Shown: positions 1 through 64,000 of the stretch, one piece after another
Position numbering within the stretch: position 1 is the stretch's first letter
Layout of the letters: every line of letters starts with the position of its first letter
NCBI GenBank assembly: GCA_035606695.1
Contig: DATNEW010000020.1
Coordinates: 1 to 64,000 of the forward strand
DNA: 64,000 bases
Source: Gemmatimonadaceae bacterium
GTDB lineage: Bacteria; Gemmatimonadota; Gemmatimonadetes; Gemmatimonadales; Gemmatimonadaceae
Direction of reading: 5' to 3'
Translations under genes and position numbers: made by a program
Notes under the pieces: generated by a model
Database searches by the model: none
What the model saw: only the letters and a program-made list of their open reading frames with translations
Told to the model about the DNA's origin: nothing

Positions 1-28
1 CCCTTCGCCCTTCGCCCTTCGTCCTTCG
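1..28. repeat. Heptamer tandem array (CCCTTCG unit)
   Basis: Four consecutive 7-base units, CCCTTCG three times and then TCCTTCG, end just before the stop codon of the S9 peptidase at 31. Read on the minus strand the unit is GAAGGGC, which fits the GNNGGGC consensus of other arrays in this window. The array may continue left of the window edge. Confidence 0.75.
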
Positions 29-30
29 CG

Positions 31-2268
31 TTACGGAGTCACGCGCGCCTTGGGACCCACCTCATACTCCTTGGGCGGCTGCACGCCGAGAAGATTCTTG
101 ACGAAGTAGTCCCAGCGGCGGCGCGTCATGTAGTTCGACTCCGCGCCGTAGCCGTGCGGCTGATTCGGCAGCATGAGGAGATCGAAATCCTTGTTCGCCT
201 TGATGAGCGCGTCGACGACGAGGAACGTGTTGTACGGCGGTACGTTGTTGTCCATGGTCCCATGCGCCAGAAGCAGCTTGCCCTTCAGGTTCTTCGCCAG
301 ATTCTGATTCGCCTGATCGTCGTAGTTGCCGGCCTTGAGCAAACCCTCATAGCGTTCGCCCCAGTCGTCTTCGTACTCGCGGTTGTCGTGGTTGCCGGAT
401 TCGGAAATGCCGACCTTGAAGAAGTCCGGATACCGGAACATCGCGTCGGCGGTGGCGAAGCCGCCGCCCGAGTGTCCGTAAATCCCGGCGCGGTCGATGT
501 CGATCCACTTGTAGCGACGCGCGAGCTCGCGCATGCCCGCGATCTGATCGGGCAGCGTGTTGTCGCCCATGTTCCCGTAATACGCATCGTGGAACGCCTT
601 CGAGCGCCACGGCGTGCCCATGCCGTCGATCTCCACGACGACGAAGCCAAGGTCCGCCAGCGACTGCGCATCGCCGCGCGCGGCGTTGAATGAGCGGCCG
701 CCAACGGAGCCGGTCTGCGGTCCGGGGTAGATGTGATTGACGATCGGATATTTCTTCGTCGAATCGAGCGTCGTCGGCGTGTACATCAAGCCATAGAGAT
801 CCGTCTTGCCGTCGCGCGCCTTGACGGTGATCGGCATCGGCGGCTTCCAGCCTTCCGCGGTGAGGCGCGAAATGTCGACCTTGCCGAGCATCGCGATCAA
901 CTTGCCGTTCGCGTCACGCAGCACGGACGTCGGCGGAACGTTCGGCGTCGAGTAGTTGTCGACAAAAAACTTGCCACTTGGCGAGAGCGACACGTCGTGG
1001 TCGGCATTTTCCGGCGTCAGCAGTGTCAATCCGTTCCCGTCCATTCCAATTTTATAAAAATGACGGAAATAGGGATCGTGACCCGGCTCCTTGCCGACGC
1101 CCTGGAAGTAGAGCGTGCGATTCTTGTCGTCGATTCGAAGCAGCTGCGTGACGTTTCCTTCGCCCGTCGTGATCTGCCGCTTCAGTTTGCCCGTCGTCAG
1201 ATCGTAGAGATACAGCTGGCCCCAGTTGTCGCGTTCAGAGAACCAGATTACTTCGTTCGAAGCGGGCAGGATCTGCCAGTTCGCGCGGCCGTTGCCCGAC
1301 TCGTACTGCGTGGCAACGGTTTCCTGTAACACGTCGCGCACGGCGCCGGTTCCGGCGTCGGCGACGCGGAGCACTTCACGCTTGTGATCGCGCGACGTCG
1401 ACACGAACGCGAGCTTCGACCCATCGGGATACCACTCGACGTCCGTCCAATCGCCGCCGCGACACGCGATGTGGTCGCACAGCGTGGAGCGATGCTCGTC
1501 GGGCGGCATCTGGAGGCGAATGGTGCGCGCCGCCGACGCGCCGCCGCTCAAATCGATGATCACGCGCTGAATCATCGTCACCACGCTGTCGCCGGGCAGC
1601 GGATACTTCCACGCGCTCAGCGTCGGGTGTCCAACCTGCGTGCGAACGAGATACATCTCGCCGACGTTCCGTTGATCCTGCTGGAACGTCGCGATCTTCT
1701 TCGAGTCAGCCGACCATACGAGCAACGCGCGATCGCTGCTCGTCCAGCCCGCGTTGTCGGTCGCGTAGCCGAAATCGGTCACGCCGTCGCGCGTGAGCTG
1801 CGTGTCCTGGCCAGTCTGGGTGTCGTGTACCCACAGATTCCAATTCCGGATGAACGCGCCGTATCGGCCATCCGGCGACATCGTCTCGGGCGCGCGGGCA
1901 GCGGCTCCGCCCCGGCCACCACGACCTCCGCCGCGGCCGCCGCGTCCACCGAAGGCATTGCCGGAATCAGCGGGCAGGCCGCAGCGATCCGGAACGTTGT
2001 CGCAGCGCTTGCGCAGCGCCGTCGCCGGCTCGAGCAGCACGAGCTCATTGCCCGTCGAGGTGGTGTTGCGAAACCACAGGCGATCGTCGGGCAGCCAATT
2101 CGGCCGAATGACGCCGCCGGTGATCAGCGGATTTACGTTGTAGCTCATCCAACGTTCGGCGCGCGCGTAGTCGGCGCTCGTGACGGTGCGTTGGGCCGAG
2201 AGGGCGGGAGCGATCGTGGCCGCGGCGGAAGCAGCCGCAGCGGCGATCGCGAAAAAGCGACGTTGCAT
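31..2268 (-). CDS. S9 family prolyl oligopeptidase / DPP-IV-like peptidase, secreted
   Basis: Predicted exported serine peptidase of about 745 residues, likely cleaving peptides after proline in the periplasm. The ATG at 2268 was chosen because it gives a signal peptide ending near LSAQR and has GAGG about 7 bases upstream; a longer frame to 2328 lacks both. The N-terminal two thirds look like the DPP-IV beta-propeller. The C-terminal alpha/beta hydrolase domain has the nucleophile motif GHSGGG (Ser about 600), an Asp in HGTMDNNVPP and a His in PNQPHGYG. A Gly/Arg-rich stretch (GGRGGRGG) sits near residue 110, as in the other S9 and tricorn proteins here. A strong hairpin at 2356-2390 separates it from the upstream gene, so it is probably its own transcript. 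Confidence 0.9.
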   Translation of the reverse strand: MQRRFFAIAAAAASAAATIAPALSAQRTVTSADYARAERWMSYNVNPLITGGVIRPNWLPDDRLWFRNTTSTGNELVLLEPATALRKRCDNVPDRCGLPADSGNAFGGRGGRGGGRGGRGGAAARAPETMSPDGRYGAFIRNWNLWVHDTQTGQDTQLTRDGVTDFGYATDNAGWTSSDRALLVWSADSKKIATFQQDQRNVGEMYLVRTQVGHPTLSAWKYPLPGDSVVTMIQRVIIDLSGGASAARTIRLQMPPDEHRSTLCDHIACRGGDWTDVEWYPDGSKLAFVSTSRDHKREVLRVADAGTGAVRDVLQETVATQYESGNGRANWQILPASNEVIWFSERDNWGQLYLYDLTTGKLKRQITTGEGNVTQLLRIDDKNRTLYFQGVGKEPGHDPYFRHFYKIGMDGNGLTLLTPENADHDVSLSPSGKFFVDNYSTPNVPPTSVLRDANGKLIAMLGKVDISRLTAEGWKPPMPITVKARDGKTDLYGLMYTPTTLDSTKKYPIVNHIYPGPQTGSVGGRSFNAARGDAQSLADLGFVVVEIDGMGTPWRSKAFHDAYYGNMGDNTLPDQIAGMRELARRYKWIDIDRAGIYGHSGGGFATADAMFRYPDFFKVGISESGNHDNREYEDDWGERYEGLLKAGNYDDQANQNLAKNLKGKLLLAHGTMDNNVPPYNTFLVVDALIKANKDFDLLMLPNQPHGYGAESNYMTRRRWDYFVKNLLGVQPPKEYEVGPKARVTP

Positions 2269-2355
2269 CAAATCCTCGTGAGAGCGGAGGGCGACTCGAA
2301 ACTTGGGTCGTCGCCCGAAGCCCGGCAACCGCCGCGGCTGCGCCCTGTCAGACGC

Positions 2356-2390
2356 AAAACGGGCCGCCGGCGCGACGCCGGCGGCCCGTT
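2356..2390 (-). terminator. Hairpin terminator after the nuclease/PKD gene
   Basis: A perfect 15-bp stem (2358-2372 with 2376-2390) has a 3-base loop. Read on the minus strand it is followed by GTTTTG. It lies 22 bases past the stop of the gene ending at 2413 and upstream of the S9 gene, so it should end the long nuclease transcript. Confidence 0.75.
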
Positions 2391-2412
2391 CGGGGCAGCT
2401 TCGATGGCGTAA

Positions 2413-5400
2413 TTACTTTGTGCTCACCGGCACGTGCGACACGAGCTGCAGCCCGCTGCCGAGATTCGCCATCACGTCGAGGGTCGTGGTCGTCGAGGTG
2501 ATCAAGCCGGCCCCGATGAGCGCCTGACGATCGAAGGTGAGCTTCACCTTGCCGCTGTTGCCTTCGACGTTGTAATGCAGACTGCCGTCCCCGTTCGTGG
2601 CGAGTCCCACAGTGCCAATGCGCACCGAGGCCGCGTCGATGTCCGACATGTGCGCGATGACGTCGCTGTACAGCACGATGTCGACATTGTCATTGCCACG
2701 ATCGTCGAGCTTGATCTTGTCCGGAATCGCCTCGCCGCGGATGTTGCGGCGCGTGACCGTGACGTTGATCGTCGCCGTCCCGATGCCGCCATCCTTGTCC
2801 GTGACGCTGAGCACCGACGCGTAGCTGCCCGCGGTCATGTAGGTCGTTCCGGCGAGCATCTTCGCGCCCGAGACGGTGAACGACGAAGGAATCGGTTGAT
2901 TGCTCGTACCGTCGCCCCAATTCACCGATGCGTGCCACGGCGAATCCGGACCCGGATCGGTGAAGGTGCCCGTCGCGGCGACCGGATCTCCCGACTGCAC
3001 CGTCAAGGTCGTCGCGCCGGTGAGCGTCGTGAACGTGACCGTCGGCGCGACGTTGAGCACCTGCACCGTCGCGGTGTAGATCGTCGAGCCGCCGTCCTTG
3101 TCCGTGACCTGCGCGCGCACCGTGCGCGGGCCGTTGTCTGTCGTCGAGCATGTCGTGCTCGCGTTCGAGGACGCCGCGCCAAATCCAGTACCGCAGTCGA
3201 ACGCGAACGTGAAGCCTGCTTCCGCGTCAGCGGTCGACGGATCGGTGACGTTGCCCACGCTCAACGCGATCGCGGCGCCTTCGTTCACCGTCGCCGGGGC
3301 CGTGAAGACGGCCGTCGGCGGCGCGTTGACGACATGCACCGTCGCAGCGTATTCCGTCACGCCACCGTCCTTGTCCATGACTTTGCCATGCACGATGGCG
3401 TCGCCATTGTCGTCGACGATGCACGACGCGCTCGCATTGGCGCTCGCGGTACCGTACCCCTTGCCGCAGTCGAACGCGAAACTGAGATGCGCGGCATCGA
3501 CGGGCGACGGATCCGCCGCATTGTTCAACGCAATCGTGAACGGCGATCCCTCGGCAGGCGCGTTCGGAACGGCGAACGTGGCGGTGGGCGCTACGTTCGT
3601 GGTTGTGAACGAGCCGGTGTACTCGGTGAACGCGCCGTCCTTGTCGATCACCTTCGCGCGCACCGTCGACGCGCCGTTGTCCTGCACCACGCAGTTCACC
3701 GAGGCGCTCGACGTCGCGGCTCCATAGGTGCCGGTGCCACAATCGAACGCGAACGTCAGCGCGGCCGCGTCGACCATCGAGGCATCGGTAGCGCCGGTCA
3801 TCGAGAGCGTGAACATCGCGCCTTCGAGCACCGGCGCGGGAGACGGCATGATGAATGTCGCGCTCGGCGCGACATTGGCGACGGTCACCGTTTGCATCGT
3901 CGTGCGCTCCCAGCCGTATGCATCCGTGACCGTGAGCGATGCCGTGAACGGACCGTTATCGGCGAACGTCTTCGTCACGACTTTGCCGCTCGCGACGCTC
4001 CCGTCACTGAAGTGCCAGGAGTACGAGAGCGCTTCGGTGCGCTCCATGTCGGTGCGACCTAGGTCGGGATCGGTGGTCGCCGACGCATCGAACGTGAGGG
4101 GGCTGCCTTCGTTCGCGACGCCCGTCATCGCGAATGATGGCACCGGCGCGTGATCGCCGGCTTCGAGCGCGAACTGGAAATTCGCCGGCAGCGCCGAGAG
4201 GAAGTTGAAGCCCGTCGCCGCTTCGATGCTGTGCACCGTCGTGACGTAGTTCTTCCAGTCGTTCAGGTCCGGTTGCGTGAGGTTCGCGATCGTGTGCGTG
4301 TTCGGCATGTTCACCGCGACGACGGACACACCCGCGAGATCATCCCAGGTCTGGATGCTCGAGAGCGTGAACGGCACGCCGTTCATCGGGCCGACGAGCG
4401 CGACTTTCCACGTGCTGTCGGGAATCGCGACCTTGCCTGAATCGCGAAGGAAGGCGAGGCCATGCGTGCGGCTATAGAGTGGACCGGTGATGATGTACAC
4501 CGCGCGCCCCGCATCCGCCGAGTCGCCAAGGATGTTCTCGAAGTGTGCCCAGGTGGCTTCGTTCAACTCCGCTGTCTGTGGCACGACGTTCGAAAGAATG
4601 AACGTCTCGGCGTTGTCGATCTGCGCCGCCGTGCGATCGGCCGAGCGCGTCATGTGGCCGCGATCGTAGCCGCCGCCGGTGTAGTCGGTGGTGAAGATCT
4701 GTTTGTTCGCCGGCAGCAACGGCTCAGCCGTGAAGCAGTTGCAGCGATCGACCGAGCCGGGACGCTGACGGTGATCGAGCTCGTACGACACCCAGTTCGG
4801 CGTACCGTGCGAGGTGTTGTACGACAACACGTACTGCGAGCGCTGAATGAGAAAGTCGTTCGGGTTACCGGCGCTCGCAGGCGTCGGATCACCGAATTCG
4901 TCGTTTTTCGCGTAGATGCTCGGCGACGCGGCGGTGCCGACTTCGATCGGTATCGACGTCGAGGTTCCTGTGGTAAAGACGTATGGCGTACCGCCGCCGA
5001 CCGGTGTCGCCGTGATCTTGAGGCGCGGTCGGGTGCCTGGCACTGTCGGCGCCGCGACGCCCTGAACCACCGGTCCGCTCCCCGTGGCGATGCCGGTGGC
5101 AATCACGGGATCGTCGATCGTAGTGACGACGAACGTCGCGGGGATGATCGTGCCGCCGCTTTGTTCTCGCGCGGTGAGGAAGATCTGCGCCTGGAAGCCA
5201 GCCGGCATGCTGTCGGCGGAGTAGCTGACGTCGAGCCAGTTGATGCCGCCGGGGTTGTTCACGGCGACGTCGAGTGTGCCTGTCTTAGACACGCCCGCGA
5301 CGGTTGCCGCCGCGCTGATGGTGGCCGGCGTGCCGCCCGCAGTGACGCCGGTGACGAGACCCGTCGCGTTGACGGTGGCGATCGACGCGTCATTCGTCGT

Positions 5401-7053
5401 CCACGTGAACGTCGTCGGCGCAATGACGTCGCCGTTGACGTCGAACGCCTTTGCGGAGAGTTGCGTCGTCGAGCCGGCGAGCACTGAGCCGTTGCCCGAC
5501 ACCGTGACGTGATCGAACGCGCCGACGGCACACGTCTGACGTGAGCTCGTGCTGTTGCGCGGGCTCACGGGAACGATCGTGAAGTCTGCCGCCGGGTTCT
5601 GCGTGTTGAGACAGCCACCGTTCAGACGCATGGCGGACGTCGAGTTCGAGACGTTCGGCGTCGCATTCGCGCAGGTGGATCCGCTGCCGTAGGGCACGAA
5701 GTCGACCACCAGCACGCCGGAGGGGCATGCCGTGTTCATCGGCGTCGTTGTCTGCGAGAGAACGACTTTGCCGTTCGTGCCGCTCATCGAAAGGGTGGTG
5801 CCGGTGCCCGCGATGATGTCGGGCGTCGGAAGATCGGCGGCGGTGGTGCTGTTGCCGGCGGCTTCCTGCACGAGGTAGTAGGTGCGCGGCGGAATCACAC
5901 CGGTGAGCGGCGTGGTGGACCACGACGCGTTCCCGGACGAGGAGTACTGGACGCTCCATCCGGTCACGTCGATCGGAGCGCTCGTCGTGTTGAACAGCTC
6001 GATGAAATCATTCTTGTACGGCGCGCCGGTGTTGCCACCGCCGCCGTAGATCTGACTGATCACCACGGTGTTCGAGCGGTCCTGCGCCGCGGTGACCGTG
6101 AGGTCGATCGTGTTGCTGTGAATCGCGCCGACGGACGCGCTGATCGTCGCCGTGCCGGCGGTGAGCGCGCTGACCGTGTTTGACGCACCCGTCGTTGTGG
6201 CGAAGTTGGCGACGGTGTTGTTCGTGGACGCCCACGTGATGCTGGCCTGCGCCGTCACGTCCTGCGTTCCATTGAACGCGTGCGCCGTCACAGGCGACGA
6301 TGAACCGGAGAGCATCGCCGTCGAACCGTTGAGCGTGATCGTCACGCTCGTGACTGTCGGGCCGGAGCCGCCGCACGTGACATGCGTGCTCGCTGAGTTG
6401 CGCGGATTGGGCGCGAGCGCGGTGAAGTCTGCGGATGGCGACCCGGTATAGGTGCAACCATTCCCGCCTCGCACCGCCGCGGTCGTGTTCGAGAGCCCCG
6501 CGGTGTTGAACGGCGCTGAGCAGAGGGTCGAACCGAACCCGACGACGTCGATGACATCGGCGACATCAGTCGGACACGTCTGCGCCGTGGTCAGCAGCGT
6601 CGTGCTCTGACGCAACACGACTCGGCCCGCGGTTGCGCTCATCTGAATGGGGCCACTGGCGTCCGGCGTCAGCGAAGTCGTTCCGCCGGCACCCTGTGAT
6701 TCTTGCACGAGGTAGTAGCCGCCGGCGGGAATGGTGCCCGTCAGATTCGTCGCCTGCCACGCTTGCGTGGTGCTGGTCGCGGAGTTGTACTGCACGCTCC
6801 ATCCGGTGACGACGACGTCGCTCGTTCCCGGATTGAACAACTCGATGAAGTCGTTCTTGATCGTCGCCCCGCTGTTGCCGCCGCCGCCATAGACCTGGCT
6901 GATGACGATTGGTCCCGCGGTCGCCGTGACGTTACGACTGGCACCGTTCGACGGGCTGAACACCGACCGAGGTTGCGTGGGCGAGTCGGTGCACGAGAGA
7001 ATGGCGAGCCCGAGCACAGCCGTGAACACACTGCGTGCGTGATGAGAGCGCAT
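2413..7053 (-). CDS. Large secreted lipoprotein: two lamin-tail domains, DNA/RNA non-specific endonuclease, PKD-type repeats
   Basis: A 1546-residue predicted surface or secreted nuclease. The ATG at 7053 gives a signal sequence with a lipobox-like end (AILSC), a better start than the frame opening at 7194. Order: two lamin-tail-like domains, each opening with VISQVYGGGGN and containing FIELFN (about residues 45-180 and 330-500); Ig-like Big2-type domains; a NUC domain with the signature YDRGHM (catalytic His about 797); then PKD and Ig-like repeats to the C terminus (repeated FAFDCGTG and KDGG blocks). The DRGH motif is the catalytic signature of the PF01223 non-specific endonucleases. The repeats suggest cell-surface display or adhesion, and extracellular DNA is the likely substrate. 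Assignment is firm for the nuclease and moderate for repeat types. Confidence 0.88.
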   Translation of the reverse strand: MRSHHARSVFTAVLGLAILSCTDSPTQPRSVFSPSNGASRNVTATAGPIVISQVYGGGGNSGATIKNDFIELFNPGTSDVVVTGWSVQYNSATSTTQAWQATNLTGTIPAGGYYLVQESQGAGGTTSLTPDASGPIQMSATAGRVVLRQSTTLLTTAQTCPTDVADVIDVVGFGSTLCSAPFNTAGLSNTTAAVRGGNGCTYTGSPSADFTALAPNPRNSASTHVTCGGSGPTVTSVTITLNGSTAMLSGSSSPVTAHAFNGTQDVTAQASITWASTNNTVANFATTTGASNTVSALTAGTATISASVGAIHSNTIDLTVTAAQDRSNTVVISQIYGGGGNTGAPYKNDFIELFNTTSAPIDVTGWSVQYSSSGNASWSTTPLTGVIPPRTYYLVQEAAGNSTTAADLPTPDIIAGTGTTLSMSGTNGKVVLSQTTTPMNTACPSGVLVVDFVPYGSGSTCANATPNVSNSTSAMRLNGGCLNTQNPAADFTIVPVSPRNSTSSRQTCAVGAFDHVTVSGNGSVLAGSTTQLSAKAFDVNGDVIAPTTFTWTTNDASIATVNATGLVTGVTAGGTPATISAAATVAGVSKTGTLDVAVNNPGGINWLDVSYSADSMPAGFQAQIFLTAREQSGGTIIPATFVVTTIDDPVIATGIATGSGPVVQGVAAPTVPGTRPRLKITATPVGGGTPYVFTTGTSTSIPIEVGTAASPSIYAKNDEFGDPTPASAGNPNDFLIQRSQYVLSYNTSHGTPNWVSYELDHRQRPGSVDRCNCFTAEPLLPANKQIFTTDYTGGGYDRGHMTRSADRTAAQIDNAETFILSNVVPQTAELNEATWAHFENILGDSADAGRAVYIITGPLYSRTHGLAFLRDSGKVAIPDSTWKVALVGPMNGVPFTLSSIQTWDDLAGVSVVAVNMPNTHTIANLTQPDLNDWKNYVTTVHSIEAATGFNFLSALPANFQFALEAGDHAPVPSFAMTGVANEGSPLTFDASATTDPDLGRTDMERTEALSYSWHFSDGSVASGKVVTKTFADNGPFTASLTVTDAYGWERTTMQTVTVANVAPSATFIMPSPAPVLEGAMFTLSMTGATDASMVDAAALTFAFDCGTGTYGAATSSASVNCVVQDNGASTVRAKVIDKDGAFTEYTGSFTTTNVAPTATFAVPNAPAEGSPFTIALNNAADPSPVDAAHLSFAFDCGKGYGTASANASASCIVDDNGDAIVHGKVMDKDGGVTEYAATVHVVNAPPTAVFTAPATVNEGAAIALSVGNVTDPSTADAEAGFTFAFDCGTGFGAASSNASTTCSTTDNGPRTVRAQVTDKDGGSTIYTATVQVLNVAPTVTFTTLTGATTLTVQSGDPVAATGTFTDPGPDSPWHASVNWGDGTSNQPIPSSFTVSGAKMLAGTTYMTAGSYASVLSVTDKDGGIGTATINVTVTRRNIRGEAIPDKIKLDDRGNDNVDIVLYSDVIAHMSDIDAASVRIGTVGLATNGDGSLHYNVEGNSGKVKLTFDRQALIGAGLITSTTTTLDVMANLGSGLQLVSHVPVSTK

Positions 7054-7156
7054 CGAATTGGGCGGTGGGATGGGAGTGACTCGCGGAGAGAGTCGCGAGC
7101 GGGGAGCCGCGGCGCCGATCGTGCCCGGCATCGGGAGCATTCGTGCGGCGCGGAAG

Positions 7157-7162
7157 TATAAT
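7157..7162 (+). promoter_or_regulatory. Candidate -10 box (TATAAT) for the M16 pair
   Basis: A perfect TATAAT lies in an otherwise GC-rich 176-bp divergent gap, 67 bases before the M16 start at 7230. No good -35 hexamer is visible 17 bases upstream. The minus strand reads TATACT at almost the same place, so the site could also serve the divergent nuclease gene. Confidence 0.4.
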
Positions 7163-7229
7163 GATTTACACGCGCGTCGGCGCGGTTTCCGCACCGGCGC
7201 GCTATTGTTTTCGTAACGAATCGCCCAAT

Positions 7230-10091
7230 ATGCGCCGACATCTCACATTCCTGATTGCCGCGCTCGCCTCGAGCGCGCCCCTGGCCGCGCAGCGCTCTTC
7301 GAGCCCGTCCAAGACGACCGCTACGGCGGCAACCGCGCCCGCGCTCAGCACACCGCTTCCGACGGATCCAAGGGTCCGCATTGGGACGCTGCCGAACGGG
7401 CTTCGCTACTACATCCGTCAGAACAAGAAGCCGGAAAAGCGCGCCGAGCTGCGGCTCGTCGTCAATGCCGGCTCGATTCTCGAGAACGAGAATCAGCTCG
7501 GCCTCGCGCATTTCGCGGAGCACACCGCCTTCAACGGCACCACGCATTTCGCGAAGAACGATCTGATCAAGTATCTGCAGTCGATCGGCGTGCGATTCGG
7601 TGCGGATTTGAACGCATCAACAGGATTTGATGAGACGGTGTACATCCTGCCAATCCCCACCGACACGGCACGCATCGTCGAGCAGGCGTTCACGATTCTC
7701 GAAGATTGGGCGCACGGGCAGACGTTCGATTCGACGGAAGTCGCGAACGAGCGCGGCGTCGTGCGCGAAGAATGGCGCCTGGGCAAGGGCGCCGGCGACC
7801 GCATGCTGCATCAGTGGCTGCCGATCGTGCTCAAGGGCTCGAAGTACGCCGATCGCCTGCCGATCGGCAACGAAGCGAGCATCATGAGCGCGACCCCGGC
7901 ACGCCTCCGTTCGTTTTACAACGCATGGTATCGCCCCGACCTCGAAGCGGTGATCGCGGTCGGTGACTTCGATCCCGCCGTGATCGAAGCGCAGATCAAA
8001 AAGCACTTCGGCGGAATTCCCAAGCCGGTGAACGCGCCGAAGCGCATCTCGCCGTCGGTTCCCGGAAATACCGAGCCGCTGATCGCGATCGCGTCCGACA
8101 AGGAAGCCACGGGATCGGACGTCGATCTCATCTTCAAGATGCCGGTCGAAAAGACGAAGACCGTCGGCGACTACCGCCGCGATCTGATGGAACGGTTGTA
8201 CATGTCGATGTTCAACAACCGCCTCGACGAGCTCGCGCAAAAGCCGAACGCGCCGTTCCTCGACGCCGGCGTATCGAAGGGCAATTTCATCGGCCGCTCG
8301 ACGGACGCATTCACGCTCGCCGCGAGCGTGAAAGACGGAGCGATTCCGCAGGGACTCGAGGCGCTGCTGACCGAGGCGAAGCAGGTCGACGAATTCGGCT
8401 TCCTCCAGTCGGAGCTCGATCGCGCCAAAGAGAATCTCGTTCGCGGCTACGAACGCGCCTACGCCGAACGCGACAAGACACAATCCGCCGCGTTCGTGCA
8501 GGAGCTCGTGAGCAATTACCTCGAACAGGAACCGATTCCCGGCATCGAGTACGAGTACAAGCTCGTGCAGGAGCTCGTGCCGACGATCTCGCTCGCCGAC
8601 GTGAACAAGCTCGCGAGCAAATGGATCAGCGACTCGAACCGCGTGATTCTCGCCGAGTCGCCGGTGAAGGACAGTGTGAAGATTCCGACGCGCGCGGACC
8701 TGCTCGCGGTCTTCGATCGTGCGTCGAAGACGAAGGTGACGGCGTACACGGAAACTCTGTCCAACGAAGCGCTCGTCGCGAAACCGCCCGTGCCGGGCAC
8801 GATCGTTTCACGCCGCCAATTGCCCGCGGTCGGCATCACGGAATGGACGCTCTCGAACGGCGCGCGCGTGCTCGTCAAGCCGACGGACTTCAAGGCGGAC
8901 GAAGTATTGATGGGCGCCTATAGCGTCGGCGGCACTTCGCTCGCGCCGGACAGCACGTACATGTCCGCGGAGCTGGCGTCGAACATCGTGGCGCTCAGCG
9001 GACTTGGAAACTTCAGTCGCGTCGATTTACAGAAAAAGCTCGCCGGCAAGGTGGCCACGGCCGGCGCGGCGATCAGCGAAACGAGCGAAGGGTTGAGCGG
9101 ACGCGCGTCACCGAAAGATCTCGAGACGATGTTCCAGCTCATGTATCTGGACTTCACGGCGCCGCGGCTCGACCTCGCGGCCTATCAGGCGTTCAAGAAC
9201 CAGGTGACGCCGTTCCTCGAGAATCGCGGCTCCGATCCCGACCAGGTCTTTGCCGATACGGTCAGCTGGACGATGGCGAGTCATAGCTATCGCGATCGGC
9301 CGATCACCAAGGCCACCTTCGCCGAGGTAGATCCGCAGAAAGCGTTAGCGTTTTACAAGGACCGCTTCGCCGACGCCAGCGATTTCACCTTCGTCTTCGT
9401 GGGGAACGTGGACACGACGGCGCTCGAGCCGCTCGTCGAACGTTACGTCGCGTCGCTGCCGTCGATCGGTCGCAAGGAAAGCTTCCGCGACGTGGGCGGC
9501 GGGCCGCCCAAGGGCGTCGTCGAAAAAGTGGTGCGCAAAGGCGTCGAACCGAAGGCGAACACGGTGTTCCACTTTACGGGAACGTGTGACTACAACCCGA
9601 AGTCGCGTCTCGAGCTCCGCGCGTTGATGGAGCTGTTCCAGATCAAGCTCAACGAAACGTTGCGCGAGCAACTCGGCGGCACCTATTCGCCGAGCGCGGG
9701 TGGCGGGTGCACTCGCGTGCCGCAGCCGCGGTACGACATACAGATTCAGTTCAATTCGTCCCCCGAAAACGTCGACAAGCTGACGAAGAGCGTCCTCGCG
9801 CTGATCGATTCGTTGAAGAGCGCGCCGCCGTCGCAGGCCGACGTGAACAAGGTCAAGGAAGCGTTCGTTCGAAGCCGCGAGGTGGATCTCAAGCAGAACG
9901 CATACTGGCTGGGCAACATCATGGCGTGGCAGCAGGCGGGTGAGGACCTGTCGCTGCTCCTTGCACCCTACGATCAGATGATTCGTGACATCACGCCGGC
10001 GACGATCCAGAACGCGGCGCGGAAGTATTTCGACACGTCGAATTACGCCCGATTCGTTCTGCTCCCAGAGAACGGGAAAACGACGCCGTAA
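7230..10091 (+). CDS. M16 family zinc metallopeptidase (pitrilysin-like), copy 1
   Basis: A 953-residue exported zinc protease of the inverzincin type. The start at 7230 gives a signal peptide ending LAAQR; the frame opening at 7143 adds unrelated residues. Zinc motif HFAEH is at residues 94-98, with a third ligand Glu about 174 in NERG, the spacing expected for HXXEH-X(~75)-E. A second M16 domain (about residue 540 on, opening LSNGARVLVKPTDFKADE) lacks the motif, the usual active/inactive half pairing. Members degrade peptides or process secreted proteins. The next gene is a close paralog with the same architecture, so the pair arose by tandem duplication. A hairpin at 10117-10146 follows. 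Confidence 0.92.
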   Translation: MRRHLTFLIAALASSAPLAAQRSSSPSKTTATAATAPALSTPLPTDPRVRIGTLPNGLRYYIRQNKKPEKRAELRLVVNAGSILENENQLGLAHFAEHTAFNGTTHFAKNDLIKYLQSIGVRFGADLNASTGFDETVYILPIPTDTARIVEQAFTILEDWAHGQTFDSTEVANERGVVREEWRLGKGAGDRMLHQWLPIVLKGSKYADRLPIGNEASIMSATPARLRSFYNAWYRPDLEAVIAVGDFDPAVIEAQIKKHFGGIPKPVNAPKRISPSVPGNTEPLIAIASDKEATGSDVDLIFKMPVEKTKTVGDYRRDLMERLYMSMFNNRLDELAQKPNAPFLDAGVSKGNFIGRSTDAFTLAASVKDGAIPQGLEALLTEAKQVDEFGFLQSELDRAKENLVRGYERAYAERDKTQSAAFVQELVSNYLEQEPIPGIEYEYKLVQELVPTISLADVNKLASKWISDSNRVILAESPVKDSVKIPTRADLLAVFDRASKTKVTAYTETLSNEALVAKPPVPGTIVSRRQLPAVGITEWTLSNGARVLVKPTDFKADEVLMGAYSVGGTSLAPDSTYMSAELASNIVALSGLGNFSRVDLQKKLAGKVATAGAAISETSEGLSGRASPKDLETMFQLMYLDFTAPRLDLAAYQAFKNQVTPFLENRGSDPDQVFADTVSWTMASHSYRDRPITKATFAEVDPQKALAFYKDRFADASDFTFVFVGNVDTTALEPLVERYVASLPSIGRKESFRDVGGGPPKGVVEKVVRKGVEPKANTVFHFTGTCDYNPKSRLELRALMELFQIKLNETLREQLGGTYSPSAGGGCTRVPQPRYDIQIQFNSSPENVDKLTKSVLALIDSLKSAPPSQADVNKVKEAFVRSREVDLKQNAYWLGNIMAWQQAGEDLSLLLAPYDQMIRDITPATIQNAARKYFDTSNYARFVLLPENGKTTP

Positions 10092-10116
10092 ACCTTTTGC
10101 GGGCGCCATCGTACTC

Positions 10117-10146
10117 AATGGGGGATGCGAGGCCGCATCCCCCATT
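10117..10146 (+). terminator. Hairpin between the two M16 genes
   Basis: A perfect 13-bp stem (10117-10129 with 10134-10146) with loop AGGC lies 25 bases after the first M16 stop. It has no T-run, so it may attenuate transcription or protect the mRNA 3' end rather than fully terminate. Confidence 0.5.
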
Positions 10147-10224
10147 CTGCGTCCATGCTCCCCTTTGCGTTTTCGCGTGTAAAGGTGAAGAATGGACGGT
10201 CTTTCCCACCCAGGTGTTCATAGT

Positions 10225-13059
10225 ATGCGCGTTAAAGTTCTATCGCTGGCAGCGGTCGTCACGCTCCAGGCGACCCCGCTGCTCGCCCAGCAGCAAGCCG
10301 GCAAGTCGGCTCCCGCGTATGACAATACGCTCACGATCGATCCCAAGACTCGCGCGGGAGTGTTGCCGAACGGCATGCACTACTTCATCCGCGCCAACTC
10401 GTATCCGGCGAAGCGGGCTGAGCTGCGGCTGGCGGTGAATGCCGGCTCGATCGTCGAGGACGACGATCAGCGCGGCATGGCGCACGTGATCGAACACATG
10501 GGCTTCAACGGAACGACGCACTTCAAGAAGAATGAGCTGGTGAACTATCTGCAGTCGATCGGCGTTCGCTTCGGCGCCGATTTGAACGCGTATACCAGCT
10601 TCGACGAAACGGTGTACATGCTGCAGGTGCCCACCGACACGATGCGCATTCTCGAACAAGGCGTGACCGTGCTCGAGGACTGGGCGCACGGGCAACTGTT
10701 CGACTCGACCGAGGTCGCCAACGAGCGCGGCGTCGTCGTCGAAGAATGGCGGCTCGGCAAGGGAGCGTTCGACCGCATGCGCCAGCAGTTCTGGCCCGTG
10801 CTGTTCCGTGGGTCGCGCTACGCGGATCGCTGGGTCGTCGGGACGCAGGAAAGCATCATGTCGTCGACGCCGGCGCTGCTGCGCCGCTTCTACAACGACT
10901 GGTATCGTCCGGATCAGCAGGCGGTGATCGCCGTCGGCGACTTCGATCCCGCGCAGATGGAAGCGCTGATCAAGAAGCATTTCAGCGATATTCCGGCGGC
11001 GAAGAATCCGCGCACGCGACCCAGCTTCGACGTCCCCGCGAACAAGGAGCCCCTCGTCACGATCGCGACCGACAAGGAAGCGACGAATACGAGCGTCGAG
11101 CTCATCTTCAAGTTGTCGAAGCAGGAAACGAGAACCGTCGGCGACTACCGCCGCATGTTGATGAGCCGCCTCTTCTCGTCGATGCTGAATTCGCGCTTTA
11201 GCGAACTGTCACAGAAGCCCGACGCGCCGTTCGCGCAGGCATTCGGCGGCGAAGGGTCGTTCGTCCGCGGGCTCGACGTGTTCGACCTGAACGCGCTCAC
11301 GAAGAACAATGACATCCTCAAGGCCGCCGATGCGCTCGTGACGGAAACACGCCGCGTCGACCAGTACGGCTTCTTGAAGTCGGAGCTCGACCGCGCCAAG
11401 CAGAACATGCTGCGCAACTACGAGCGTGCGTACTCCGAGCGAGACAAGACGCAGTCGGCGCAGATCGTCAGCGAGTACGTCTCCTACTTCCTGGAGCAGG
11501 AGCCGGTGCCGGGCATCGAGGCGGAATACGCCATGGTGCAGCAGCTGCTCCCGACGATCAGCCTGCAGGACGTGAACGGGCTGGCCAGCAAGTGGATCAC
11601 CGACGAAAACCGCGTCGTGATCGCCGAGGCACCGCAAAAGGACGGTATCAAGGTGCCGACGCAGGCGGAGCTGTTGGCGGTGATCGAGCGCGCCAGCAAG
11701 ACGCCGATCGTCGCGTATACCGAGAACGTCTCAAGCGCCCCACTCGTCGCGAAGCTGCCGGCGCCGGGCAAGATCGTCTCGACGAAACTCGACAAGGACG
11801 TGGGCATCACCGAGTGGACGCTGTCGAACGGCGCCCGCGTCCTCATCAAGCCGACCGATTTCAAGGCGGATGAAATCCGCTTCACGGCGTACAGCCCCGG
11901 CGGCTCGTCGCTGGTGCCGGACGCCGACCTCATGTCGGCAAGCATGGCGTCGCAGCTCATGTTCGCGAGCGGCGTCGGCTCGTTCAGCCGCGTCGATCTG
12001 CAGAAGAAGCTCGCGGGAAAATCCGTCTCCCTGCAGCCCATGATCGCCGGTGCGACGGAAGGCTTCAACGGCACCGCGTCGCCGAAGGATCTGGAAACGC
12101 TCATGCAGCTCGCGTATCTCCAGTTCACGGCGCCGCGCCTGGACACCGCCGCGACCACGGCGATGCTCAATCAGCTCAGCGCGATCTTCGCGAACCGCAG
12201 CGCCAGCCCGGAAGTGGCGTTCTCAGACACCTTCCAGGTGACGATGCAGAACAACCATCCGCGCGCCAAGCTGCTCAACGCGCAGACGCTTGCCGAAGTG
12301 AATCCCCAGCGCGCCTACTCGATCTTCCGCGACCGGTTCGCCGACGCCAGCGGTTTCACGTTCCTCTTCGTCGGCAACGTGGACACCACGGCGCTCAAGC
12401 CGCTCGTCACGCAATACCTGGCGACGTTGCCCAGCACGAACCGCAAGGAAACGTGGAAGGACGTGGGCATTCGGCCGCCGACGGGCGTCGTCGAGAAAAC
12501 CGTGCGCAAAGGCACCGAGCCCAAGTCGCTCACGTACGTGGCGTTCACGGGTCCGATCCAATTCACCGACAAGGAGCGCTTCGATCTGCAGGCGCTCACC
12601 GACGTCGTGCGCATGAAGCTCATCGAGGTGCTGCGCGAGCAGATGAGCGGCACCTACTCGCCGAACATCGTGTCGTCGAGCAACAAGGTGCCGGTGCCGC
12701 AGTACAACATTGTCGCCATGTTCAGCTCGTCGCCTGAAAACGTCGAGCCGCTCACCAAAGCGCTGTTCACCGTCGTCGATTCGATCCAGAAGCACGGACC
12801 GTCGCAGACGGACGTCGACAAGGTGAAGGAGCAAATGATCCGCGCGCACGAGGTCGAGCTCAAGCAGAACGCCTACTGGGTGTCGTCGATCTCGGCCCGC
12901 GATCAGAACGGTGAAGACGTGGCCAAGGCGCTCGCGACGTATGAGGCCAATATCAAGAACCTCACCGCGGCCGACATTCAGCGCGCGGCGGCGACGTTCT
13001 TCAACATGAAAAACTACGTTCGCGTGGTGCTGGTGCCGGAGACCAAACCGACGCCGTAA
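10225..13059 (+). CDS. M16 family zinc metallopeptidase (pitrilysin-like), copy 2
   Basis: A 944-residue paralog of the preceding gene, with long identical blocks such as LQSIGVRFGADLNA and LSNGARVL. The ATG at 10225 gives a signal peptide ending LLAQQ. The zinc motif HVIEH is at residues 87-91 and the third ligand Glu is about residue 167 (NERG). The C-terminal half is the non-catalytic M16 domain. Both copies keep the complete metal site, so neither is a degenerate partner of the alpha/beta-MPP kind. Probable role: periplasmic peptide degradation alongside the M24 aminopeptidase downstream. A strong intrinsic terminator at 13082-13120 ends the transcript. Confidence 0.92.
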   Translation: MRVKVLSLAAVVTLQATPLLAQQQAGKSAPAYDNTLTIDPKTRAGVLPNGMHYFIRANSYPAKRAELRLAVNAGSIVEDDDQRGMAHVIEHMGFNGTTHFKKNELVNYLQSIGVRFGADLNAYTSFDETVYMLQVPTDTMRILEQGVTVLEDWAHGQLFDSTEVANERGVVVEEWRLGKGAFDRMRQQFWPVLFRGSRYADRWVVGTQESIMSSTPALLRRFYNDWYRPDQQAVIAVGDFDPAQMEALIKKHFSDIPAAKNPRTRPSFDVPANKEPLVTIATDKEATNTSVELIFKLSKQETRTVGDYRRMLMSRLFSSMLNSRFSELSQKPDAPFAQAFGGEGSFVRGLDVFDLNALTKNNDILKAADALVTETRRVDQYGFLKSELDRAKQNMLRNYERAYSERDKTQSAQIVSEYVSYFLEQEPVPGIEAEYAMVQQLLPTISLQDVNGLASKWITDENRVVIAEAPQKDGIKVPTQAELLAVIERASKTPIVAYTENVSSAPLVAKLPAPGKIVSTKLDKDVGITEWTLSNGARVLIKPTDFKADEIRFTAYSPGGSSLVPDADLMSASMASQLMFASGVGSFSRVDLQKKLAGKSVSLQPMIAGATEGFNGTASPKDLETLMQLAYLQFTAPRLDTAATTAMLNQLSAIFANRSASPEVAFSDTFQVTMQNNHPRAKLLNAQTLAEVNPQRAYSIFRDRFADASGFTFLFVGNVDTTALKPLVTQYLATLPSTNRKETWKDVGIRPPTGVVEKTVRKGTEPKSLTYVAFTGPIQFTDKERFDLQALTDVVRMKLIEVLREQMSGTYSPNIVSSSNKVPVPQYNIVAMFSSSPENVEPLTKALFTVVDSIQKHGPSQTDVDKVKEQMIRAHEVELKQNAYWVSSISARDQNGEDVAKALATYEANIKNLTAADIQRAAATFFNMKNYVRVVLVPETKPTP

Positions 13060-13081
13060 CGTGTCGCGGTGGAACGTATCC

Positions 13082-13120
13082 GAGGGCGCGGAGCATTGCT
13101 CCGCGCCCTCTTTGCTTTTT
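13082..13120 (+). terminator. Rho-independent terminator after M16 copy 2
   Basis: A 14-base arm at 13082-13095 pairs with 13097-13110 (tip around CATTG), followed by the T-rich stretch TTTGCTTTTT. It is placed 22 bases after the stop codon. Confidence 0.85.
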
Positions 13121-13179
13121 GCTCAACGACGATTCAGAATTGGCGAGACCCCTCGCGACGCAAAACCGGGACTTCCCAG

Positions 13180-14628
13180 ATGACGATGCAACGGTTCGTT
13201 GTTCTTCTTTCATTCGCGGCGTCAGCTGTTGCCGCTCAAGTTCCGGAAAGCGAGTTCGCCGCGCGCCGCGATTCGCTCGCCAAACGCGTCGATAGCGGAG
13301 TCGTCGTCGCCTTCGGCGGACGAACGCCGGTCAACGATTTCGGCACGTTCTTCCAGTTGCCGGCGTTTCACTACCTCACGAATTACGACGATCCCGACGC
13401 CGCGCTCGTCATGGTCGTGCGTCGTGGGAAACCGTCGTCGACGCTGTTCATCACACCGGCCGATCCGCGGCGCGCGTTCTATTATGGCTGGCGGCCCGAC
13501 TCCGCCACGGTCCGCCGCACGCACAACGTCGGCGCCCGATCGTTCACGGTACTGCAAGGCTACGCCGATTCACTCGCCGCCGCCGGCTATCCGTTCTACA
13601 CGCTCGACGATTTCGAGGACGCCGACTTCGCCGTTCCCGACTCGTTGACGCGCGGCAAGATCTTCATGCGGTATCTCGTCGCGCGGCACGCGGGACTTTC
13701 GGTGAAGAACGCGCATCCGTACGTCGATCAGATGCGCGCGAAGAAGAGCGCCGCCGAGATCGCACTGCTCAAGCGCGCTGCCGAGATCAGCAGCGAGGGG
13801 CATCGCGCGGCGATGACCGCGCCGGTGCCGCAGCACGAGTACGAATTGCAAGCCGTGCTCGAGTACACGTTCCTCAAGCTCGGCGCAACGCGGCCGGCAT
13901 ATGGCTCGATCGTCGGTTCAGGCGTGAACGGAACGCAACTGCACTACATGAAGGATCGCGCGCCGACGAAGCCTGGTGATCTGGTCGTGATCGACGCCGC
14001 GGCTGAGTACGAAGGTTACGCGGCGGACATCACGCGCACGCTGCCGATCAGTGGAACCTTCACGCCCGAGCAGCGCGCCATTTACCAGATCGTGCGCGAC
14101 GCGCAGGCCGCGGCCGAGCGCAACTCGAAGCCCGGGAAACTGGCGTCGGCCGCCCAGGATTCATCGGTCGCCGTACGCGCGCGCGGCCTCGCGGCACTCG
14201 GTCTCATCGAGAGCGTCGACGCCACGTACGATCCGCCGTACACCGCGAACTGCACGACGCAGCCGCAGTCGTGCAAGCAATCGAACTTCTGGATGATCCA
14301 CGGCATCAGTCACGGGCTTGGACTGGCCGTGCACGATCCCGCGCAATTCTATTTCGGCGATCGTGTGTACGAACCAGGCGACGTCTTCACGATCGAGCCC
14401 GGCATCTACGTCAGCTCGCGCATGCTCGAGGCTCTGCCGGATACGCCGAAGAATCGCGCGTTCATCGCCAAGGTGCGTCCGATGGTCGCCAAGTATGAAA
14501 ACACCGGCGTCCGCATCGAAGACGACTACGTCATCACGCCAACGGGTCTCGAGCGCATCACCAACGCACCACGCGAGATCGCCGAGATCGAAGCGTTGAT
14601 GAAAAAACGCGCGCGCACGATTCCTTAA
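13180..14628 (+). CDS. M24 family Xaa-Pro aminopeptidase, secreted
   Basis: A 482-residue metallo-aminopeptidase of the AMP/prolidase type, removing N-terminal residues ahead of proline. The start at 13180 gives a signal peptide ending AVAAQ. The N-terminal creatinase-like domain covers about residues 20-170 and the pita-bread domain follows. All five metal ligands are visible: Asp272 (VIDAAAE), Asp283 (ADITRT), His378 (ISHGLG), Glu406 (IEPGIY) and Glu447 (RIEDDY). It follows the M16 pair but lies beyond their terminator, so it is probably transcribed separately. Its stop overlaps that of the convergent GH20 gene in a shared TTAA at 14625-14628. Confidence 0.92.
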   Translation: MTMQRFVVLLSFAASAVAAQVPESEFAARRDSLAKRVDSGVVVAFGGRTPVNDFGTFFQLPAFHYLTNYDDPDAALVMVVRRGKPSSTLFITPADPRRAFYYGWRPDSATVRRTHNVGARSFTVLQGYADSLAAAGYPFYTLDDFEDADFAVPDSLTRGKIFMRYLVARHAGLSVKNAHPYVDQMRAKKSAAEIALLKRAAEISSEGHRAAMTAPVPQHEYELQAVLEYTFLKLGATRPAYGSIVGSGVNGTQLHYMKDRAPTKPGDLVVIDAAAEYEGYAADITRTLPISGTFTPEQRAIYQIVRDAQAAAERNSKPGKLASAAQDSSVAVRARGLAALGLIESVDATYDPPYTANCTTQPQSCKQSNFWMIHGISHGLGLAVHDPAQFYFGDRVYEPGDVFTIEPGIYVSSRMLEALPDTPKNRAFIAKVRPMVAKYENTGVRIEDDYVITPTGLERITNAPREIAEIEALMKKRARTIP

Positions 14629-16265
14629 GGGTACGGCCGGTAGTTCACGTCAAGAATCTCGAGGCGAGCGAGATGCGCCGGCAGTCGCGCGTGAAAACTG
14701 TCGAGATCGCGCCGCGCCACGGGAGTCCACAACGCTTCGGCGAGCGCGCACGCGCGCGGGAATGCCATGTACTCCGCGTTCTTCGGCCCCTGGATGTATT
14801 CCGTCCACACCTGACCCTGCGCACCAAGGACGTGTGATGCCTGCTCGGGCGTGAGTCCCACGGGAAGCGGCTCGTACGCATAGACGGAGTCGAGCGGCAG
14901 AAATCCGCCGATGGCGAGCGGCTCGGAATCCGGGCGCGCCTGATAGTGATCGAAGTACGTGTATTGCCCGGGCGCCATCACGACGTCGTGGCCTTGCTGC
15001 GCGGCGGCGATGCCGCCGGCGGTACCACGCCAGGACATGACGACGGCGTTGGGTGCCAAACCACCCTCCAGAATCTCATCCCATCCGATCATGCGGCGGC
15101 CGTGCGCGGCCAGGAAGGTATCCATCTGCCGAATGAACCAGCTCTGGAGCTCATTCTCGTTCTTTAAGTCTAATTCTTTGATGCGTGCCTGAGCGCGCGG
15201 GCTGGATTTCCACTGATCCTTCGATGCCTCGTCGCCACCGACATGGATGTACGCCCCGGGAAACAGCGCCATCACCTCGGCCAGCACGTCCTGCATGAAC
15301 CGAATGGTGCTGTCCGATGGATTCAGGATGTCGTGGCTCACGCCCCACATCGTCCACGGCCGAACGGCGCCGCCGCTGTTGCCGAGCATGGGGTACGCGG
15401 CAATCGCCGCCTGCGAGTGGCCCGGCATCTCGATCTCGGGCACGATCGTGACGAATCGCTCGGCAGCATAGGCGACGATCTCGCGAACGTCATTCTGCGT
15501 GTAATAGCCCCCGTAACGACGATGATCGAACATCGCGTTCGTCGTGTCGGAGGGTTGATGCCCGGCGATCGTGCTGTCGCGCCACGCCCCTACGCTCGTG
15601 AGTAGCGGATACTTCTTGATCTCGATGCGCCAACCCTGATCATCGGTGAGATGCCAGTGGAAGCGGTTCATCTTATGAAGCGCCAGGAGGTCGATGTACT
15701 TCTTCACGAACTCCTTTGGCATGAAGTGCCGCGCCACGTCGAGATGCATTCCACGCCAGGCGAAGCGTGGGCGATCGGCGATCGACACTGCTGGTATCGT
15801 CCACGGGACGCCCGCGACCGGCGCCGAGCGGTAGATATCGGCGGGGAGCAGCTGCCGGAGTGTTTGCGTGGCGTAGAATGCTCCGGCGGCCGTCGGCGCA
15901 TCGATGCGGACGAGGCCCGGACGGACATCGAGTCGATACCCCTCCGCTCCAAGCGTGGTGTCCCGGCGCGCCGTTCGCGCGAAGACGATGCGCTCGCCCG
16001 ACGCCGCGGTGCCGACGCGAACCCGAAGCACGAGCCCGCTGGCCGTCTCGACGGTGCGAGCGAAATGCTCGGCGACCGCGGAGTCGCCGCGGTCGGTCCA
16101 AATTGTCGTGTGGGCGGAGAGGGTGAATGCGCCGGAGTGCCGCGTCAGCGAAACGGGCCGCGGAATGATGGCGGTGCCCGCATCGCCGGCCTGTGCACGG
16201 GCCGAGGACGCGATAGCGCCGATCAGCAACCCGGCGCAGAAAAATGCCCGAACGCGATCTCGCAT
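14625..16265 (-). CDS. GH20 beta-N-acetylhexosaminidase, secreted
   Basis: A 546-residue glycoside hydrolase removing terminal beta-linked GlcNAc/GalNAc from chitin oligomers or peptidoglycan-derived sugars. The signal peptide ends ASSARAQ. An N-terminal GH20b-like domain precedes the catalytic barrel. The catalytic pair is in HVGGDE (Asp345-Glu346), the hallmark of substrate-assisted catalysis in GH20. Other family blocks are present: FHWHLTDDQGWR, IVPEIEMPGHS and MIGWDEIL. The start lies about 80 bases from the divergent sugar isomerase gene, so the two transcripts share a short control region. Confidence 0.93.
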   Translation of the reverse strand: MRDRVRAFFCAGLLIGAIASSARAQAGDAGTAIIPRPVSLTRHSGAFTLSAHTTIWTDRGDSAVAEHFARTVETASGLVLRVRVGTAASGERIVFARTARRDTTLGAEGYRLDVRPGLVRIDAPTAAGAFYATQTLRQLLPADIYRSAPVAGVPWTIPAVSIADRPRFAWRGMHLDVARHFMPKEFVKKYIDLLALHKMNRFHWHLTDDQGWRIEIKKYPLLTSVGAWRDSTIAGHQPSDTTNAMFDHRRYGGYYTQNDVREIVAYAAERFVTIVPEIEMPGHSQAAIAAYPMLGNSGGAVRPWTMWGVSHDILNPSDSTIRFMQDVLAEVMALFPGAYIHVGGDEASKDQWKSSPRAQARIKELDLKNENELQSWFIRQMDTFLAAHGRRMIGWDEILEGGLAPNAVVMSWRGTAGGIAAAQQGHDVVMAPGQYTYFDHYQARPDSEPLAIGGFLPLDSVYAYEPLPVGLTPEQASHVLGAQGQVWTEYIQGPKNAEYMAFPRACALAEALWTPVARRDLDSFHARLPAHLARLEILDVNYRPYP

Positions 16266-16348
16266 GAGGCGAGAAGCTAATGCGCCGGCCGTCGATTGCC
16301 GAAGGCCCCGCCGCGCGTCATGTTACTCGCGTCTCAACCGGCTGATCG

Positions 16349-17203
16349 ATGGCTCACGACCGACGAACGTTTCTTCGCACACTTGGCGCGGCCGCGGCGG
16401 CGCTGGCAACGACGGGCGGCCCAGAATCGCTCCTGGCGAGCGTCGTGCCGACCGAAAAGCTTGGCCGGATCGGCATTCAGTTATATACCGTCCGCCGTCA
16501 GGCGAGCGCTGATCTCGCCGGTGTGCTCGAGGCCATAGCCAAGATTGGTTACAAGGAAGTTGAATTCGCGGATAGCTACAGGCACACCGCGGCGGAAGCG
16601 CGCGACATGCTGCGGCAGAACGGCCTCACCGCGCCGTCGACGCATGTCACCGTCGAAGCGATTCAATCGCAACCCGAGAAAACCTTTGGCGATGCGCACA
16701 CACTCGGCGTCGAGTGGCTGACGCTGCGATCGCTGCCGCGCGGCAATCATGTCACCGTCGATGATTGGAAGCACGTCGCGGTGCAGTTCAACGACACGGC
16801 GACGAAAGCCAAAGCGGCCGGCTTTCGGCTGGCGTTTCACAATCATACGGACGTCATCGCGAAGGCGGGCGATGTGGTGCCGATCGACATCCTGATGCAG
16901 GAGACCGATCCGGCGCTCGTCTCGTACGAGTTGGACTGCTATTGGGCGGTCAGCGGCGGGGGCGATCCTGTCACGCTCCTCGGTCGCTATCCCGGGCGTT
17001 TCCGGATGCTCCACCTCAAGGATGGCGCGCCGCCGTTTACCGACGCGTCGCAAACCGACGTCGGCAGGGGCACGATCGAATTCGCGCCGATCCTCGCGCA
17101 TGCGAAAGGAATCGAGCATTACTTCGTGGAGTCGGACAGCGCGGCCGATCCGCCGGCGTTCGCCCGGCACAGCTATGACTATCTCAGAAATATAGAATTC
17201 TAA
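16349..17203 (+). CDS. Tat-exported sugar phosphate isomerase/epimerase-like TIM barrel
   Basis: A 284-residue protein of the xylose isomerase-like (AP_endonuc_2) fold. The N terminus carries a twin-arginine signal (DRRTFLRT followed by an Ala-rich hydrophobic stretch), so it probably acts outside the cytoplasm. Barrel blocks include GIQLYTVR, EVEFADSY, FHNHTD, ELDCYWA and HLKDG, the last typical of metal-binding sugar epimerases and of recently recognised keto-glycoside-processing relatives. It opens the seven-gene operon; its stop overlaps the GMC start as TAATG at 17201-17205. The exact reaction cannot be read from sequence; an action on keto-sugars or keto-glycosides is inferred from its neighbours. 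Confidence 0.82.
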   Translation: MAHDRRTFLRTLGAAAAALATTGGPESLLASVVPTEKLGRIGIQLYTVRRQASADLAGVLEAIAKIGYKEVEFADSYRHTAAEARDMLRQNGLTAPSTHVTVEAIQSQPEKTFGDAHTLGVEWLTLRSLPRGNHVTVDDWKHVAVQFNDTATKAKAAGFRLAFHNHTDVIAKAGDVVPIDILMQETDPALVSYELDCYWAVSGGGDPVTLLGRYPGRFRMLHLKDGAPPFTDASQTDVGRGTIEFAPILAHAKGIEHYFVESDSAADPPAFARHSYDYLRNIEF

Positions 17204-18885
17204 TGCAACAGCGACCGATCTACGACGTGGCGATCATCGGCTCGGGCGCGGGCGGCGGCATGGCCGCCTACGTGCTCACCAAGGCGGGCGCGCGCGTCGT
17301 CATGCTCGAGGCCGGCCACAAATGGTTCGCCTCGAAAGACAGTGCGATGATGGTCCCGAGTTACGCGACCCCGCACCGTGGCGCGGCGATCCACGGCCGC
17401 CCCTTCGGCGAGTTCGACGCGTGCGACGGCGGTTGGGAGATCGACGGCGAGCCGTATACCCGCGCCCCCGGCACGCAGTTCAGCTGGTGGCGTGCCCGCA
17501 TGCTCGGCGGCCGCACCAATCACTGGGGGCGCATCTCGCTTCGCTTCGGGCCCGACGATTTTCGCGGCAAGAGCGTCGACGGACTCGGCGACGACTGGCC
17601 GATCGCCTACGAGGACGTCAAGCCGTACTACGACAACGTCGACCGCCTGATCGGCCTCTACGGATCGAACGAAGGGCTGCGCAACCATCCGGACGGCATC
17701 TTCATGCCGCCGCCGAAACCGCGGTGCCACGAGCTGCTCGTGAAAAAGGCGGCGGACAGTCTGAACGTCACGTGCATTCCCGCGCGGCTTTCGATCATCA
17801 CGAAGCCGCTGCCCGGCCGCCAGGCCTGTCACTACTGCGGGCAGTGCAATCGCGGGTGTCAGTCGAAGTCGAATTTCTCGAGCCCCGACGTGCTGATCGC
17901 GCCGGCGCTCGCGACGGGCAAATTGGAATTGATCACGAACGCGATGGCTCGCGAAGTCACGCTCGGCAACGACGGACTCGCGAACGGCGTGTCGTACATC
18001 GACAAGAACTCGGGGATGGACGAGCACGTACGCGCGCGCGTCGTCGTGCTCGCGGCCAGCGCCATGGAAACGGCGCGCTTGTTATTGAACTCTAAATCAT
18101 CGGCGTTTCCAAACGGACTGGCGAACTCGAGTGGCATCGTCGGCAAGTATCTCACCGATACGACGGGCGCGAGCGTGTCGGGACACATTCCCGCGATGCT
18201 CGACCACGTGCCGCACAATCACGACGGCGTGGGCGGCATGCACGTCTACATGCCCTGGTGGCTGGACAACAAGAAGCTCGATTTCCCGCGCGGCTACCAC
18301 ATCGAAGTGTGGGGCGGCCCCGGTCAGCCGAGCTCCGGGTTCGGCGGCGGCATTCAGCGAATGAACGGCGGCGGCTACGGCAAGCAGCTCAAGGCCGACT
18401 ATCGCAAGTATTACGGCGCGTCGGTCGGCTTCGACGGACGCGGCGAGATGATTCCGAACGAGGACTCGTACTGCGAGCTCGATCCCACGACCGTTGACCG
18501 TTTCGGCATTCCCGTGCTGCGCTTCCACTGGAAGTTCAGCGAACACGAATACAATCAGGCGAAGCACATGCAGGAAACCTTCCGCGCGCTGATCGTCGCG
18601 ATGGGCGGTACGCCGAACGGTTCCATGCCGACGCGCGAGCAAGGCTACGGCCTCGCGGCGGGCGGCACGATCATTCACGAGCTCGGCGGCGCACGCATGG
18701 GTAGTGATCCGACACGATCGGTCGTCAACGGGAATTGCCAGGCGCACGACGTGAAAAACCTGTTCGTCGCGGACGGCAGCCCGTTCGTGTCGCAGGCGGA
18801 CAAGAATCCCACGTGGACGATTCTCGCGCTGTCCTGGCGCACGAGCGAGTTCATCGCGCAGCAGCGCAAGGCGGGGGCGTTATGA
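17203..18885 (+). CDS. GMC family FAD oxidoreductase (glucoside 3-dehydrogenase / gluconate 2-dehydrogenase type)
   Basis: A 560-residue flavoprotein. The N-terminal Rossmann motif IIGSGAGGG binds FAD. A cysteine cluster CHYCGQCNRGC (from about residue 209) is typical of the gluconate/glucoside dehydrogenase branch. The C terminus has the GMC segment GGARMGSDP and NLFVADGS. It has no signal peptide, but the next gene encodes a Tat-tagged subunit-3 partner, and in known three-subunit dehydrogenases the catalytic subunit is exported as a passenger. Likely reaction: oxidation of a sugar hydroxyl, with electrons passed to a cytochrome not encoded here. The start overlaps the isomerase stop (TAATG) and the stop overlaps the next start (ATGA), pointing to translational coupling. 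Confidence 0.9.
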   Translation: MQQRPIYDVAIIGSGAGGGMAAYVLTKAGARVVMLEAGHKWFASKDSAMMVPSYATPHRGAAIHGRPFGEFDACDGGWEIDGEPYTRAPGTQFSWWRARMLGGRTNHWGRISLRFGPDDFRGKSVDGLGDDWPIAYEDVKPYYDNVDRLIGLYGSNEGLRNHPDGIFMPPPKPRCHELLVKKAADSLNVTCIPARLSIITKPLPGRQACHYCGQCNRGCQSKSNFSSPDVLIAPALATGKLELITNAMAREVTLGNDGLANGVSYIDKNSGMDEHVRARVVVLAASAMETARLLLNSKSSAFPNGLANSSGIVGKYLTDTTGASVSGHIPAMLDHVPHNHDGVGGMHVYMPWWLDNKKLDFPRGYHIEVWGGPGQPSSGFGGGIQRMNGGGYGKQLKADYRKYYGASVGFDGRGEMIPNEDSYCELDPTTVDRFGIPVLRFHWKFSEHEYNQAKHMQETFRALIVAMGGTPNGSMPTREQGYGLAAGGTIIHELGGARMGSDPTRSVVNGNCQAHDVKNLFVADGSPFVSQADKNPTWTILALSWRTSEFIAQQRKAGAL

Positions 18886-19574
18886 GTGATCGGCGATCGG
18901 CGATGGGCGATGGGCGTGACGACAAACCGATTTCACGGCGTCGCGTGCTCGCCATTCTTGGGACAGTCCCGGTCGCAGCAGCCGTGGGACAAGTTCCGCA
19001 AACACAAACCCCCGTCAATCCGCCGGCGACGTCGCACAATCCGGCGACGACGGCCGTCGTGGGGGCGCCCCGCGCGCCGCGATTCTTCACCGAACACGAA
19101 TGGAAGACGTTGCGCGTGCTCGTCGACTACATCATCCCGCGTGATGAACGGTCCGGCAGCGCGACCGACGCCAAAGTCCCCGAGTACATCGATTTCCTGC
19201 TCTCCGAAAAAGACGCGAACGTCAACGAGCAGGTGCAAATGCACGGCGGCTTGGCGTGGATCGACACCGAATCGATCAAGCGCTTCGGCAAGACGTTCAT
19301 CCAGGCGAACGACGGCCAGCGCCGACAGATACTGGACGACATCGCCTATCCCCAGAAAGCGACGCCCGCCATGCGCTACGGTGTGGCGTTCTTCAACCAC
19401 CTTCGCGATCGCACGGCGTCAGGCTTCTTTTCCAGCTCGATGGGCTGGCAGGACGTCAAGTACATCGGGAATGTGTTCAATCCTCACTACGATGGATGTC
19501 CGCCGGCCGCGCTCGAAAAGCTCGGCGTGAGCTATGACCTCATGCAGACGCGCGTTAGTCCACAGGAGAAATGA
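18882..19574 (+). CDS. Gluconate 2-dehydrogenase subunit 3-like protein, Tat signal
   Basis: A 230-residue small subunit (PF13618 type) that chaperones and exports the GMC catalytic subunit. The start at 18882 overlaps the GMC stop as ATGA. The Tat motif SRRRVL is followed by a hydrophobic stretch ending at AAAVGQ. The family core follows: FFTEHEWKTLRVLVDYIIP, EYIDFLL, and the C-terminal MGWQDVKYIGN. Oddly, codons about 3-12 (RRSAMGDGR region) are made of four heptamer repeat units at 18888-18915, ahead of the Tat motif, so part of the N terminus comes from a repeat array. The stop overlaps the next start, again as ATGA. Confidence 0.88.
   Translation: MSDRRSAMGDGRDDKPISRRRVLAILGTVPVAAAVGQVPQTQTPVNPPATSHNPATTAVVGAPRAPRFFTEHEWKTLRVLVDYIIPRDERSGSATDAKVPEYIDFLLSEKDANVNEQVQMHGGLAWIDTESIKRFGKTFIQANDGQRRQILDDIAYPQKATPAMRYGVAFFNHLRDRTASGFFSSSMGWQDVKYIGNVFNPHYDGCPPAALEKLGVSYDLMQTRVSPQEK
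18888..18915. repeat. Heptamer array inside a coding N terminus
   Basis: Four units, GATCGGC twice and GATGGGC twice, begin 6 bases after the start codon of the subunit-3 gene. They match the GNNGGGC family seen at 1-28, 32425-32530 and 49646-49666. Twenty-eight bases is not a multiple of three, so the array also sets the frame between the start codon and the Tat signal. Confidence 0.75.
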
Positions 19575-20869
19575 CAAATGGAAGAGCAGATCCTCGACTC
19601 GCTCCGCTCGCGAGGATGACAAGAAGACTCGGTATCGGTTTCATCGGCAGCGGATTCAACGCACGCTTTCACATGCAGGCCTTCCGTGCGGTGCGCGATG
19701 CCGACATTCGTGGTGTCTTTAGCCCGAACAAGAAGAACTGCGCGTCGGCGGCCGAGTACGCGCGCGCACTGGATGTCGGCGAAGCGGCACCGGTCTCGTG
19801 CATCGCCGACATGGTCGCCGACCCGACGGTCGACGCCATCTGGCTGACCGGCCCGAATCACGCACGCATCGAGAACGTCGAAGAAATCGTCGATGCCATC
19901 GAGCGCGGTAAGGGAGAGTTGCGAGGCATCGCGTGCGAGAAGCCGCTGGCGCGCAACGTCGCCGAAGCAAAGCGCGTGAACGACCTGGTGAAGCGCGTCG
20001 GTTTGGCCACCGGCTACCTCGAGAATCAGGTGTTCGCGCCGCAGGTCGAAACGGGTCACGCGTTGATCTGGGCGCGCGGTGCAGCCACCACGGGCCGTCC
20101 ATATCTCGCGCGCGCGGCCGAAGAGCACAGCGGACCGCACATGCCGTGGTTCTGGCGCGGCGAGCTGCAAGGCGGCGGCGTGCTCAACGACATGATGTGC
20201 CACTCGGCGCTCGTCATTCGGCATCTGCTCACGAAGCCCGGCGCGCCACTCGCGTCAGTGAAGCCCACTCGCGTCACCGCGCACATCGCGAGCCTCAAGT
20301 GGTCGCGCCCACACTACACGAAGCAACTCGCGAAGCGATTCGGCCGCGACGTGAACTACGCTGACAGTCCAGCCGAGGATTTCGCGAGTCTCACCGTGGA
20401 GTTCGAGACGGACGACGGCCACACCGTGATCGGCGAAGCATCGACGTCGTGGAGCTTCGTCGGCGCCGGGCTCAGATTGTCCGCCGAATTGCTCGGCCCC
20501 GAATACTCGATGTCGTGGAATACGCTCGACAGTGGGCTCAAACTCTTCTTCTCGCGCGAAGTGCCCGGCAAGGCGGGCGAAGATCTCGTCGAGAAGCAGA
20601 ACGCCGAGGTGGGATTGATGCCCGTGGTCGCGAATGAAGCGGCCGCGTACGGCTACGAAGCCGAAGATCGGCATTTCGTTCGCGTGTTCCTTGGCAAGGA
20701 AGAGCCGAGGCTGACGTTCGACGATGGACTGGACGTTGTGAAGTTGTTGATGACGGCGTATCAGAGCGCCGAGCAGGGCAGGACGCTGGTGTATCCGCCG
20801 CGCGGGATCGAGAAGTTCGTCCCGGCGGTGGCAAAGGGGGAGTGGAAGCCAACAAAAGTGTCATCCTGA
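19571..20869 (+). CDS. Gfo/Idh/MocA family NAD(P)-dependent oxidoreductase, cytoplasmic
   Basis: A protein of 432 residues from the ATG that overlaps the previous stop (ATGA), or 417 from the ATG at 19616; the conserved core begins GIGFIGSGFNA. N-terminal Rossmann domain with GFIGSGF and the EKP motif (CEKPLA, Lys for catalysis); C-terminal GFO/IDH substrate domain. No export signal. Likely role: NAD-linked oxidation or reduction of a sugar or keto-sugar. The first residues, if the upstream ATG is used, are encoded by a half copy of a palindromic repeat (19588-19620). The stop codon TGA at 20867-20869 lies in the left arm of a full copy (20859-20952), so repeats bracket the gene. Confidence 0.87.
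   Translation: MTNGRADPRLAPLARMTRRLGIGFIGSGFNARFHMQAFRAVRDADIRGVFSPNKKNCASAAEYARALDVGEAAPVSCIADMVADPTVDAIWLTGPNHARIENVEEIVDAIERGKGELRGIACEKPLARNVAEAKRVNDLVKRVGLATGYLENQVFAPQVETGHALIWARGAATTGRPYLARAAEEHSGPHMPWFWRGELQGGGVLNDMMCHSALVIRHLLTKPGAPLASVKPTRVTAHIASLKWSRPHYTKQLAKRFGRDVNYADSPAEDFASLTVEFETDDGHTVIGEASTSWSFVGAGLRLSAELLGPEYSMSWNTLDSGLKLFFSREVPGKAGEDLVEKQNAEVGLMPVVANEAAAYGYEAEDRHFVRVFLGKEEPRLTFDDGLDVVKLLMTAYQSAEQGRTLVYPPRGIEKFVPAVAKGEWKPTKVSS
19588..19620. repeat. Half copy of a palindromic dispersed element
   Basis: The segment matches the right-hand part of the element at 26665-26797 (shared CTCGACTCGC words and a terminal GGATGAC). It has short complementary ends (ATCCTCG and CGAGGAT). 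It overlaps the 5' end of the Gfo/Idh/MocA gene and contains the alternative ATG at 19616. Confidence 0.6.
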
Positions 20870-20952
20870 GGAGCGAAGCGACGAAGGACCCCTTTCCACG
20901 GAGCGCTCGGAGTGAAAGGGGGGGCCTTCACGGCTACGCCGTCAGGATGACA
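20859..20952. repeat. Palindromic dispersed element, full copy
   Basis: A 94-bp element with perfect 11-bp terminal inverted repeats (TGTCATCCTGA and TCAGGATGACA) and an imperfect inner palindrome (AAGGACCCCTTTC against GAAAGGGGGGGCCTT). It fills the gap between the two oxidoreductase genes of the operon and carries the stop codon of the first. It could fold into a long mRNA hairpin, altering expression across the operon. A related copy is at 26665-26797. Confidence 0.8.
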
Positions 20953-20969
20953 ATATGAGGAGACTCTAA

Positions 20970-22532
20970 ATGTCCGATAACAAGTCCGACATCTCTCGCC
21001 GCGAGTTCGTCACCGATGCCGGCAAGCTTGGCCTGGGCGCCATGCTCGCCGGCCACGCGCCGATGATCGTCCCGCGCCACGTCCTCGGCGGCAAAGGCTA
21101 CACCGCTCCCAGCTCGCTGCTCAACATCGCGGTGTGCGGCGTCGGCGGGCAGGGAAGCGGTAACGCGCGCTCCGTCGCGAGCGAAAATCTCGTCGCGTTC
21201 TGCGACGTCGATCCGGTTTTCATGGAACGGAACGTCATGGGCGGCGACCGTCCGGATCGTCCGCCGTCCGCCGAAACGCTGGCGTTCCGAGATAAGTATC
21301 AAAAAGCTACTAAATATACGGACTTCCACGAGATGCTCGCGAAGCAGGCGGATCTCGATGCGGTGATCGTCGCGACGCCCGACCACAATCACGCGACCGT
21401 CGCCATCCATGCGATGCGTGCGGGCAAACACGTCTACTGCCAGAAGCCGCTCACGTGGTCGGTGTACGAATCACGCCTCATGGCCAAGGTCGCGCGCGAG
21501 ACGAAAGTCGTCACCCAGATGGGCAACCAGGGCCACTCGGGCGACGGCACGCGACGCGTCGTCGAGTGGATTCGCGCCGGTGTGATCGGTCCCGTTCGGG
21601 AAGTACACATCTTCACCGATCGCCCCGCGCGCTTCTGGGCGCAGGGACTGCCGCGTCCCGCAGCGCCCGCGCCGGGCACGACGCCGACGCTCGCCGCGGG
21701 CAACGTCAATGCGGTGCGCAATGCGCTCGCCGCGTCGATGTCTACCGCGAACACGACACTGCCGAAGGATCTGCGCTGGGATCTCTACCTCGGTCCCGTC
21801 GCCGAGGACATTCCGTACCATCCGGTCTATCACCCGTTCACGTGGCGCGGTTGGGTCGACTTTGGCGTCGGCGCGCTCGGCGACATGGGCGCGCATCTCA
21901 TCGATCAGGCGTACTGGTCGCTCGAGCTCACGCAGCCGACGAGCATCGAAGCCACGTCGACGTTGTGGGGCACGACGCCGGTGCCGCCGCCCGCCGGCGC
22001 TCCGCCGGGCACGCGCGGCACGCAGAAGCCGGTGTCGTATCCGATGGCGTCGACGGTACACTATCAATATCCGGCGAACGGCAAGCGCCCGCCGGTGAAG
22101 CTGTTCTGGTATGATGGCGGACTCTATCCGCCGCGTCCCGACAAGCTGCCCGACGACGTCACTCTGGTGAGCGAAGGCGGCGGCATCTTCATCGGCGACA
22201 AGGGTGTGCTCGTCCACGAGACGTACGGCGACAATCCGCGGCTCTATCCGGAATCCGTCGCGAAGGCGGGCGAAGCGGTGCCGAAGACGATCGAGCGCAT
22301 CACCGAGTCGCATCAGATGAACTGGGTTCGCGCGTGCAAGGGCGAGACAAAGGCGAGCTCGCCGTTCGAGTACGGTGCTCAGCTCAACGAGACAATGGTG
22401 CTCGGCGTCGCCGCGCTGCGTGCGGGCCAGGGCCGCAAGGTGCTCTACGACGCCGAGAACATGCAGTTCACCAACGCGCCGGATGCCAACCAGTATCTCA
22501 CACGCGAGTATCGCGCGGGATGGGCCCTTTGA
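20970..22532 (+). CDS. Tat-exported Gfo/Idh/MocA family oxidoreductase
   Basis: A 520-residue oxidoreductase with a twin-arginine signal ([10 protein letters not shown]), so it is predicted to be exported with its bound cofactor. AGGAG lies 7 bases before the ATG at 20970. The Rossmann segment is [13 protein letters not shown]. The usual EKP triad reads QKP here (YCQKPLTW), a variant of exported members; the catalytic Lys is kept. The C-terminal domain contains [12 protein letters not shown]. Members of this exported branch are found beside DUF1080 proteins and TIM-barrel epimerases in glycan-degrading bacteria. Its proposed role is redox chemistry at a sugar hydroxyl in the periplasm. The stop overlaps the DUF1080 start by 13 bases. 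Confidence 0.88.
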
Positions 22533-23203
22533 GAATCGGGTTGGTGGCCGCCGCGGTTTTCGTCGCGGCGTGCGCGCACAATCCCGCGCCGTCGCCCATG
22601 GTGTCGACTACCAACGGCTGGGAAATCCTGGACAATCTCGACGCGTGGCGGGGATACGAAAGCGAAACGGTACCGCGCGGATGGACCGTGACGAACAACA
22701 TCATCTCGAAGCAGCGCGGCGCCGGCGAGCTCATGACGAAGAAGCAGTATGGCAACTTCGAGCTCGCGTTGGATTGGAAGATCTCACCGGGAGGAAACAG
22801 CGGCATCTTCTATCGCGGCACGACGGAGTACGATCACATCTACTGGAGCGCGCCGGAGTATCAGCTCGAGGATAATATCGGCGCGGAGGACAACAAGTCG
22901 CCGGATCGATGGACCGCGGCCGATTATGCGCTCTATCCGCCGTCGAGCGGCAAGATACCGACGGCCGACAGGTGGAACACGACGCGTATCATTGTGAACG
23001 GCGCGCACGTCGAGCATTGGCTCAACGGCAAGAAAGTGGTCGAGTACGAGCTGTGGAGTCCTGAGTGGACGCGGAAGGTAGCGGCGAGCAAGTTCCACGC
23101 GTATCCGAATTATGGAATGGCGAAGCGCGGGTACATCGCCATTCAGGGCGATCATCCCGGTGGTTTGTCCCTTCGCAACATTCGCATTCGGGAGCTTCCA
23201 TGA
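22520..23203 (+). CDS. DUF1080 (3-keto-disaccharide hydrolase-type) lipoprotein
   Basis: A 227-residue lipoprotein with the concanavalin-like fold of PF06439, a family now described as 3-keto-glycoside-cleaving. Signal sequence ends in a lipobox (VAAC, Cys about 16). Family blocks follow: [35 protein letters not shown], and [26 protein letters not shown]. Start is either ATG 22520 (13-base overlap with the previous gene) or TTG 22529 (TTGA overlap, 224 residues). Together with the dehydrogenases upstream, it should split the oxidised glycoside at the cell surface or in the periplasm. The stop overlaps the MFS start as ATGA. Confidence 0.9.
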
Positions 23204-24468
23204 GCAGTTACGCGAGTGCGCCAGCGGGCGGGGCCCGCATGCGTCTTTCCGCGATGATGTTTCTCCAGTACTTCATCTGGGGCGTGTGGTTCGTCACGAT
23301 GGGCACGTACCTCGGCCAGACGCTGCACTTCACGGATCAACAGATCGGTACGACGTACGGAGCGACGGCGATCGCGGCGCTGGTGTCGCCGTTTTTCGTC
23401 GGCATGGTGGCGGACCGGTTCTTCGCGAGCGAGAAGCTGCTCGCGTTGCTGCATTTGATCGGCGCGGTGCTGATCTATCTGGTGTCGATGCAGACGCGGT
23501 TCGCGACGTTTTATCCGCTGCTCATTCTCTACGCGTTGTGCTACATGCCGACGCTGTCGCTCACGAACTCGATCTCGTTCCACCACGTGAGCGATTCGAC
23601 GAGCGATTTCCCGATCATTCGCGTGCTGGGGAGCCTGGGGTGGATCGCCGCCGGTATTCTCGTCGGCAAGTTCCTGCACGCCGACGCGCAGGTGATACCG
23701 CTGCGCATTGCCGCGGGTGCGTCGGTCGTCATGGCCGCCTATGCGTTGATGCTGCCGCACACGCCGCCCAAGGCAGCCGGTTCGCGGTTCAGTGCCCGCG
23801 ATGCGCTCGGCCTGGATTCACTCAAGCTGCTCAAGAGTCCGGACTTTCTCATCTTCGTGATCGGCTCGTTCCTGCTCTGCATCCCGTTGCAGTTCTACTA
23901 CACGTTCACGAATCTCTTTCTCAACGAGATCAAGGCGCCCGAGCCGGCGTTCATACAGACATACGGCCAGATGTCGGAAGTCGGCTTCATGCTGCTGTTG
24001 CCGTGGATGCTGCGCCGGCTCGGCATCAAGGGCATCATGCTGCTGGGCATGGTCGCGTGGGCCCTGCGTTATTTAGCGTTTGCTAATGGCACGCCGGGCG
24101 TCGGCATGTGGATGCTCTACGCCGGCATTCTGCTCCATGGTGTGTGCTACGACTTCTTCTTCGTCGGTGGGCAGATCTACACCGATCAGCGCGCCGGCCC
24201 AAAGATTCGCGCGGCGGCGCAGGGCCTCATCAACTTCGTGACCAACGGTCTGGGCTATTTCGTTGGCGCGTCGGTGTCGGGTGCGGTGGCGAATCGATAT
24301 GCGACTCCGGTCGCCGGCGGAGCGGTGCAGCATGACTGGCATGCAATCTGGCTCGTGCCGGCCGCGGGCGCGCTGGCAATCGCCGTGGTGTTCGCGCTGG
24401 TCTTCCGCCCGTCAAAGGTGCACGCCGACGGGACGGTTCCAGACGCGACCGCCGGCGCACCAGCGTAA
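23200..24468 (+). CDS. MFS permease of the nucleoside:H+ symporter (NupG/XapB) family
   Basis: A 422-residue integral membrane protein with about 12 hydrophobic segments. The N-terminal block [19 protein letters not shown] and the following [17 protein letters not shown] are characteristic of the Nuc_H_symport family. The ATG at 23200 overlaps the DUF1080 stop (ATGA). As the last gene of the operon it probably imports the product released outside, a keto-sugar or free sugar, which the cytoplasmic oxidoreductase encoded at 19571 could then process. The substrate is inferred from context only; the family name refers to nucleosides. No clear terminator follows, only a short imperfect hairpin near 24500. 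Confidence 0.87.
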
Positions 24469-24570
24469 GTGGAGAAGTTGCTTCAGGTTGGGAGCGCGCT
24501 GGAACTTCCAGGCTCGCGTGTCCGTTATGATTTGCACAAGTTGTAGCTCACTAAACCCTCTGACCCTCCG

Positions 24571-25227
24571 ATGGACCTCTACATTTCGGGCTTGTTGCTA
24601 GGTGCCGGCGGCCTCGCCGTCATGGCACTCAGCGGCCTTGGAATGCACGGCCACGGAGGGTCGTCGCATTCTGGGCACGCCACTCACGGCGGCCACGGCG
24701 GCCACGGCGGCCACGGCGGCCACGCGGGACACGCGGGCCACGCCGCTCATGCGGGGCACGTCGGGCACGCACGGCCCGTTGCCGGCGGCGGCCGCTTTGC
24801 GTCGAGAGCCTTCTGGACGATCAGTTCGCCGCGCTTTCTCTTCAGTCTCGCGCTCGGGTTCGGCGCAGTCGGCGAAGCGACGAGCTCGTTCCTGAGCGGA
24901 CCGCTGCAACTTGCCGCCGCCATTGTCGGCGCCGTCGTGTTCGAGCGCGCCATCGTTACGCCGCTGTGGAATTTCGCAATGCGGTTCGCGTCGACGCCGG
25001 CGCTGACGCTCGAGAGCGCCGTCACCGATGAAGCTACGGCGGTCACATCCTTTGACGCCAATGGTCAGGGAATCGTCTCTGTCGAGGTGGACGGCCAGAT
25101 CGTCCAGATCCTCGCGACCTTGAAATCAGGCGACCGCGACCTCGGAGTCCGCGTGCGTGCGGGACAGCGCGTGCGGATCGACGATGTGAACTCCGCGCAG
25201 AATCGCTGCACGGTGACTGTTCTTTGA
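24571..25227 (+). CDS. Membrane protein with His/Gly-rich linker and NfeD-like OB domain
   Basis: A 218-residue protein. One N-terminal transmembrane segment (LYISGLLLGAGGLAVMAL) is followed by a long His/Gly repeat region (residues 25-68, repeating GGH and AGH), two further hydrophobic segments and a C-terminal beta-rich domain (QGIVSVEVDGQIVQILA) resembling the OB fold of NfeD-like partners of flotillins. It sits 82 bases upstream of flotillin on the same strand, the usual NfeD-flotillin pairing. The histidine tract could bind Zn, Ni or Cu; that is inference. I do not recognise the whole protein as a named family. Confidence 0.7.
   Translation: MDLYISGLLLGAGGLAVMALSGLGMHGHGGSSHSGHATHGGHGGHGGHGGHAGHAGHAAHAGHVGHARPVAGGGRFASRAFWTISSPRFLFSLALGFGAVGEATSSFLSGPLQLAAAIVGAVVFERAIVTPLWNFAMRFASTPALTLESAVTDEATAVTSFDANGQGIVSVEVDGQIVQILATLKSGDRDLGVRVRAGQRVRIDDVNSAQNRCTVTVL
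24660..24775. repeat. Tandem GGCCAC-type codon repeats (His/Gly tract)
   Basis: The 9-base unit GGCGGCCAC repeats, drifting to GCGGGACAC/GCGGGCCAC, and encodes the His-Gly-Gly and His-Ala-Gly tract of the NfeD-like protein. The near-identical units make length variation by slippage plausible. Confidence 0.75.
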
Positions 25228-25309
25228 CATGGTTCCTCACTCCGGCGCTTCGCACCTCCGCTCGGAATTCGGCATCTAGGCGTTACACGCAATTTTTCAG
25301 GAGCTCCAT

Positions 25310-26650
25310 ATGTTCGGTGGGTTTCTTTCTAGTGGTCTCGTAATCGCGGTCGCCATCGGCTTCGTCGTCGTGGTGATCCCGATTATCGTCGCGAGCTTCT
25401 TGCGCAACGTCGAGGCGGGCACCATCCGGCTCGTGAGCTGGCTCGCGGGCGGCACCGTCATCTATCGCGGGCCTGGCAAATCGAAGGAAATCCCGCTGCT
25501 CACGACAGGAACGACGATCTCGAGCAAAGTCATCAACATCGATCTCGACATCACCGACCAAACGGCGGACGTCGACGAGAGCGGGACGCCGCGCCCGATC
25601 AAGGTGCGCGTGCTCGCGAGCGCCATCGTCTCCGTCGGCGATACCGATGCGTTGATCAAGACCGCGGCCAACCGCTTCTTCTCGAAGAGAGACGCGGACC
25701 AGCTGAGCACTCTGACCGATTTGTTGTCCAGCTCGGGCCGCCGCGCCATGAACCTGCTCACGCACGACCAGCTGTTCTCGGCCAAGTCGGCGCCACCGGT
25801 GCGCGCTCTCACGGCGGGGACACCGGGTACCGCGGTCACGAAGCCGACACCGATGGCCCTTACGGGAACCGAAGGCCACGCGCTGGAGGACGAGGACGAT
25901 CCGCTCGCCGTCATCATCCGCAAAGCGTGTTCGCGCGAGCTCACCGACCTTGGTCTGATATTCAATTCCTTGAATATCAAAGTTGTGCAATCTGAAGTCG
26001 CCGAAGCGCGCCGCCGCCAGTCGGCCGCCGAAGCCCAGGCGAACGCCGACATCGTGTCCGCGAACCAGTCGCGCCGCGCCAAGGAAGCACAGCTCGAGGC
26101 CGAGCGCGCGATCTCGGACAAGCAGCGTGAGCTCGAGCAGACGAAGGCGTCGAACGCGGCGCTGATCGCGCAGGCGGAGGCCAAACGTCAGGAAGCCGCC
26201 GGCGTTCAACGCGTGGCCGAGCTGGACGCGACGCAGATCGCGCAAGCGCGCGCGGATGCGGCGAAGGTGCGTCTCGAGGCCGAAGCCGCCGCCGACGCCG
26301 AAGCGATCCGCATTCGCAAGATCGCGGAAGCCACGGCCGAGAGCATTCAGAAGGTGAATCAGGCGATCCAGGCCGGCGGCGAGTCGTACTTCCGGTATCG
26401 CCAGATCGAAATGCTGCCTCAGATCGCACCGGTGATTGCCGACGCGTTGTCCGCGGCAAAGCTCGTCACGATCGCGAGCGGCGGCGAAACCGGCGCGCCC
26501 GAGACGACGACCAACAACATCACGAGCGTCATTCAAACGGTGCTCGCGGCGCAGCTCGTGTCGCGTGGATTGGCCGATAATCCGGCCCCGACGGCGTCGC
26601 AAGCGAACTTTCCCAGCTCGCTGACGTCGCCGCCGCCGGTGAAGAAGTAG
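25310..26650 (+). CDS. floT: Flotillin-like SPFH-domain membrane protein
   Basis: A 446-residue lipid-raft scaffold protein. An N-terminal membrane segment (VIAVAIGFVVVVIPIIVASF) is followed by the SPFH/Band 7 domain (about residues 35-220) and an Ala/Glu-rich coiled coil with repeated EAR, AEA and ADA blocks (about 225-365), the flotillin signature. The ATG at 25310 is preceded by AGGAG. The SPFH domain contains an unusual Gly/Thr/Pro-rich insertion (about residues 160-195). It forms a likely two-gene unit with the NfeD-like gene. Expected role: organisation of membrane microdomains and envelope stress tolerance. A palindromic repeat at 26665-26797 lies just downstream. Confidence 0.88.
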   Translation: MFGGFLSSGLVIAVAIGFVVVVIPIIVASFLRNVEAGTIRLVSWLAGGTVIYRGPGKSKEIPLLTTGTTISSKVINIDLDITDQTADVDESGTPRPIKVRVLASAIVSVGDTDALIKTAANRFFSKRDADQLSTLTDLLSSSGRRAMNLLTHDQLFSAKSAPPVRALTAGTPGTAVTKPTPMALTGTEGHALEDEDDPLAVIIRKACSRELTDLGLIFNSLNIKVVQSEVAEARRRQSAAEAQANADIVSANQSRRAKEAQLEAERAISDKQRELEQTKASNAALIAQAEAKRQEAAGVQRVAELDATQIAQARADAAKVRLEAEAAADAEAIRIRKIAEATAESIQKVNQAIQAGGESYFRYRQIEMLPQIAPVIADALSAAKLVTIASGGETGAPETTTNNITSVIQTVLAAQLVSRGLADNPAPTASQANFPSSLTSPPPVKK

Positions 26651-26664
26651 GCGTCGAGCGGCTC

Positions 26665-26797
26665 GTCATCCGGAGCGGAGGCGCGCGGCGCCGAAGTCGA
26701 GGGATCCCCTTCTCAGCGGAGCGCTGCATGCGAGTCCTCCGTCAGGACGGGGGACCCTCGACTCGCCTTCGCTGCGCTCAGAGTCGCTCGGGATGAC
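26665..26797. repeat. Palindromic dispersed element, second copy
   Basis: A 133-bp imperfect palindrome with outer arms GTCATCCGGAGCG and CGCTCGGGATGAC and inner arms CGAAGTCGAGGGATCCCC and GGGGGACCCTCGACTCG. It lies in the convergent gap between flotillin and the APH-like gene, where a bidirectional terminator role is possible. It is the same family as 20859-20952 and 19588-19620. Confidence 0.75.
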
Positions 26798-26803
26798 ACT
26801 CCG

Positions 26804-27598
26804 TCAAAAAAACTCGTCGAGCAACAAATAGAATTCGACTTTCGCCTGCACCGGCGCCGGCATGCCGTACGCCTCCAGAAACGGCGTCACCCATTCGCGA
26901 CCGAAGTTGTACGCGATGCTCCGCATGCCGAGCGCCAGGTCCTGATGCCGGTCCGCAATGCCGGCGCGGCCACAGTCGATCAGTCCCGTCACACGCACGT
27001 CGCCGGGCCGATCGCGATCGAGAATGATGTTCGGTGGGCAGAAGTCGCCGTGGGTGAACACGACATCCTCGTGATCCGGCACGCGCGCACACAACTCGTC
27101 AAAGAGATCGGTGGGCGAGCGCCCGCGACGCTCCTCGTCGAAATCGTCCGCGTCGACGTGCCCGCGCAGCACGCGCACCCACGCTCGCTCGATCTCGCGC
27201 GCGGCGCGATGATCGAAGGGACAGTCGTCGATGCCCGTGCGATGCAGCCGCGCAAGAAACTTTCCGAGGGCGCCGACAACGGCGGCGGCGTGCGACGACC
27301 AGTGCGTGTCTGACGCCGCCGTGCCTCGCACCGCGGACGTGAGGAGATACTCGACGTCATCGGCGCATGTGTAGTTCTCGACCTGTGGCACCGGCAGGCC
27401 GCGCGCAGCCATCCATCGCATCCGCGCGGCTTCCTGCTCTAGCTCGACACCAGAATCGAGCGGCGCAGATTTGAGATACAGCGTCTCGCGCGACGCCGCA
27501 GTGCAGCGAACGACAGTCGCTCCTGACTCGCCCAGCACCACGCGCTCGAACGAATAGTCGTTCAGTCTCTCCCGCAGCGCACTCGGCAGATGTTGCAT
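26804..27598 (-). CDS. APH(3')-like aminoglycoside O-phosphotransferase
   Basis: A 264-residue protein, the exact size of classical APH(3') enzymes, which inactivate kanamycin/neomycin-type aminoglycosides by phosphorylating the 3'-hydroxyl. Diagnostic blocks: FTHGDFCPPN (catalytic Asp about 185), GLIDCGRAGIADRHQDLAL (metal-binding Asp) and the C-terminal FYLLLDEFF, very like the end of APH(3')-II. N-terminal nucleotide-binding segment YLKSAPL contains the ATP-anchoring Lys. It stands among chromosomal housekeeping-type genes with no transposase nearby, so it may be an intrinsic, ancestral kinase rather than a recent acquisition. Substrate is unproven. Confidence 0.85.
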   Translation of the reverse strand: MQHLPSALRERLNDYSFERVVLGESGATVVRCTAASRETLYLKSAPLDSGVELEQEAARMRWMAARGLPVPQVENYTCADDVEYLLTSAVRGTAASDTHWSSHAAAVVGALGKFLARLHRTGIDDCPFDHRAAREIERAWVRVLRGHVDADDFDEERRGRSPTDLFDELCARVPDHEDVVFTHGDFCPPNIILDRDRPGDVRVTGLIDCGRAGIADRHQDLALGMRSIAYNFGREWVTPFLEAYGMPAPVQAKVEFYLLLDEFF

Positions 27599-27622
27599 CA
27601 GCTTGCGCCGCGCCTCACACGC

Positions 27623-29050
27623 TCACGGCGTCACGACCTTCGGCTCGACGTACACCTTCGCGAGATCGCCGACGTATTCGTCGTGCAGCCCGCGAATCAT
27701 GTCGAACTCACGCTTCACCGTGGCGCGATAGTCGGGCCGCGTGGCGAAATCGAAAAGCAGCGCCGTCATCGCTTGCGCGTCGGTGATGAAACCCTGATGG
27801 CCGACGGGCCCGAGCGCGTCCTGCTCCATCTCGTACGTGTGATTCGGCGCGTTTGACGTTTTTGCGCTGAAGCCGATGCCCGGAATTGCGCTCGACACGC
27901 TGCCGGTCTCCTCATAACCCTGCGGCTTGCCCGGTTCGGGCAGCGGGTTCTGTCCGCCGTACTTCTTGAGATACGCGAACGCTACTTCGTTGAGCGATCC
28001 AACGCCGACGCCGTCGCGATTCCTTCCGTAGTGATCGATCTGCACCTTCGTCCCCGTCGCCAACGCCGCGGCGCGCGCGGCATTGTCCACCATCTCGGTG
28101 AGCTGCGCGAGGTACACCTCGTCGGGATAGCGAATGTAGAAATCGGCCTGCGTGCGATCCGGAACGACGTTCGGTGCCGCGCCGCCCTCGGTGATGACGC
28201 CCTGAATGCGCGCCTCGGGCCGCATGTTGCTGCGCATCGCGTCGATGTTCTCGAAGAGGTGAATCACCGCCGTCAGCGCGTTGCGGCCATTCCACGCCGT
28301 GAGCTGATGCGCCGGCGCGCCGCTGAACGTGTACTTCACGCCGTCGATGTTCATGCAGCACGTGCCGAATCCCGCGGCGGGGCGACTCGTGGCGCTGGTC
28401 GAGTGGCTTCGCACGAGCACGTCCACACCGTCGAACACCTTGGACTCGTACATCACCGTTTTGGCATTGGGCGGCATCATCTCTTCGCCCGGCGTGCCGA
28501 ACACGGTCACGGTTCCCGGCGTCTTCGTCCGCGACAGATACTCGGCCATCGCGATCGCGGCGGCGAGTCCGATCGGCCCCTGCGTGCTGTGCTGATCGCC
28601 GTGAAACGCGCCCTTCGTTCCACGCAGCGCGTCGTATTCCACGATGACGCCGAGGTGCGGCGATCCACTGCTCTTCGTGTAGCGTGCGACGAATGCGGTC
28701 GGCAGCCCGGGCGTTCCCATCTGCACGGTGAAGTCGTGCTTCTTCAGATAGTCGGTCAGAATCTGGACCGAGCGCTTCTCCTCGAAGCCGATCTCGGGGT
28801 GACGCGTGATGTCGTCGCCCATCGCCAGCAAATCGGTGTCCATCAGCTCCTTCGCGCGTGCGACGACCTGATCGCGCGCCGGATTCGGCCCCGTGAGCTT
28901 CGCGGCGAGCGCAGTGAGGTCGAGCGAGCGCTCGAGCGAGTCGAGCTTGCGAACGACACCGCGCGCAGCATCCCGCTCGGTGGGCGTTTCCTGCGCGCGC
29001 GCAACGGATGCGACGGACAGCACGGCGGCGACGATAACAAAGCGATGCAT
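27623..29050 (-). CDS. M20 family amidohydrolase (AbgB-like), secreted
   Basis: A 475-residue dinuclear metallo-amidohydrolase. Signal peptide ends SVARAQ. Family blocks include HPEIGFEE, VIVEYDALRG, GDQHSTQG, FGTPGEE (catalytic Glu) and the lid-domain segment APAHQLTAWNGRNAL. The closest family is the aminobenzoyl-glutamate/indole-acetyl-amino-acid amidohydrolase group, so the substrate is probably an N-acyl amino acid or dipeptide in the periplasm. It ends 24 bases before the APH-like gene and begins 6 bases after the DUF1697 stop, so the minus-strand run may be one operon. Confidence 0.87.
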   Translation of the reverse strand: MHRFVIVAAVLSVASVARAQETPTERDAARGVVRKLDSLERSLDLTALAAKLTGPNPARDQVVARAKELMDTDLLAMGDDITRHPEIGFEEKRSVQILTDYLKKHDFTVQMGTPGLPTAFVARYTKSSGSPHLGVIVEYDALRGTKGAFHGDQHSTQGPIGLAAAIAMAEYLSRTKTPGTVTVFGTPGEEMMPPNAKTVMYESKVFDGVDVLVRSHSTSATSRPAAGFGTCCMNIDGVKYTFSGAPAHQLTAWNGRNALTAVIHLFENIDAMRSNMRPEARIQGVITEGGAAPNVVPDRTQADFYIRYPDEVYLAQLTEMVDNAARAAALATGTKVQIDHYGRNRDGVGVGSLNEVAFAYLKKYGGQNPLPEPGKPQGYEETGSVSSAIPGIGFSAKTSNAPNHTYEMEQDALGPVGHQGFITDAQAMTALLFDFATRPDYRATVKREFDMIRGLHDEYVGDLAKVYVEPKVVTP

Positions 29051-29056
29051 GAGAAT

Positions 29057-29659
29057 TCAGGCTGACGTGGTGGGACGATCGCTCATGCCCTGCATGGCTT
29101 GCATGAGCTCGAAAATCCTTCTCGTCGTGTTGACGTTGCGGGCAGTCATATCGTGAGAGACGCGCCGGCCCAGCAGCTTCGTAATCGCGCTCCGCTCGAC
29201 GCCGTCGACTTTGACAGACCACAACAGCGTCCCGGGGCAGTACGTGACGCGCTCCAGATCCGAATCAGCGTCGAAGTCGCGGAGCACGGCTTTCGAATCG
29301 ATCGTGTGGCGCAGAAACAAGACGTGGTACCGCCAAGCCTCATCCATCTTCCACGTCGTGTTCATCGTCCTGACCAACCCCGCGATCTCGTCCGCGCTGC
29401 GCACGATGCACTTCGTCTCGATGCCATGATTGCGGGAGAGCAAACTGTCGACGACCGACTCAATCGCGCGGCTGTCGTGCTCCGCCGAGCGAAACATGAC
29501 GTTGCCGCTGTTGATGTATGTGGCGACGTCGCGAAAACCGGCCTTCTGGAAACTCGACGCCAGCGCCTTCATCGACACCATGTTATTGCCGCCGACGTTG
29601 ACCGCGCGCAGCAGGGCGACATAGACACCTGACGCCGCGCCGGCTTTTCGCCGCGGCAT
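29057..29659 (-). CDS. DUF1697 family protein
   Basis: A 200-residue protein. The family core is clear: YVALLRAVNVGGNN near the N terminus, ALASSFQKAGFRDVATYINSGNVMF, and the later FLRHTIDSK region. DUF1697 proteins are widespread, small and cytoplasmic, with no established biochemical role. The stop of the upstream methyltransferase gene is only 2 bases away, so the two are probably co-transcribed and perhaps translationally coupled. An alternative start further in cannot be excluded, since the first dozen residues (PRRKAGAASG) are not family-like. Confidence 0.82.
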   Translation of the reverse strand: MPRRKAGAASGVYVALLRAVNVGGNNMVSMKALASSFQKAGFRDVATYINSGNVMFRSAEHDSRAIESVVDSLLSRNHGIETKCIVRSADEIAGLVRTMNTTWKMDEAWRYHVLFLRHTIDSKAVLRDFDADSDLERVTYCPGTLLWSVKVDGVERSAITKLLGRRVSHDMTARNVNTTRRIFELMQAMQGMSDRPTTSA

Positions 29660-29661
29660 CG

Positions 29662-30516
29662 TCAGACGCGCTCGAGCAGCACGTTGCCCGAGAAGCGCTT
29701 GAATTCCTCGCGACGCTGCTTCGGCGCCAACTTTCCGAGCAGCCGATAGAACCAGGCGCCACGCATGACGCGCTTCAGACGGATCCCTTCCTCGAACGTC
29801 GGCCGGTACGCGAGCTCACGCCAGCCGTGCGGTTCGAAGAACTTGGTGCTTTCCGCGGGCGCAAACTTGAACTGCGCATTCCCTTCATCCACGCTCTTGC
29901 CCCACATGTTGCCCATCATCTTGAGCAGCTGCGGGCTCGCGAGATCGTGCAACCACCAGCGGAAGCCTGGTTGCGCGTGTAGATCGTCCGCCAGCGTCGC
30001 CACCTGATCCGGCTCGAGGTAGATCAGCAGTCCCTCGGACACGACAAGCGCACGACGGGACTCCGCGCCGAGTTGCGCGAATAGCGCCTGTCGCTTCGGG
30101 ATATCGGTGAGATCGAGGCGCACAGCGTCGTAGCGACAAACCGTCTTCTCCCGCGCGAGCATCTCCGTCTTGTAGTCGAGAATGCCGGGCATGTCGACGT
30201 CGACCCATCGCAACGTTTCGGGAAGCGGCATGCGCCACGGACGCGCATCGAGTCCCGCGGCGAGATTGAGCACCAGGTCGACCCCGCCGTTCCGAACGCG
30301 ATCGAGAATGATCTCATCGAATACCGCCGTTCGCACGATCATCGGCCACGCGAAGCGGCGGCCTTTCGGCATCGCGTCGACGATCGCGTAGCCCTTCTCG
30401 CCTGCCAAACGTTCGGCGAACGGATCGCGGAAGATCGCGTCGCGCCGCGCCGTCTCCATGGCTCGATACACGGCGACCCAACGCGCCGTGTCGGAGATGT
30501 GCTCGATCTGGCTCAT
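29662..30516 (-). CDS. LCMT/PPM1-like class I SAM-dependent methyltransferase
   Basis: A 284-residue protein of the leucine carboxyl methyltransferase-like branch (TIGR00027 type). The opening ISDTARWVAVYRAMET, then RDPFAERLAGEKG, the SAM-binding LVLNLAAGLDARPWR and WVDVDMPGILDYK are family hallmarks; ALVVSEGLLIYLEPDQV completes the core. In actinobacteria and myxobacteria such enzymes methylate carboxyl or hydroxyl groups of small molecules, and the natural substrate here is unknown. It is divergent from the tricorn protease gene across a 163-bp gap and leads the run into DUF1697 and M20. Confidence 0.87.
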   Translation of the reverse strand: MSQIEHISDTARWVAVYRAMETARRDAIFRDPFAERLAGEKGYAIVDAMPKGRRFAWPMIVRTAVFDEIILDRVRNGGVDLVLNLAAGLDARPWRMPLPETLRWVDVDMPGILDYKTEMLAREKTVCRYDAVRLDLTDIPKRQALFAQLGAESRRALVVSEGLLIYLEPDQVATLADDLHAQPGFRWWLHDLASPQLLKMMGNMWGKSVDEGNAQFKFAPAESTKFFEPHGWRELAYRPTFEEGIRLKRVMRGAWFYRLLGKLAPKQRREEFKRFSGNVLLERV

Positions 30517-30679
30517 GGCACATTTACGCCTGCCATGCCAGTCTCGTCAATGCCGCCGCGCCGATCGGCCGACCGGGGCCCCTAGCCGAACCGCGTCCCA
30601 TGCCCATTTTCATAGCTGGGCATGCCGTTGCCGATTCACGGCGCCCGTACAGCCTCCCCCTCCATACCCGGGTCTTCCG

Positions 30680-33600
30680 ATGTCACGACATCGCACGATC
30701 ACTCTAAGCACTTCACTCGCCGCACTCGTGTTGGCGGTGCCTCTCATCCAACCGCTCCATGCGCAGACGCGCATGCTCCGTTCGCCGACCGTCAGCAAGA
30801 CGCAGATCGCGTTCGCATACGCGAACAACATCTGGACGGTCGATCGCAGTGGCGGGTTGGCTCGTCGCATCACGACGTTCGCGGGCACGACCGAAAACCC
30901 CAAGTTCTCGCCTGACGGCAAGCTGATCGCATTCAGCGCCTCGTACGGCGGCAACGTCGACGTGTACGTCGTCCCCGCCGAAGGCGGCGAGCCGAAGCGC
31001 CTGACGTGGCACCCCGGCGCTGACCAAGTGCAAGGCTGGACCCCGGACGGAAAGAACATCGTCTTCAACTCGGCCCGCGCGACGTGGGCGCCGACAGCGG
31101 CACCGCGCTTCTGGACGGTGCCGGTCGAAGGCGGCGTCGAGACGCCGATGGCGCTGCCGCGCGCGTATCAGGGCAAGATCTCGCCCGACGGACGCCACGT
31201 GGCGTATCGCATGAACAACTCGTGGGATGAAGAGCGACGCAACTATCGCGGCGGTCAGAATCGTCCGATCTGGATCGTCGATCTCAAGACGTACGATCTG
31301 GAGACGACGCCAAGCACCGCGAGCGGCAACGATCTCGTGGTCGCGCAGGCGGGTGCGCCGCGCGGCTCATCGCACTTCGACGCGAAGACCGCCGAGTCGA
31401 AGAACATGGACCCCGTGTGGGTCGGCAACGACGTCGTAGACTTCATCTCCGACCGCGACGGCGTCGCGAATGTGTGGAGCTTCAACGTCTCGTCGAAGAA
31501 GCTCACGCAGCTCACGCACTTCTCGGATTTCGACGTGAAGACGCTCGACGCGGCGTCGGACGGCAGCGCGATCGTGTACGAGCAGGCGGGCGACATCCAT
31601 CTGATGGACCCCAAGTCCGGACACGATCAGAAAGTGAGCATCACCGCCGCCGGCGACTTTCCGTGGATGATGGCGCAGTGGCGCGACGTCACCGGGAACA
31701 TGACCAACATCGCGCTCTCGCCCACGGGCAAGCGCGTCGCCGTCGAAGCGCGCGGCGAGCTGTTCACGATTCCCGCCGACAAGGGCGACGTGCGCGGCAT
31801 TTCGAACTCGAGCGCATCCGCCGAGCACGATCCGGCGTGGTCGCCGGATGGAAAGATGATCTCGTACTTCAGCGACAAGTCGGGCGAGTACGCGCTGTAC
31901 ATCGAGGCGCAGGACGGGCTGACGCCGGCCCGCGAGATCAAGATTCCGACGACGGGTCACTTCTATACGCCCGGTTGGTCGCCTGACGGCAAGCGTATCA
32001 TGTTCACGAGCGCCGATCTCAAGCTGTGGGTCGTCGACGTGGCGTCGGGTCAGGCGAAAGTCGTGGGCAGCGACCCGTGGATGGTGCCGACGCGCACGAT
32101 GAATCCGGTGTGGTCGCCGGACGGCAAATGGATCGCCTACTCGAAGCATCTCAACTCGCTGTATCACGCGATCGAAGTCGTGAACGTCGAGACGGGAGTC
32201 TCGAAGCAGGTGACCGACGGCCTCGCCGACGCGGTCTCGCCGGCCTGGGATGCGAGCGGCAAGTACCTGTGGTTCCTCGCGTCCACCGACATGGGTCTCA
32301 AGTCCCAGTGGCTCGACATGTCGAACTACGATCACACCGAGACCTATGGCCTGTATGCGGCGGTGCTGCGCAAGAACGATCCGTCGCCGTTCCTGCCCGA
32401 GAGCGACGATGAAGGTGTGAACGCGATGGGCGATGGGCGTCGGGTGTCGGGCGGCGGCCGCGGTGCGGCAAACGCCGATACATCTGAGGCGCCTCGCCCA
32501 ACACCCAGCGCCCAGCGCCCTGCGCCCAGCATCACAATCGATTTCGACGGTCTGCCGAATCGCATTCTCGCCGTGCCAGGCGTTCCAGAACGTCAATACT
32601 CGGACTTGAAATCGGGCGCCTCGGGCATGGTGTACTACCTCGAGGCCGCGGCCGGCAGTGGTGGCCGCGGCGGCGCGGGGAGCGGCACGCTGCACCGCTA
32701 TTCGCTGCGCGACAGGCGCGACATTCCGTTCATCACCGGCGTCGCCGGCGCGTATGACGTCAGCCTCGACGGCCACAAGCTCGTGTATCGCGGCAACGCC
32801 GGCGGCGCCGGGGGTGGTCGTGGTCGTGGCGGTGCGGCAGCCGGCGGTGCTGGCGGCGCGGCGCTGTTCCTCGTCGACGCGGATCGTGCGGCGCCGCAAG
32901 CCGGCCAGGGACGTCTCAACGCCGACCTTCGCGCCTACGTCGATCCCAAGGCCGAGTTCAAGCAGATCTTCGACGAAGCGTGGCGCAACCAGCGCGATTA
33001 TCTGTACGTGCCGAACGAGCACGGCGCCGACTGGCCGAAGATCCGTCAGATGTACAGCCAATTCTTGCCGTTCGTGAATCATCGCGCCGATTTGAATTAT
33101 CTCATCGACATGATGGGTGCCGAGGTGTCGATCGGGCACTCGTACGTACGCGGCGGCGACATTCCCGGCACCACGGACATCGCGCCAGGCGGGCTGCTCG
33201 GCGCCGACTTCGCGGTCGAGAACGGCCGTTACAAGATTACTAAAATCTACGACAACGAAGAGTGGAACACGGACCTCCAGGCGCCGCTCGCCGCGCCGGG
33301 CGTGGACGTGCACGTCGGCGACTACATCCTGGCGATCAACGGCCAGGATCTGAAGGCGCCGGATAACATCTACCGGCTGTTGGACGGCACGGCGAACAAG
33401 CAGACGTCGCTGATCGTGAACGCCACTCCGACGATGGACGGCGCGCGGCATGTGACGGTGGTGCCCGTCGCGAACGAGCAGGGTCTGCGCACGCGCGCGT
33501 GGATCGAAGCCAATCGCCGCAAGGTCGATTCGCTCTCGCACGGACAGATCGCGTACGTGTATCTGCCGAACACCGGCCAGCCGGGCTACACGAGCTTCAA

Positions 33601-34174
33601 CCGCTACTACTTCGCGCAACAGGACAAGAAGGGTGCGGTGATCGACGAGCGGTTCAACGGCGGTGGCCAGGCGGCCGACTACATCATCGACGTGCTGCAG
33701 CGCGACTTCGACGGCTACTTCAACAACGTCGCCGGCGATCGCATGCCGTTCACGAGTCCCGCGGCCGGGATCTGGGGACCGAAGGTGATGATCATCAACG
33801 AAATGGCGGGATCGGGCGGCGATCTCATGCCGTACATGTTCCGCTATCGCAAGATCGGTGAGCTCGTCGGCAAGCGGACGTGGGGTGGTCTCGTGCACAC
33901 CGCCGACACACCGCCGTTCGTCGACGGCGGTTCCGCGATCGCACCGCGCGGCGGCTTCTTCGCGCGCGACGGCAAGTGGGCGGTCGAGAACGAAGGCGTC
34001 GCGCCTGACATCGATGTCGAGAACACGCCGAAGGAGGTCATCGCCGGACACGATCCGCAGCTCGAGGCGGCGGTCGCCGAGGCGATGAAGGAGTTGCAGG
34101 CGCATCCGGTCGAGCGGGCGACGAAGGAGCCGCCGTCGCCGACGTGGGGCAAGCGTGTGAAGCCGCCGCTCTAA
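30680..34174 (+). CDS. Tricorn-like S41 protease with beta-propeller and PDZ domains, secreted
   Basis: A 1164-residue protease. The ATG at 30680 gives a signal peptide ending LHAQT; the open frame from 30458 is not coding. N-terminal WD40-like propeller repeats (SPDGK blocks, residues 40-560), a second propeller-like segment, a tricorn C1 domain, a PDZ domain (DYILAINGQDLKAPDN) and a C-terminal S41 domain with the nucleophile in MAGSGGD (Ser about 1045). Tricorn homologs degrade peptides released by other proteases, which suits this peptidase-rich region. The segment at residues about 583-617 is built from heptamer repeats (32425-32530) and is followed by Gly/Arg-rich tracts. A bidirectional terminator follows. 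Confidence 0.92.
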   Translation: MSRHRTITLSTSLAALVLAVPLIQPLHAQTRMLRSPTVSKTQIAFAYANNIWTVDRSGGLARRITTFAGTTENPKFSPDGKLIAFSASYGGNVDVYVVPAEGGEPKRLTWHPGADQVQGWTPDGKNIVFNSARATWAPTAAPRFWTVPVEGGVETPMALPRAYQGKISPDGRHVAYRMNNSWDEERRNYRGGQNRPIWIVDLKTYDLETTPSTASGNDLVVAQAGAPRGSSHFDAKTAESKNMDPVWVGNDVVDFISDRDGVANVWSFNVSSKKLTQLTHFSDFDVKTLDAASDGSAIVYEQAGDIHLMDPKSGHDQKVSITAAGDFPWMMAQWRDVTGNMTNIALSPTGKRVAVEARGELFTIPADKGDVRGISNSSASAEHDPAWSPDGKMISYFSDKSGEYALYIEAQDGLTPAREIKIPTTGHFYTPGWSPDGKRIMFTSADLKLWVVDVASGQAKVVGSDPWMVPTRTMNPVWSPDGKWIAYSKHLNSLYHAIEVVNVETGVSKQVTDGLADAVSPAWDASGKYLWFLASTDMGLKSQWLDMSNYDHTETYGLYAAVLRKNDPSPFLPESDDEGVNAMGDGRRVSGGGRGAANADTSEAPRPTPSAQRPAPSITIDFDGLPNRILAVPGVPERQYSDLKSGASGMVYYLEAAAGSGGRGGAGSGTLHRYSLRDRRDIPFITGVAGAYDVSLDGHKLVYRGNAGGAGGGRGRGGAAAGGAGGAALFLVDADRAAPQAGQGRLNADLRAYVDPKAEFKQIFDEAWRNQRDYLYVPNEHGADWPKIRQMYSQFLPFVNHRADLNYLIDMMGAEVSIGHSYVRGGDIPGTTDIAPGGLLGADFAVENGRYKITKIYDNEEWNTDLQAPLAAPGVDVHVGDYILAINGQDLKAPDNIYRLLDGTANKQTSLIVNATPTMDGARHVTVVPVANEQGLRTRAWIEANRRKVDSLSHGQIAYVYLPNTGQPGYTSFNRYYFAQQDKKGAVIDERFNGGGQAADYIIDVLQRDFDGYFNNVAGDRMPFTSPAAGIWGPKVMIINEMAGSGGDLMPYMFRYRKIGELVGKRTWGGLVHTADTPPFVDGGSAIAPRGGFFARDGKWAVENEGVAPDIDVENTPKEVIAGHDPQLEAAVAEAMKELQAHPVERATKEPPSPTWGKRVKPPL
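32425..32530. repeat. Two opposed heptamer arrays, in frame within the tricorn gene
   Basis: Left array 32425-32452: GATGGGC, GATGGGC, GTCGGGT, GTCGGGC. Right array 32496-32530: five complementary-orientation units (GCCCAAC, ACCCAGC, GCCCAGC, GCCCTGC, GCCCAGC). The two form an imperfect inverted repeat (about 18 of 23 matches) around a 43-base centre. The reading frame stays open and encodes a Gly/Arg- then Pro/Ala-rich linker. Confidence 0.75.
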
Positions 34175-34199
34175 ACCAGGCAGCGCCGGTGCCGAACGA

Positions 34200-34239
34200 A
34201 AAAAGGGAAGCGGTGCGTGACTGCACCGCTTCCCTTTTT
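34200..34239. terminator. Bidirectional intrinsic terminator
   Basis: A perfect 17-bp stem (34200-34216 with 34223-34239) with a 6-base loop. It is flanked by A6 on the left and T5 on the right, so it ends in a T-run on either strand. It lies between the convergent tricorn and LigD-polymerase genes. Confidence 0.92.
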
Positions 34240-34263
34240 CTGTTCCATTTTCTCACAGCGTTC

Positions 34264-35208
34264 TCACAGCAGCTTGTCGAGCTTGAACCGGCCCTTTGCC
34301 GCAAGCAACGGCTTCCACAAATCGCCGAGCTTCGCCGCGCGCGCCGGCACGTTGTCTATTCGAAAATCGTCAATCGCGAAGCCGGCGTCGATCTCGTCCC
34401 ACGTCACGGGCGTCGACACCGGCGCATTCTTTTTCGGCCTTGGCGAATAGATCGACGCCAGCGTGCGGCCCCAGGCGTTCTGGTTGTAATCGACCAACAC
34501 GCGGCCGCGCGGCCGCTTCGCAATAATATACTCGGCGGTCAATAACTTCGGATGCTCCTCGGCGAGATGCTGCGCCAGCGCCTTCGCGAACGTCCACACC
34601 TGCTTCTGCACCGGCCCGCGCACGATCGGCACGTAGATGTGCACGCCGGACGATCCAGTCGTCTTCACGAGCGGCTTCATGCCGAGTGCCTCGAGCGCAT
34701 CGCGCACGACGACGGCCGCTTCGAGCACCTTGGTGAACGTCGCGCCGACGACGGGATCGAGATCGAAGTGCACATAGTCGGGCCGATCCACGTCGTCGCA
34801 GCGCGCGTACCACTGATTCAGGTCGATGCAGCCGAGGTTCACGACCCAGAGCAATGAGGCGAGATCCTGCACCATCGGGAAATCGATCACGCTGCCCGAT
34901 GCATGCTCGATCGCGCACGTCTCGATCCAGTCCGGCCGCGGCGACGGGGCGCGCTTCATGAAAAAGCACTTGCCGCGCGCGCCGTTCGGGTAGCGCTTCA
35001 TCACCATCGCGCGATCGCGGAGATGCGGCAGCAGAAGCGGCGACATCGTCGCGTAGTATTGCAACAGGTGGCGCTTCGTGATCGGCCCTTCAGGCCAGAA
35101 GATCTTGTCGAGATTCGTGAGCTTGACGCGTTTTCCCTCCACGTTCAGCTCGACGTCGTTCTCATCGCGTGGAATCAGAAACGCACCGCGTGCGGCCCGC
35201 GCGCTCAC
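34264..35208 (-). CDS. Stand-alone LigD-type polymerase (primase-polymerase) domain protein
   Basis: A 314-residue protein matching the polymerase domain of bacterial LigD, which fills gaps during non-homologous end joining. Core blocks: KLTNLDKIFWPEGPITK, YYATMSPLLLPHL, YPNGARGKCFFMKR, the catalytic metal motif HFDLDP, the SSGVHIYVP segment and VLVDYNQNAWGRT. The GTG at 35208 was chosen because it overlaps the upstream stop as GTGA and sits 10 bases after GGAG; the frame extends to 35283 without a better start. It has no ligase or phosphoesterase domain, and no Ku gene is in the window. Separate Pol genes of this type exist in several bacteria. Confidence 0.87.
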   Translation of the reverse strand: MSARAARGAFLIPRDENDVELNVEGKRVKLTNLDKIFWPEGPITKRHLLQYYATMSPLLLPHLRDRAMVMKRYPNGARGKCFFMKRAPSPRPDWIETCAIEHASGSVIDFPMVQDLASLLWVVNLGCIDLNQWYARCDDVDRPDYVHFDLDPVVGATFTKVLEAAVVVRDALEALGMKPLVKTTGSSGVHIYVPIVRGPVQKQVWTFAKALAQHLAEEHPKLLTAEYIIAKRPRGRVLVDYNQNAWGRTLASIYSPRPKKNAPVSTPVTWDEIDAGFAIDDFRIDNVPARAAKLGDLWKPLLAAKGRFKLDKLL

Positions 35209-35816
35209 CGAATGCGCTCCAGCTTCGGCGGGCGCTTGCCGTGGCGCACGGCGCCGACAACCGGTTCGTACTCCAGCTCGCATCCTTCCCGCACGCGACG
35301 AAGCAGCAAGCCACCGCGGCTCATGTCGCCGCGGCCAACGAACTCGCTGGGAAACACCAATCGTTTGCCGAACGCCGCGACCAACGTGTCGACATACTTG
35401 CCCGTGGCGATGCTGCCAAGGAGCACGACCTGCGTCCTTGCGCCGATGCTCGAGGCGAGCGACTCCACGTCACGCTCGAGCGGATCGAGATACCGGCGGT
35501 CGCCCGCCGCGATGTCCACACGGGCGAACTTTACAATATCCTCATGACACACGGCCGCGTCAGGCAACATCAATCCTCTGTCCGTCGTGATCACGAACGT
35601 CGCCGGCTGCCGGCGCGAGCGCCGGCCGAACGCCAACCCGTACGCAAGCTTGCCACGAAAATAGAGCCCGCTCAAAAAACTGAACACTTCACCCAACGCG
35701 GCGCCTTCATTCGACCGCAGCCGAGCCGCCAACGCAAACGTCGCCGCGGGATTGAGCAACACCTGCGCGCGCTTGCCGTCACATCGGGCCGGCGAAAGCA
35801 AAAAGACCTGATTCAT
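35205..35816 (-). CDS. Unrecognised protein coupled to the LigD-type polymerase
   Basis: A 203-residue basic protein that I cannot assign to a named family. It is predicted soluble and has no signal peptide. Notable features: the N-terminal VFLLSPARCDGKRA, a central GSIATGK at residues 134-140 that resembles a P-loop but is followed by Tyr rather than Ser/Thr, and a C-terminal GRGDMSRGGLLLRR with RHGKRPPKL. Its stop overlaps the start of the LigD-type polymerase (GTGA), so the two are made together, and a role in DNA repair is a reasonable inference. It is divergent from yaeQ across about 70 bases. Confidence 0.75.
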   Translation of the reverse strand: MNQVFLLSPARCDGKRAQVLLNPAATFALAARLRSNEGAALGEVFSFLSGLYFRGKLAYGLAFGRRSRRQPATFVITTDRGLMLPDAAVCHEDIVKFARVDIAAGDRRYLDPLERDVESLASSIGARTQVVLLGSIATGKYVDTLVAAFGKRLVFPSEFVGRGDMSRGGLLLRRVREGCELEYEPVVGAVRHGKRPPKLERIR

Positions 35817-35887
35817 TGAAAAGCCGTGCTCGACTCGCGAGTATCAGTGATGATTGCGAAACGAATGCCACCGTCGAGCTCGCACCC

Positions 35888-36439
35888 GTGGCGCTGACGG
35901 CGACCATCTACAATTTCGACGTGCAGCTCTCCAACGTCGACCGCGCCGTCTACGAATCGCTGTCCGTCCGCGCCGCTCGGCAGCCGTCGGAGACGGAAGA
36001 GTATCTCGCGACGCGTGTGCTGGCGTACTGCCTCGAGTACGCGGAGGGCATTGCGTTCACCAAGGGACTCGCGGAGCCCGACGTGCCCGCGGTCGAGGTG
36101 CGCGATCTCACCGGGGCGCTGCGCGTCTGGATCGAAGTCGGCACGCCGGACGCCGAGCGGTTGCATAAAGCCAGCAAGGCATCGCCGCGCGTCGTCGTGT
36201 ACACGTTCAAGGATCCGTCGAATCTCGTTCGCCAGCTCGCCGGCGAGCGCATTCACCGCGTCGAAGCACTCGAGGTCTACGCATTCGACCCGGCGTTCAT
36301 CGCCGCGTTCGTCGAGCGGCTGGATCGCCGCACGACCTTCGAGCTGGCGGTGACCGACGGACACCTGTACCTCACCGTCGCCGGCGAGACGCTCGAGACG
36401 GCGCTGAAACCTGTCGAGGTCGCCGAGCGTCGTTCATAG
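35888..36439 (+). CDS. yaeQ: YaeQ family protein
   Basis: A 183-residue protein, the usual length of YaeQ. The GTG at 35888 is chosen because the family begins ALTATIYNFDVQLS; the open frame continues to a TTG at 35816 with no family similarity. Other blocks: RQPSETEEYLATRVLAYCLEYAEGI, GLAEPDVPAVEVRDLTG and the PD-(D/E)XK-like IEVGTPDAERLHKASK. YaeQ adopts a nuclease-like fold, but its role is unsettled. It begins next to the divergent LigD-polymerase pair, which may point to a shared DNA-related context. Confidence 0.87.
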   Translation: MALTATIYNFDVQLSNVDRAVYESLSVRAARQPSETEEYLATRVLAYCLEYAEGIAFTKGLAEPDVPAVEVRDLTGALRVWIEVGTPDAERLHKASKASPRVVVYTFKDPSNLVRQLAGERIHRVEALEVYAFDPAFIAAFVERLDRRTTFELAVTDGHLYLTVAGETLETALKPVEVAERRS

Positions 36440-36480
36440 AGCGGTATCCCGCCACCCCACCCGCGGAGACAAACCCTTCC

Positions 36481-36684
36481 GTGCAACTTTCGATTCTCGG
36501 TTTGAATCTGATCTACGCCGCGCTCGGCGTCGTGCTGATGTTCATCAGTTATCGCGTCATCGACTTTCTCACGCCGCAGGTCGACTTTCCGGCGGAGCTC
36601 AAGCGCGGGAACATCGCGGTTGCGATATTCATCGCCGCGCTGTTCATCTCGATCGCGCTCATCATCGGCCGCGCGATTGGGTGA
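36481..36684 (+). CDS. DUF350 small membrane protein
   Basis: A 67-residue protein from a GTG start, with two hydrophobic segments (LIYAALGVVLMFISY and IFIAALFISIALIIGRA) separated by a charged loop containing AELKRGN. The size and the paired-helix pattern fit half of a DUF350 protein; a single repeat is common. Function is unknown. The stop abuts the lytic transglycosylase gene, so they are likely co-transcribed. Confidence 0.75.
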   Translation: MQLSILGLNLIYAALGVVLMFISYRVIDFLTPQVDFPAELKRGNIAVAIFIAALFISIALIIGRAIG

Positions 36685-36696
36685 GTGAGCAGTCGC

Positions 36697-37338
36697 ATGC
36701 GTAGAGCGTGGAGTCTCCTTGTACTGCTGTTCGCCGCGCATATCGCGCCGGCGCAGCAGCCGCCTGCGCGTACGGCCAAGTCCGCGCTCGAGCGGGCCGC
36801 GAACGCACGTGCCGAGCGGAAGATCAGCGGCCGCTACGACCAGACTTTTCGCAAGTACACGAAGCGTTTCTTCGGCCCGGCGTTCGATTGGCGGTACTTC
36901 AAGGCGCAGGGGTTCGCCGAAAGCGGGTTGAAGGCGACGGCGAAGAGCTGGGTCGGCGCGCGCGGCGTCATGCAGCTCATGCCGTCGACCTACCAGGAGA
37001 TCGCGTCGCATCGTCCGGAGTTCGGCACCATTGATCAGCCCGAATGGAACATCGCGGCCGGCATCATGCACGACCGTTATTTGTGGGACCTGTGGCAGAA
37101 AAACGTCTCAGACGACGGCGAACGCCATCGATTCATGTTCGCCAGCTACAATGCCGGTGAAGGCACGATCAATCGCGCGTTCGGCGTCGCCAAGAATCGG
37201 CTCGGCACACCGTCGTGGTCGAGCGTCGAGCAGATCGCCCCGAGCGTGCAGCGCTGGCGGTACATCGAAACGCTCGGGTACGTGCGGCGGATCGATTCGA
37301 CGTACAGCGCCTTGTCGAGCGCGGCGATCGCGCCGTAG
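36697..37338 (+). CDS. Lytic transglycosylase (SLT domain), MltF-like
   Basis: A 213-residue periplasmic enzyme predicted to cleave the MurNAc-GlcNAc bond of peptidoglycan, forming anhydro ends. The ATG at 36697 gives the signal peptide RRAWSLLVLLFAAHIAPAQ; a GTG at 36685 is possible. Catalytic Glu is in FAESGLKATAKS, with GVMQLMPSTYQE and SYNAGEGTI completing the SLT signature. The domain order (SLT without an attached solute-binding domain) is simpler than in MltF. It converges on the M24 peptidase gene with a 2-base gap. Confidence 0.9.
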   Translation: MRRAWSLLVLLFAAHIAPAQQPPARTAKSALERAANARAERKISGRYDQTFRKYTKRFFGPAFDWRYFKAQGFAESGLKATAKSWVGARGVMQLMPSTYQEIASHRPEFGTIDQPEWNIAAGIMHDRYLWDLWQKNVSDDGERHRFMFASYNAGEGTINRAFGVAKNRLGTPSWSSVEQIAPSVQRWRYIETLGYVRRIDSTYSALSSAAIAP

Positions 37339-37340
37339 TA

Positions 37341-38603
37341 CTACACCGGATGCTCGATGCTCGGACTCTGCGGCGTGAACATCTTCGGTCCGTTCGGCGT
37401 GATGTGCAGACAGTCCTCCAGCCGAATACCAAACTCGCCGTAGATCGCGATGGTCGGTTCGTCGCTGAAGCACATGCCGGGCTCGATCCTGGTCGTGTTG
37501 CCGCGCACGAAGTTCGTCCATTCGTGGCCGTCGAGTCCAATGCCGTGACCGGTGCGATGCGGCAAACCCGGAACCTTGTAATCCGGTCCGAAGCCTGCTG
37601 TGGTGATGACCCTTCGCGCTGCGGCATCCACTGACTCACACGTCGCGCCGATCTGCGCCGCGGCGAACGCCGCGCTCTGCGCACGCTTCTCGATGTCCCA
37701 CACGTCGCGCTGGCGCTGCGTCGGTTTCCCGAACACGGTCGTGCGCGTGATGTCGGAGGTGTAGCCGTCCACCGTGCATCCCGCGTCGACGAGCACCACG
37801 TCGCCGTCGCGCAGTTTCTGCGGCTGAATGCTGCCGTGAGGGAATGCGGTGTACTTGCCGAAGATGACGAGCGCGCCGTCGGCGTTGCCGCCCAATCGCT
37901 TCGTCGCGTCCGCGACGATGGCGCCGAGCTCCTGATTGGTCATACCCGCCTTGAGCATCTGGAACGAGACACCGATCGCGCGCAGCGTGATGTCGTTCGC
38001 GCGCTGCATCAGCGCAATCTCATTCGACGATTTGTACATTCGGCAACCCGCGGTGACCGGGGTCGCGCTCACGAACTGCGCATTGGGGAGCTCCTGCCGC
38101 ACGCCGTCGTAGATGAAGAAGCGGACGCGCTCCTCCATGCCGATGCGGCCTGACCCGGCGCCACGATCGCGAAGAATGCCCGCGATCACGCGATATGGGC
38201 TCTCGTCCTCCTGCCACGTGCGTACGTCATTAGAGAATTTGATCAATTCGCGCGCCCGTTGCTCCTCGAACGCCGGTGTGACCCACGCGAGCTCGCCGCG
38301 CGCGGGAATGACGACGCCGAACGTGCGTTCGCTGTTTCCCCAATGCACGCCGGTGAAGTAGAACATGCTGGTGCCACCCTCGAGAAAGATGGCGTCGATC
38401 TTGTTGTCGGCCATCAGCCGTCGAGCCTTCTCGATTCGGTTCCGGCGTTCGTCGTCGCCGATCGGAGCGACGGGTGGCAGCGGCCGGAGTCCGGCGAGTG
38501 GGCCGGGCTGCTGTGCGTCGAGTGGCGCGCCCGTCAGTATCGGTCCCATGCTCGCCCCAGCGACAATTCCCGCGCTACGACCGACAAAGCCACGCCTGTC
38601 CAT
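37341..38603 (-). CDS. Tat-exported M24 family Xaa-Pro peptidase
   Basis: A 420-residue peptidase with a twin-arginine signal (DRRGFVGRSAG), suggesting export with its metals already loaded. The start at 38603 is chosen for that signal; the longer frame to 38912 is not convincing. The N-terminal creatinase-like domain is followed by the pita-bread fold: VLVDAGCTVDGYTSDITRT (two Asp), HRTGHGIGLDGHE (His), SDEPTIAIYGEFGIRLED (Glu pair). This is a second M24 enzyme, distinct from the Sec-exported one at 13180. The divergent plug-domain gene starts 89 bases upstream. Confidence 0.9.
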   Translation of the reverse strand: MDRRGFVGRSAGIVAGASMGPILTGAPLDAQQPGPLAGLRPLPPVAPIGDDERRNRIEKARRLMADNKIDAIFLEGGTSMFYFTGVHWGNSERTFGVVIPARGELAWVTPAFEEQRARELIKFSNDVRTWQEDESPYRVIAGILRDRGAGSGRIGMEERVRFFIYDGVRQELPNAQFVSATPVTAGCRMYKSSNEIALMQRANDITLRAIGVSFQMLKAGMTNQELGAIVADATKRLGGNADGALVIFGKYTAFPHGSIQPQKLRDGDVVLVDAGCTVDGYTSDITRTTVFGKPTQRQRDVWDIEKRAQSAAFAAAQIGATCESVDAAARRVITTAGFGPDYKVPGLPHRTGHGIGLDGHEWTNFVRGNTTRIEPGMCFSDEPTIAIYGEFGIRLEDCLHITPNGPKMFTPQSPSIEHPV

Positions 38604-38629
38604 TTCAAATCTCCGAATTCGATGGTCTA

Positions 38630-38658
38630 TTGAGAAACGCGAGCAGTTCCCAGATAAT
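38630..38658 (+). promoter_or_regulatory. Sigma-70-type promoter for the plug-domain gene
   Basis: TTGAGA at 38630-38635 and GATAAT at 38653-38658 are separated by 17 bases; each hexamer differs from consensus at one position. The expected transcription start is near 38665, giving a leader of about 27 bases before the ATG at 38692. Confidence 0.7.
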
Positions 38659-38691
38659 ACGCTCTCTTGCACCGGACGTAAGCTCTCGACC

Positions 38692-40017
38692 ATGCAACGG
38701 ATATCGTGGCTTTTTCTGTTGGCGGTCGCGCACGGCGTCCGCGCCCAGGCCAACGTCAGCGGCGTGGTGCGGGACAGCATCGCACGCGGGCCGCTCGCCG
38801 GCGCGATCGTGCAACTCGTGTCCGCCGAAGATGCATCGCGCTTTGCGCGCTCCACCGCATCGGACTCGCTCGGGCGTTTTGCATTCAGCGAGGTGCCGAG
38901 TGGCCGATACACACTCGGTTTCTTTCATCCAAGGCTCGACTCGCTGGGCGTCGATGCCGCGGCCCGTGAGGTTCTTGTTTCCGGGCGAAGCGATGTCCAC
39001 GCCGATCTCGCGATTCCGGGCCCGCTGCGACTGGGTCGCGCTATTTGTCGCAATGCGTTGAGGGACTCCAGTGGTGTGGTCGTCGGGGTCGTACGCGACG
39101 CTCGAACGCTCAATCCCGTGGCGAAAGCGAACGTCGTCGGGGAATGGCTCGAACTAGCCTTCACGACGCAAGGCGTCGTACGCCGCATGCCGCGGCTCGT
39201 TGCAACGACGGGCGACAACGGCTGGTTCGCGCTGTGCAACGTGCCGTCGGGTGGAACGATCGCGCTCGCCGCGAATCATGAAGCCGACAGCACGGATCGC
39301 ATCGACTTCTTCGTTCCCCGCGAAGGGTTCGCGGAGCGCAACCTTTACTTGGGCTCGGCCGCTGGAACGGGGCGTGTGTCCGGTGTTGTCGTCACCGCCG
39401 CCGACGCCAAGCCGCTGTCCGGAGCGCAGGTGAGCATCAAAGGCGCGGCGCCGGCCAAAGCGAATGACGCCGGCGTGTGGACGATCGCCGACGCACCGCT
39501 CGGTACACACTTCGTCGAAGTACGAGCCATCGGGTACTATCCCGAGCGCCGCGCGGTCGACGTCGTCGGCGAGATGGCGCCGATGCGCATCGCGCTGTCG
39601 ACGATGAAGGCGGTGCTCGACACCGTGAAAGTGAACGCCACGCATGTGTTCGATCGTGAGATCGCGGCGTTCGAAAAGCGGCGGCGAAGCGGGCTTGGGA
39701 AGTATCTGACACGCGAGGACATCGCGCGGCGAAACCCGCTCCGGCTTTCGGACCTCCTCGTCGCCATCGGCGGCGTCCACATCGATCGCTCCGATAACGA
39801 CTCGACGAGCATTCTCGTGCGCGGAGTTCAGGATCTGTGCGTCCCGGCCCTGTTCATCGATGGAAGACAAATCCACGCGCTCAGCGTCGACGAGCTGGAT
39901 GACTTCGTCCAGCCTCGCGAGGTCTCCGGCATTGAGTTGTACGTCGGCGCCAATGCGCCGCCGCAGTTTCAAACTCCGCTGGGCGGCTGCGGCAGCCTCG
40001 TGATCTGGACGCGCTGA
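38692..40017 (+). CDS. Carboxypeptidase-regulatory-like repeats plus TonB plug domain, no beta-barrel
   Basis: A 441-residue exported protein. Signal peptide ends GVRAQ. Three CarboxypepD_reg-type beta-sandwich repeats follow (openings VSGVVRDS, VVGVVRDART and VSGVVVTAADAKPLSG). The last 130 residues form a TonB-receptor plug domain (YLTREDIARRNPLRLSDLL, ILVRGVQDLCVPALFIDGRQI, IELYVGAN). The protein stops there at WTR, without the 22-stranded barrel, and its stop is intact. Barrel-less plug proteins of this layout recur in peptidase-rich soil bacteria; their role is unclear. The gene has a good promoter at 38630-38658 and converges with an S9 gene across 4 bases. Confidence 0.85.
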   Translation: MQRISWLFLLAVAHGVRAQANVSGVVRDSIARGPLAGAIVQLVSAEDASRFARSTASDSLGRFAFSEVPSGRYTLGFFHPRLDSLGVDAAAREVLVSGRSDVHADLAIPGPLRLGRAICRNALRDSSGVVVGVVRDARTLNPVAKANVVGEWLELAFTTQGVVRRMPRLVATTGDNGWFALCNVPSGGTIALAANHEADSTDRIDFFVPREGFAERNLYLGSAAGTGRVSGVVVTAADAKPLSGAQVSIKGAAPAKANDAGVWTIADAPLGTHFVEVRAIGYYPERRAVDVVGEMAPMRIALSTMKAVLDTVKVNATHVFDREIAAFEKRRRSGLGKYLTREDIARRNPLRLSDLLVAIGGVHIDRSDNDSTSILVRGVQDLCVPALFIDGRQIHALSVDELDDFVQPREVSGIELYVGANAPPQFQTPLGGCGSLVIWTR

Positions 40018-40021
40018 GTCG

Positions 40022-42430
40022 TTACCGTCCGCTGCGTCCCGCCTGCACGGCCTGCGCGGCGTTGCGCTCCGGTGGTTCCACGCCAAGCAAATGATGGACG
40101 AAGAAGTCGTTGCGCTTACGCTCGCCGTACGGGCCGCCACTGGTGTGATCAGCGCCCGGAATGACGAGCAGGTCGAAAACCTTGTTGGCTTTGATCAGGG
40201 CATTCACGACTTGCATGGTCGATGAGGGATCGACGTTCGTGTCGAGCTCTCCGACGATGAGCATCAAGTCGCCCTGCAACTTCGACGCGTTGTCCACGTT
40301 GGACGAAGCCGCGTACTGTGAACCGATCGGCCATCCCATCCACTGCTCGTTCCACCAGATCTTGTCCATTCGGTTGTCATGACATCCCGCCGCCGACACG
40401 GCGGCCTTGTAAAACTCCGGATGAAAGAGCAGCGCACCGAGCGAGTTCTGGCCGCCCGCTGACGTGCCGTACACGCCGACGCGTGAGATGTCGTACCACG
40501 GAAACTTCGCCGCGACAGCCTTGTGCCACAGAATGCGATCCGGAAAGCCGGCGTCACCGAGATCGTGCCACGCGACGTCGTGGAACGCCTTCGATCGGTT
40601 GTTCGTTCCCATGCCGTCGATCTGCACGACGATGAAACCCAGCTCCGCGAGATTGCGCATGCCGTTGTTGACGCTGAAGCTCTTCGGCACGAACGAGCCC
40701 TGCGGTCCCGCGTAGATGTTCTCGATCACCGGATACTTCTTCGACGCATCGAAGTTGGTGGGCTTGAAGATCACGCCCCAGATGTCGGTGGTGCCGTCGC
40801 GGCCCTTCGCGACGAACACGTCCGGGGGCGTCCAACCGGCGGCGCTCAACGCGGCAATGTCGCCGCGTTCGATCTCGGTCGTCGCTCGCGGGTTGGCTGT
40901 CGAGTGGAGCGTGAGCACCGGCGCGAGATCGACGCGCGAGTACGTGTCGAGATAGTACGTGCTGTCCGCCGACCATGCGACGGTGTGATTGCCGTCAGCG
41001 TCGGTCAGCGGCGTGAGGCCTGTGCCGTCGAAGTTGATGCGATAAAACTGCGTGAAATAGGGATCCTGTTTGGAATTCATTCCGCTCGCCTCGAACCAGA
41101 TCTGGCGCTTCACCTCGTCGACGCGATCGACGGCGCGCACGACCCACTGCCCCTTCGTGATCTGATTCTTCACTCTGCCGGTCGCACCGTCGTAGAGGTA
41201 GAGATGGCTCCAGCCGTCGCGCTCGGACATCCAGACGATTTCCTTTCCGTCGGCGACGTCGTAGCGGAATTGGCGGCCAGAGTCCGACAGGCCGCCGTTC
41301 GCGCGCCGATAGTTGATGAACGTCTTCGACTCTTCGTCGATCGCGACGCGCGGCGCGGCCGTCGCCGCGTCGACTTCGATCACGCGATAGACCTGATGCC
41401 CGCGCTGATTGTACTCGAACGTGAATGCGTGGCCGTCCTTGCGCCACACGAATGGCGACAACTGATACGCGTTCGGAAACGCCGAGTGATCGACGTGTGT
41501 CGCGGTCGCGTTCGCGACGTCGATGAGCACCGGCTCGCGCAAATCCAAAACGTCGCCGGGCTTGGCGTACACGCGCTCCATGTATTTCGGCTGCAACTGG
41601 TCGGTCGGCGACGATTCGACGTATCGCACGATGCGGCGATAGCCCGGCGTGACGCGATACACCGCGATCTTCCGCGAGTCCGGCGACCACGCGATCGATT
41701 GCAGCGTGTACGCGCTCCCTTCCGATCCGTCCGTCGTCATCGCCGTTCCAGCGCGAGCACCGGGATCGCGAACATAGACGTTGTAATTCTGAATGAACGC
41801 TTCGTGTGCACCGTCGGGTGAGCGGCGCGATACACTGTCAGCTCGCTGCGCGCCGCCGAACTGTTCCGCGCGCTGCTGCAAGACTTCCGCGCCGAGACCG
41901 TCATTCTCGTCCCACGGCCCCTCGAATGGAACGACGTCCCCATTGTCATCCACGCTCGGACCACCTCGGCCGCCACGTCCGCCGGTCGTCGCGGCGGTGA
42001 GCCGGAGACACGAATACTCCGTCAGTGTACAACGCCAGTTGAATCCCGCCGCGACGAACTGCACTGCGTGTTCGTCGTCAGCCAGCGCGATGTCGAGGAA
42101 CGGCAGCGTCGTCGCGGTAAAGTGTGTTTGCGCGGCGCTGTCGAGCGCGGCCGCCAGCTTCGCGTGGTCGAAGGCCGGATGCTTCTCTTTCGTCGCGGCA
42201 TCGACGACGACGAATTCGTTGCCGCCCTGCACGGAACGCCGGTACCAGAAGTGATCCGTATTGCCGATCCACGTGGCGCGCTCCGGCACGTGCAGCGCGA
42301 GTCCCTGAAAGCGCGCGTTGAGACGTTCGGCACGCGTGTAGTCCGCGGCCGTCCCTTGCGCCGCGAGCAATGTCGGAGCGGCAGACGCCACGACGATCGC
42401 CGCGATCGGAGTGAGTATGAGTGTACGCAT
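40022..42430 (-). CDS. S9 family DPP-IV-like peptidase, secreted (second copy)
   Basis: An 802-residue exported serine peptidase. The ATG at 42430 gives a signal peptide ending LLAAQ; the open frame starts earlier with a TTG. N-terminal beta-propeller (residues about 40-560), then an alpha/beta hydrolase domain with nucleophile GTSAGG, Asp in [11 protein letters not shown] and His in GADHTSGG. It shares family blocks with the gene at 31-2268 ([26 protein letters not shown]) but is too diverged to be a recent duplicate. The upstream Zn-ribbon gene on the same strand ends 93 bases away. Confidence 0.91.
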
Positions 42431-42523
42431 CGGTCGTCCGTCGCTCGATTGGAGGGAATGAACAAGCGGGTGGGACAATGCGCGCGGGATGTCGGCCGCG
42501 CAATACCGTGGACAGCGTCCAGG

Positions 42524-43528
42524 TCAGCTACCACGCAGCAGGCCTTCGACTTCGGCGTTCGCCGTGATCTGTTGCGTGAGCTCTTTCTGCTGCTCCTCGA
42601 GTTCGCGCATCTCGGCGAAGGTGGCCGCGATGTGCGGCGCGTCCATTCCTTCCATCGCGTCGACGGCGGCGCCGGCCTCGAGCTCGATCTCGAGCATCGC
42701 AATGCTGCGCTCGTACGCATCGCGGAGCCGAGCCTCGAGCTCGAGTTGTTGGTCGATCGCGGCGATGCCGGCCGTCATCGACGCAATGCGCGGCGCGTAA
42801 ACCTCGAGACCGAGGCGCTGCATCTTCGTACGCAAGGACACCAACTTCGCCCGCAACTCGGCGCGCGAGTCCATGCCCTGTCCGATGCGCGCGAGAGACT
42901 CTTCCAGCTCGAGCTTTTCCGCGAGCATCTGTTGGACCGCCGTCAGTCGTGCGCGTTCATCGTCCGAGACGTTGACGCTCGGCATGAACTTGTGGCCGAG
43001 CGTCACGCCCGCGCCGACGAAGGCGAACGCGCCCACTCCAATGCCCAGCAAGCCGCCCGCGAGTCCGCCGAAGATCGCAAAGGCGGCAATCCCAACACCG
43101 CCCGCGAACAGCCAGGCCTTCCTCGTCGCCTTTTCGCCGGGACGCGCGATGACGATCCGCTCGCCGAGCGTTCCGTTGTGTACCGACAACAGACTCTCGC
43201 GGTCGTCAGCCCGCATGAGATAGATCGCCGAGACGATGTCGCCGGCCTGGGCGGCGAAGGTGTCGGGCTCGATGAGCGTGAATTCGAGGACCTCGATGCG
43301 CCCGCTCGTCAACGACAGCCGGATCATGTACGACCATTCGCTCACCGCCGCCGAATACCCGGCCGCTCGGCGAATGACGCTGACGGTCGCCTCGGCCGCG
43401 GTGACTCGTCCGCGCACGACTTGGTATTTCAGCCGGCAGTCGGCACAGACGGCGGTCAACAGGCCCTGTGGAGGGATGTCGCCCAGGATCTTGCCGCACT
43501 TTGGACACGAAAAAACGGCGTTTGCCAT
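42524..43528 (-). CDS. Zn-ribbon membrane protein with coiled coil, function unknown
   Basis: A 334-residue protein not recognised as a named family. The ATG at 43528 precedes a Zn-ribbon (CPKCGK and CADCRLKY, 18 residues apart). A beta-rich domain (residues about 30-130) is followed by a double hydrophobic hairpin with many Gly (WLFAGGVGIAAFAIFGGLAGG, about 140-180) and then a long coiled coil to the end (LEESLARIGQGMDSRAEL, ELEEQQKELTQQI). The layout suggests a cytoplasmic metal-binding head tethered to the membrane. It is divergent from the S9 gene at 43607. Confidence 0.65.
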   Translation of the reverse strand: MANAVFSCPKCGKILGDIPPQGLLTAVCADCRLKYQVVRGRVTAAEATVSVIRRAAGYSAAVSEWSYMIRLSLTSGRIEVLEFTLIEPDTFAAQAGDIVSAIYLMRADDRESLLSVHNGTLGERIVIARPGEKATRKAWLFAGGVGIAAFAIFGGLAGGLLGIGVGAFAFVGAGVTLGHKFMPSVNVSDDERARLTAVQQMLAEKLELEESLARIGQGMDSRAELRAKLVSLRTKMQRLGLEVYAPRIASMTAGIAAIDQQLELEARLRDAYERSIAMLEIELEAGAAVDAMEGMDAPHIAATFAEMRELEEQQKELTQQITANAEVEGLLRGS

Positions 43529-43606
43529 CAGGGGCGACAGTAGTAGAGACCGTAGCGCAGACGTGTGCATAGTAACATGTTATTCGCACTCTTCCGGAGG
43601 ATCCCT

Positions 43607-45943
43607 GTGACACGACGTGTACTTCTTCTGGCCGCGATCGCCGCTCCTTTGGCCGCCGGCGCGCAGAGCCAGCGCCCGATGACATTCCTCGACGTGCAGA
43701 ACATGCGTCAGGCGAATGGTCAGGATTTGAGTCCCGATGGTCGACAGATGGTGTACGTGCTCAGCACGCCCGATTGGGCGACTGTACGCCGACAGAGCGA
43801 CCTCTACCTTGTGTCGACCGATCGCGGCCTCCCGAGCACGCGCCAGTTGACGTTCACGAAGGACAAGAACGAGACGAGTCCCAAGTGGTCGCGCGACGGC
43901 AGCTTCATCGCGTTCCTGTCGGATCGCGACGCGACGACCGCCGCGGGCGGTGGTGGCGGACGTGGTGCCGCGGCCGCGGGCGGCGCGCGCAATCAGATCT
44001 ACGTGCTGCGCCTCGACGGTGGCGAAGCGAAGCGCGTGAGCGACGCGCGTGAAGGTGTTTCGAATTTCTCGTTCGCGAAGGACGGCCGCACGATCGTCTA
44101 TACGTCAGGCCGCGCGGGCGACGATCAGCTGTATACGATCAACGTCTCCGATCTCTTCACGAGCGATGCGCCGCATGCGACGCAACTCACCCGTCACGCG
44201 ACGGGCGTGGGCGCTTGGCAGTTCTCGCCCGACGGCAAACGAATCTATTTCGTGTCGGCCGACAGCATTGACCGCGACGATCGCACACGTACGGAAAAAC
44301 AGTTCACGGTCAAGCCGCGCAATCCGGCGGCATCCGTCGCGAGCCTCTGGTCATTCGACATCGCCGCGCGGCAGGAGCATCGCTTGACGAGCGACTCGAG
44401 CTACAGCGTCAGCGACTTCAGCGTGTCGCCCGACGGAAAGTGGATCGGTTTCCACGGCCAGTCGCCGAGCCGTTACGAGCGCGGCATTCTCGAGCAGAAC
44501 GATTACGCCGATCTGTATCTCCTGAACACGGGCAGCGGCAACATCGAACGCCTCACCAAGAACGACATCATCGGCGAGAGCGCGCTGAGTTTCTCGCCGG
44601 ACAGCAAGATGATCGCGTTCGCGGCGCCCGATGATTTCAAGTTCATGCACGACGAAAAGATCTACGTGCGCCCGGTCGATCAGCCGAACGCGCCGTTGAA
44701 AAAACTCGGCGAGAACATCGACGTGGACGTCCGTGTTGGCGGCCGCGGCGGCGCGGCGGCCGATGGCGCGGAGACGGCCTTCTGGTCGGAGAAGGGCGAC
44801 ACGATCTACTTCGGCACGGGCATTCACGCGACGACGCAGTTCTTTGCCGTCTCGACGACGTCCGGCGTGGCCAAGCAGATCACGGATGTGAAGGGCACGA
44901 TCTCGGTGGCGCGCGATGACGAGGCGCATCGCTATCTCATCACGTTCGCGGATCCGAAGAATCCTCCCGCGACATACACGGTGGCGTCGATGCGCGACGT
45001 CAACGACCGCGCAAAGTGGGTGCAGCTCACCGATCCCAACGCGTGGGTGAAGCAACAGGTCGCACTCGGCGATGAAGAAGAGATCTCGTGGAAGTCGAAG
45101 GACGGGACGACCGTCAGCGGCGTGCTGCTCAAGCCGGTCGGATATCAGCCGGGCAAGAAGTATCCACTGATCGTGGCGATTCACGGCGGTCCGGCGGCGG
45201 CCGACATGTTGAGCTTCAACGGCGGCTACGGCTCGCAGGTGTACGCCGGCGCCGGTTACGTGGTGCTGATGCCGAACTACCGCGCGTCGACGCAGTACGG
45301 CGACAAGTTCAAGACCGAGACGTTCGGCGATTACTTCACGAAGGGCTATCAGGACATCATGACGGGCGTGGACCTGTTGATCTCGCAGGGGCTCGTCGAT
45401 TCGACGCAGATGGGCGTGCTCGGATGGAGCGCGGGCGGCCATTACTCCAACTGGATCGAGACGCACACCAATCGCTTCAAGGCGATCAGCTCCGGCGCCG
45501 GCGTGGCAAACTGGATCTCGATGTGGTCGCAGAGCGACACGCAGCGGCTGCGCCAGTGGTATCTTGGCGACAAGATGTACTGGGAGCCCGGCCAATTAGA
45601 GAATTGGTGGAAACAGTCGCCGATCGCGACGGTGAAGAATGCGAAGACGCCGATCTTCATTCACGTCGTGGAGGGCGATCCGCGCGTGCCGCGCCCACAG
45701 AGCGAAGAGATGCACATGGCGCTCTCCAAGCTCGGCGTGCCGAACGAGTTCTGGGTATACCCGGGTAATACCCATGGAATACCTGATCCTCGCAATCAGT
45801 ATCTCAAGGCCGTGGCCGAGATGAGCTGGATGGATTACTACGTGCGCGGCAGCGGGAAGAAGTTCGCGTGGCGCGACGTGCTCAAGTCGGTCGAGACCGG
45901 CACCGGGCCGCAGCTCGCGGGCGAGGCGATGCCGCAGCCGTAG
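43607..45943 (+). CDS. S9 family acyl-peptide-hydrolase-like peptidase, secreted
   Basis: A 778-residue exported serine peptidase. The GTG at 43607 is preceded by GGAGG 6 bases away and gives a signal peptide ending AAGAQS; an in-frame ATG at 43577 has no ribosome site. The propeller domain (SPDGRQMVYVLST, WSRDGSFIAF) includes a Gly/Ala-rich insertion near residue 120. In the hydrolase domain: IHGGPAAAD, nucleophile GWSAGG (Ser608), Asp in EGDPRVPRPQ and His in GNTHGIPD. It is of the acylaminoacyl/oligopeptidase type rather than the DPP-IV type of the other two S9 genes. Confidence 0.91.
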   Translation: MTRRVLLLAAIAAPLAAGAQSQRPMTFLDVQNMRQANGQDLSPDGRQMVYVLSTPDWATVRRQSDLYLVSTDRGLPSTRQLTFTKDKNETSPKWSRDGSFIAFLSDRDATTAAGGGGGRGAAAAGGARNQIYVLRLDGGEAKRVSDAREGVSNFSFAKDGRTIVYTSGRAGDDQLYTINVSDLFTSDAPHATQLTRHATGVGAWQFSPDGKRIYFVSADSIDRDDRTRTEKQFTVKPRNPAASVASLWSFDIAARQEHRLTSDSSYSVSDFSVSPDGKWIGFHGQSPSRYERGILEQNDYADLYLLNTGSGNIERLTKNDIIGESALSFSPDSKMIAFAAPDDFKFMHDEKIYVRPVDQPNAPLKKLGENIDVDVRVGGRGGAAADGAETAFWSEKGDTIYFGTGIHATTQFFAVSTTSGVAKQITDVKGTISVARDDEAHRYLITFADPKNPPATYTVASMRDVNDRAKWVQLTDPNAWVKQQVALGDEEEISWKSKDGTTVSGVLLKPVGYQPGKKYPLIVAIHGGPAAADMLSFNGGYGSQVYAGAGYVVLMPNYRASTQYGDKFKTETFGDYFTKGYQDIMTGVDLLISQGLVDSTQMGVLGWSAGGHYSNWIETHTNRFKAISSGAGVANWISMWSQSDTQRLRQWYLGDKMYWEPGQLENWWKQSPIATVKNAKTPIFIHVVEGDPRVPRPQSEEMHMALSKLGVPNEFWVYPGNTHGIPDPRNQYLKAVAEMSWMDYYVRGSGKKFAWRDVLKSVETGTGPQLAGEAMPQP

Positions 45944-45989
45944 CGGTAGCCGTAGCGGTACCGCGATCGAAGAGGGCTCGAAGACTTAG

Positions 45990-46197
45990 CACGGACGAAG
46001 TTCGGACAACTGCGAACAGGCGGGGAGACGGCGTGAACCGCGGTGGACGAACGTTTTTTAGGAAACTTTGAAGAACACCCTCAGGACGCTTCGCGAAGCG
46101 ACATGTCCTGAGGGTGTTTTCCAAAATCTTTCAACGGCAGTTGACTGCAGTTTCCGCCGTCTCCGTGCCTGTCCGTGGACGTCCGAACTCGTCCGTG
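45990..46197. repeat. Large imperfect inverted repeat, about 208 bp
   Basis: Left arm 45990-46087 and right arm 46105-46197 are imperfect inverted copies, matching over nearly their whole length with small gaps. Outer blocks CACGGACGAAGTTCGGAC against CACGGACGAGTTCGGAC and a middle block GAGACGGCG are shared, and the innermost 14 bp pair perfectly. The 17-base centre itself holds the palindrome GCTTCGCGAAGC. It fills the gap between an S9 gene and a convergent secreted protein. Confidence 0.75.
46074..46120 (+). terminator. Terminator at the core of the large inverted repeat
   Basis: A perfect 14-bp stem (46074-46087 with 46105-46118) is followed by TT, giving a run of four T at the stem end. 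It probably ends the S9 transcript and may also serve the opposing gene at 46204. Confidence 0.65.
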
Positions 46198-46203
46198 GTC
46201 AGG

Positions 46204-46614
46204 TCACGGCTTGTTCGCCTCATAACTCGCCGCCCCAAGACGCATAAGCACCTTGAACGTGCTATCGGTGAACACCCCCGTCGCCATGTGCTGATCCGGA
46301 TCGCGCGCGTAATACAGCGGTCCAACTCTGAGCACCGCGAACCGCACCCCAGGCGCGATCGAACGACCAAACGCTCCCGCCATCTGCGCGCACACCCAGC
46401 GATCGTTCACGACGCTGACCGGCGAACGAGTTCCGTTGTCCGCGATGTGCTGCTCCTTCCGCAGATCGACCACGACGGGGCGATCGCTCGTCAACACGAG
46501 CAGCGCGTCTTCATGCGCGCTGTCCACCACGGCCTTCGTCGTGAGACACGGCGCCTGCGCGCCGGCGCTCGACGCGACCATCAGGGCCAGCGCCGCCAAC
46601 ATCCCGAGCTTCAT
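46204..46614 (-). CDS. Small secreted protein of unknown function
   Basis: A 136-residue protein with a clear signal peptide ending SSAGAQA. The mature part holds a Cys pair spaced by about 50 residues (APCLTTK and RWVCAQM), possibly a disulfide, and a beta-rich C-terminal half (GVRFAVLRVGPLYYARDPDQH). I do not recognise a family. Coding evidence is moderate: a typical start, signal peptide and normal composition. Its stop falls just outside the large inverted repeat. Confidence 0.6.
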   Translation of the reverse strand: MKLGMLAALALMVASSAGAQAPCLTTKAVVDSAHEDALLVLTSDRPVVVDLRKEQHIADNGTRSPVSVVNDRWVCAQMAGAFGRSIAPGVRFAVLRVGPLYYARDPDQHMATGVFTDSTFKVLMRLGAASYEANKP

Positions 46615-46695
46615 GTCCGCTCCAGTTCGATTACGAAGGTACCGCAGCGCAAGTCGCCGGCCAGAGCAGTGTGATGCGCGTCCGGTTCCGTTCGC

Positions 46696-47193
46696 TCACA
46701 GCTGTTTGAGCAGGAACACCTCGCTCCGCCAGCGATCGAATTTCCGTCCAATGTCGTTCATTCGTCCCACCTCGACGTAGCCGCGCGATGCGAACAGACG
46801 AATGCTGGCCGCGTTCTCCGAGTCAATCACCGCGACGAGCGCCTTGAGACCCATGTCGCGAGCGCAGTCGTGCAGCCGCCCGACGAGCCGCGAAGCGATG
46901 CCGCGGCGATGCGCTTCACGCGCCACGTAAACGCTGACCTCGCACGTGAATCGGTAGCCATTCGCCGGGCGGAAGGTCGAGAGCGACGCCCAACCAACCA
47001 CCGTGTCGGCATCGTCGCATGCGACGATGACGGGCTGCCCAAGCTCGCGATGTCTCGCGAACCATTCACCACGCGTTTCGAGCGTATTCTCGACGTCGCT
47101 CCAGACAAACGCGGATTCGCGAATCTCACGATTCACGATATCGACAATCGAATGCAAATCGGCATCCGTCGCGTCACGGATGCCGATCGCCAT
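46696..47193 (-). CDS. PAT-like GNAT N-acetyltransferase
   Basis: A 165-residue acetyltransferase of the phosphinothricin/methionine-sulfoximine N-acetyltransferase branch. Family marks: IRDATDADLHSIVDIVNREI at the N terminus, VSVYVAREAHRRGIASRLV (acetyl-CoA loop), LVAVIDSENAASIRLFASRGY and the C-terminal GRKFDRWRSEVFLL. The ATG at 47193 is 20 bases downstream of the glutamine synthetase stop on the same strand, so they are likely co-transcribed. Because PAT enzymes protect glutamine synthetase from its transition-state inhibitors, the pairing is suggestive, but other amino-acid-like substrates are possible. Confidence 0.83.
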   Translation of the reverse strand: MAIGIRDATDADLHSIVDIVNREIRESAFVWSDVENTLETRGEWFARHRELGQPVIVACDDADTVVGWASLSTFRPANGYRFTCEVSVYVAREAHRRGIASRLVGRLHDCARDMGLKALVAVIDSENAASIRLFASRGYVEVGRMNDIGRKFDRWRSEVFLLKQL

Positions 47194-47213
47194 TGCGGGA
47201 GTTTCGATCACGG

Positions 47214-49439
47214 TCACACCGGGAACAACATCTCGCGGTACTTGGGCAGTGGCCAGCACTCGTCGCTGACCATGAGCTCCAGCGCGTCGCAGCAGCTCCG
47301 CACATTCGCCATCGTGTCGGCGCCGGTCGTCGTGAGGAACTGCGCCTGCGCCTCGAGCTCGTCGTGCATCGACTCGGCCTTGTCGATCGCTTTTCCGAGC
47401 GCGGTGCGATGCTTCTGCAGCTCGGCGGCCGCGCTGCCAAGCTTGTTCGCGGTCTCGATCTGCGGAATCACCTTGATGCCCGCCGACTTCGCCTGTGCCG
47501 CCGACTCGGCCAGTTGTCCCATGTACGAGAACGCTGCCGGGAGCACCTGCGTGTCCACCATCTCGCGAATGGTGTGCAGCTCGATCAGCATGTCCTTGGT
47601 GTAGCGCTCGAGCCGCACGTGATAGCGCGAGGTCAGCTCTTCGTCGGCGAAGATGTTGAGCGACGTGAGCAGTTTGCGCGACTGTTTCGTCATCATCTGC
47701 GCGAGCGCTTCGGGCGCCCGGCGAAGATTCGGCAAACCGCGCTTCGCGGCCTCCTTCACCCACTCGTCGGAGTAGTTGTTGCCCTCGAAGCGAATGGGGG
47801 ACGTTTCCTTGAAGATCGGCCGCACGACCTTGAGCACCGCCTCGTGCACCTTCTTCGTCTTCTTCAACTCCGCGCGCAGCGAGGCCGTGATCTCGCCGAT
47901 CGCTTCGGCCACCGCCGCGTTGAGCAGCACGATTGGAAATGCGATGGATTGCGACGAACCGACGGCGCGGAACTCGAACTTGTTCCCCGTGAACGCAAAC
48001 GGCGACGTCCGGTTGCGATCCGTGTTGTCCTTCTCGATCTCCGGCAAGCGCGCCACGCCGAGCTTGATCATCTGTTGCTCGGCCGAGCCGACGGTTTTGC
48101 CGTTGGCGATCGAATCGATGACTTTCGTCAGCGTGTTACCCATGAACACGGAGATGATCGCCGGCGGCGCCTCGTTCGCGCCCAGGCGATGTTCATTTCC
48201 CGACGTGCCGATGCCCGCGCGCAGGAGACCGGCGTGTTTGTGCACGCCGCGGAGCACCGCCGCCAGGAACACGAGGAACCGAATGTTCTGGTGCGGCGTC
48301 TGCCCCGGCTTGAGCAGGTTGTAGCCGTCGATCTCGGGATTGTCCGCCGCGATCGACATCGACCAGTTGCAGTGTTTGCCCGATCCGTTGATCCCGGCGA
48401 ACGGCTTCTCGTGCAGGATGGCTTGCAGCCCGTGGCGCAGCGCGACGCGGCGCAGCGTCGCCATCACGAGCTGGTTGTGATCGACGGCGACGTCCGTCTC
48501 CTCGAACCGCGGCGCCATCTCGAACTGGCTCGGCGCCACTTCGTTGTGCCGCGTGATGATCGGAACGCTCAGTTTATAGAGTTCATATTCAACATCTGCA
48601 ATACATGCCTGGATGCGCTCCGGAATGCCGCCGAAGTAGTGATCCTCGAGCTGCTGGCCGCGCGGCGGCGGCGCGCCGATGAGCGTGCGGCCGGCCATGA
48701 CGAGATCGGGGCGCAGCGCGAAGTGCGCGCGATCGATGAGGAAGTACTCCTGCTCGGGGCCCATCGTGGTGTACACGCGATATACGCCCTTGTCGCCCAG
48801 GACCTCGAGCAGCTCGATCGATCGAGCGCTGAGCACGTCGGAGCTGCGCAGGAGCGGCGTCATCTCGTCGAGCGCTTCGCCGTTATAGCCGATGAACACC
48901 GACGGGATGTACAGCGTCTTCACGCCGCCCATCTCTGAGATGAACACGGGGCTGGCCGGGTTCCACGCGGTGTAGCCGCGCGCTTCCCACGTCGCGCGCA
49001 ATCCGCCCGACGGGAACGACGATGCATCGGGCTCCGACTGAATCAGCTGGGCCGCGCCGAACGCCTCGAGCGGCTGCCCGTCATCGAACGACAGAAACGC
49101 GTCGTGCTTCTCGGCGGTCAGGCCGGTTTGCGGCTGAAACCAGTGCGTGAAGTGCGTGGCGCCGTTCGACAGCGCCCATTCCTTGATTGCCTGCGCGACA
49201 CGCGGCGCAACGTCGACGTTGAGTTTCTTCCCATGACGCACGGCGTCGAGGAGCTTGGCGTAGGTGTCGCGCGGCAGCTTGTCGCGCATCTGGCGAACGC
49301 CAAAGGTATTTGCGCCGAAGTACTCCGATGTACGCGCGTTGGGGCCATGTTCTTCGAGCGCGGCGGGCGACTTCGCTTCGCGCTCGGTGATGTCGTGGAC
49401 GACCGCTTTCCGCGGCGATAGGACGGTGGACGCAGCCAT
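47214..49439 (-). CDS. glnN: Glutamine synthetase type III
   Basis: A 741-residue enzyme forming glutamine from glutamate, ammonia and ATP in the cytoplasm. The length and the opening FGANTFGVRQMRDKLP, HFTHWFQPQTGLTAEKHDAF and FPSGGLRATWEARGY are specific to GSIII, the dodecameric form of Bacteroidetes, cyanobacteria and some soil phyla. Catalytic-core blocks: PEQEYFLID, HNEVAPSQFEMAP and FAGINGSGKHCNWSM. No GSI gene is seen in the window. The upstream 230 bp (49440-49668) contain TGCA-rich repeats that may be control sites. A PAT-like acetyltransferase gene follows closely. Confidence 0.96.
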   Translation of the reverse strand: MAASTVLSPRKAVVHDITEREAKSPAALEEHGPNARTSEYFGANTFGVRQMRDKLPRDTYAKLLDAVRHGKKLNVDVAPRVAQAIKEWALSNGATHFTHWFQPQTGLTAEKHDAFLSFDDGQPLEAFGAAQLIQSEPDASSFPSGGLRATWEARGYTAWNPASPVFISEMGGVKTLYIPSVFIGYNGEALDEMTPLLRSSDVLSARSIELLEVLGDKGVYRVYTTMGPEQEYFLIDRAHFALRPDLVMAGRTLIGAPPPRGQQLEDHYFGGIPERIQACIADVEYELYKLSVPIITRHNEVAPSQFEMAPRFEETDVAVDHNQLVMATLRRVALRHGLQAILHEKPFAGINGSGKHCNWSMSIAADNPEIDGYNLLKPGQTPHQNIRFLVFLAAVLRGVHKHAGLLRAGIGTSGNEHRLGANEAPPAIISVFMGNTLTKVIDSIANGKTVGSAEQQMIKLGVARLPEIEKDNTDRNRTSPFAFTGNKFEFRAVGSSQSIAFPIVLLNAAVAEAIGEITASLRAELKKTKKVHEAVLKVVRPIFKETSPIRFEGNNYSDEWVKEAAKRGLPNLRRAPEALAQMMTKQSRKLLTSLNIFADEELTSRYHVRLERYTKDMLIELHTIREMVDTQVLPAAFSYMGQLAESAAQAKSAGIKVIPQIETANKLGSAAAELQKHRTALGKAIDKAESMHDELEAQAQFLTTTGADTMANVRSCCDALELMVSDECWPLPKYREMLFPV

Positions 49440-49481
49440 TGCGTTCGGGCCTCAGCAAAGAAGAAGAAGGACTGGGCAGGA

Positions 49482-49517
49482 GTGCAAAATGTACTCCGAA
49501 AAGTGCAGAAAATGCAA
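49482..49517 (-). promoter_or_regulatory. Candidate promoter and TGCA-repeat control region of glnN
   Basis: On the minus strand TTGCAT (49512-49517) and TACATT (49488-49493) stand 18 bases apart, a weak sigma-70-like pair. The segment has repeated GTGCAAAATG and GTGCAGAAAATGC words, and is markedly more AT-rich than its surroundings. It may bind a nitrogen regulator; no NtrC or sigma-54 consensus is evident. Confidence 0.3.
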
Positions 49518-49645
49518 ACTTTGGTCGACGCTTTGCAATTTTCAACGCTGTCAGTGGCGACGATGAGGCGATCAACTGTTCGAGCGGCAGCAATGAACGA
49601 TGCACCCAACCCCTTGGACCGCCGCATTTTAGAGGCCAAGCCAAC

Positions 49646-49666
49646 GCCCACCGCCCACCGCCCATC
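49646..49666. repeat. Heptamer array (three units) downstream of an MFS gene
   Basis: Units GCCCACC, GCCCACC, GCCCATC; on the minus strand GATGGGC, GGTGGGC, GGTGGGC. It ends 2 bases before the MFS stop codon at 49669, paralleling the position of the 1-28 array beside its S9 gene's stop. Confidence 0.7.
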
Positions 49667-49668
49667 TC

Positions 49669-50916
49669 CTACTGCGGAACCAACTCGTCGATCCGCCCCA
49701 ATCGCCTGAGCCTGGGCACCAGCGCAGCGATCGTCAGCACCACGCCGAGCGACGCGGCGCCACCGAGCAAAACCGATGGAACGGTGCCGATGAGCTTGGC
49801 CATGACGCCCGATTCGAACGCGCCGAGCTCGTTCGACGATCCCACGAAGATCGAATTCACCGACGAGACGCGTCCGAACAGGTGCGCCGGGGTGAGCGAC
49901 TGGAGCAGCGTCGAGCGAATCAACACACTGACGTTGTCGGCGATGCCGCTGATCGCGAGCACGAGGGTCGACAGCACGAAGCTGCGCGACGTGCCGAAGA
50001 CGATGATACACATCGCGAACGTCGCGACGGCGTAGAGCAGCGTCTTGCCCGCGCGTTTGAACGGCGGCCGATGCGCGAGATACACTGACGCGACCACCGC
50101 GCCGGCCGCGGGTGCCGCGCGCAAAATGCCGAGCCCCTGGGGTCCGACGTGCAGAATCTGATCGGCGAAGACCGGCAGCAACGCCTCGGCACCGCCGAGC
50201 AGAACGGAGAACAAATCGAGCGTGAGTGCTGAGAGAAGCACGGATTCTCGAAAGACGAACCGGAGGCCCGACTGCAGGCTTTCTCGAATCGGCTCGTGGT
50301 GCGCCACGCGCGGTGTCGGCGTGTACGCGATCGTCCAGAACGTGATGACCGCAATGGCCATCATGATCGCGTCGGCGACGTACGCGACGCGCGGTGATGC
50401 GAATCCATAGATCAATCCGCCAAGCGCCGGCCCAACGACGGCGGCGAATTGCCAGGTCGAGCTCCGCCACGCCACGGCGTTCGCGTACAGAGACCGGTCG
50501 ATCAGCTCGGCGCCAAGTGCCTGGCGTGATGGCTGCGCGAAGCTACGCGCGACGCCGCTGACGAAGATCACGACGTAGAACGGCAGCGCGCCGAAGCGAT
50601 GCAGGAATCCCGGGATGAGATTGAAGGTGAGAAACGCGAGCGAGCAGAGAAAGAGCAGGCACAGCGACGCGATCGCGATGCGATGCCGGTTGCGCCGGTC
50701 GGCAACGTGGCCGGCGTAGAGCGCCAGGCCGATGTAGGGAAACGCTTCGACCAAGCCCATGAGGCCGAGTGACAGCGGGTCGCGCGTGATGTCGTAGATC
50801 TGCCACGCGACGACGACGGCTTGAATCTGCGTGGAGACGGTCATCGTCAGCAGTGAGACGATGAACCGGCGGTAGTTCGTGATGCGAAGGGACGCGTACG
50901 GATCGTGGGCGGGCAC
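49669..50916 (-). CDS. MFS exporter (EntS-like DHA3 family)
   Basis: A 415-residue integral membrane protein with about 12 hydrophobic segments. The GTG at 50916 precedes PAHDPYASLRITNYRRF, the usual family opening; the frame extends to 50994 without support. Motifs: YAGHVADRRNRHRIAI (the MFS loop 2-3 signature), VSGVARSFAQPSRQALGAELI and RSTLLQSLTPAHLFGRVSSVNSI. Relatives export siderophores or drugs by proton antiport. It lies upstream of glnN on the same strand but 230 bases away, so a separate role is likely. Confidence 0.87.
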   Translation of the reverse strand: MPAHDPYASLRITNYRRFIVSLLTMTVSTQIQAVVVAWQIYDITRDPLSLGLMGLVEAFPYIGLALYAGHVADRRNRHRIAIASLCLLFLCSLAFLTFNLIPGFLHRFGALPFYVVIFVSGVARSFAQPSRQALGAELIDRSLYANAVAWRSSTWQFAAVVGPALGGLIYGFASPRVAYVADAIMMAIAVITFWTIAYTPTPRVAHHEPIRESLQSGLRFVFRESVLLSALTLDLFSVLLGGAEALLPVFADQILHVGPQGLGILRAAPAAGAVVASVYLAHRPPFKRAGKTLLYAVATFAMCIIVFGTSRSFVLSTLVLAISGIADNVSVLIRSTLLQSLTPAHLFGRVSSVNSIFVGSSNELGAFESGVMAKLIGTVPSVLLGGAASLGVVLTIAALVPRLRRLGRIDELVPQ

Positions 50917-51010
50917 CTGCTCAAAAGTAGCAAGGGATGTAATTCGGCCGCGTGCTTCGCACGCGCAGTGGGCGGCCATCCCCTCCGCGCGCAACGCGCG
51001 CGGGCCACCC

Positions 51011-51556
51011 CTATTTCAAACTTCGCTGAACCTGCTGCGCGTGCGCGAGATGTCCCGCGACGGCGGGCCGGATGCCGGCGATCGTCCGCTTGAGCTCCGC
51101 ATTGCGCGCATTCGGCAGCAGGACGCGATCGATCGACGCCAGCAGCTTGGTGTGATAGTCGACTTCGTTCGCGATGTACGTCGAATCGAACGCATGGCCC
51201 GCGAGATCGCGCATGAGATCGCGTTTCGTGGTCGACTCATCGCGGAAGTCGAGGCTCGTCGTGTTGTCTTCCGGCGTGAGGTTGATTCGGTTCAGCACGT
51301 CCATCAGCACTTGATTGACGTGCGTGTGATCGGCGAGCATGCTCGCCGCGAAATCCTTGATGGTCTGGGATTGCGCTCGGCCCGGCGCGAGTCGCGCGTA
51401 GCTGATGTCCGTGTTGTTTGCCGCGAGAATGATCGCCGCGATGTTCGCATCGCTCGGCACCTCCGGTCCGCGATGCCAGAGCGACGCGCATCCCGCGGCG
51501 CCGACGATGAGAGCGGCAGCCGCCGCACGACGGACAGAGTTTGACATGCGCGTCAT
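51011..51556 (-). CDS. DUF4142 family lipoprotein
   Basis: A 181-residue predicted lipoprotein: start at 51556 with GGAGG 8 bases upstream; hydrophobic signal ending in the lipobox VGAAGC. The mature part is an all-helical, ferritin-like DUF4142 domain (SQTIKDFAASMLADHTHVNQ, with the conserved DH pair, and VDYHTKLLASIDRVLL). These proteins are common in soil bacteria and of unknown function, often tied to envelope stress. It is divergent from the ECF sigma factor gene, with only 74 bases between starts, so it may belong to that sigma factor's regulon. Confidence 0.85.
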   Translation of the reverse strand: MTRMSNSVRRAAAAALIVGAAGCASLWHRGPEVPSDANIAAIILAANNTDISYARLAPGRAQSQTIKDFAASMLADHTHVNQVLMDVLNRINLTPEDNTTSLDFRDESTTKRDLMRDLAGHAFDSTYIANEVDYHTKLLASIDRVLLPNARNAELKRTIAGIRPAVAGHLAHAQQVQRSLK

Positions 51557-51630
51557 CAACCGATCCTCCCGAAGTCGAAACGTATGGACGTCTAACCAGT
51601 TTTGGACGGTGGCAGTACATTCGCGCCTGA

Positions 51631-52338
51631 ATGAATCCGCCTTCACGCCCCCAGCCGTACCCCCCAACGATGGCGAGCGACTCTTTGCCCACCACCGCGA
51701 CCGCGCCGGCCGACCAGCCGTCGAGGGGGAAGGAGGCTGATCTGGAACTGGTGCGGCGCATGCAGGCGGGCGACGAACGCGCGTTAGGCGAATTCTACGA
51801 TCGATGGCATCCGGTCGTCAGCGCGCTCGCCGCGCGGATGTTGAAGTCGGCGGACGACGTGGAAGACGTGATCGAAGAAACATTCTGGCAGGCGTGGCGG
51901 CAGGCGAATCGATTCACGGCAGAGCGTGGGTCGGTGGCGACGTGGTTGTTGACGATCGCGCGGAGTCGCGCGCTGGATCGGTTGCGGGCCACCCGGCGAT
52001 TGCGCGAGGATGCGATCGACGTTCACGGAGCGGAGCGGCACGCGGCTTCGGGTGATTCAGACTTTCTCGCCGCCCCGAACGATCCGGCGCGCGACGTGGA
52101 GCAAAACGAACGGCGCACGTTGGTCGTCGCGGCGCTCGCCGAGCTGCCGCGCGAGCAGCGCGAAGCGTTGGAGTTGGGATATTTCGGAGGGTTGAGCCAG
52201 TCGGAGATCGCGGAACGCACCGGCCAACCGTTGGGCACCGTGAAAACGCGAATGCGATTGGCGATGATGAAGCTGCGAGAACGACTGGCCGTGCTTCGCG
52301 ACGATGCGATCGGCGGCGTGGCCGGAGAGGCGCGATGA
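51631..52338 (+). CDS. ECF sigma-70 factor (SigK-like)
   Basis: A 235-residue alternative sigma factor. Region 2 covers about residues 30-100 (ELVRRMQAGDERALGEFYDRW, DDVEDVIEETFWQAWRQA, VATWLLTIARSRALDRLR); region 4 covers about 155-215 (LPREQREALELGYFGGLSQSEIAERTGQPLGTVKTRMRL overall, helix-turn-helix). The start is uncertain: 51631, or the in-frame ATG at 51670 after a Pro-rich stretch; neither has a strong ribosome site. The stop overlaps the anti-sigma start as ATGA, the classic coupled arrangement. Confidence 0.92.
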   Translation: MNPPSRPQPYPPTMASDSLPTTATAPADQPSRGKEADLELVRRMQAGDERALGEFYDRWHPVVSALAARMLKSADDVEDVIEETFWQAWRQANRFTAERGSVATWLLTIARSRALDRLRATRRLREDAIDVHGAERHAASGDSDFLAAPNDPARDVEQNERRTLVVAALAELPREQREALELGYFGGLSQSEIAERTGQPLGTVKTRMRLAMMKLRERLAVLRDDAIGGVAGEAR

Positions 52339-53180
52339 GCCATGAGCTGAGCCACGATGAGGCCTTTGCCGCGCTCGATGCGGCGGCACTCGACGCGCTC
52401 GCCGTATCGGAGCGCGAGGCGGTGCTCGCGCACGTCGACGGCTGCGCGATCTGCCGGAGGGAACTGTCGTCGCTGCGGGAGACGGCGTCGTTGCTGGCGT
52501 ATGTCGCGCCGGCTACGGATACGAACGGCGGCCGCGACCGCATTCGTGCCCGCTTGATGGCGCGCGCCTCGGCCGATCGGCCGGACGCTGATCTCGCTGT
52601 TTCGATGGAAAGCCCGGTCGCCAAGCGGCGCATCAGCGCGCTGGCGTGGCGTCGCGCCGAATGGCTGGCCGCGGCGGCGAGCATTCTCCTTGTGGTAAGC
52701 GCCGCGATTCTCGCGGCGACGATTCGTGACCGCGAAAACGTGCGGGATGCGCTCACGGCGGAAATCGCCAGGGGGCAGCGCGCGCGGACGGCGGCGGACT
52801 CGCTCCGCGTGGCCGTGATGTCGCGCGACAGCTTGATCGCGGGACTCACGGGCCGCGACGTGGCGATGATGACGCTCACGTCGAATGGAACGAAGGCGCC
52901 GCTCGCGCACATGTTCTGGGATCACGCGCGCAACACGTGGACGCTGGTTGCGCACAACATGCCGGCGCTCAAACCCGGTCGAACCTATCAGCTTTGGCTG
53001 GTGACGCCGACGCAGAAGATCAGCGCCGGGACGTTCGCGCCGACGAATGGCGACGCGATGTTGCGGGCGACGTATCCGTTGGCGCCGGATCAGCTCAAGA
53101 TGCTCGCGGTGACGGAAGAGCCTGCCGGGGGAATGCCCCAGCCGACCGGCGCGATGGTGATGGCGCTCGAGAGCCGGTAA
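52335..53180 (+). CDS. RskA-type anti-sigma factor
   Basis: A 281-residue membrane protein that should bind and hold the ECF sigma factor. The N-terminal anti-sigma domain carries a zinc-binding-like HVDGCAICRREL (His-Cys-Cys). One transmembrane segment is at about residues 113-135 (WLAAAASILLVVSAAILAAT). The periplasmic part matches RskA: MLTSNGTKAPLAH-like opening, LVAHNMPALKPGRTYQLWLV and AGTFAPTNGDAM. Release probably follows regulated proteolysis in the membrane. The start overlaps the sigma stop (ATGA). Confidence 0.92.
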   Translation: MSHELSHDEAFAALDAAALDALAVSEREAVLAHVDGCAICRRELSSLRETASLLAYVAPATDTNGGRDRIRARLMARASADRPDADLAVSMESPVAKRRISALAWRRAEWLAAAASILLVVSAAILAATIRDRENVRDALTAEIARGQRARTAADSLRVAVMSRDSLIAGLTGRDVAMMTLTSNGTKAPLAHMFWDHARNTWTLVAHNMPALKPGRTYQLWLVTPTQKISAGTFAPTNGDAMLRATYPLAPDQLKMLAVTEEPAGGMPQPTGAMVMALESR

Positions 53181-53252
53181 TCGAAACTCCCCCGCTCCGC
53201 GCGTGTATTAACTTTCCAGTCTGCGAATTAACCGCCTTGGATTGGGAGCAGT

Positions 53253-53594
53253 ATGCACATCGAAGTCATGATCGACTTCGACGCCGCGGGCGGCGTCGAT
53301 CTCGACCGGTTGGAGCGGAGCCTTGGACTCCACGGTGAGCGCGTCGGCGCTGGCCGGTACCGCATCACCGGCGGCGCGCAGGACCATTGGGTCGACCTTC
53401 ACACCGCCTCGCATCCCCGCTGTGACTGCGGCGATCACCTCTGGCGAGAGCGGATCTGCAAACACATTCTGGCCGCACTTCTGCGTGAAGGGAACGAGCG
53501 CGTCTTAACGGCGCTGCCCGGCCTTCTCGCACGAGCGCATGCAACCCGACAAGCGCCACACGCGCAACCAGCGCAACACGCCACCGCGGCCTGA
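53253..53594 (+). CDS. Small SWIM zinc-finger protein
   Basis: A 113-residue protein with a SWIM-type metal site: CDCG, then CKHI nine residues later (CxC...CxH), at about residues 57-71. SWIM domains bind DNA or protein partners. GGGAG lies just upstream of the ATG at 53253. The last 56 bases overlap the start of the endonuclease III gene in another frame, so the two are probably translated together. The C terminus (ATRQAPHAQPAQHATAA) is low complexity and may simply be tolerated overlap. Confidence 0.75.
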   Translation: MHIEVMIDFDAAGGVDLDRLERSLGLHGERVGAGRYRITGGAQDHWVDLHTASHPRCDCGDHLWRERICKHILAALLREGNERVLTALPGLLARAHATRQAPHAQPAQHATAA

Positions 53595-54276
53595 TCGGCA
53601 ACACCAGCACAAAAAGCCCTTCAGGTTCGGCGTGGTGCTGCGCCTCATTCGCGACACCATCGAGCGAAGCGGCCTGGCCGACGCGGCCATGTTCGAGCTT
53701 GCCGAGCGCGGGCACCGGTCGGTGTTCGAGCAGCTCGTGGCGTGTGTGATCTCGATTCGCACGCTCGATGAAGTGTCGCTTCCGGTCGCGCTGAATCTGT
53801 TCGCGCACGCCGCGACGCCGGCGGCGGTTGCCAAGCTCTCAGTCGCGCAGATCGACAAGCTGATTCGCGCGAGTGCGTTCCACTACGGCAAGGCGCAAAC
53901 GATTCGTGCGATCGCGCGGCGCACGGTAGATGAATTCGGAGGCAAGCTGCCGTGCGACGCCCAAGTGCTCACCTCATTCAAGGGCGTCGGACCCAAGTGC
54001 GCGAACCTGGCGCTGGGCGTCGCGTGCGGCACGTCGGGGATCAGCGTGGACATTCACGTCCATCGCGTCACCAATCGGTGGGGCGTCGTGCAGGCGCGCT
54101 CACCCGAGCGGACGATGCTCGCGCTTCAGAAAACTCTGCCGAAGCGATACTGGATCGAGATCAACCGCTTGCTCGTGCCGTTTGGCAAACATGTCTGCAC
54201 GGGTGCGCTGCCGAAATGCTCGACGTGCCCCGTCCTGGAATACTGCCGGCAGGTCGGGGTCACGTCGCATCGGTGA
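53539..54276 (+). CDS. nth: Endonuclease III (DNA glycosylase/AP lyase)
   Basis: A 245-residue base-excision repair enzyme removing oxidised pyrimidines. Helix-hairpin-helix LTSFKGVGPKCANLAL includes the catalytic Lys; catalytic Asp is in VDIHVHRVTNRWG. The C terminus has an intact [4Fe-4S] site, C-X6-C-X2-C-X5-C (CTGALPKCSTCPVLEYC). The first 28 residues are basic and low complexity (QPDKRHTRNQRN) and lie in the overlap with the SWIM gene, so the true start could be somewhat later, though no better ATG precedes the conserved FRFGVVLRLIRD. Confidence 0.93.
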   Translation: MQPDKRHTRNQRNTPPRPDRQHQHKKPFRFGVVLRLIRDTIERSGLADAAMFELAERGHRSVFEQLVACVISIRTLDEVSLPVALNLFAHAATPAAVAKLSVAQIDKLIRASAFHYGKAQTIRAIARRTVDEFGGKLPCDAQVLTSFKGVGPKCANLALGVACGTSGISVDIHVHRVTNRWGVVQARSPERTMLALQKTLPKRYWIEINRLLVPFGKHVCTGALPKCSTCPVLEYCRQVGVTSHR

Positions 54277-54287
54277 ATTGCTCGCGG

Positions 54288-54551
54288 CTAACGACGGCTC
54301 TTCTTGCGCGAGCTCTTCTTCCGCGAGCTCTTCTTGCGCGAGCTCTTCTTCCGGGGAACTTTCGCGCCTTTCTTGCGCGCTTCGGACAATCCGATCGCGA
54401 TCGCCTGCTTGCGGCTCTTCACCTTGCCGCCGTGGCCGCTCTTGCCGCGCTTCAGCGTGCCTTTCTTGCGCCGATGCATGGCGCTCTTCACGCTCTTGCC
54501 CGCGGCCTTGCCGTATTTCTTCCGCCCACCCGACTTCTTTCTCGACGCCAT
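54288..54551 (-). CDS. Small basic DUF6496-type protein with KKSSR repeats
   Basis: An 87-residue, very Lys/Arg-rich protein. The ATG at 54551 gives ASRKKSGGRKKYGKAAGKSV; a core KSGHGGKVKSRKQAIAIGLSEARKKG matches the DUF6496 pattern (shown in two parts here: KSGHGGKVKSRKQ and AIAIGLSEARKKG). The C terminus has four KKSSR-like repeats. Such proteins are histone-like in composition and may bind nucleic acid; that is inference. It converges on nth with an 11-base gap. Confidence 0.75.
   Translation of the reverse strand: MASRKKSGGRKKYGKAAGKSVKSAMHRRKKGTLKRGKSGHGGKVKSRKQAIAIGLSEARKKGAKVPRKKSSRKKSSRKKSSRKKSRR
54298..54357. repeat. Four 15-base tandem units in the DUF6496 gene
   Basis: Alternating units CTCTTCTTGCGCGAG and CTCTTCTTCCGCGAG, with the fourth ending GGGGA. 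They encode the C-terminal RKKSS repeats on the minus strand. The alternation of two unit types suggests duplication of a 30-base block. Confidence 0.85.
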
Positions 54552-54614
54552 GACGGCTCCTCGTGAATTGAATCGGGACTGTGCCGCGTTCAAGACGCGT
54601 TCCAGCGGAGTCGA

Positions 54615-55460
54615 CTATGTCGAAGGAGAGGCCCCGCGCGCGGCAGGCGCTTCATCTTTCAGCATCTGCGGCGCATTACGCTTGGCGTACAGTTGCGCGG
54701 CTTCCAGCACGGCCATACAGAATCCCGCCCATGCGAGCCCGATGATGAGCCCGGCCGCGATGTCCGATGGATAGTGAACACCGAGGTAGAGCCGGCTGGC
54801 GCAGATGGCGACGATGATGATTCCCGCGAGCGTCATCGTCGCGATGCGCGAGGCCAGGTTGCGCTGCAACCGCGCCGCGAGATACGCCACGGTTCCGTAC
54901 ACGATGATCGAGCTCATCGCGTGGCCCGACGGGAACGACGAGCTCACCGCGTACGTGCCCCACGTGAAGATCTGCGGACGCGGCCGGTTGAAGCCGATCT
55001 TGAGCAATTGATTGAGCACCAGGCCGCCGATCGTCGCGACGACCAGCAGAATGGCCGAGTGCTTGTGCTGGTTCAGCCAGAGGAACAAGCCGGCGACGAA
55101 GACGATCATCGCGACGACGGTCCCCGTTCCGAGCGACGTGATCTCGAGCATCGCCATCTGCAGCCCGTGATACTGATGCTGCGCGATCCACCGCATGATC
55201 GTGTCGTCGAAACCCTGTGTGCTTCCCGAACGCACCTTCTCGGCGATCTCGGAGAAGGCCCAGGTGAACACGAGCGCCACCGCGGCACCGGACAACAGGA
55301 AGATGCCGAACACCGCGTACGCGTTCTTGACGTACTTCCGGATGATTCGAAGCCAGCCGAAAATCAGGTCCCAAACGAGGCGAGTTCTGCCGCGGGTCTG
55401 GGACGGGGATGTTTCCGGAACGCGCCGGTCGTTCTCGTACGAGCTGGCCACGGGGGCCAC
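54615..55460 (-). CDS. PAP2 family membrane phosphatase
   Basis: A 281-residue lipid phosphatase-like protein with six hydrophobic segments. Catalytic motifs: KIGFNRPRP, SSSFPSGHAMSS and SRLYLGVHYPSD, the three-part PAP2 signature. Likely substrates are undecaprenyl pyrophosphate or phosphatidate at the outer face of the membrane. The GTG at 55460 is chosen because it falls 4 bases after the BTAD stop; GTG at 55451 is an alternative, and the frame reaches back to 55559 inside the BTAD gene. It is co-oriented with, and likely co-transcribed with, the BTAD regulator. Confidence 0.88.
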   Translation of the reverse strand: MAPVASSYENDRRVPETSPSQTRGRTRLVWDLIFGWLRIIRKYVKNAYAVFGIFLLSGAAVALVFTWAFSEIAEKVRSGSTQGFDDTIMRWIAQHQYHGLQMAMLEITSLGTGTVVAMIVFVAGLFLWLNQHKHSAILLVVATIGGLVLNQLLKIGFNRPRPQIFTWGTYAVSSSFPSGHAMSSIIVYGTVAYLAARLQRNLASRIATMTLAGIIIVAICASRLYLGVHYPSDIAAGLIIGLAWAGFCMAVLEAAQLYAKRNAPQMLKDEAPAARGASPST

Positions 55461-55464
55461 CAAT

Positions 55465-56196
55465 TCAAGAGGCGGGCCGACCGCTCTGGATCTGTTCCAC
55501 CAAACGGGTCGTCTCGGGCGACGGCCGCGTCTCGAGATCCCGCCACAGGCGCTCGGCAAAGCGAGTGTAGACGTCCATGGCGCCGGCGCGATCGCCCAGC
55601 CGCCAGACCATCGTCATCACGCGGCGCAGCATACGTTCGTCGGTTGGGGCGAGTCGCGCGACGACGCGTGCGAGCTGTGACGCGTTCGTCAGCTGCGAGT
55701 CGGCGGCGTACCGCTCGACGAGCTCCCACGCGACGTTGACCGCGCGCTCGCGATAATACGCGCGTTCTTCGTCGAGCCAGTGGTCGAATTCGCCTGCACC
55801 GGGAATGAAAAACCCGGGCATCAGATCGCCGCGGAAATAGTCGAGCGCTTCGCGCAGACGGTCAGCTTCGATGGCGCGCTCGAACGCGAGCGCATCGCAC
55901 CAGAACGAGGTCTGGCGCACGGAGATCGATTCGGTGCCGCGCGCGTCGATCAAGTCATCGCCGATCGTTTGCCGCAGCCGGTGCAGCAGCTTGCGTAGCG
56001 CCGCACGCGCGTGCTCCTGGTCGAACTCCGGCCAGAACAGGCCAACGATTCGGTCGCGTTGATGGAATCCGTGCGGACGGGCCAGCGCGAGATACGCGAG
56101 CAGCGCCACGGCCTTGGGCTGCGCGAGCAGCTCCGCGGGATCCGTGGCGCCGTCACCCTCGATGCGCAGCGCTCCGAGCACGTGCAAGCGAATCAC
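55465..56196 (-). CDS. BTAD-domain (SARP-like) transcriptional regulator
   Basis: A 243-residue protein. An N-terminal winged-helix DNA-binding domain (LHVLGALRIEGDG, AVALLAYLAL, DRIVGLFWPEFDQEHARAALRKLLHRLR) is followed by the bacterial transcriptional activation domain (about residues 100-240, TPR-like: FRGDLMPGF, FDHWLDEERAYYRERAVN). In actinobacteria this layout activates antibiotic clusters; in other phyla the targets are mostly unknown. No NB-ARC or kinase part is fused, so it is a short, single-unit regulator. Upstream DNA carries an octamer repeat array. Confidence 0.88.
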   Translation of the reverse strand: MIRLHVLGALRIEGDGATDPAELLAQPKAVALLAYLALARPHGFHQRDRIVGLFWPEFDQEHARAALRKLLHRLRQTIGDDLIDARGTESISVRQTSFWCDALAFERAIEADRLREALDYFRGDLMPGFFIPGAGEFDHWLDEERAYYRERAVNVAWELVERYAADSQLTNASQLARVVARLAPTDERMLRRVMTMVWRLGDRAGAMDVYTRFAERLWRDLETRPSPETTRLVEQIQSGRPAS

Positions 56197-56202
56197 AAGA
56201 GC

Positions 56203-56250
56203 GGGCGTCGGGGCGTATGGGCGTCGAGGCGTCGGGGCGTACGGACGTCC
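56203..56250. repeat. Octamer tandem array upstream of the BTAD regulator
   Basis: Six units of the GGGCGTCG type (GGGCGTCG, GGGCGTAT, GGGCGTCG, AGGCGTCG, GGGCGTAC, GGACGTCC). It resembles the heptamer family with one extra base. The G-runs could fold as a quadruplex, and the array lies 7 bases from the BTAD start codon. Confidence 0.7.
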
Positions 56251-56398
56251 GGCAAGTTAGGGCACCTCACGAAGCGGGGGAAGCACGCGCGCGCGGACGG
56301 CATGCGGAACGCACGCGGGACGCACGCGGGACGGCGCAGCAACGGCCGGGGGACGAGCCAACCGCATACTGATTCGCAACATCGCGGAGCGAGTCACC

Positions 56399-57055
56399 AT
56401 GCAGACCACATCCTCAGTCCTGTTGAACGCGCGCGCCGAACATTCCGAGCCGGCGCACACCTGGCTTCGTACCCTCGACGCGTTCAGCGTCCCCTTCCTG
56501 TGCTACGCCGGCGACGGACGCCGCACGTACACCTCTCGTTCGGCGGCCGAGCTCCTGCGGCGCGGACGCGACGGAGCCGCGATCGGCGACCGGGCGGATC
56601 GCGCGGTCGGCGAAGAGTTGGCTCGGAAGTCGTCGTTGCTCCACATCGGACAGTTCGCGCTCGTGCGCGAGGTGCCATTGGTCGCCCCGGCGATGTTGCT
56701 TGCGGTGCATCTTGCCCGGCCCGCCGGCGGCGACACCACCGCGGTCGTGGTGCTGCGGCCCGACATGGGCCCCGCGACGACGGACACGCCATCGATTTGC
56801 GGCCTCACGGCGCGCGAGCTCGACGTCGCTCGACTCATTGCTCGTGGGATGGCGACGAAGGAGATCGCGCACTGGCTCGGGATCAGCACCCACACGGCGC
56901 GGCATCACACCGAGCGCGTGTTCGTGAAGCTGGGCGTGCGGAGCCGAGCGGGCGCCGCGGCGATCATCGCGGCGCGGATGGCGACGCCGACGTCCAGCCC
57001 GGCCGTGACGGCCGAGCGCATTCCAACCGAAGTCCGTGACATTCGCGCTGTCTGA
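56399..57055 (+). CDS. LuxR-type helix-turn-helix regulator
   Basis: A 218-residue regulator. The N-terminal 120 residues look like a small sensor (possibly PAS-like: FLCYAGDGRRTYTSRSAAEL). The C-terminal LuxR domain is clear: LTARELDVARLIARGMATKEIAHWLGISTHT in sequence parts, then HTERVFVKLGVRSRAGAAAII. It has no receiver domain and no neighbouring histidine kinase. The DNA-binding helix is intact. The downstream lipoprotein gene may be co-transcribed, starting 37 bases after its stop. Confidence 0.85.
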   Translation: MQTTSSVLLNARAEHSEPAHTWLRTLDAFSVPFLCYAGDGRRTYTSRSAAELLRRGRDGAAIGDRADRAVGEELARKSSLLHIGQFALVREVPLVAPAMLLAVHLARPAGGDTTAVVVLRPDMGPATTDTPSICGLTARELDVARLIARGMATKEIAHWLGISTHTARHHTERVFVKLGVRSRAGAAAIIAARMATPTSSPAVTAERIPTEVRDIRAV

Positions 57056-57092
57056 GGGTGGACCCATGGTGATGCTTGCCGAGGAGGATCTC

Positions 57093-57566
57093 ATGCCGAA
57101 GTTGCTGGCGCGATCGCTCGCGAGTGCGGCGCTGTTCGTGTCCGTGGCGGGATGCGGATCCGGTTTCACCGATGCCGAGTCGAACGACGTCGACTCGCCA
57201 ATGTCGCCGTTGCCCGAGAGCTTTGCGGGGCGCCCGGTCGAGATGCAGGGCAGCTTGCGCGTGCGCTCTCCGAATGTCGTCATCTATGTTTGGGACGCGG
57301 GGCAGGTCGATGGCGACGTCGTATCGCTGGCGGTGGATGGGACGTGGGTGCTTCAGCGGTACACGCTGACGGCGTCGAAGCGCGCGATTCGCGCGACGCT
57401 CAATCCCAAGGGCGCGAGCTACTTGGTGCTCTTCGCGAATGACGACGGGAGCATTCCGCCGAACACGGCGGCCGTCTCGATCGACGACGGCAGCGGCGAG
57501 CAGCGGCTGGTGCTTTCGGCGGACCTGTTCACGAACGGCGCCGTGACGTTGCAGGTGCAGCGATGA
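57093..57566 (+). CDS. Small lipoprotein of unknown function
   Basis: A 157-residue predicted lipoprotein. The ATG at 57093 has an excellent GGAGG 6 bases upstream and gives a signal peptide ending in the lipobox VSVAGC. The mature domain is beta-rich (GSLRVRSPNVVIYVWDAGQ, YLVLFANDDGSIPPNTAAVSI), resembling a small secreted beta-sandwich. No family is recognised. It follows the LuxR gene closely, so expression may be linked. Confidence 0.7.
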   Translation: MPKLLARSLASAALFVSVAGCGSGFTDAESNDVDSPMSPLPESFAGRPVEMQGSLRVRSPNVVIYVWDAGQVDGDVVSLAVDGTWVLQRYTLTASKRAIRATLNPKGASYLVLFANDDGSIPPNTAAVSIDDGSGEQRLVLSADLFTNGAVTLQVQR

Positions 57567-57660
57567 CCGGCCGGCTGGGAGGTAGTGCAGGTGGTGTGGG
57601 CCAGCCGATGCTCGCTTCCCCGCGCGCGGTCGCTTACTTTGCGAAGCGGCACAGTCGCCT

Positions 57661-57732
57661 GGTGCGGTAGCCAAGTGGTAAGGCAGCGGTCTGCAAAACC
57701 GCTATTCGCCGGTTCGATTCCGGCCCGCACCT
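57661..57732 (+). tRNA. tRNA-Cys (GCA)
   Basis: A complete cloverleaf: acceptor GGTGCGG with CCGCACC, anticodon stem GCGGT/ACCGC with loop CTGCAAA (anticodon GCA at 57693-57695), and T-arm GCCGG-TTCGATT-CCGGC. CCA is not encoded. A UUCG-type terminator follows at 57774-57803. The 3' side opens into a stretch of degraded accessory DNA, as at many integration sites. Confidence 0.97.
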
Positions 57733-57773
57733 CTGTAGCGTTACTCACTCACACAACATCACTTATGACGTTC

Positions 57774-57803
57774 AAACGGCTCTCGCTTCGGCGGGAGCCG
57801 TTT
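57774..57803 (+). terminator. Terminator after tRNA-Cys
   Basis: Arms AAACGGCTCTCGC (57774-57786) and GCGGGAGCCGTTT (57791-57803) pair with one G-U wobble around a TTCG loop; the right arm ends in TTT. Confidence 0.8.
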
Positions 57804-57916
57804 GCCGTTTGGACCAACCGGTGGACCAAAGTGCGCGGCGCGGCGCACGTTTCGACGCAAGGAGCCCGGAGTGCCGCCCCCGAGAGCCTCCGCCGTGACG
57901 GTGATCTGTTGGGCCC

Positions 57917-58198
57917 TCAACCGCGCGGGCGGCGCCGCAGGCTGCGGTACACGTCGCGGCGATGGCCGATGGTCACGACCAACACCTCGAGCCGCTTGTT
58001 CGCGATCTCGTAAACGATGCGGTAGTCGCCGACACGAATGCGGTAGAGGTCGTCCTCGCCGCTCAGTTTCTTTGTCCCCGCAGGGCGCGGGTCGGCGGCG
58101 AGCTCGTTAATCGCATCAGCAATGCGCTGTGCGGTATCGCTGTCCAGCTTCTTGAGCGCCCGAAAAGCCGCGGGCGCGAGTTCGATCTTGAACGCCAT
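57917..58198 (-). CDS. RelE/ParE-family toxin
   Basis: A 93-residue type II toxin. The start at 58198 (AFKIELAPAAFRALKKLD) has GGGAG about 8 bases upstream. The fold signature is clear: AADPRPAGTKKLSGEDDLYRIRVGDYRIVYEI, with the RelE catalytic-type Arg/Tyr residues in YRIRVGDYRIVY and the C-terminal IGHRRDVYR. It probably cleaves ribosome-bound mRNA. It follows the Phd-like antitoxin by 39 bases, antitoxin first, the usual order. Confidence 0.92.
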   Translation of the reverse strand: MAFKIELAPAAFRALKKLDSDTAQRIADAINELAADPRPAGTKKLSGEDDLYRIRVGDYRIVYEIANKRLEVLVVTIGHRRDVYRSLRRRPRG

Positions 58199-58237
58199 TG
58201 GGTCTCCCAATCCCCGGGAGGCCGCGACGCATCGTCG

Positions 58238-58489
58238 TTACTTCAGTCCCAACTCCGCCTTCGCCTTGCCCCACGCGACGCGTGGGCCCTTCTCCGCGCG
58301 TGCCTTCTTCGCGGCGGCAACATCGATGCGATCCTCGAGTTCCTCAAGCAGCTCCAGGTCTTCGACCGGGATCATCGCCACCACGTCCTTGCCGTGGCGA
58401 TGCAGGATCACACGCTGATGGCGGTATGCGACCTCGTTGACGAGCTCCGCGAACTTCCCCCGAGCTTCACTTGCCGGTACACGAGTCAT
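58238..58489 (-). CDS. Phd/YefM-family antitoxin
   Basis: An 83-residue antitoxin. The opening TRVPASEARGKFAELVNEVAYRHQR and then VILHRHGKDVVAMIPVEDLELLEELED are the Phd/YefM fold; the C terminus (RIDVAAAKKARAEKG) is the toxin-binding tail. ATG at 58489 lies 11 bases after AAGGAG; a GTG at 58501 overlaps that site and is unlikely. Together with the RelE-type gene it forms a complete module beside tRNA-Cys. Confidence 0.92.
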   Translation of the reverse strand: MTRVPASEARGKFAELVNEVAYRHQRVILHRHGKDVVAMIPVEDLELLEELEDRIDVAAAKKARAEKGPRVAWGKAKAELGLK

Positions 58490-58833
58490 ACTGCAGGACA
58501 CTCCTTGCGGGTCGATCGACGAGCGACGAGCCGCGACGCGGAGGAACGGCCAGGTCGTGGGCGCACTCCTCGTTGGTGCACGCGCTCCAGGTCCTCTGGA
58601 CTGCGCCCGGGACGGTGTCCCGGTTCATTCACCTCAGGGCGGCATCCCGCCGGCCTGAGGCCCCGCAGAGATTCCCTCCACGAGTTCGCTGGGCATGCCA
58701 GCGTTCGCCGATCCAACGATCTTCCCGATCGCCGAGCCGCATCTCGCGACCAGCAGCGCTCCGTACAGTTTGCACGAATCGTACAAATTGTGCAAGTGCC
58801 CCGAGGAGCCGTGCCGATGGCGGACCGGCCCTT
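58490..58833. other. Gene-free stretch upstream of the toxin-antitoxin module
   Basis: No convincing gene. Near 58634-58662 lies an imperfect inverted repeat (CCTCAGG with CCTGAGG). At 58771-58796 an operator-like dyad TTGCAC...GTGCAA overlaps repeated GTACA words in a locally AT-rich patch; it could be the remains of a regulator binding site. The stretch is otherwise GC-rich with short, broken frames, consistent with decayed accessory DNA. Confidence 0.6.
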
Positions 58834-59298
58834 TCAGGTGCCCGCCGGTGGCAGCAGCGCGAGAAAGCTCTCCATGGCCTCCCGCGAGGTCCGAACGAGA
58901 TCATCGGCGACCTCGGTCAGCGCGCGGCGCAACGCAGCGGATCCCAACGCCTCACGGCGCGACACGAGCGGTACCATCGGACGCGGACGAGGAACGAGCG
59001 AGGCCACGTGACCGCCGACGATCGCGACGCTATCATCGTCGTAGATGAAGAACGCGATGCCGCTTTCGAGGGACGGATTGAGCTGGTCCGTGTGAAACGT
59101 GATGCCGCCGCCGGCGACGCAGTCGTACGCTTCACCGGCAACGCGGTGGATGGCCTCACCGGACCGCGTCGAAAGGACGAGGCCCGCGCTTTCGAGCGTC
59201 GTGAACAACGACTGAAGTGCGCGCTGCGCGTCGGTGCGGAGCTGCGCCAGAGCGGCCTGGTGTCGCGCCTGATCCTTGACGCGCCGACGTACTGGCAC
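58834..59298 (-). CDS. Hypothetical protein, possibly 5'-truncated
   Basis: A 154-residue frame from a GTG. The composition is protein-like, with amphipathic helices (AALAQLRTDAQRALQSLFTTL) and a beta-rich middle (ESGIAFFIYDDDSVAIVGG). No family is recognised and no good ribosome site is present. Lying in a decayed region, it may be a remnant that has lost its N terminus. Confidence 0.4.
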   Translation of the reverse strand: MPVRRRVKDQARHQAALAQLRTDAQRALQSLFTTLESAGLVLSTRSGEAIHRVAGEAYDCVAGGGITFHTDQLNPSLESGIAFFIYDDDSVAIVGGHVASLVPRPRPMVPLVSRREALGSAALRRALTEVADDLVRTSREAMESFLALLPPAGT

Positions 59299-59309
59299 AG
59301 GTCAACAAG

Positions 59310-59690
59310 GTGAATCACCGCAAGGAGTTTTTCCGAACGGATCTTGCTCACATCCGGCAGGAGATCGAATCGTTGGGACTCACGGCGACGTGGACGATGG
59401 CCGCAGCGGCTCGCGAATACCGTGAGAGTCTTACGATCGAGCGCGCGATTGCGGATGACCCGCAGAAGCGGGACGCTTGGGTTAATCGGCAGCTGTGGTC
59501 GAACACGGGTTCGAGGACGATCGTGACGCTACGTCTGTATCCCCCTCGGTCGAATTCCGGGCGACCGAACCCGTCGCGCCGATGCAGCAAGGCGACGCCG
59601 TCGCGATCGACGCAGGCAGTGTTCGCGCGAAGTCGCCACATCGGGCGTCCATTTGACCGAGTCAAAGAAATCGACAGCGAACTTTCCTAG
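59310..59690 (+). pseudogene. Degraded reading frame
   Basis: The first 60 codons look protein-like (FFRTDLAHIRQEIESLG, ESLTIERAIADDPQKRDAW), but the frame then becomes Arg/Ser/Pro-rich, and another frame reads better (VEFRATEPVAPMQQGDAVAID). This is what a frameshifted gene looks like. No family can be named. Confidence 0.35.
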
Positions 59691-59889
59691 TCAACGGCCC
59701 CTTTCGCCGAGCGACTTTCTGCTGTCATGCGACGGGTTCGCGGGTCCGTAAGACCGCGCACGAGAGAGATGCACGCGCGGTCGCGAGGTGTGTTTCCCAT
59801 GCTCCATCCATCTCGGTCTGCACGCGATCTGCGCGATTCGCTCTCGTGGGTGGTCGTGGGCCGCAAATTCCGAAACGCGATTTACACGC

Positions 59890-60486
59890 GCCGCCGGCGA
59901 TCGTGATCAACGACCCGTTCGTCGCGATTCTGGCCAACGGGCGGTGCGCTTGGGCACATAATTCAGAACGGTAACGACCGTGCGATCATCGTCGGCGTGA
60001 TGCGCGACGTGAAGCAGGGCGATATCCTCGACGCGCCCGAACCGCAGTGCTATCGGCCGCTGGCGCAGAAGGGAACCACGACGCTCACGGTCGTGGTTCG
60101 TGTCGCGAGCGGTGATCCGACACGGCTCGCGGCCGCGTCACCGGCGGCGGTAACCCAGCTCGATCCATCGCTGCCGATCTACAATGTCGCGCAACGCACG
60201 CGCGAGCTTGGCCTTCGCGTGGCGTTGGGCGCCGAAGCGGGGCGGTTGATTGCGTTCGTGCTGCGCGGCAGCGCGGCGGCGACGTTCGGCGGTCTCGCGA
60301 TCGGACTCGCGGCGTCGATCGTGGCGGCGCTGATTGTCGCACACGCTCTACGGCATCACCAGCGCGGACCTCGCCGTGTTTCTCGTCATGCTGCCGATTC
60401 TCGCCCTGGCATCACTGCTCGCGGTATTCGGACCGGTGCGCCGCGCCAGCGCGGCCGATCCGATGCTGGCGCCCCGCGCGGATTAG
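59890..60486 (+). pseudogene. MacB/ADOP-type ABC permease remnant, frameshifted and deleted
   Basis: Pieces of a MacB-like periplasmic domain and FtsX-type permease appear in different frames: PAIVINDPFVA, then FWPTGGALG and IIVGVMRDVKQGD after a frameshift near 59929, LTVVVRVASGDP and LDPSLPIYNV, and directly AQRTRELGLRVALGAEAGRL. About 45 residues of transmembrane region between the last two are missing. A further shift near 60345 separates HAL from YGITSADLAVF, and the tail ADPMLAPRAD ends at the TAG at 60484-60486. The N-terminal half is absent. The tail overlaps the stop of the MutS-like gene. Confidence 0.88.
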
Positions 60487-62333
60487 TTGTCCGTGAGTCC
60501 CACGAGCGCGATGAGCTTGAGCGCGTTGCGCGACGTCGCGAGCCCTGGACGAAGGCGATAGTCGAACCACATCTCCGGACCCGTCGGCGTCTCTCTGAAC
60601 TGTTCGACGAAGTAGATCGGCCGCGCATGCGTGGCGAGCGCGGGCTCGTCGGCCAATCCCGTGTCGTGCGTCGCGATCGCGCCGATCGCGCCGGCGCGCA
60701 GCAGATGACTGACGACCGCGACGACCGCGAGGCGCCGCTCCTCGGTGTTGGTGCCGTGCAGCATCTCGTCCGCGAGGTAGAGGAGCATCGGCCCGTCGCC
60801 GGAGCTCGCGGCGTCGACAATGCTCTTGAGGCGGAGCACCTCGGCCATGAAGAGTGAGAGTCCCGCCTCGAGCGCGTCCCGAATGTGAATGCTCGTTCGC
60901 AATTTCACGCGGGACATGCGCAGCGTCGTCGCACACACCGGCGCGCCGACTTGCGCGAGCACGGCGTTCAGGCCGATCGAGCGGAGCAGCGTGCTCTTGC
61001 CCGCCATGTTCGAGCCCGTGATGAGCACGAATGTGTCGCGCGGGCCCACGGTGAGGTCGTTCGCGACGCGCGTCGTCGACGGCAGCAGGGGATGCCCGAG
61101 CGCCGTCGCTTCGATCGACGTCGACTCTTCGTCGGCGAAGATCGGCATCGGCCACGCTGGATTGTCGTGCGCGAGCGCGGCGAGCGCGCTACACGCCTCG
61201 AGCTCGCCGAGCGCACGCAGCCATGCCCGCACCGAACGGCCGTGCGCGGTACGCCAGTCGTCGAGCGCGCGCACCACGTGAATATCCCAGAGCACGAGCA
61301 TCTGGAGAATAGCGTGCGCCATCGGGGAGAATCGCAGCTCGCCCCAATGCGCGATCCGCGCAAGGCGCGCGAACGCCGACGCGTTCGGAGGCTCGATGCG
61401 CGACTCCAACTCCTTTAAGAGCGGCGCCTCGAGCTCGGCGGACCGCGCATGCGCGAACATCGCGGCGATGTTATCGAGACTGAACCCGCGCGCCGACGCG
61501 GCGTGCAGGCCGCGCTCGATGCCGGCGCGATTTTTCGCGATGAGCGACACGTTGATCACGCACAACAGGGCGAGCACGACCCACAACGGTGGTTGCACGA
61601 ACGTGACGAACAGCGCAATCACGGTGACGACGGCGAGCACGCGCGCGGTCCACGCGTGACCGGCGGGCAAATGCACGTCGTCCGATTCGGCCCATGCGAG
61701 AAACGATTCGATCGACGCGTTGTCGTGCCCGGCGCGCGCGCCGATCACGCCGAGCCGCTCTCGCCAATCCGTGCGCGGCGCAAGCTCGGCGACTGCTTGC
61801 TGGCGCCGGCGAAGCTCGGGAACGAGCAACGGTGATTCGGCGAGCAGCCACTCGAGCAACACGGGACGTCCCGCGACGCTGCTCACGGGTCCGAGCAACC
61901 GCGCGAGCGACACATCGCCGAACAAATTCAAATCGGCGGCGAATGCGTGATTCGGCGGTGCGCTGAACGACGCGGCCGGAGGAAGGCTCGGCCAATCGCG
62001 CGTGACGCGGGCCGCGCCGGTGTCGCATGCGCGCGCGAGTGCCTCATGCTGGCGAACGGTTGCGGTGAATCGCCGATGGCGGGCGACGAGCCACGCGAAG
62101 AGGGACAACGAAAGAATGGCCGCGATCGTGGCCGGCCCGCGTGTACCGCGCGACACGAATGTACCGACGACCAACACTCCCGCGACGAACACGAGAAGTC
62201 GGACGCGTCCCGTCCAGGCCACGGTGTGACCGACGCGTGCCACGACCTCGCGATGCGCCGCGGCGCGCGCGCGATAATCGTCCGCGACGCGGTTGTCCGC
62301 CGAAGCGGCGTTCGCGTCGGCTCCCGAGTTCAT
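60483..62333 (-). CDS. Membrane-anchored MutS-like ATPase
   Basis: A 616-residue protein with the MutS C-terminal ATPase fold but no mismatch-binding or connector domains. N-terminal hydrophobic pair (LLVFVAGVLVVGTFV and IAAILSLSLFAWLVA, residues about 45-85) and a second pair (VLAVVTVIALFVTFV and VVLALLCVINVSL, about 230-265) put it in the membrane. Then a core-like helical region, Walker A GSNMAGKST (440-448), and Walker B LYLADEMLHGTNTEE followed by THDTGL. Related membrane MutS proteins occur in Bacteroidetes and soil phyla with unknown function. Probably not classical mismatch repair. Confidence 0.85.
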   Translation of the reverse strand: MNSGADANAASADNRVADDYRARAAAHREVVARVGHTVAWTGRVRLLVFVAGVLVVGTFVSRGTRGPATIAAILSLSLFAWLVARHRRFTATVRQHEALARACDTGAARVTRDWPSLPPAASFSAPPNHAFAADLNLFGDVSLARLLGPVSSVAGRPVLLEWLLAESPLLVPELRRRQQAVAELAPRTDWRERLGVIGARAGHDNASIESFLAWAESDDVHLPAGHAWTARVLAVVTVIALFVTFVQPPLWVVLALLCVINVSLIAKNRAGIERGLHAASARGFSLDNIAAMFAHARSAELEAPLLKELESRIEPPNASAFARLARIAHWGELRFSPMAHAILQMLVLWDIHVVRALDDWRTAHGRSVRAWLRALGELEACSALAALAHDNPAWPMPIFADEESTSIEATALGHPLLPSTTRVANDLTVGPRDTFVLITGSNMAGKSTLLRSIGLNAVLAQVGAPVCATTLRMSRVKLRTSIHIRDALEAGLSLFMAEVLRLKSIVDAASSGDGPMLLYLADEMLHGTNTEERRLAVVAVVSHLLRAGAIGAIATHDTGLADEPALATHARPIYFVEQFRETPTGPEMWFDYRLRPGLATSRNALKLIALVGLTDN

Positions 62334-62433
62334 GTCGTCCGTCCGCCGATCTGAAGTTACAGAAACCTATGCGGGCTGATCGGCGCGCCCTATCACGTGC
62401 ACGCAGCCACGACGGCTACGGCTGCAATGGCTG

Positions 62434-63252
62434 CTACGGCGTGAACGACGACGTGACCGCGTAGCGCCCGCCGCCGAGCGGCATGACGTTGGTTCCGAGC
62501 AGGAAGCGGTCGATGCGATTTCGCCGGTGACTGTGCGCGTAGTGCACGATCTTGTTCCCGAACAGAATGCCCACGAACGCGCCGGCCGCGATGTCGCTGG
62601 CCCAGTGTTGATCGAGGTACATGCGCGTCAGTCCGGGGACGGCGGCGGCCGTATACAGTATCGGTCCGGCGATCCACATCGCCTTGTGATTCCGCTCGCC
62701 GATCTCGGCGGTCAGCGCCGCGGCCGTTGCGTACGCCGCGGCGGAATGGAGCGAAGGAAAGGAGCGATGATCGAAGCTCGTGAAGCCGGAGCCCGCCTTG
62801 AATGTCGACGCGCTGCTATCGGAAACGACGCGCGGCCGCGCGCGGCCGATCGGTCCGCGAATGAGCTCGCTCGTCACGTCCGTCGTCGCCATCGCCTCGA
62901 ACCAATGCGCGCCGACGTCCGACAGCATGCTCGAGCCTGCCAGTCGACCAACGCCGTAGGTGAGGATCGACGCGATCGTGAGCGGCGTTTCGTTGACGTG
63001 GGTCAACGCGTTGACGAGATCGTGGCGCGATTGGCCGTCCTGCACCTGAGGCGACTGAAACCAGCGCGCGATCTTCGTGTCGTATTGCGCGATGATCACG
63101 GTGCCTGCGACCGCACCAGCCGTGTAGTACAGATCGCGTCGCGTAAAGAAAGTCTTGTCGACCGAATCCCTACGGTCTTGCGCCGCCAATGACAATGCGG
63201 GCGCGACGGCCAGCAGCAGGCCGAGGCAGATGGTTCTGTTCGTTTTGATCAC
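62434..63252 (-). CDS. PAP2-superfamily protein, secreted
   Basis: A 272-residue protein with a signal peptide (IKTNRTICLGLLLAVAPALSLAAQ in parts) rather than a bundle of typical PAP2 membrane segments only. Catalytic motifs: GRARPR, SFPSLHSAAA and LDQHWASDIAAG. GTG at 63252 is the best start; TTG at 63270 is possible and no ATG is available. Such PAP2 proteins often sit in the outer membrane or periplasm and remodel lipid A or other phosphorylated lipids. Confidence 0.83.
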   Translation of the reverse strand: MIKTNRTICLGLLLAVAPALSLAAQDRRDSVDKTFFTRRDLYYTAGAVAGTVIIAQYDTKIARWFQSPQVQDGQSRHDLVNALTHVNETPLTIASILTYGVGRLAGSSMLSDVGAHWFEAMATTDVTSELIRGPIGRARPRVVSDSSASTFKAGSGFTSFDHRSFPSLHSAAAYATAAALTAEIGERNHKAMWIAGPILYTAAAVPGLTRMYLDQHWASDIAAGAFVGILFGNKIVHYAHSHRRNRIDRFLLGTNVMPLGGGRYAVTSSFTP

Positions 63253-63288
63253 GCCCGGCGAGCCAAGCAAAATGCTCGCCGTGGCGAA

Positions 63289-64000
63289 TCACGCGACCCA
63301 CCGTTCCACAGCGTCATGCATGAGTTTGAGCTGTCGCGCGAGACGCACCAGCCGTTGGTAAACGATTGGTGAGCGTTTGGCATCCGGTAGCGGCACGCTG
63401 CCGACCGGCGGAAATGGTGCCGGTGCGCGGCCGCTCGCCACCGCGTCGGCGAGATCGGCGAACACCGCGTCCACCGTCCGCGCGAACGGCTCGAGCGGCG
63501 GGTCGGCCGGCGTTGCGTTGGTGGCGTTGCCGACCAGCGCCAGTGCCGCACTCGAGGCAGCAAGGCGTCGCGTGTACACGAGCACCGTCATGATCGCCTC
63601 GAGATGTTCGGGCGGTCCGCGATGCTCGCTCAGTAATCGCTGAAATGATTCTTCGGCGTTCGATGCGGCGAGGGCCAGGCGGCGGCGGGCATCGCGCAAG
63701 CGTCCGATGTCGGCGCGCGGATCACCGAGGAGCACGATGGCGCCATCGAACAACTCCTTCGTCGCGCGCAGCGACGCGGCCGCGAATTCGGGAAGGCGCT
63801 GCCGCTCCTCGCCCGGCCACAACACGGTCGCGCCAATCAGCGCCAATGCACCGCCGATGAGCGTGTTCACGATGCGCAGTCCCGCCAGATGCCAGTCGCC
63901 GGCACTCGTTTCGGCGAGCAGCACGAACGCCGGCGTGCCGAACACCGCGTAGGCGCCGTAGTTGAGCGGCAGCAGCGCGACGCACAGCATGGTGAACACG
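63289..64000 (-). CDS. FUSC-family transporter, C-terminal part (cut by window edge)
   Basis: At least 236 residues of the C-terminal half of a FUSC/YccS-type protein, running off the right edge, so the start is outside the window. Visible: membrane segments (LCVALLPLNYGAYAVFGTPAFVLLAE in parts, VNTLIGGALALIGATVLW) followed by a cytoplasmic helical domain (EFAAASLRATKELFDGAIVLL, RRRLALAASNAEESFQRLL). Relatives export aromatic carboxylates or similar organic acids. Confidence 0.8.
   Translation of the reverse strand, partial: VFTMLCVALLPLNYGAYAVFGTPAFVLLAETSAGDWHLAGLRIVNTLIGGALALIGATVLWPGEERQRLPEFAAASLRATKELFDGAIVLLGDPRADIGRLRDARRRLALAASNAEESFQRLLSEHRGPPEHLEAIMTVLVYTRRLAASSAALALVGNATNATPADPPLEPFARTVDAVFADLADAVASGRAPAPFPPVGSVPLPDAKRSPIVYQRLVRLARQLKLMHDAVERWVA

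Follow-up and report, generated by a model that had tools for sequence, protein, structure and literature searches.

A protein family with a predicted YaaA/DUF6884-like fold genetically coupled to stand-alone LigD-type primase-polymerases

At one locus of a Gemmatimonadaceae bacterium, the gene for a LigD-type polymerase begins inside the end of a gene whose 203-residue product, here called Unk, matches no family model in Pfam, NCBIfam, PHROGs or PADLOC. What does such a protein contribute to a repair polymerase? Both genes lie in what we call the window, the whole 64,000-nucleotide stretch of DNA that was analysed (assembly GCA_035606695.1, contig DATNEW010000020.1, positions 1 to 64,000). 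An earlier sequence-only reading had suggested that the two genes form a two-part repair module distinct from full LigD, and had pointed to a P-loop-like motif and a conserved-looking C terminus in Unk.

Two overlapping genes

The unk gene (35205..35816, minus strand) starts with the ATG at 35816 and stops with the TGA at 35205-35207, while the 314-residue polymerase is encoded at 34264..35208 on the same strand (pol; GTG start at 35206-35208, stop at 34264-34266). Both reading frames, the length of Unk and the GTGA start-stop overlap (35205..35208, minus strand) were found in the sequence as the earlier reading had described them. A Shine-Dalgarno-like GGAG within the 3' end of unk (35217..35220, minus strand) lies 8 nt before the pol GTG, where it may serve pol, and together with the overlap it makes translational coupling of the two genes plausible. 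The pairing recurs across phyla and is thus not a chance juxtaposition. Downstream, between pol and a convergent plus-strand gene, a strong hairpin with T/A-rich arms (34200..34240; fold -37.7 kcal/mol, z -8.3) is a probable bidirectional terminator serving both convergent genes, so the operon transcript should end after pol. This hairpin was missed by a simple terminator scan.

The assignment of the polymerase to the LigD type was borne out. It scored above the cut-offs of both PF21686, the LigD_Prim-Pol family (E 1.1e-85; 287.7 bits, cut-off 27.4), and TIGR02778 (243 bits, cut-off 214.7), and its PDB relatives are 5dmu, 6sa0, 2iru and 2fao. The catalytic motifs are intact (HFDLDP, KTTGSSGVH and VDYNQN, corresponding to DxD, an SGxxH-type motif and the third Asp); D149, D151, S186, H190 and D240 are invariant in the alignment A4, and the other motif residues are mostly so.

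A YaeQ-family gene (PF07152, E 7.5e-55; 35816-36439, plus strand) lies head-to-head with unk. This neighbour was found in only two other genomes of the genus and so looks like local synteny; the YaeQ and SLT neighbours in the window were rejected as functional partners, being synteny of close relatives only. Elsewhere in the window, a 912-residue open frame (31367-34105, minus strand) antisense to a 1238-residue ORF at 30458-34174 is probably a codon-bias artefact of GC-rich DNA, and a tRNA-Cys (gca) at 57661-57733 (plus strand) was the sole Rfam or ARAGORN match.

Linkage across phyla and a separate polymerase clade

A scan of one genome per species yielded at least 311 relatives of Unk. The best 80, which were kept, come from Gemmatimonadota, Acidobacteriota, Verrucomicrobiota (mostly Chthoniobacterales), Rokubacteria and others. 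Homologues do travel with the polymerase: in 57 of these 80 closest loci, a gene for a LigD-type Pol and/or a stand-alone ATP-dependent ligase lies within 1.5 kb of unk, and linked loci occur in at least the four named phyla. Gene orders vary among unk-pol-lig, unk-lig, pol-lig-unk, convergent and divergent arrangements, the commonest linked form being unk-pol-ligase in Gemmatimonadota, unk-ligase in Chthoniobacterales, and unk-pol in Acidobacteriota and Rokubacteria. Two genes encode outright Unk-Pol fusions, of 512 residues (G051) and 576 residues (L161). When linkage was mapped onto the Unk tree, it had changed at least nine times, counting changes forced by starred branches.

The sequence-only reading had named homologues occurring mostly without LigD-Pol as one observation that would speak against a module. 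The opposite was found among 395 genomes of the phylum, where LigD-Pol is present in 61 of 62 unk carriers vs 184 of 333 non-carriers (nominal Fisher p 3e-13, a value that ignores kinship), and the one carrier without it is a fragment at a contig end. Of 58 gemmatimonadotal loci, 22 have both pol and ligase, three pol only, three ligase only and 30 neither, and in 45 of 138 loci none of these repair genes is nearby, so that about a third of unk copies are unlinked. The 138 loci combine two sets, with some genomes in both (122 distinct sequences among 139 rows), and locus counts are phylogenetically non-independent and drawn mostly from fragmented metagenome-assembled genomes.

In a tree of polymerases, the linked Pols were found to form their own clade (SH-aLRT 100), apart from both the LigD-fused Pols and the Mycobacterium smegmatis Prim-PolC clade, albeit in a quick tree with long reference branches. 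Of its 37 members, 35 are unk-adjacent, and the other two come from genomes with unk elsewhere. Scores against a profile of the linked-type Pol are bimodal across the phylum, with the type present in 41 genomes, 28 with unk and 13 without. A few unk genes adjoin Prim-PolC-type Pols instead (e.g. in G010), and one adjoins a full LigD (L117), which indicates that the partnership formed more than once. A few Pols (G098 C113 and G350 C105, with 342 and 318 bits) have scores intermediate between this type and the others, and perhaps represent another Pol subtype.

These data retain one half of the proposed two-part module distinct from full LigD and revise the other. Distinctness stands: the linked Pols have their own clade, the ligase is separate, no PE domain was found in ten partner proteins scanned, and Ku is never adjacent. 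"Two-part" is too narrow, since in Gemmatimonadota the linked form seen most often includes a ligase as well. Compared with ligase D, the multidomain NHEJ ligase, the window polymerase belongs to the same domain family (TIGR02778, PF21686), but it is a Pol alone, with no ligase or PE domain, from a separate clade and without an adjacent Ku. Neither this Pol type nor its putative accessory factor has a name in current protein-family libraries.

Conserved residues and predicted fold of Unk

Among 122 distinct relatives, the near-invariant residues of Unk include F5-A10 (FLLSPA), R16, S49, LYFRGK (51-56), Y59, G81-L82, LLGS (132-135), K140-Y141, P156, G163-D164-M165 and R167-G168. The C terminus is indeed conserved, with an RPPKL tail that is mostly retained and R195 and P196 present in at least 90% of sequences. 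No His, Cys or Glu is invariant across the family, whose only near-invariant acid is D164; this pattern argues against a metal-dependent nuclease or phosphoesterase.

The P-loop claim fared less well. The motif in question, GSIATGKY (residues 134-141; 35394..35417, minus strand), takes the form LLGSxAxxKY in family alignments, and GSIATGK does resemble GxxxxGK, as expected if Unk were a P-loop NTPase driving the polymerase. The full Walker A pattern GxxxxGK[ST] is absent, however: relatives carry D, P, A, S or R at the position of the second glycine, G139, and an invariant Tyr (Y141) replaces Ser/Thr, so GSIATGK is not a Walker A motif. Nor was a Walker B motif found, since the one conserved acid, D164, lies in GRGDMSRG at a helix start. 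With the fold matches also lying elsewhere, an NTPase is highly improbable.

Several weak leads were set aside. A Pfam match to Avian_gp85 (E 0.12) and PDB profile matches to isocitrate dehydrogenase (0.007) and a kinase (0.2) involved one member only or were partial, and were judged to be chance. A defence or phage origin was likewise rejected: PADLOC gave no match, PHROGs gave no family below E 0.3, and no viral contig was found; no relatives were found among 72,556 plasmids.

An AlphaFold2 model of Unk, built with 47 family sequences, was of high confidence (pLDDT 92.5, pTM 0.89), as was that of a family member 51% identical to Unk (pLDDT 93.9, pTM 0.90). While Foldseek matched no PDB structure at E 0.001 or better, its search of predicted viral structures placed a phage YaaA as a leading match of both models (E 2.9e-4 and 1.0e-4, probability 1.00), together with phage DUF6884 proteins (probability 0.97 and 1.00 for the two models). 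After re-alignment, Escherichia coli YaaA (5caj) was the top-ranked match of the Unk model (Z 5.9, 160 residues, rmsd 4.4) and came second with the other family model (Z 5.0, 142 residues, rmsd 5.2), although Z values of 5-6 are in a range in which common arrangements can also score. The archaeal AF0587 (2q07), of unknown function, matched the second family model over 118 residues with Z 5.4, on a par with other weak matches.

Profile comparisons separated the two candidate relatives. The alignment of a DUF6884 profile with the Unk family covered the full length of the profile, motif by motif; the hhalign score of 26.1 carries a probability of only 12%, but was reached by none of 200 column-shuffled DUF6884 alignments (maximum 20.4). 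The YaaA profile showed no significant relation to Unk: 12 of 200 shuffles reached its score, and the hhalign alignment was unusable. A Pfam search of 47 Unk-family members gave no match to DUF6884 (PF21818) or YaaA (PF03883), and a viral sequence scan with DUF6884 found nothing. Unk shares with DUF6884, whose members include Bacillus subtilis YfjM, the motif order LY.G..F...Y, [LI][ST]xxxGL.xP, G..Y and G.G, but it is about 50 residues longer and lacks the DUF6884 motifs CxxxK and LSAxxG, having SPA in place of the former and, at the equivalent place of the latter, ITxxxGL. With YaaA (DUF328), a protein with a helix-hairpin-helix DNA-binding motif (35-66), it shares the overall fold and an SPA near the N terminus; YaaA is about 55 residues longer. 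The structure matches of the two models, the DUF6884 shuffle test and, with Z of only 5-6, the 5caj alignment point to the 'cantaloupe' alpha/beta fold shared by the DUF6884/YaaA group. We conclude from the predicted structures that Unk appears to be fold-level kin of this group and a member of neither Pfam family.

What is reported for these relatives bears on what Unk may do. YaaA binds dsDNA (PMC8843374), and its loss raises the mutation rate (PMC4834066, PMC8843374); in E. coli it is under OxyR control and reduces free iron (PMC4834066, PMC8115020). The DUF6884 protein YfjM is reported to have turned up with other proteins that bind abasic and RNA-base lesions, and a nucleotide is predicted to flip into what may be the active site of DUF6884 (PMC11701544). 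A literature search found no linkage of DUF6884 to a repair polymerase, as opposed to the linked Unk, and no paper connecting LigD with YaaA-like proteins. The E. coli observations, the fold match and the finding of no PF03883 YaaA in 59 related genomes would fit an oxidative-stress protein that, like YaaA, limits free iron or protects DNA, its linkage to repair genes reflecting only co-regulation. We consider this unlikely. The fusions to the polymerase, the start-stop overlap and the dedicated Pol clade favour a link that is physical or stepwise, and profile-level homology between Unk and YaaA was not found.

Repair neighbours and a proposed role

Which repair pathway Unk serves is suggested by its rarer neighbours. 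In two members of one genus, unk is preceded at 27 bp and 15 bp by an exonuclease III gene (xth, TIGR00633, 9e-67); xth is near unk in four more, and two Acidobacteria have the order unk-pol-xth. At one locus (L119) unk overlaps at its 3' end with a gene for a UDG-superfamily uracil-DNA glycosylase (PF03167, 8.5e-39), and at another (L266) unk is followed by a PE/LigD_N gene, encoding a LigD-type 3'-phosphoesterase. The UDG and PE neighbours are single cases and the xth cases represent two lineages; all three suggest a role in excision repair and not in end joining.

The absence of Ku and of an ATP-dependent ligase, noted in the sequence-only reading, is true within the window and does not extend to the cell, as Ku and ligases are present at other loci of this 5.9 Mb genome. 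Ku followed by a ligase-polymerase LigD is encoded at C1:128712-131534. C39 carries a ligase-polymerase pair, C50 one more ligase and C32 a stand-alone PE domain. The Ku-LigD locus (G000 C1:128712-132678) comprises Ku, a ligase-Pol fusion without PE in that ORF, and then a second stand-alone ligase.

These data also bear on whether Unk is an NHEJ accessory, taking the place of Ku or of the PE domain when a split LigD joins double-strand breaks. Its partners are a LigD-type Pol and ligase, the ten scanned partner proteins lack PE, and one unk gene adjoins a full LigD and one the PE gene, as such a role would lead one to expect. Against this, Ku is adjacent in none of 138 loci, the window genome already has Ku, LigD and PE elsewhere, and the linked Pols fall outside the LigD-fused clade. 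Unk itself, with no invariant His and a single conserved acid, is unlike a metal-dependent phosphoesterase, and the xth and UDG neighbours fit excision repair. An end-joining role is therefore improbable.

A closer parallel is found in mycobacteria, where Prim-PolC and LigC act in base excision repair, filling short gaps and sealing them, and in some species are transcribed together with the glycosylase FPG (PMC5663958). As in that system, a stand-alone LigD-type Prim-Pol and a stand-alone ATP-dependent ligase exist beside Ku-LigD, and the FPG co-transcription is comparable to the linkage of unk with UDG or xth. LigC/Prim-PolC has an operonic ligase, as do 22 of the 58 loci of the phylum, whereas the window operon has none. 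The systems differ in that the linked Pols form a separate clade and the unk module adds a YaaA/DUF6884-like protein.

It is likely, in our assessment, that Unk is a DNA-lesion- or gap-recognition protein of a base-excision/single-strand-break repair module with a dedicated Prim-Pol and, usually, a LigC-like ligase, and thus probably a hitherto unnoticed part of a base or single-strand repair pathway. Unk would bind DNA and act first, its substrate being a damaged or abasic site, or a nick or short gap after ExoIII incision, and might flip the damaged nucleotide into a conserved pocket formed by SPA, LYFRGK..Y, GL, GSxAxxKY and GRGDMSRG. The Prim-Pol, which here shares its mRNA, would then insert one or a few nucleotides, probably ribonucleotides, into the gap, and an ATP-dependent ligase, supplied in the window genome from another locus, would seal it.

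Unk might also have catalysis of its own. In a sharper version of lesion recognition, compatible with it, Unk would itself initiate repair as a DNA glycosylase or AP lyase, through an invariant Lys (K56 or K140) and D164. The near-invariant K56, K140, Y59, Y141, D164 and R167 suggest an active site over a pure scaffold, the predicted nucleotide flipping by DUF6884 would agree with one, and Unk sits with downstream enzymes of base excision repair. These conserved residues may only bind phosphate, however; at the UDG locus Unk is paired with a separate glycosylase, and a literature search found no biochemical activity assigned either to YaaA, known for peroxide resistance, or to DUF6884, the abasic/RNA-base lesion binder. 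An enzymatic Unk is accordingly a doubtful prospect.

Broader, and possible in only a tentative sense, is the proposal that the family is a new class of repair initiator: a YaaA/DUF6884-like glycosylase, lyase or XRCC1-like lesion-flipping hub that recruits its own Prim-Pol and ligase. If so, many soil bacteria would possess an excision-repair route complete in itself, in which ribonucleotides serve to patch the DNA. The lesion-recognition role would extend excision repair of the mycobacterial LigC/Prim-PolC kind to Acidobacteriota, Verrucomicrobiota, Gemmatimonadota and Rokubacteria. As a relative by fold whose gene is coupled or fused with those of a gap-filling polymerase, a ligase, an AP endonuclease and a uracil glycosylase, Unk provides the fold itself with a pathway and testable substrates.

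A further arrangement was seen in five acidobacterial loci (L127, L136, L137, L144 and L150), in which ruvC-ruvA-ruvB lies upstream of unk and pol, joining recombination to gap-repair genes. The order in L150 is yebC-ruvC-ruvA-ruvB-fabH-small gene-unk-pol-queA.
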